The notes beneath the pieces were generated by a model. That model saw nothing but the letters and a program-made list of their open reading frames with translations. It did not search any database and was not told where the DNA came from. Of a stretch of DNA of 10,689 nt, positions 1-10,689 are shown one piece after another. Both the position numbers and the translations under genes were made by a program. Source of the stretch: Solirubrobacterales bacterium. Lineage in GTDB: Bacteria; Actinomycetota; Thermoleophilia; Solirubrobacterales; Solirubrobacteraceae. The stretch's first letter is position 1; each line of letters opens with the position of its first letter. The stretch spans positions 10,171-20,859 of the forward strand of contig PLBZ01000045.1 of the NCBI GenBank assembly GCA_003134675.1. Reading direction: 5' to 3'.

Positions 1-158
1 CCGGCGAACACGAACACCAGCGGGGTGAGGCCGAGCGCGTGGGCGGCGACGAGGCCGAGCGCGTAGTAGATCGAAGAGCCGACGTTGCCGTAGGCGGTCG
101 CGAACAGGCCGGGAACGCCGACGGAGCGGCGCAGTCCGTGTTCGGTCAAGCGTGCCAT
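1..158 (-). CDS. APC-family amino acid permease, N-terminal fragment (runs off left edge)
   Basis: Only the first 52 codons are in the window, read leftward from an ATG at 158-156. The visible protein has a short basic N-terminus (MARLTEHGLRRSVGVPGLFA) followed by a helix-breaking stretch, AYGNVGSSIYYALG, and then a hydrophobic segment. This resembles the first transmembrane helix of APC-superfamily amino acid permeases, where an unwound glycine-rich segment (here G-N-V-G-S-S) contacts the substrate. The role would be secondary uptake or exchange of amino acids or related amines at the cytoplasmic membrane. The substrate cannot be told from this fragment. A TACGCT hexamer lies 7 nt before the ATG and no Shine-Dalgarno is visible. 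The family call rests on one helix, so it is moderate. Confidence 0.62.
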   Translation of the reverse strand, partial: MARLTEHGLRRSVGVPGLFATAYGNVGSSIYYALGLVAAHALGLTPLVFVFA

Positions 159-165
159 TCAGCGC

Positions 166-171
166 AGCGTA
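166..171 (-). promoter_or_regulatory. Putative -10 box of a leaderless promoter for the permease
   Basis: Read on the minus strand, TACGCT (171 to 166) is followed by 7 nt and then the ATG at 158. This spacing would put the transcription start at or next to the A of the start codon. An overlapping TATACG (173-168) is an alternative. The -35 position falls inside the first palindrome of the 184-280 array. Confidence 0.45.
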
Positions 172-183
172 TATGTGGATAGG

Positions 184-280
184 GCCCACGCCGCATGCGG
201 CGTGGGCGGCAGGGCCGCATGCGGCCCTGCCACGGAGCCGCACATGTGCGGCTCCGCCGGGTGGCGCATGCGCCACCCGG
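184..280. repeat. Tandem array of four perfect 24-bp palindromes with CATG centres
   Basis: Four perfect inverted repeats of exactly 24 bp lie end to end: 184-207 (left arm GCCCACGCCGCA), 208-231 (GGCAGGGCCGCA), 233-256 (CGGAGCCGCACA) and 257-280 (CCGGGTGGCGCA). Each right arm is the exact reverse complement of its left arm, and only one base (232) separates any of them. The centres are GCATGC three times and ACATGT once. The outer arms differ between units but remain fully self-complementary, so the symmetry itself appears conserved rather than one copied sequence. The array lies between divergent start codons, so it is not a terminator for either neighbour. It could be extruded DNA hairpins, a multi-site operator, or a REP-like element. 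Its function is unknown. Confidence 0.93.
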
Positions 281-286
281 AACGAC

Positions 287-316
287 ATCACTTAACAGTG
301 ATTTGAGGTGTAGCCT
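287..316 (+). promoter_or_regulatory. Putative operator dyad and -10 box for the aldehyde dehydrogenase
   Basis: ATCACT-TAAC-AGTGAT at 287-302 is a perfect 6-bp inverted repeat with a 4-bp centre, typical in size for a dimeric repressor site. A TANNNT hexamer, TAGCCT, sits at 311-316, so the dyad would cover the -35 region. A second inverted repeat, TTCGTT (319-324) with AACGAA (332-337), lies in the presumed leader just before the Shine-Dalgarno. No -35 matches well, so the promoter is tentative. The dyad itself is plain in the sequence. Confidence 0.4.
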
Positions 317-348
317 CTTTCGTTACGAGCGAACGAAGGGGAGTCGAG

Positions 349-1911
349 ATGGCCACCGTAGAGCAGGTATCGCAGATCCACAACGGCGTCGCGCAGGATG
401 AGGATCCCGCTCACCCTGAGATTCCCGTCGAAAACCCGGCGACGGGGGCGAGGATCGCGACAGTCCCTGATCTGAACGCTGCGGCGGTGGCTGAGCTGGC
501 CGCGCGTGCACGGATCGCGCAGCCCGGCTGGGAGGCGATCGGCTTCGAGGGTCGCGCGCGGGTGCTGTTGCGGATGCAGAAGTGGGTGATGGACAACGCG
601 GAGCAGATCGTGGCGACGATCGTCGCGGAGACCGGCAAGACCTTCGAGGATGCGCAGCTGGCGGAGATCTCCTACGGGGGCGGCGCATTCGGCTTCTGGG
701 CAAAGCGCGCCGAGAAGTACCTGGCGGATGAGCGCGTGCACTCGAGCTCGCTGTTCGTGAAGGGCAAGAAGCTGATCCTGCGCTACAAGCCGCTCGGGCT
801 GATCGGGGTGATCGGGCCGTGGAACTATCCGTTGACGAACTCGTTCGGGGACTGCATCCCGGCGCTGGCCGCGGGGAACAGCGTGATCCTCAAGCCCTCG
901 GAGATCACCCCGATGACCTCGCTGCTGCTGGCCGAGGGGCTGCGCGAGTGCGGGGTGCCGGCGGATGTGTTTCAGGTGGCGACCGGACGCGGGGAGACCG
1001 GGGCGGCGCTGATCGAGCAGGTCGACATGATCATGTTCACGGGTTCGACGAAGACCGGGCGCAGGGTCGCCGAAGCGGCGGCGCGGCGGCTGATCCCGGC
1101 CTCGCTCGAGCTGGGGGGCAAGGATCCGATGATCGTGCTGTCTGACGCGGACCTCGAGCGGGCGGCCAACACGGCGACGTACTACTCGATGCAGAATGCC
1201 GGCCAGACGTGCCTGTCGATCGAGCGGGTGTACGTCGAGGAGCCGGTGTACGAGGAGTTCGTGGCGAAGGTCACGGACAAGGTGCGGGCGTTGCGCCAGG
1301 GCAAGCCGGATGGGGGTCCGGGCACGGTCGAGGTCGGGTCGATGACGTTTCCTCCGCAGCTGGACATCGTCGAGGACCACGTCAACGATGCGCTGGCGAA
1401 GGGGGCGAGGGCGGTCGTGGGCGGTCATCGCGGCCCGGGACCGGGGCACTTCTTCGAGCCGACGGTGCTGCTGGACGTCGACCACTCGATGAAGATCATG
1501 ACCGAGGAGACGTTCGGGCCGACGTTGCCGATCATGAAGGTGCGCGACGCCGATGAGGCGGTGCGGTTGGCCAACGACTCCCCCTACGGGCTGGGCGGGT
1601 CGGTGTTCAGCAAAGACACGGCGAAGGGCGAGGAGATCGCCCGGCGGGTGGACTCCGGGGCGGTGTGTGTGAACGATGCGATCATCAACTATGTGGCGCT
1701 CGAGCTGCCGATGGGTGGCGTCAAGGCCTCGGGGTTGGGCTCCCGCCACGGCGCGGGGGGGATCCGCAAGTACTGCTCTCAGCAGGCGATCCTCGTCACA
1801 CCGCGGTTGGCGCTGAAGCGCGAGTTGCACTTCTTCCCGTACTCGCGCCGCGGAACGAAACGGCTGGGGCGGGCGCTGAAGCTGCTCTACGGCCGCGGCA
1901 AGCGCGACTGA
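349..1911 (+). CDS. NAD(P)-dependent aldehyde dehydrogenase (ALDH superfamily, GabD2-like)
   Basis: This 520-residue cytosolic enzyme should oxidise an aldehyde to its carboxylic acid with NAD(P)+. All key ALDH elements are present in order: the cofactor-fold motif GPWNY (156-160), LKPSE (181-185) with the cofactor-binding lysine K182, FTGSTKTG (230-237), the general base E254 in ELGGKDP, the nucleophile C288 in GQTCLS, and EETFGP (386-391) with E387. The length and the layout, including a basic C-terminal tail of about 30 residues (RELHFFPYSRRGTKRLGRAL...), resemble mycobacterial GabD2-type succinate-semialdehyde dehydrogenases and related broad-range enzymes. The substrate is therefore unproven. 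The ATG is preceded by AAGGGGAG (336-343) at good spacing. The gene converges on the HAD hydrolase with only 3 bp between stops. The tail may be an oligomerisation or membrane-peripheral segment (inference). Confidence 0.9.
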   Translation: MATVEQVSQIHNGVAQDEDPAHPEIPVENPATGARIATVPDLNAAAVAELAARARIAQPGWEAIGFEGRARVLLRMQKWVMDNAEQIVATIVAETGKTFEDAQLAEISYGGGAFGFWAKRAEKYLADERVHSSSLFVKGKKLILRYKPLGLIGVIGPWNYPLTNSFGDCIPALAAGNSVILKPSEITPMTSLLLAEGLRECGVPADVFQVATGRGETGAALIEQVDMIMFTGSTKTGRRVAEAAARRLIPASLELGGKDPMIVLSDADLERAANTATYYSMQNAGQTCLSIERVYVEEPVYEEFVAKVTDKVRALRQGKPDGGPGTVEVGSMTFPPQLDIVEDHVNDALAKGARAVVGGHRGPGPGHFFEPTVLLDVDHSMKIMTEETFGPTLPIMKVRDADEAVRLANDSPYGLGGSVFSKDTAKGEEIARRVDSGAVCVNDAIINYVALELPMGGVKASGLGSRHGAGGIRKYCSQQAILVTPRLALKRELHFFPYSRRGTKRLGRALKLLYGRGKRD

Positions 1912-1929
1912 GGCTCAGCCGACAGCCTC
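1908..1929. terminator. Weak hairpin across the convergent stops of the dehydrogenase and HAD genes
   Basis: GAGGCT (1910-1915) pairs with AGCCTC (1924-1929) around an 8-nt loop. The overlapping dyad CTGAG-G-CTCAG (1908-1918) contains both stop codons. There is no T-tract on either side, so intrinsic termination is only a possibility. It is the only such structure in the 3-bp gap. Confidence 0.2.
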
Positions 1930-2556
1930 GCCCGTGCGCAGGGGGATGTCGAGCAGGCGCTCGAGCTCGGGGATCGTGGTCTCGGCGCTCGTGTGATGGA
2001 CGGTGGCCATGCCGAGCTCCTCCGCGGGCGTGAGGTTGAAGGGCAGGTCATCGACGAACACGCAGTCACCCGTCGCCGCGCCGGCGCGCTCGGCGCCAAG
2101 CTCGTACATCCTCGTGGCCGGCTTGCGGATGCCCTCCTCGCCGGAGATGACGACGCCGTCGAACAGCTCGTCGAACATGTCGTGGGGATAGCGGTGCACG
2201 CCCCAGGAGTTGGACACCAGGGCGGTGCGTACGCCGGCCGCGTGGGCCCTGCGGACGGCCTCGACCATCGCGACGTCCGGTTGCACGCCGGCGAACAGCC
2301 CATCCACGAGTCCGTCGGGCTCGACCTCGAGCAGCGCCGCGAACTGCACCTCGAACTCGGACTCTCCCAGTGCGCCTGTCTCCAGCGCGATCAGCAGATC
2401 GCGGGCCTCGGGGTCACGCCTGAAGCGTCCCGCCAGCGCCTGCGGATCGATTCCGGCCGCCAGGCAGTACGCGTGGAAGGAGGCGAAGAGGTTGGTCGTG
2501 AGCACCCCGCCCCAGTCGATCAGGAGGCCTGAAAGGGAGCCCTCATTCGCCTCCAA
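1915..2556 (-). CDS. HAD-superfamily hydrolase (epoxide-hydrolase-N / YihX-like subfamily)
   Basis: This 213-residue protein carries the four HAD motifs: nucleophile D14 in LLIDWGGVLT, S115 in TALVSNS, K145 in IRKPA, and the acidic pair D169/D170 in VFVDDLPFN. A helical cap lies between motifs I and II. The usual DxD of motif I reads D-W-G, so the second, acid/base aspartate is replaced by glycine. That may weaken phosphatase turnover or indicate a different chemistry. The start is a TTG at 2556, chosen because AGGAGGTGA (2568-2560) is ideally placed before it. The ATG at 2546 is out of frame. The first 14 bp overlap the end of the upstream kinase gene, so translation is probably coupled. HAD and kinase domains of these types are fused in animal ACAD10, suggesting a shared pathway of acyl or hydroxyacyl catabolism. 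The substrate is unknown. Confidence 0.85.
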   Translation of the reverse strand: MEANEGSLSGLLIDWGGVLTTNLFASFHAYCLAAGIDPQALAGRFRRDPEARDLLIALETGALGESEFEVQFAALLEVEPDGLVDGLFAGVQPDVAMVEAVRRAHAAGVRTALVSNSWGVHRYPHDMFDELFDGVVISGEEGIRKPATRMYELGAERAGAATGDCVFVDDLPFNLTPAEELGMATVHHTSAETTIPELERLLDIPLRTGEAVG

Positions 2557-3634
2557 GGGTCACCTCCTCGGCCTGACTTGCGAGTTCGAGGACGCCCTCG
2601 CCGAAGGACTTCAGGTAGGGGTCGTCGGTGGTTCCGGCGAGGGCGCGCTTGTAGTTGCCCTCCATGAACACGACCGACTTCCACAGCGCGAGCGTGGTAT
2701 ACCAGCGGATGTCGTTCATCGAGCGACCGGAGCGCTCCTCATAGCGAGCGATCAACTCGGCTCGGGTGGGAAAGCCCTCAGCTCGGGTGACGCGGCCCAG
2801 GTGCTCTCTGAGACCCCCTTCGGGGTCGCCGGCCTCGCTCCACATCATGCACAGGTAGCCGATGTCTGCGAGCGGGTCGCCGATCGTGGCCATCTCCCAG
2901 TCGAAGACCGACACCAGCTGAGCAGGTGCCCGCCCAGCGAACATCGTGTTGCCGAGGCGGTAGTCGCCGTGGACGATCGTGGCGGGGCCGGAGGCGGGGA
3001 GATGCTCGGAGAGCCAGCTGCCGACCCTCTCCACCGCCGGTATATCCCGCGTCTTGTTCAGTTCCCATAGGCCGCCGAAGCGCCGCAGCTGCCGTTCCAG
3101 GTAGCCGGTTGGCTTGCCGAAGCCCTCGAGGCCGGCGGCGCGCCAGTCGACGGCGTGAATCTCGACGAGCGAATCGATTAGCTGCTCGCCGATCTGAGCT
3201 CGCTGCTCGGGTGTGTCGAGCGCCGGCGGAACGCCCGAGGTGATCACCTCGCCGCGGACTCGCTCCATGATGTAAAAGGGGCAGCCGATCACCTCGGGGT
3301 CGTCGCACACGGCGAGCACTCCGGGCACGCGGGCGGGGGTGGGGGCGAGCGCCGAGAGCAGGCGGGCCTCGCGCAGGACGTCGTGTGCGCTGGGGGGCAG
3401 CGGCGGGCGGGGTGGGCGGCGCAGGACCACCTCGGCGCCGGCGCGCTCGATCAGGTAGGTGACGTTGGAGTGGCCTTCGCCGATCGGGCTCGCGTTGATC
3501 TCCCCTGAAGCGCCGATGTCGTGCGCGTCGAGGAACTGGGCGAGGGGCTCCAGAACGAGCAGCGGTGGACGGGCGTTGGTGGAGGCGTCCGTGTGTGTGC
3601 GGACGATGTCGTCGGGGGCGATCGTCGTGCTCAT
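2543..3634 (-). CDS. APH-fold phosphotransferase (ACAD10/ACAD11 kinase-domain-like)
   Basis: This 363-residue kinase-fold protein has a glycine-rich loop GEGHSN (52-57), the catalytic loop HGDYRLGN (222-229, catalytic D224, metal ligand N229), and FDWEMATIGDPLADIG beginning at F244 with metal-binding D245. The LRRPP strand and HDVLREARLL helix after the loop are typical of the phosphotransferase family next to acyl-CoA dehydrogenases, not of drug-resistance kinases. Related proteins (the ACAD10/11 kinase domain, and LvaA in levulinate breakdown) phosphorylate 4-hydroxyacyl-CoA so the hydroxyl can be eliminated, so a hydroxyacyl kinase role is the best inference. No acyl-CoA dehydrogenase is in the window. 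The ATG at 3634 is preferred. An in-frame TTG at 3655 would add seven residues but has no ribosome site. It is divergent from fpg and is the first gene of an operon with the HAD hydrolase. Confidence 0.85.
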   Translation of the reverse strand: MSTTIAPDDIVRTHTDASTNARPPLLVLEPLAQFLDAHDIGASGEINASPIGEGHSNVTYLIERAGAEVVLRRPPRPPLPPSAHDVLREARLLSALAPTPARVPGVLAVCDDPEVIGCPFYIMERVRGEVITSGVPPALDTPEQRAQIGEQLIDSLVEIHAVDWRAAGLEGFGKPTGYLERQLRRFGGLWELNKTRDIPAVERVGSWLSEHLPASGPATIVHGDYRLGNTMFAGRAPAQLVSVFDWEMATIGDPLADIGYLCMMWSEAGDPEGGLREHLGRVTRAEGFPTRAELIARYEERSGRSMNDIRWYTTLALWKSVVFMEGNYKRALAGTTDDPYLKSFGEGVLELASQAEEVTLGGE

Positions 3635-3692
3635 GTCCTCGCGAACGCTATCCAACGCTTGGGATGGCCGGCGTGGCTGGGCTCGGTCTGCC

Positions 3693-3698
3693 TACGAT
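3693..3698 (+). promoter_or_regulatory. Putative -10 box of a leaderless promoter for fpg
   Basis: TACGAT ends 7 nt before the ATG at 3706 (TACGAT-GAGGGCG-ATG). This would place transcription start at the start codon. GAGG lies only 3 nt before ATG, too close for a normal Shine-Dalgarno. No convincing -35 is visible. Confidence 0.45.
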
Positions 3699-3705
3699 GA
3701 GGGCG

Positions 3706-4551
3706 ATGCCTGAGCTGCCGGAGGTCGAGATCACCGCACGCCGGCTCGACGCGGCCTTGAAAGGTGCGCGGATCGAGTCGGCGGTGGCGCCGGGAATCAA
3801 CGCGCTGAAGACGTTCGACCCGCCGCTGAGCTCGCTCGCCGGACAGCGCATCGAGCGGGTTCGCCGCCGCGGCAAGCACCTGATCCTCGAAACCGACGGC
3901 GCGCTTGCGCTGCTCATGCACCTGATGTCGGCCGGGCGCTTGCAGCTGTATGACAAGCGCGCCGGGCCGCGGGAGCGGACCTCGCGGTTGCTCGTGCGGT
4001 TGGAGGATGGCGGCGAGCTGCGGTTGCGCGAGTTCGGCTCCAAGCAGGCCGCCTGGGTCAAGCTCCTGCGCTCGGACGAGCTCGAGGGCGACGACGCGCT
4101 GGCGACGCTCGGGCCCGAAGCGTGGCCTGATCCGCCGGCGCTCGGCGAGGTGCTGAACGCGGCGCGGCCACTGCATACGCTCCTGCGCGACCAACGCACG
4201 GTCGCCGGGATCGGCCGCTCGTGGGTGGATGAGATCCTGTGGGAGGCGAAGCTGTCCCCATACAAGCGCGGCGCGGACCTCGATGGGGATGAGGCCGAGC
4301 GGTTGAGAGACGCTGTGGTGGAGACCCTTGGCTCGGTGATCGCCCACTACGAGCAGGTGGTGAGTCTGCCGATCCCCGACAAATCGCCGATGCCACTGCG
4401 CGTCCACCGGCACGAGGGCGAGCCGTGTCCGCGCTGTGGGACGACGCTGGAGGCGGTGCACTTCGAGGACTACGTGATCGCCTACTGTCCGGAGTGCCAG
4501 ACAGACGGGCGGACGCTGAAGGATCGCCGGCTGTCGAAGCTGTTGAAGTAG
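3706..4551 (+). CDS. Fpg/Nei-family DNA glycosylase/AP lyase, divergent (MutM-like)
   Basis: This 281-residue base-excision repair enzyme starts MPELPEVE. Removal of the Met leaves the catalytic N-terminal proline, followed by E3 and, in the N-terminal domain, K57. The R-x-F pair R108/F110 used in DNA intercalation is kept. The helix-two-turn-helix (about 160-190, AGIGRSWVDEILWEAKLSPYK) and a C-terminal C4 zinc finger (C241, C244, C261, C264, ending CPECQ) complete the fold. Three positions differ from classical Fpg. GIGN is GIGR (R171 for the phosphate-contacting Asn), the zinc-finger Arg five residues before C261 is Y256, and HLGMSG is HLMSAG (72-77). It is thus an Fpg/Nei paralogue whose lesion preference may differ from 8-oxoguanine. 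The start is fixed by the obligatory MPELPE. The upstream in-frame extension is not coding. Confidence 0.9.
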   Translation: MPELPEVEITARRLDAALKGARIESAVAPGINALKTFDPPLSSLAGQRIERVRRRGKHLILETDGALALLMHLMSAGRLQLYDKRAGPRERTSRLLVRLEDGGELRLREFGSKQAAWVKLLRSDELEGDDALATLGPEAWPDPPALGEVLNAARPLHTLLRDQRTVAGIGRSWVDEILWEAKLSPYKRGADLDGDEAERLRDAVVETLGSVIAHYEQVVSLPIPDKSPMPLRVHRHEGEPCPRCGTTLEAVHFEDYVIAYCPECQTDGRTLKDRRLSKLLK

Positions 4552-4575
4552 AAAGGCGCCGGGGTCTCGATGTTC

Positions 4576-4968
4576 TCAGTCGAGCTCGGCGGCGAGCATT
4601 CCCACGCGCTGCTCGATCTCATCGCGGATCGCGCGGACCTGCTCGAGCGGGCGGCCCTTGGGGTCGGGGAGGTCCCAGTCGATGTAGCGCTTACCTGGGA
4701 TGTAGGGGCAGGCGTCGCCGCAGCCCATCGTCACGATCACATCTGCCTGCTGGGCAAGCTCGGCAGTGAGGAGTTGGGGGTGGCGGTCGGACAGGTCGAT
4801 GTCGAGCTCTTGCATGACCTCTACGACCTCGGGATGGACGTGCTCGGCGGGCGTGGTGCCTGCCGAGAGAGCCGTGTGTCGCCCCGCTGCCGCACGTTCG
4901 AACAGGGCTTGGCTCATCTGCGAGCGTCCGACGTTATGCAGGCACACGAACAGAACGGTTGCCGTCAT
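4576..4968 (-). CDS. arsC: Arsenate reductase, low-molecular-weight phosphatase type
   Basis: This 130-residue cytosolic enzyme reduces arsenate to arsenite. The N-terminal P-loop, VLFVCLHNVGRSQMSQ, has the C-x5-R signature with nucleophile C9 and R15. Further cysteines C83 and C87 lie in TMGCGDACPYIPGKR, where they can relay the disulfide. The phosphatase-type acid is in DWDLPDP (D102 likely). The C83-x3-C87 spacing differs from the C82-x6-C89 pair of thioredoxin-coupled ArsC of Staphylococcus/Bacillus, so the electron donor (thioredoxin or another thiol system) is left open. The start ATG overlaps the aquaporin stop as ATGA, so the two are co-translated from the arsR-divergent promoter. It converges on fpg with a 24-bp gap in which no strong terminator is visible. 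Confidence 0.9.
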   Translation of the reverse strand: MTATVLFVCLHNVGRSQMSQALFERAAAGRHTALSAGTTPAEHVHPEVVEVMQELDIDLSDRHPQLLTAELAQQADVIVTMGCGDACPYIPGKRYIDWDLPDPKGRPLEQVRAIRDEIEQRVGMLAAELD

Positions 4969-5690
4969 GCCGGTTGCTCCTGGTAATGCGGCATGACGAC
5001 CTCTGCCGCCTCAGCCGGTGTCACATCCGGGTAGAGCACCCTCACGGCGAGGATCGCGCAGGCGCCGCCGATGAGCTGCGCGACGATGTAGCCGGGCACG
5101 GACGCGGGCGCGATGCCGGCGAAGGTGTTGGAGAACATGCGCCCGACGCTGATCGCAGGGTTGGCGAAGCTGGCCGAGCTGGTGAAGAAGTAGGCGGCGC
5201 CGATGTACGCGCCCACGGCGGCTGGGGCGGTGCTTGCGCGTTTGCTGCGGGCGAGCGAGAAGATCACGAGCAGCAGGCCGGCGGTGGCGATCGCCTCGGA
5301 GAACAGGTGTGCGCTCGTGGCGCGGTGATGGGTGGAGACGCTGATGGCGGCTAGGGAGAACATTCCGTTCGCCGCGACGGCGCCGAGGACACAGCCGGCT
5401 ACCTGCGCGGGAACGTAGGCCAGTGCGTTGCGCCAGCTGATACCTCCGAAGCTCGCGTCGGCGAGCGAGACGACGGGGTTGAAGTGCCCACCGGACACCG
5501 GGCCGAACATGAGGATGATCGTGTACAGGCCTGCTGCCGTGGCGGCGGCGTTCTCGAACAGCTGCAGGCCGACGTCGTTCGGGGAGAGCGTCTGCGCCGC
5601 GATCCCTGAGCCGATCACAAGCGCAGCCAGGAACGCCGAGCCCAACAGCTCTGCGAGCAGACGACGGGCAAGCGGAGGCGTGTTCGTCAT
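4965..5690 (-). CDS. aqpS: Aquaporin-type arsenite channel (AqpS-like)
   Basis: This 241-residue MIP-family channel has six membrane helices and both pore half-helices: GGHFNPVV (NPV at 71-73) and SFANPAISVGR (NPA at 177-179). Lying between arsR and arsC, it matches the Sinorhizobium meliloti arrangement, where AqpS replaces the ArsB/Acr3 pump. In that arrangement, arsenate reduced by ArsC leaves the cell as neutral arsenous acid down its gradient. The selectivity-filter arginine that normally follows the second NPA is I180 here, with R184 four residues later. This should widen the pore for uncharged metalloid or organic solutes. The stop overlaps the arsC start. No clear Shine-Dalgarno precedes the ATG. 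A six-codon reading frame (5707-5687) ends on ATGA over the start, which could couple translation. A glycerol or water channel is the alternative, but the neighbourhood argues for arsenic. Confidence 0.88.
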   Translation of the reverse strand: MTNTPPLARRLLAELLGSAFLAALVIGSGIAAQTLSPNDVGLQLFENAAATAAGLYTIILMFGPVSGGHFNPVVSLADASFGGISWRNALAYVPAQVAGCVLGAVAANGMFSLAAISVSTHHRATSAHLFSEAIATAGLLLVIFSLARSKRASTAPAAVGAYIGAAYFFTSSASFANPAISVGRMFSNTFAGIAPASVPGYIVAQLIGGACAILAVRVLYPDVTPAEAAEVVMPHYQEQPA

Positions 5691-5715
5691 GCCGCGACCA
5701 AGGTCATGGCGCGAA

Positions 5716-5755
5716 AGCGTATTACATTGACGAATGTGATTTCAATTGGTATATG
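5716..5755. promoter_or_regulatory. Divergent arsR/aqpS promoters with overlapping ArsR-operator-like dyads
   Basis: On the plus strand TTGACG (5727-5732), a 17-bp spacer and TATATG (5750-5755) form a promoter ending 7 nt before the arsR ATG. On the minus strand TTGAAA (5745-5740), an 18-bp spacer and TACGCT (5721-5716) could drive aqpS-arsC. Two dyads overlap both: ACATT-GACG-AATGT (5724-5737) and ATTGA-N11-TCAAT (5726-5746). A repressor bound here would block both directions, as expected for arsenite-relieved ArsR control. The promoter hexamers are good. Which dyad ArsR uses is an inference. Confidence 0.6.
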
Positions 5756-5762
5756 TAGATAG

Positions 5763-6116
5763 ATGTCCGTCGATTTGGAACTCTCCCCCAAGCAGAAGCG
5801 AGCGGCCGGTGAGCGCTGCTGCGAGCCCGTGGTCTACCCAGATGTGCAGCGCGACCACGCGCTGCGCATGGCTGAGGTCGCGAAGGCCCTCGGCGACCCG
5901 ATCCGGTTGCAGCTGGTCGATGTCCTGCACAAACATGCAGGCAAGGTCTGCGTGTGCGAGCTCGTGCCGCTGTTCGACATCTCCCAACCCACGCTCTCCC
6001 ACCACCTGAAGAAGTTGCGCGACGCGGGGATCGTGGACTCCGAGCGCCAGGGCCTGTGGGCCTACTACTACGTGATTCCCGACGCGCTGGAGGAGCTATC
6101 CGCATGGCTGAGCTGA
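5763..6116 (+). CDS. arsR: ArsR/SmtB-family arsenite-responsive repressor
   Basis: This 117-residue winged-helix dimeric repressor shows the family order: helix ALGDPIRLQLVDVL (about 42-55), the metalloid site KVCVCELVPLF with C63 and C65 at the start of the recognition region, then the DNA-reading helix SQPTLSHHLKKLRDAGIV (74-91) and the wing ERQGLWAYYYV. The CVC pair is the classical As(III)/Sb(III) site of E. coli-type ArsR. An additional cysteine pair C19/C20 near the N-terminus may supply a third thiolate. Binding of arsenite should release the operator in the 72-bp gap it shares with aqpS-arsC. The ATG follows a TATATG box by 7 nt with no Shine-Dalgarno, suggesting a leaderless message. 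bcp begins 35 bp downstream on the same strand but has its own hexamer. Confidence 0.92.
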   Translation: MSVDLELSPKQKRAAGERCCEPVVYPDVQRDHALRMAEVAKALGDPIRLQLVDVLHKHAGKVCVCELVPLFDISQPTLSHHLKKLRDAGIVDSERQGLWAYYYVIPDALEELSAWLS

Positions 6117-6139
6117 CGCGGGATCGCGGGCGAGGCGGC

Positions 6140-6145
6140 TAGGAT
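6140..6145 (+). promoter_or_regulatory. Putative -10 box upstream of bcp
   Basis: TAGGAT ends 6 nt before the ATG at 6152, the same geometry as at fpg and the flippase gene. AGGAT could also serve as a weak Shine-Dalgarno, so the assignment is uncertain. bcp could equally be read from arsR transcripts. Confidence 0.3.
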
Positions 6146-6151
6146 CCGAGC

Positions 6152-6628
6152 ATGATCGAGCAAGGAGACCGGGCTCCAGACTTCGAGCTGCCCGACCAGG
6201 ACGGGCGGGCGGTGAAGCTCTCGGACTTTCGCGGCCAGCCGGTGGTCATCTACTTTTACCCGAAGGCAGATACCCCTGGCTGTACCGTGCAGGCCTGTGG
6301 TGTGCGCGACCATCGCGCCGACTACGCGAAGGTAGGGTCGACCGTGCTGGGCATCTCCCCCGACCCGGTGGCGAAGGTGAAGAAGTTTCACGAGAAGTTC
6401 GACCTGAACTTCCCGCTGCTCGCCGACGAGGATCACGCGATTACCGAGCGCTACGGCGTCTGGGCGCAGAAGAGTATGTACGGGAAAAGTTATATGGGCG
6501 CAGAGCGAACCACGTTCATCATCGACTCAGCTGGGAAGGTCGCCGAGGTCCTGCGCAAGGTCAGGCCGGCCGAGCACGACGAGCTGGTGCTGGCAGCGCT
6601 GCAGGAGGTGAGCCCGCCGGTGGCCTAG
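6152..6628 (+). CDS. bcp: Thioredoxin-dependent peroxiredoxin, Bcp/PrxQ type
   Basis: This 158-residue cytosolic peroxidase reduces hydrogen peroxide and organic hydroperoxides. The thioredoxin fold begins GDRAPDFELPDQDG, and YFYPKADTPGCTVQACGVRD carries the peroxidatic C44 and, five residues on, C49, the usual resolving cysteine of PrxQ/Bcp on the same helix. Downstream, NFPLLADEDHAITERYGVW and the TTFIIDSAGKV strand are typical of the family, and the full length is standard. It sits between arsR (35 bp upstream) and the flippase gene (20 bp downstream) on one strand. Protection from oxidative stress caused by arsenite would fit, but the link is only positional. Confidence 0.93.
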   Translation: MIEQGDRAPDFELPDQDGRAVKLSDFRGQPVVIYFYPKADTPGCTVQACGVRDHRADYAKVGSTVLGISPDPVAKVKKFHEKFDLNFPLLADEDHAITERYGVWAQKSMYGKSYMGAERTTFIIDSAGKVAEVLRKVRPAEHDELVLAALQEVSPPVA

Positions 6629-6635
6629 GCCTCCG

Positions 6636-6641
6636 TACGCT
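6636..6641 (+). promoter_or_regulatory. Putative -10 box of a leaderless promoter for the flippase-like gene
   Basis: TACGCT ends 7 nt before the GTG at 6649 (TACGCT-TGAGGTC-GTG), in the 20-bp gap after bcp. The layout closely matches fpg (TACGAT-GAGGGCG-ATG). GAGG is only 2 nt from the start codon, so it is not a usual ribosome site. Confidence 0.4.
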
Positions 6642-6648
6642 TGAGGTC

Positions 6649-7731
6649 GTGCCCGCGCTGCTTGCGTCAACTTCGATAGGCCACAGCCTCGATGCGTTCT
6701 TCGAAGCGGTCGGGCAGTTCTTCTCCGATCTGGCGGCGGTTCATTGGGGGGCGCTGGCTCTAGGACTGGCCTTCTTCGGGCTGAACCTGACGTTGCGCTC
6801 GCGCGCGTTCTTCCACAGCCTGCGAGCCGCATATCCCGCGGTCGGCTTTCGCTGGCGGCGTATCTGGGGGGCATACTTCGCCGCGGTCGGCTTCAACAAC
6901 GTGGTTCCCGCGCGCGGTGGTGATGTGATCAAGCTGTTCCTCGCGCGCTCCTCGATCCCGGGGTCGAGCTATCCGACGGTGGCGGCCGCGTTCTTCGTGG
7001 AGTCGGTGTTCGACGTGAGCGTGGGTGTGCTCGTGCTGATCTTCGCGTTCACTCAAGGTGTGTTTCCCAAGCCCCCGGACTTCTCCAAGTTGAACTCGTT
7101 TGACATCTCTTACCTGGCCGAGCATTTCCGCTTCACGCTGTTCCTGATCACGGCGCTGACGATTCTCGGGCTGGTCTCTTTCGCGCTGCTGTCGGTGCGT
7201 GCGCGCGCGTTCTGGGCACGCGTGCGTCAGGGCGTGACGATCCTCTCAGACCGGCCTCGTTATCTACGCGAGGTCGCAACGCTTCAGGTGCTTGGATGGA
7301 TGTGCCGGTTCGCCGCGTTCTGGTTTTTGCTCGAGGCTTTCCGCGTCGGTGGCTCGGTGAGGAACGTGCTGCTCGTCTTTGGGGTGAATCAGGTGGCGGG
7401 CGCGGTGCCGTTCACGCCGGGCGGAGCTGGCGTGCAGCAGGCGCTGCTCGTGAAGGTCTTCTCGACATCCGCGCCGACGGCGGTGGTGGCGGCCTATTCG
7501 GTCGGCCAGCAGCTTGCGATCGCCACGTTCACCGCGCTCGTGGGCCTCGGGGCGGTGGTCTTCATCTTCCGCTTTCGCTCCTTCAAGGAGGTGCTCCACG
7601 CCGGACGTGCCTCACGCGATGCAGAGCGGGCGGCCGAGCGCGCCGGGGTGTTGCTGGACGAGGATCCTCCGCTGCAGCCGCCAGACCCTCGGGGGGGTGG
7701 GCGATCGAAAAGCTTGCGTGCGCGCTACTGA
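6649..7731 (+). CDS. UPF0104/LPG-synthase-TM-type flippase-like membrane protein
   Basis: This 360-residue integral membrane protein has about eight hydrophobic helices. It shows the two signature loops of the YbhN/AglD/MprF-N family: NNVVPARGGDVIKLFL (about 83-98, with RGGD at 89-92) and GAVPFTPGGAGVQQALLV (about 251-268, PGGAG at 257-261). Members are thought to move lipids or lipid-linked sugars between membrane leaflets. No lysyl-transferase domain follows, so it is not a full MprF. The cytoplasmic tail (about 310-360) is charged and proline-rich. The start is GTG at 6649. The gene follows bcp by 20 bp and its stop overlaps the convergent small gene by 7 bp. The lipid substrate is unknown. 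Confidence 0.85.
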   Translation: MPALLASTSIGHSLDAFFEAVGQFFSDLAAVHWGALALGLAFFGLNLTLRSRAFFHSLRAAYPAVGFRWRRIWGAYFAAVGFNNVVPARGGDVIKLFLARSSIPGSSYPTVAAAFFVESVFDVSVGVLVLIFAFTQGVFPKPPDFSKLNSFDISYLAEHFRFTLFLITALTILGLVSFALLSVRARAFWARVRQGVTILSDRPRYLREVATLQVLGWMCRFAAFWFLLEAFRVGGSVRNVLLVFGVNQVAGAVPFTPGGAGVQQALLVKVFSTSAPTAVVAAYSVGQQLAIATFTALVGLGAVVFIFRFRSFKEVLHAGRASRDAERAAERAGVLLDEDPPLQPPDPRGGGRSKSLRARY

Positions 7732-7997
7732 AGACCCTCGCGCGCCTCGCGCACGAGGGTCACTGCCTCGGGGAACACGCGGGCCATCACCGTGCGGATC
7801 TGCTCGGCCTGGGCCTCGGCATTGCCCTGCAGGTTGACGCGCTCCACGGCGGCGACGGTCATGTCGACCGCGAGCTTGATCGCGTTGTCCGCCCAGGCCA
7901 GGCGCTGATTGCCCTGCATCTGCTCGGCGAACTCCGCCAAGCGTCGTTGAAGCTCCTCGGGATCGCCGAACAGATCTCCCAGGCCACCGCTCTCCAT
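7725..7997 (-). CDS. Small helical hypothetical protein (90 aa)
   Basis: I do not recognise a named family. The protein starts MESGGLGDLFGDPEELQRRL and is predicted to be almost entirely helical and soluble, with amphipathic segments (EELQRRLAEFAEQMQG, then NAIKLAVDMTVAAVERVN and QAEQIRTVMARVFPEAVTLVREAREGLQ). It has no cysteine and no signal peptide. The ATG at 7997 is chosen over the in-frame ATG at 8075. It has TACGAT 6 nt upstream, and the longer form would run through the divergent gene's start and add unlike, cysteine-containing sequence. It converges with the flippase gene, overlapping by 7 bp, and diverges from the membrane-protein gene with 39 bp between start codons. Its coding status rests on codon-phase bias and the clean start signal. 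Confidence 0.6.
   Translation of the reverse strand: MESGGLGDLFGDPEELQRRLAEFAEQMQGNQRLAWADNAIKLAVDMTVAAVERVNLQGNAEAQAEQIRTVMARVFPEAVTLVREAREGLQ
7733..7761 (+). terminator. Strong hairpin just after the flippase stop
   Basis: GACCCTCG (7733-7740) and CGAGGGTC (7754-7761) form a perfect 8-bp stem. The loop contains a further CGCG/CGCG stem (7741-7744 with 7748-7751). It begins 2 nt after the flippase TGA. No T-tract follows, so it may stop or stabilise the transcript rather than act as a classical intrinsic terminator. It lies inside the 3' end of the opposite-strand small gene. Confidence 0.4.
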
Positions 7998-8003
7998 TGG
8001 GTC

Positions 8004-8027
8004 ATCGTAGCGTCGAGAACATAGACT
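8004..8027. promoter_or_regulatory. Back-to-back -10 boxes for divergent genes
   Basis: In the 39 bp between two divergent start codons, TACGAT on the minus strand (8009-8004) lies 6 nt before the ATG at 7997. TAGACT on the plus strand (8022-8027) lies 9 nt before the ATG at 8037. Any -35 elements would fall within the opposite gene's promoter or coding start. Confidence 0.4.
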
Positions 8028-8036
8028 GCCCTGCCG

Positions 8037-8966
8037 ATGCCCAGCGCAAGTGAGATCTCCGAGCAGGTTGCTCACGAGTCCGATCGGCGTCGACGACTCA
8101 GCGTCCCGGCCTTTGCCGCGGGGTTTCTTTACCTGCTGAGCGGGATCATCATCAGCTCGACGCTGAGCGGTGCCCCGACCGTGGGGCTGCTGGAGGGCCT
8201 GGAATCCGCGCTGTCAGGTGTTGCCAGCCCGGCCGTGAGCCCGCGCGCGGCCGAGGTCAGGTTCATCAGCCACCACGCCCTTCCCCTAGTCGCCGGCAGC
8301 GTGCTCGCCGGGATCGCGATCGGCGTGCTCACGCTGGTCCTGCTGCTGCTCATCGACGCGACTCGCTTTCGCCGGCCCGAGAGCTGGTCGGCGGCCCGTC
8401 CGCTGGTCCTCTTCGGCGGGGTGGCGGTCGCGCTGGTCAGCATCGGCCATCAGGTCCTCAGCGCGATCCTTACGCACCGCTTCGTGGGGGGTCACGACTT
8501 CTCCAACCATGCGGTCGATCTCGCCCTCACGAAGGGCACCGCGAACGTGATCAGCGACTACCTCGATCTGCTGGCGGGGCTCGCGCTCGCGGCGGGGATG
8601 ATCGCGACGATGGTGGGCGCGATGCGCGTCGGCCTGCTCACGCGCTGGGTGGGGGTGCTGGGCATCTTCACCGGTGTGCTGATCTTCCTGCCGATCGGCG
8701 GAGCGACGCTCGAGGTCGTGCCGGCCTTCTGGTTGGTGGCGATGGGCCTCCTGTACGCCGAACGCTGGCCGAATGGCGACCCGCCGGCATGGACCTCGGG
8801 GGAGGCGCGCCCGTGGCCGACCCGGGCAGATCAGCGCGCCGCCGCCCAAGCCGGCGAGGGGGGTGCGCTTGCGGTGGCAGGAGCGGATGTTGCGCCGGCG
8901 CCGGCGCAGCCTGTCTCCGGCGGCTCCTCGCGCAAGCGCCGCCGCAAGCGCGGCGCCCGCGGCTGA
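8037..8966 (+). CDS. Conserved six-pass membrane protein with basic C-terminal tail
   Basis: This 309-residue protein has a charged N-terminus (ESDRRRRLS), six hydrophobic helices (about 22-44, 82-106, 122-146, 175-197, 203-222, 225-241), then PPAWTSGEARPWPTRADQRA and a low-complexity Ala/Pro tail ending in SSRKRRRKRGARG. I recognise this layout (DATRFRRPE loop after helix 2, MRVGLLTRWVG before helix 5, ERWPNGDPPAW after helix 6, Lys/Arg tail) as a membrane family frequent in Solirubrobacterales-like Actinomycetota. It has no assigned function, and no catalytic or transport motif is evident. The poly-basic tail should be cytoplasmic and could bind nucleic acid or membrane phosphates. The ATG at 8037 is the first in frame. 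A TAGACT box is 9 nt upstream. Confidence 0.75.
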   Translation: MPSASEISEQVAHESDRRRRLSVPAFAAGFLYLLSGIIISSTLSGAPTVGLLEGLESALSGVASPAVSPRAAEVRFISHHALPLVAGSVLAGIAIGVLTLVLLLLIDATRFRRPESWSAARPLVLFGGVAVALVSIGHQVLSAILTHRFVGGHDFSNHAVDLALTKGTANVISDYLDLLAGLALAAGMIATMVGAMRVGLLTRWVGVLGIFTGVLIFLPIGGATLEVVPAFWLVAMGLLYAERWPNGDPPAWTSGEARPWPTRADQRAAAQAGEGGALAVAGADVAPAPAQPVSGGSSRKRRRKRGARG

Positions 8967-8973
8967 CAGGTTT

Positions 8974-9034
8974 GCTTGTAGATGATTAGGTTGCCAGGCG
9001 TCCGGGTAACAATCATCATTAGCTGGCTACAAGC
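8974..9034. promoter_or_regulatory. Long interrupted inverted repeat upstream of the acetate transporter
   Basis: GCTTGTAG (8974-8981) pairs with CTACAAGC (9027-9034). The adjoining ATGATT (8982-8987) pairs with AATCAT (9011-9016), leaving a 10-base bulge on the right arm. GTT near 8990-8992 faces AAC near 9008-9010. As RNA this would form a 14-bp stem-loop leader. As DNA it is a pair of nested operator-like dyads. A plausible promoter, TTGCCA (8991-8996), 17 bp, CATCAT (9014-9019), lies inside it. The region is AT-richer than its surroundings, as expected for a regulatory gap. No named riboswitch is recognised. Confidence 0.5.
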
Positions 9035-9082
9035 ATCGTCTGTGCCGCTCAGGCATTGGGTGGCCATGAAGAGGAGGCTTTC

Positions 9083-9721
9083 ATGGAGGCTGCGAGGATT
9101 CAGGGTCAAGATCCAACGCGTGGTGAGGGTGAGCGCGCGCCTGTCGTAGGGGGGTGGAAACCGGCCGATCCCGGACCACTGGGGCTCGCCGCATTCGCGA
9201 TGACCACGTTTGTGCTTTCGATGTTCAACTCGAATCTCGTCGACAGCAGGGGGCTGCCGGTCGTGCTCGGCTTGGCTCTGGCCTACGGCGGGATCGTGCA
9301 GCTGCTCGCCGGCATGTGGGAGTTCCGTACCGGGAACACGTTCGGTGCGGTCGCGTTCTGCTCCTTTGGCGCCTTCTGGATCTCGTTCTGGGCCCTGAAT
9401 GTGTTCTACGCCAAGGGAATCACCGGCAACGTCGGCCATGCGGTCGGCGTGTACCTGTGGGCGTGGGCAATCTTCACCGCTTACATGACGATTGCCGCGC
9501 TGCGTGTCAGCGGGGCGGTGCTGCTCGTGTTCGTGCTGCTGACGGTCACGTTCATCCTGCTGGCGATCGGCGCCTCGGGCGCGCATGAAACGCTCACCCA
9601 CTGGGGCGGCTACCTCGGGCTCGCCACCGCTGCGGCGGCCTGGTACGCGTCGGCTGCGGCCGTTACGAACTCGACCTTTGGCCGCACGGTCATGCCCGTG
9701 ATGCCGTTGGGCAGGCGGTGA
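9083..9721 (+). CDS. satP: Acetate/succinate transporter, SatP (YaaH/GPR1/FUN34) family
   Basis: This 212-residue, six-helix inner-membrane protein should import acetate (or succinate) with protons. The family motif normally written NPAPLGL appears as DPGPLGLAAFAMTTF (29-43) at the start of helix 1. AGMWEFRTGNTFGAVAFCSFGAFW (76-99) matches the second conserved block of YaaH proteins. The N-terminal 28 residues are polar and cytoplasmic. The ATG at 9083 is chosen because AGGAGG (9072-9077) lies 5 nt upstream. An in-frame TTG at 9056 has no such support. acs follows after 141 bp on the same strand, so uptake and activation of acetate are adjacent and probably co-regulated from the inverted-repeat region upstream. 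Confidence 0.9.
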   Translation: MEAARIQGQDPTRGEGERAPVVGGWKPADPGPLGLAAFAMTTFVLSMFNSNLVDSRGLPVVLGLALAYGGIVQLLAGMWEFRTGNTFGAVAFCSFGAFWISFWALNVFYAKGITGNVGHAVGVYLWAWAIFTAYMTIAALRVSGAVLLVFVLLTVTFILLAIGASGAHETLTHWGGYLGLATAAAAWYASAAAVTNSTFGRTVMPVMPLGRR

Positions 9722-9862
9722 GATCGGCGGCGCGTGAGATCGCGCGATGAGATTGAGGTGCGCGAGACGGCACGGTGAGACGAGGAGGTGTAGAACGGTA
9801 CCCGTGTCGGATCGGGCGCTCGTCGCGGACGCGCACAACTTCGAGCAGAGAGGTCGTAGAGC
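9722..9862 (+). other. satP-acs intergenic region with short repeats and orphan Shine-Dalgarno
   Basis: This 141-bp gap holds GTGAGATCG twice (9718-9726 and 9734-9742), a related ATGAGAT copy at 9747-9753, and a perfect 10-bp palindrome, ATCGCGCGAT (9739-9748). AGGAGGTG (9783-9790) looks like a strong ribosome site, but no start codon lies 5-10 nt after it. The next GTG (9804) is 15 nt from AGGAGG, and its frame runs into acs out of phase. No convincing separate gene is seen. The acs ribosome site is GAGAGG (9848-9853). Confidence 0.4.
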
Positions 9863-10689
9863 ATGGCAACTGAACACGAGTCGGCAATCGGCGACGCGCT
9901 CGACCGCGAGCTCGCTGGGCTGCTCGATGTCGAGATGTTCGACCCGCCGGCTGAGTTTCGCGAGCGCGCGCTGCTGAGCGACCCCGCGGTCTACGAGCAG
10001 GCGGCGCGCGATCCCCAGGCATGGTGGGTCGAGCAGGCTGAGCGGCTGGATTGGTTTCAGAAGTGGGACACCGTGCTCGACGACTCCAACCCGCCGTTCT
10101 ACAAGTGGTTCACAGGCGGCAAGCTCAACGTGTCCCAGAACTGCCTCGATCGTCACGTCGAGGCGGGCCGGGGCGAGCGCGTCGCATTCCACTGGCGTGG
10201 GGAGGACGGCTCCGAGCGCGACATCACCTACGCCGAGTTGCTGGCTGAGGTCAAGCGCTTCGCCAGCGCCCTGAAGGACCTAGGCGTACGGCAGGGCGAC
10301 GTGGTGGGGATCTACCTGCCGATGATTCCCGAGGTCGTCGTCTCGATGCTCGCCTGCGCGCGCATTGGCGCCCCGCACAACGTCGTCTTCGGCGGCTTCT
10401 CCGCCGAGGCCGTGCGCGAGCGGATGGAGTTCTCCGAAGCTAAGGTCCTGATCACCGCCGACGGCGCCGCGCGCAAGGGTAAGACGGCCGCGGTGAAGGA
10501 CCGCGTCGACGAGGTGATGGGAGATCTGGCCACGCTCGAGAAGATCGTCGTCGTCAAGAGCAAGGGGACGCCTTGTGAGATGCAAGAGGGGCGCGACGTC
10601 TTCTACCACGAGATCTGTGCAGTCGCCGATCCTGAGTGCCCGGCCGAGCCGCTGGATGCCGAGCACCCGCTCTACATCCTCTACACCTC
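9863..10689 (+). CDS. acs: Acetyl-CoA synthetase (AMP-forming), N-terminal part; runs off right edge
   Basis: The visible 275 codons encode the N-terminal domain of an ACS-type adenylating enzyme, which converts acetate, ATP and CoA to acetyl-CoA, AMP and PPi. Recognisable family blocks are WFQKWDTVLDDSNPPFYKWF (64-83), the LNVSQNCLDRHVE segment (88-100), RDITYAELLAEVKRFASAL, and GIYLPMIPEVVVSMLACARIGAPHNVVFGGFSAEAVRERM (149-188). In Acs the last block is usually HSVVFGGFS. The window ends at YILYT, just where the ATP-binding TSGxTGKPKG loop should begin, so the catalytic motifs and regulatory lysine cannot be checked. The ATG at 9863 has GAGAGG 9 nt upstream and gives the usual Acs N-terminal length. 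Coupling with satP supports acetate as substrate; propionate is possible. Confidence 0.92.
   Translation, partial: MATEHESAIGDALDRELAGLLDVEMFDPPAEFRERALLSDPAVYEQAARDPQAWWVEQAERLDWFQKWDTVLDDSNPPFYKWFTGGKLNVSQNCLDRHVEAGRGERVAFHWRGEDGSERDITYAELLAEVKRFASALKDLGVRQGDVVGIYLPMIPEVVVSMLACARIGAPHNVVFGGFSAEAVRERMEFSEAKVLITADGAARKGKTAAVKDRVDEVMGDLATLEKIVVVKSKGTPCEMQEGRDVFYHEICAVADPECPAEPLDAEHPLYILYT

What the first reader, a model, noticed from the sequence alone, without database searches (positions are those of the whole stretch)
184..280. Four contiguous perfect 24-bp palindromes with differing arms but identical length and CATG centre
Each unit is exactly 24 bp, perfectly symmetric and abutting the next (periods 24, 25, 24). 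The outer arms differ from unit to unit, yet no mismatch has accumulated in 48 complementary pairs. Four perfect palindromes in a row cannot be chance. It is not one repeat amplified and then drifting, because drift would break symmetry. Something therefore restores or selects self-complementarity, for example hairpin-templated repair, selection on cruciform or RNA hairpins, or a family of related dimer sites. Its position between divergent promoters, reaching the permease -35 region, suggests a control or topological role.
Basis: seen in the sequence. Interest (0 to 1): 0.78.

Follow-up and report, generated by a model that had tools for sequence, protein, structure and literature searches.

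The report
Dispersed arrays of self-mirroring DNA hairpins
Scattered through the genomes of some soil bacteria are short stretches made of several perfect mirror-image hairpins whose letters differ from place to place and species to species while the two arms of each hairpin almost always still match, so something keeps the shape rather than the sequence.

Summary
In detail: four perfect 24-bp CATG-centred palindromes abut at 184-280. They are one copy of a dispersed family. I collected 125 distinct arrays (427 units), all from Solirubrobacteraceae-type MAGs. Of 434 neighbouring CATG centres, 396 are perfect over 11 arm pairs, although arms differ within genomes and between species. In a gapless alignment of 83 three-unit arrays, 98.4% of cells pair and 4 of 2489 are G:U. 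In 21 independent orthologous array pairs, 150 of 616 pair positions differ, 135 of them on both sides. Arrays lie a median 12.5 bp from gene 3' ends, prefer convergent gene pairs, and are present or absent at orthologous sites. A covariance model finds them in 18 of 24 genomes of the genus; the pattern finds them in four genera of the family and in none of 395 other sampled genomes of the phylum. Y1/RAYT transposase was found in 1 of 24 genus genomes, so these are not ordinary REPs. Best reading: a BIME-like multi-hairpin intergenic repeat kept symmetric at DNA level, probably by hairpin-templated (template-switch) correction, and mostly located at transcript 3' ends. Mechanism and function are inferred. 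The spreading agent and the reason for CATG are unknown.

The parts
184..207 (.). palindromic unit 1 (outer unit, arm GCCCACGCCG), perfect 24 bp
208..231 (.). palindromic unit 2 (arm GGCAGGGCCG), perfect 24 bp; a similar unit stands in the same rank in other arrays of this genome
232..232 (.). single spacer base between units 2 and 3
233..256 (.). palindromic unit 3 (arm CGGAGCCGCA), perfect 24 bp
257..280 (.). palindromic unit 4 (arm CCGGGTGGCG), perfect 24 bp, at the tail end
281..290 (+). tail AACGACATCA, a member of the AACAGCAT-like tail directly outside the last unit of many arrays
   Evidence: AAC directly outside an end in 53 of 125 arrays against 5 of 125 forty bases further out
1..159 (-). 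5' end of an amino-acid permease gene (start codon at about 157-159, reading leftwards); the rest lies left of the window
349..1911 (+). aldehyde dehydrogenase gene on the other side of the array
   Evidence: PF00171

Best explanation
The window holds one copy of a dispersed, oriented intergenic repeat of part of the Solirubrobacteraceae: usually three to six abutting perfect palindromes of about 24 bp, each a 10-bp stem on a CATG loop, often with an AACAGCAT-like tail. Shown: the family, its perfection, its divergence between species, its presence/absence at orthologous sites and its placement near gene 3' ends. Inferred: when the stretch is single-stranded during replication each unit folds, and polymerase template switching (quasipalindrome correction) copies one arm onto the other. 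A mutation in one arm is then either erased or made two-sided, so the shape is inherited while the letters drift. Arrays are mostly kept where a strong hairpin on both strands is harmless or useful, just after stop codons and between convergent genes, where they may act as two-way transcript ends or RNA stabilisers. How they spread and why the centre must be CATG are not explained.
For: 125 distinct arrays, 427 units; over arm positions 1-11 only 35 of 4697 pairs mismatch, of which 6 G:T, 5 A:C and 24 other. Of 434 neighbouring CATG centres 396 are perfect over 11 pairs and 27 have one mismatch, while none of 1538 CATGs elsewhere in the same DNA is perfect and most have 5-8 mismatches. Alignment of 83 arrays: 98.4% of cells paired against 63.6% in shuffles, 768 two-sided cells against 213, covariation 0.84 against 0.20, 4 G:U of 2489 cells. 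A structure needed only in one RNA strand should tolerate G:U, so the lack of G:U points to DNA or to both strands. In 21 independent orthologous pairs 135 two-sided and 15 one-sided differences in 616 positions; 66 of the 135 are transversions, which have no G:U intermediate. In some pairs locus-specific arms are shared while single pairs changed, e.g. L140/L227 and L040/L104. Placement: 79 of 126 distances to 3' gene ends are within 20 bp, 9 of 84 to 5' ends; convergent:divergent 34:13 against 62:103 for the other neighbouring gene pairs of the same loci. Template switching as maker and keeper of perfect stems is described in PMC8794818 (passages seen); quasipalindrome template-switch hotspots in E. 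coli in PMC7202029 (start of abstract in a listing).
Against: Differences between two perfect palindromes are two-sided by construction, so the two-sided counts restate perfection plus divergence and do not by themselves show single-event copying. Very strong selection on both strands, or replacement of whole arrays by gene conversion, could give the same end states. No within-population polymorphism was examined. The number of further pair types does not exceed shuffles, and 10 of 500 shuffles reach 30 of 30 pairs changed on both sides. Template switching does not explain the invariant CATG, the fixed 24-bp length or the dispersal. No T run follows the arrays, so classical intrinsic termination is not indicated. 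Other perfect palindromes with arms of 10 or more outside arrays exceed a first-order Markov control (18 against 3.3), but that control ignores codon structure.
Confidence: 0.5

Rival explanations
1. Selection alone: the arrays are two-way transcript ends (or RNA-protecting hairpins needed on both strands), and every mispaired variant is removed.
For: Placement near stop codons and between convergent genes; one array directly follows a tRNA-Gln gene; G:U would be A:C on the other strand, so two-strand selection also predicts few G:U.
Against: Three to six redundant 10-bp GC-rich stems should tolerate a mismatch in one of them, yet 396 of 434 centres are perfect; arrays are absent at most orthologous sites read (16 of 23, 24 of 27 and 20 of 22 rows); some sit between divergent genes; no T run; half of the two-sided changes are transversions.
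Confidence: 0.22
2. A mobile single-strand DNA element: hairpins are recognised by an unknown transposase or recombinase, and symmetry is re-made by hairpin copying at each move.
For: Dispersed, oriented, patchy in family and genus, present/absent at orthologous sites; tail sequence.
Against: No enzyme found: Y1_Tnp in 1 of 24 genus genomes, and no other transposase family was searched; no clean target duplication seen at the sites read; divergence at shared sites shows change without moving.
Confidence: 0.15
3. Clustered binding sites of a dyad-symmetric DNA-binding protein that reads YRCATGYR, a nucleoid or regulatory protein.
For: CATG is invariant in 83 of 83 arrays at all three centres; 422 of 427 unit cores are one of four symmetric YRCATGYR octamers; spacing 24-25 bp in 285 of 302 steps.
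Against: Arms outside the core vary freely in sequence but not in pairing, which site recognition does not require.
Confidence: 0.1
4. Ordinary REP/BIME elements spread by a RAYT transposase.
For: Intergenic palindromic units in clusters, many per genome.
Against: No Y1_Tnp in 23 of 24 genus genomes, including array-rich G002, G022 and G013; no GT(A/G)G head in the flank consensus; arms not conserved.
Confidence: 0.02
5. Assembly artefact or chance.
For: All array-bearing records seen are MAGs.
Against: Many independent MAGs from different studies, contigs up to 251 kb, and reversed-pattern controls at zero in all 146 family genomes.
Confidence: 0.01

Closest known systems
REP / BIME repeats with RAYT (TnpA-REP) transposases
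   Same: Short GC-rich palindromic units, clustered, intergenic, many copies per genome.
   Different: Arms not conserved in sequence but perfectly paired; units abut without spacers; no GT(A/G)G head; Y1 transposase missing in 23 of 24 genus genomes. REP traits from passages of PMC2817692 and PMC3733652.
Quasipalindrome correction / template-switch mutation
   Same: Predicts perfect stems and two-sided changes without G:U steps (PMC8794818, passages).
   Different: Known as a mutation process at single sites; here it would maintain a whole dispersed family with fixed length and loop.
Organellar palindromic hairpin repeats (Volvox organelles, sponge RHE, double-hairpin elements)
   Same: Dispersed non-coding hairpin repeats thought selfish (starts of abstracts).
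   Different: Organelles of eukaryotes; arrays of abutting CATG units with this perfection were not compared there by me.
Streptomyces telomere palindromes
   Same: Tightly packed palindromes in an actinomycete lineage (start of abstract of PMC4513846).
   Different: Those lie at replicon ends; these lie inside contigs at many sites per genome.
Intrinsic transcription terminators
   Same: GC-rich hairpins just after stop codons and between convergent genes.
   Different: Tandem, perfectly palindromic, no T run in the flanks, absent from most orthologous genes.

Membership tests
REP/BIME (RAYT-associated) | intergenic palindromic units in multiple copies | tested here: met
REP/BIME (RAYT-associated) | cognate Y1 (RAYT) transposase in the genome | tested here: not met
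   PF01797 in 1 of 24 genus genomes, not in G002, G022, G013 or G000; MAGs are incomplete
REP/BIME (RAYT-associated) | GT(A/G)G or CGTC head next to the stem | tested here: not met
   flank consensus is weak G-rich on one side and AACAGCAT-like on the other
REP/BIME (RAYT-associated) | unit sequence conserved within a genome | tested here: not met
   only the CATG centres are invariant in A1
Intrinsic terminator | GC-rich hairpin shortly after a stop codon | tested here: met
   79 of 126 distances to 3' gene ends within 20 bp, by my own simple gene caller
Intrinsic terminator | T run after the hairpin | tested here: not met
Intrinsic terminator | transcripts end there | not testable with these tools
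   no transcript data
Template-switch-maintained palindrome | near-perfect pairing with two-sided divergence and no G:U excess | tested here: met
Template-switch-maintained palindrome | two-sided change arises in one event | not testable with these tools
   needs population or mutation-accumulation data
CRISPR array | repeats separated by spacers | tested here: not met
   units abut, centre spacing 24 or 25 in 285 of 302 steps
MITE / transposon | clean empty site with target duplication | tested here: inconclusive
   presence/absence at three loci, but flanks too diverged for a base-precise empty site
Streptomyces-type telomere | location at replicon ends | tested here: not met
   many arrays per genome inside contigs
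Rfam RNA family | match to a curated family | tested here: not met
   0 matches at gathering threshold in the window

The most novel reading that the evidence does not exclude
A class of bacterial repeat whose inherited trait is secondary structure rather than sequence: a dedicated or co-opted DNA process, perhaps an unknown hairpin-acting enzyme that needs CATG at the tip, rewrites one arm from the other at each unit and also spreads the arrays.
Probability: 0.2. Interest if true: 0.9.

Novelty: new variant of a known kind. Interest (0 to 1): 0.72.

Why it matters
Compensatory evolution of stems is usually read as proof of selection on an RNA. Here hundreds of short DNA stems keep near-perfect Watson-Crick pairing on both strands while their letters diverge about as much as the flanking DNA, which makes them a natural test of whether arm-to-arm copying during replication can maintain structure. 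If so, covariation alone is weaker evidence for functional RNA than assumed. It also adds a dispersed multi-hairpin repeat, apparently without a known transposase, to a poorly studied soil lineage.

Tried and rejected
RAYT/REP: searched PF01797 in the own genome and in 24 genus genomes; rejected as the driver. Rfam: nothing in the window. Chance or artefact: rejected. RNA-only structure: disfavoured by the lack of G:U. tRNA stems as a G:U control: my two scripts did not parse the structures, so no such control exists. Substitution spectrum against flanks: flanks are mostly coding and have more G<->C changes (45% against 25% of two-sided arm changes in 86 unit pairs), so it decides little. Convergent enrichment was first tested only against gaps of 60 bp or more, which is biased; repeated without that filter it holds, 34:13 against 62:103, p about 3e-5. 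The AAC tail frequencies are inflated because I used AAC to orient arrays; the unbiased count is 53 of 125 against 5 of 125. Dropped before counts: units failing 7 of 8 inner and 8 of 12 total pairs; the effect was measured (8 further CATG neighbours with 3-6 mismatches). Unit pairing comes from my own ordered matching and may pair wrong units. Literature: nine searches listed no paper whose title or shown abstract describes these arrays; subscription papers are mostly not held.

Full report
Observation. The four units at 184-207, 208-231, 233-256 and 257-280 are exact 24-bp palindromes with one extra base at 232. About 0.002 such palindromes are expected in the window. They fold as four separate hairpins.

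A dispersed family. The window is G000:C23:10171-20859 of a 1.43-Mb, 67%-complete MAG. Arrays of the same kind were read at eleven places in that genome: C3, C9, C19, C23, C27, C28, C35, C41, C43, C44 and C68. A three-centre pattern found 27 of 146 genomes of the family, with the reversed control at zero in all 146. The match in one genome (G069) is not palindromic by eye, leaving 26 genomes in four genera: 17 of 24 in the own genus, 2 of 4, 1 of 16 and 6 of 28 in the others. A covariance model found 18 of 24 genus genomes; G001, G005, G008, G015, G017 and G020 had none. In an even sample of the phylum only the own genome of 396 had the pattern. Contig lengths show that genus member G006 is isolate palsa_744; that this is GTDB genus Palsa-744 is recalled, not looked up.

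Perfection. 125 distinct arrays hold 427 units; 350 are perfect over 12 pairs, and over positions 1-11 there are 35 mismatches in 4697 pairs (6 G:T, 5 A:C, 24 other). Because that set used a pairing criterion, I counted every CATG 22-27 bp from a unit: 396 of 434 perfect over 11 pairs, 27 with one mismatch, 11 with more; 0 of 1538 distant CATGs are perfect. Seventeen further stretches fetched from model hits gave 51 palindromes with arms of 8 or more, 48 with arms of 11 or more, centres CATG in 50 and TATA in 1; a few broken units lie beside them.

Covariation. A gapless 83 x 72 alignment pairs in 98.4% of cells, with 768 two-sided cells against 213 in shuffles, a score of 0.84 against 0.20, and sharp loss when slid by one column; 4 of 2489 cells are G:U. 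The number of further pair types is not above shuffles, and 30 of 30 pairs changed on both sides is reached by 10 of 500 shuffles.

Orthologous sites. 47 array pairs have homologous DNA on both sides; 290 two-sided and 35 one-sided differences in 1364 positions. Using each array once: 21 pairs, 135 two-sided, 15 one-sided, 466 unchanged, 66 of the 135 transversions. Two perfect palindromes can only differ two-sidedly, so the informative fact is that they diverged, at about 22-24% of positions beside flanks of 71-89% identity, and stayed perfect. Shared locus-specific arms in L140/L227 and L040/L104 argue for change in place.

Presence and absence. After an acyl-CoA dehydrogenase gene 7 of 23 genomes have an array, the rest not within the stretch read; one (G021) is cut by a contig end. 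Upstream of the permease 3 of 27 gene copies read have one: the window, a second copy in G000 (C44) and G013. At a third site 2 of 22 have one and G021 keeps a degenerate CATG remnant.

Placement. With a simple codon-based gene caller: 58 co-directional, 34 convergent, 13 divergent, 13 inside called frames, 7 at edges; 3' gene ends at a median 12.5 bp (79 of 126 within 20), 5' ends at 61.5 bp (9 of 84 within 20). Convergent:divergent is 34:13 against 62:103 for the other neighbouring pairs of the same loci. The window's own array, in a divergent promoter region, is therefore atypical.

Polarity. AAC stands directly outside one end in 53 of 125 arrays (both ends in 3) against 5 of 125 forty bases out; with arrays so oriented the tail reads AACAGCAT and the other side is weakly GGGAA. 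Unit ranks have their own loose consensus.

Mechanism. Lack of G:U argues for DNA or two-strand pairing; redundancy of units argues against selection being able to keep every pair. Template switching between arms is the known process that fits (PMC8794818, passages). It does not explain CATG, length or spread. Y1 transposase is absent from 23 of 24 genus genomes. I therefore hold the family, perfection and divergence as shown, the copying mechanism as likely (about one in two), and a 3'-end role as plausible.

Literature. Nine searches listed nothing describing such arrays. Passages of PMC3733652, PMC2817692, PMC12306157, PMC13155455 and PMC8794818 were seen; no paper was read whole. In PMC12306157 and PMC13155455 the searched terms gave no mention of Solirubrobacter.

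Noticed in passing
G000:C23 (window 1-280) and L014 (G000:C44) 1435-1774: Two copies of the permease 5' region, about 94% identical over 158 bp, share an array next to the start codon but have different DNA beyond it, so the array lies at a rearrangement junction.
   Followed up: partly
window 287-303: Inverted repeat ATCACT-TAAC-AGTGAT between the array and the aldehyde dehydrogenase gene, possibly an operator.
   Followed up: no
permease upstream regions of L177-L203: A conserved TGCA-N8-TGCA inverted repeat stands upstream of the permease in relatives; the arrays of G013 and G000:C44 sit directly beside it.
   Followed up: no
L107 3430-3501 and L076 3570-3642: Two arrays of one MAG (fen_676) carry nearly the same three units in opposite order but the same AACAGC tail, as if the array had flipped inside its frame.
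   Followed up: no
L275 (G007:C181), third unit: A unit whose left arm is of one type and right arm of another (three mismatches), as if two units had recombined at CATG.
   Followed up: no
L009 625-648, L012 1001-1024 and 16 others listed: Perfect palindromes with arms of 10 or more outside arrays are more frequent than a simple Markov control (18 against 3.3), with other centres.
   Followed up: no
L009 1355-1446: One array begins about 19 bp after a tRNA-Gln gene.
   Followed up: no
window 4576-6628: Aquaporin-type channel, low-molecular-weight phosphatase/arsenate-reductase-like protein, ArsR-type regulator and a peroxiredoxin side by side; looks like an arsenic-type cluster.
   Followed up: partly
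window 9056-10687: GPR1/FUN34/YaaH transporter next to an acetyl-CoA synthetase gene.
   Followed up: partly
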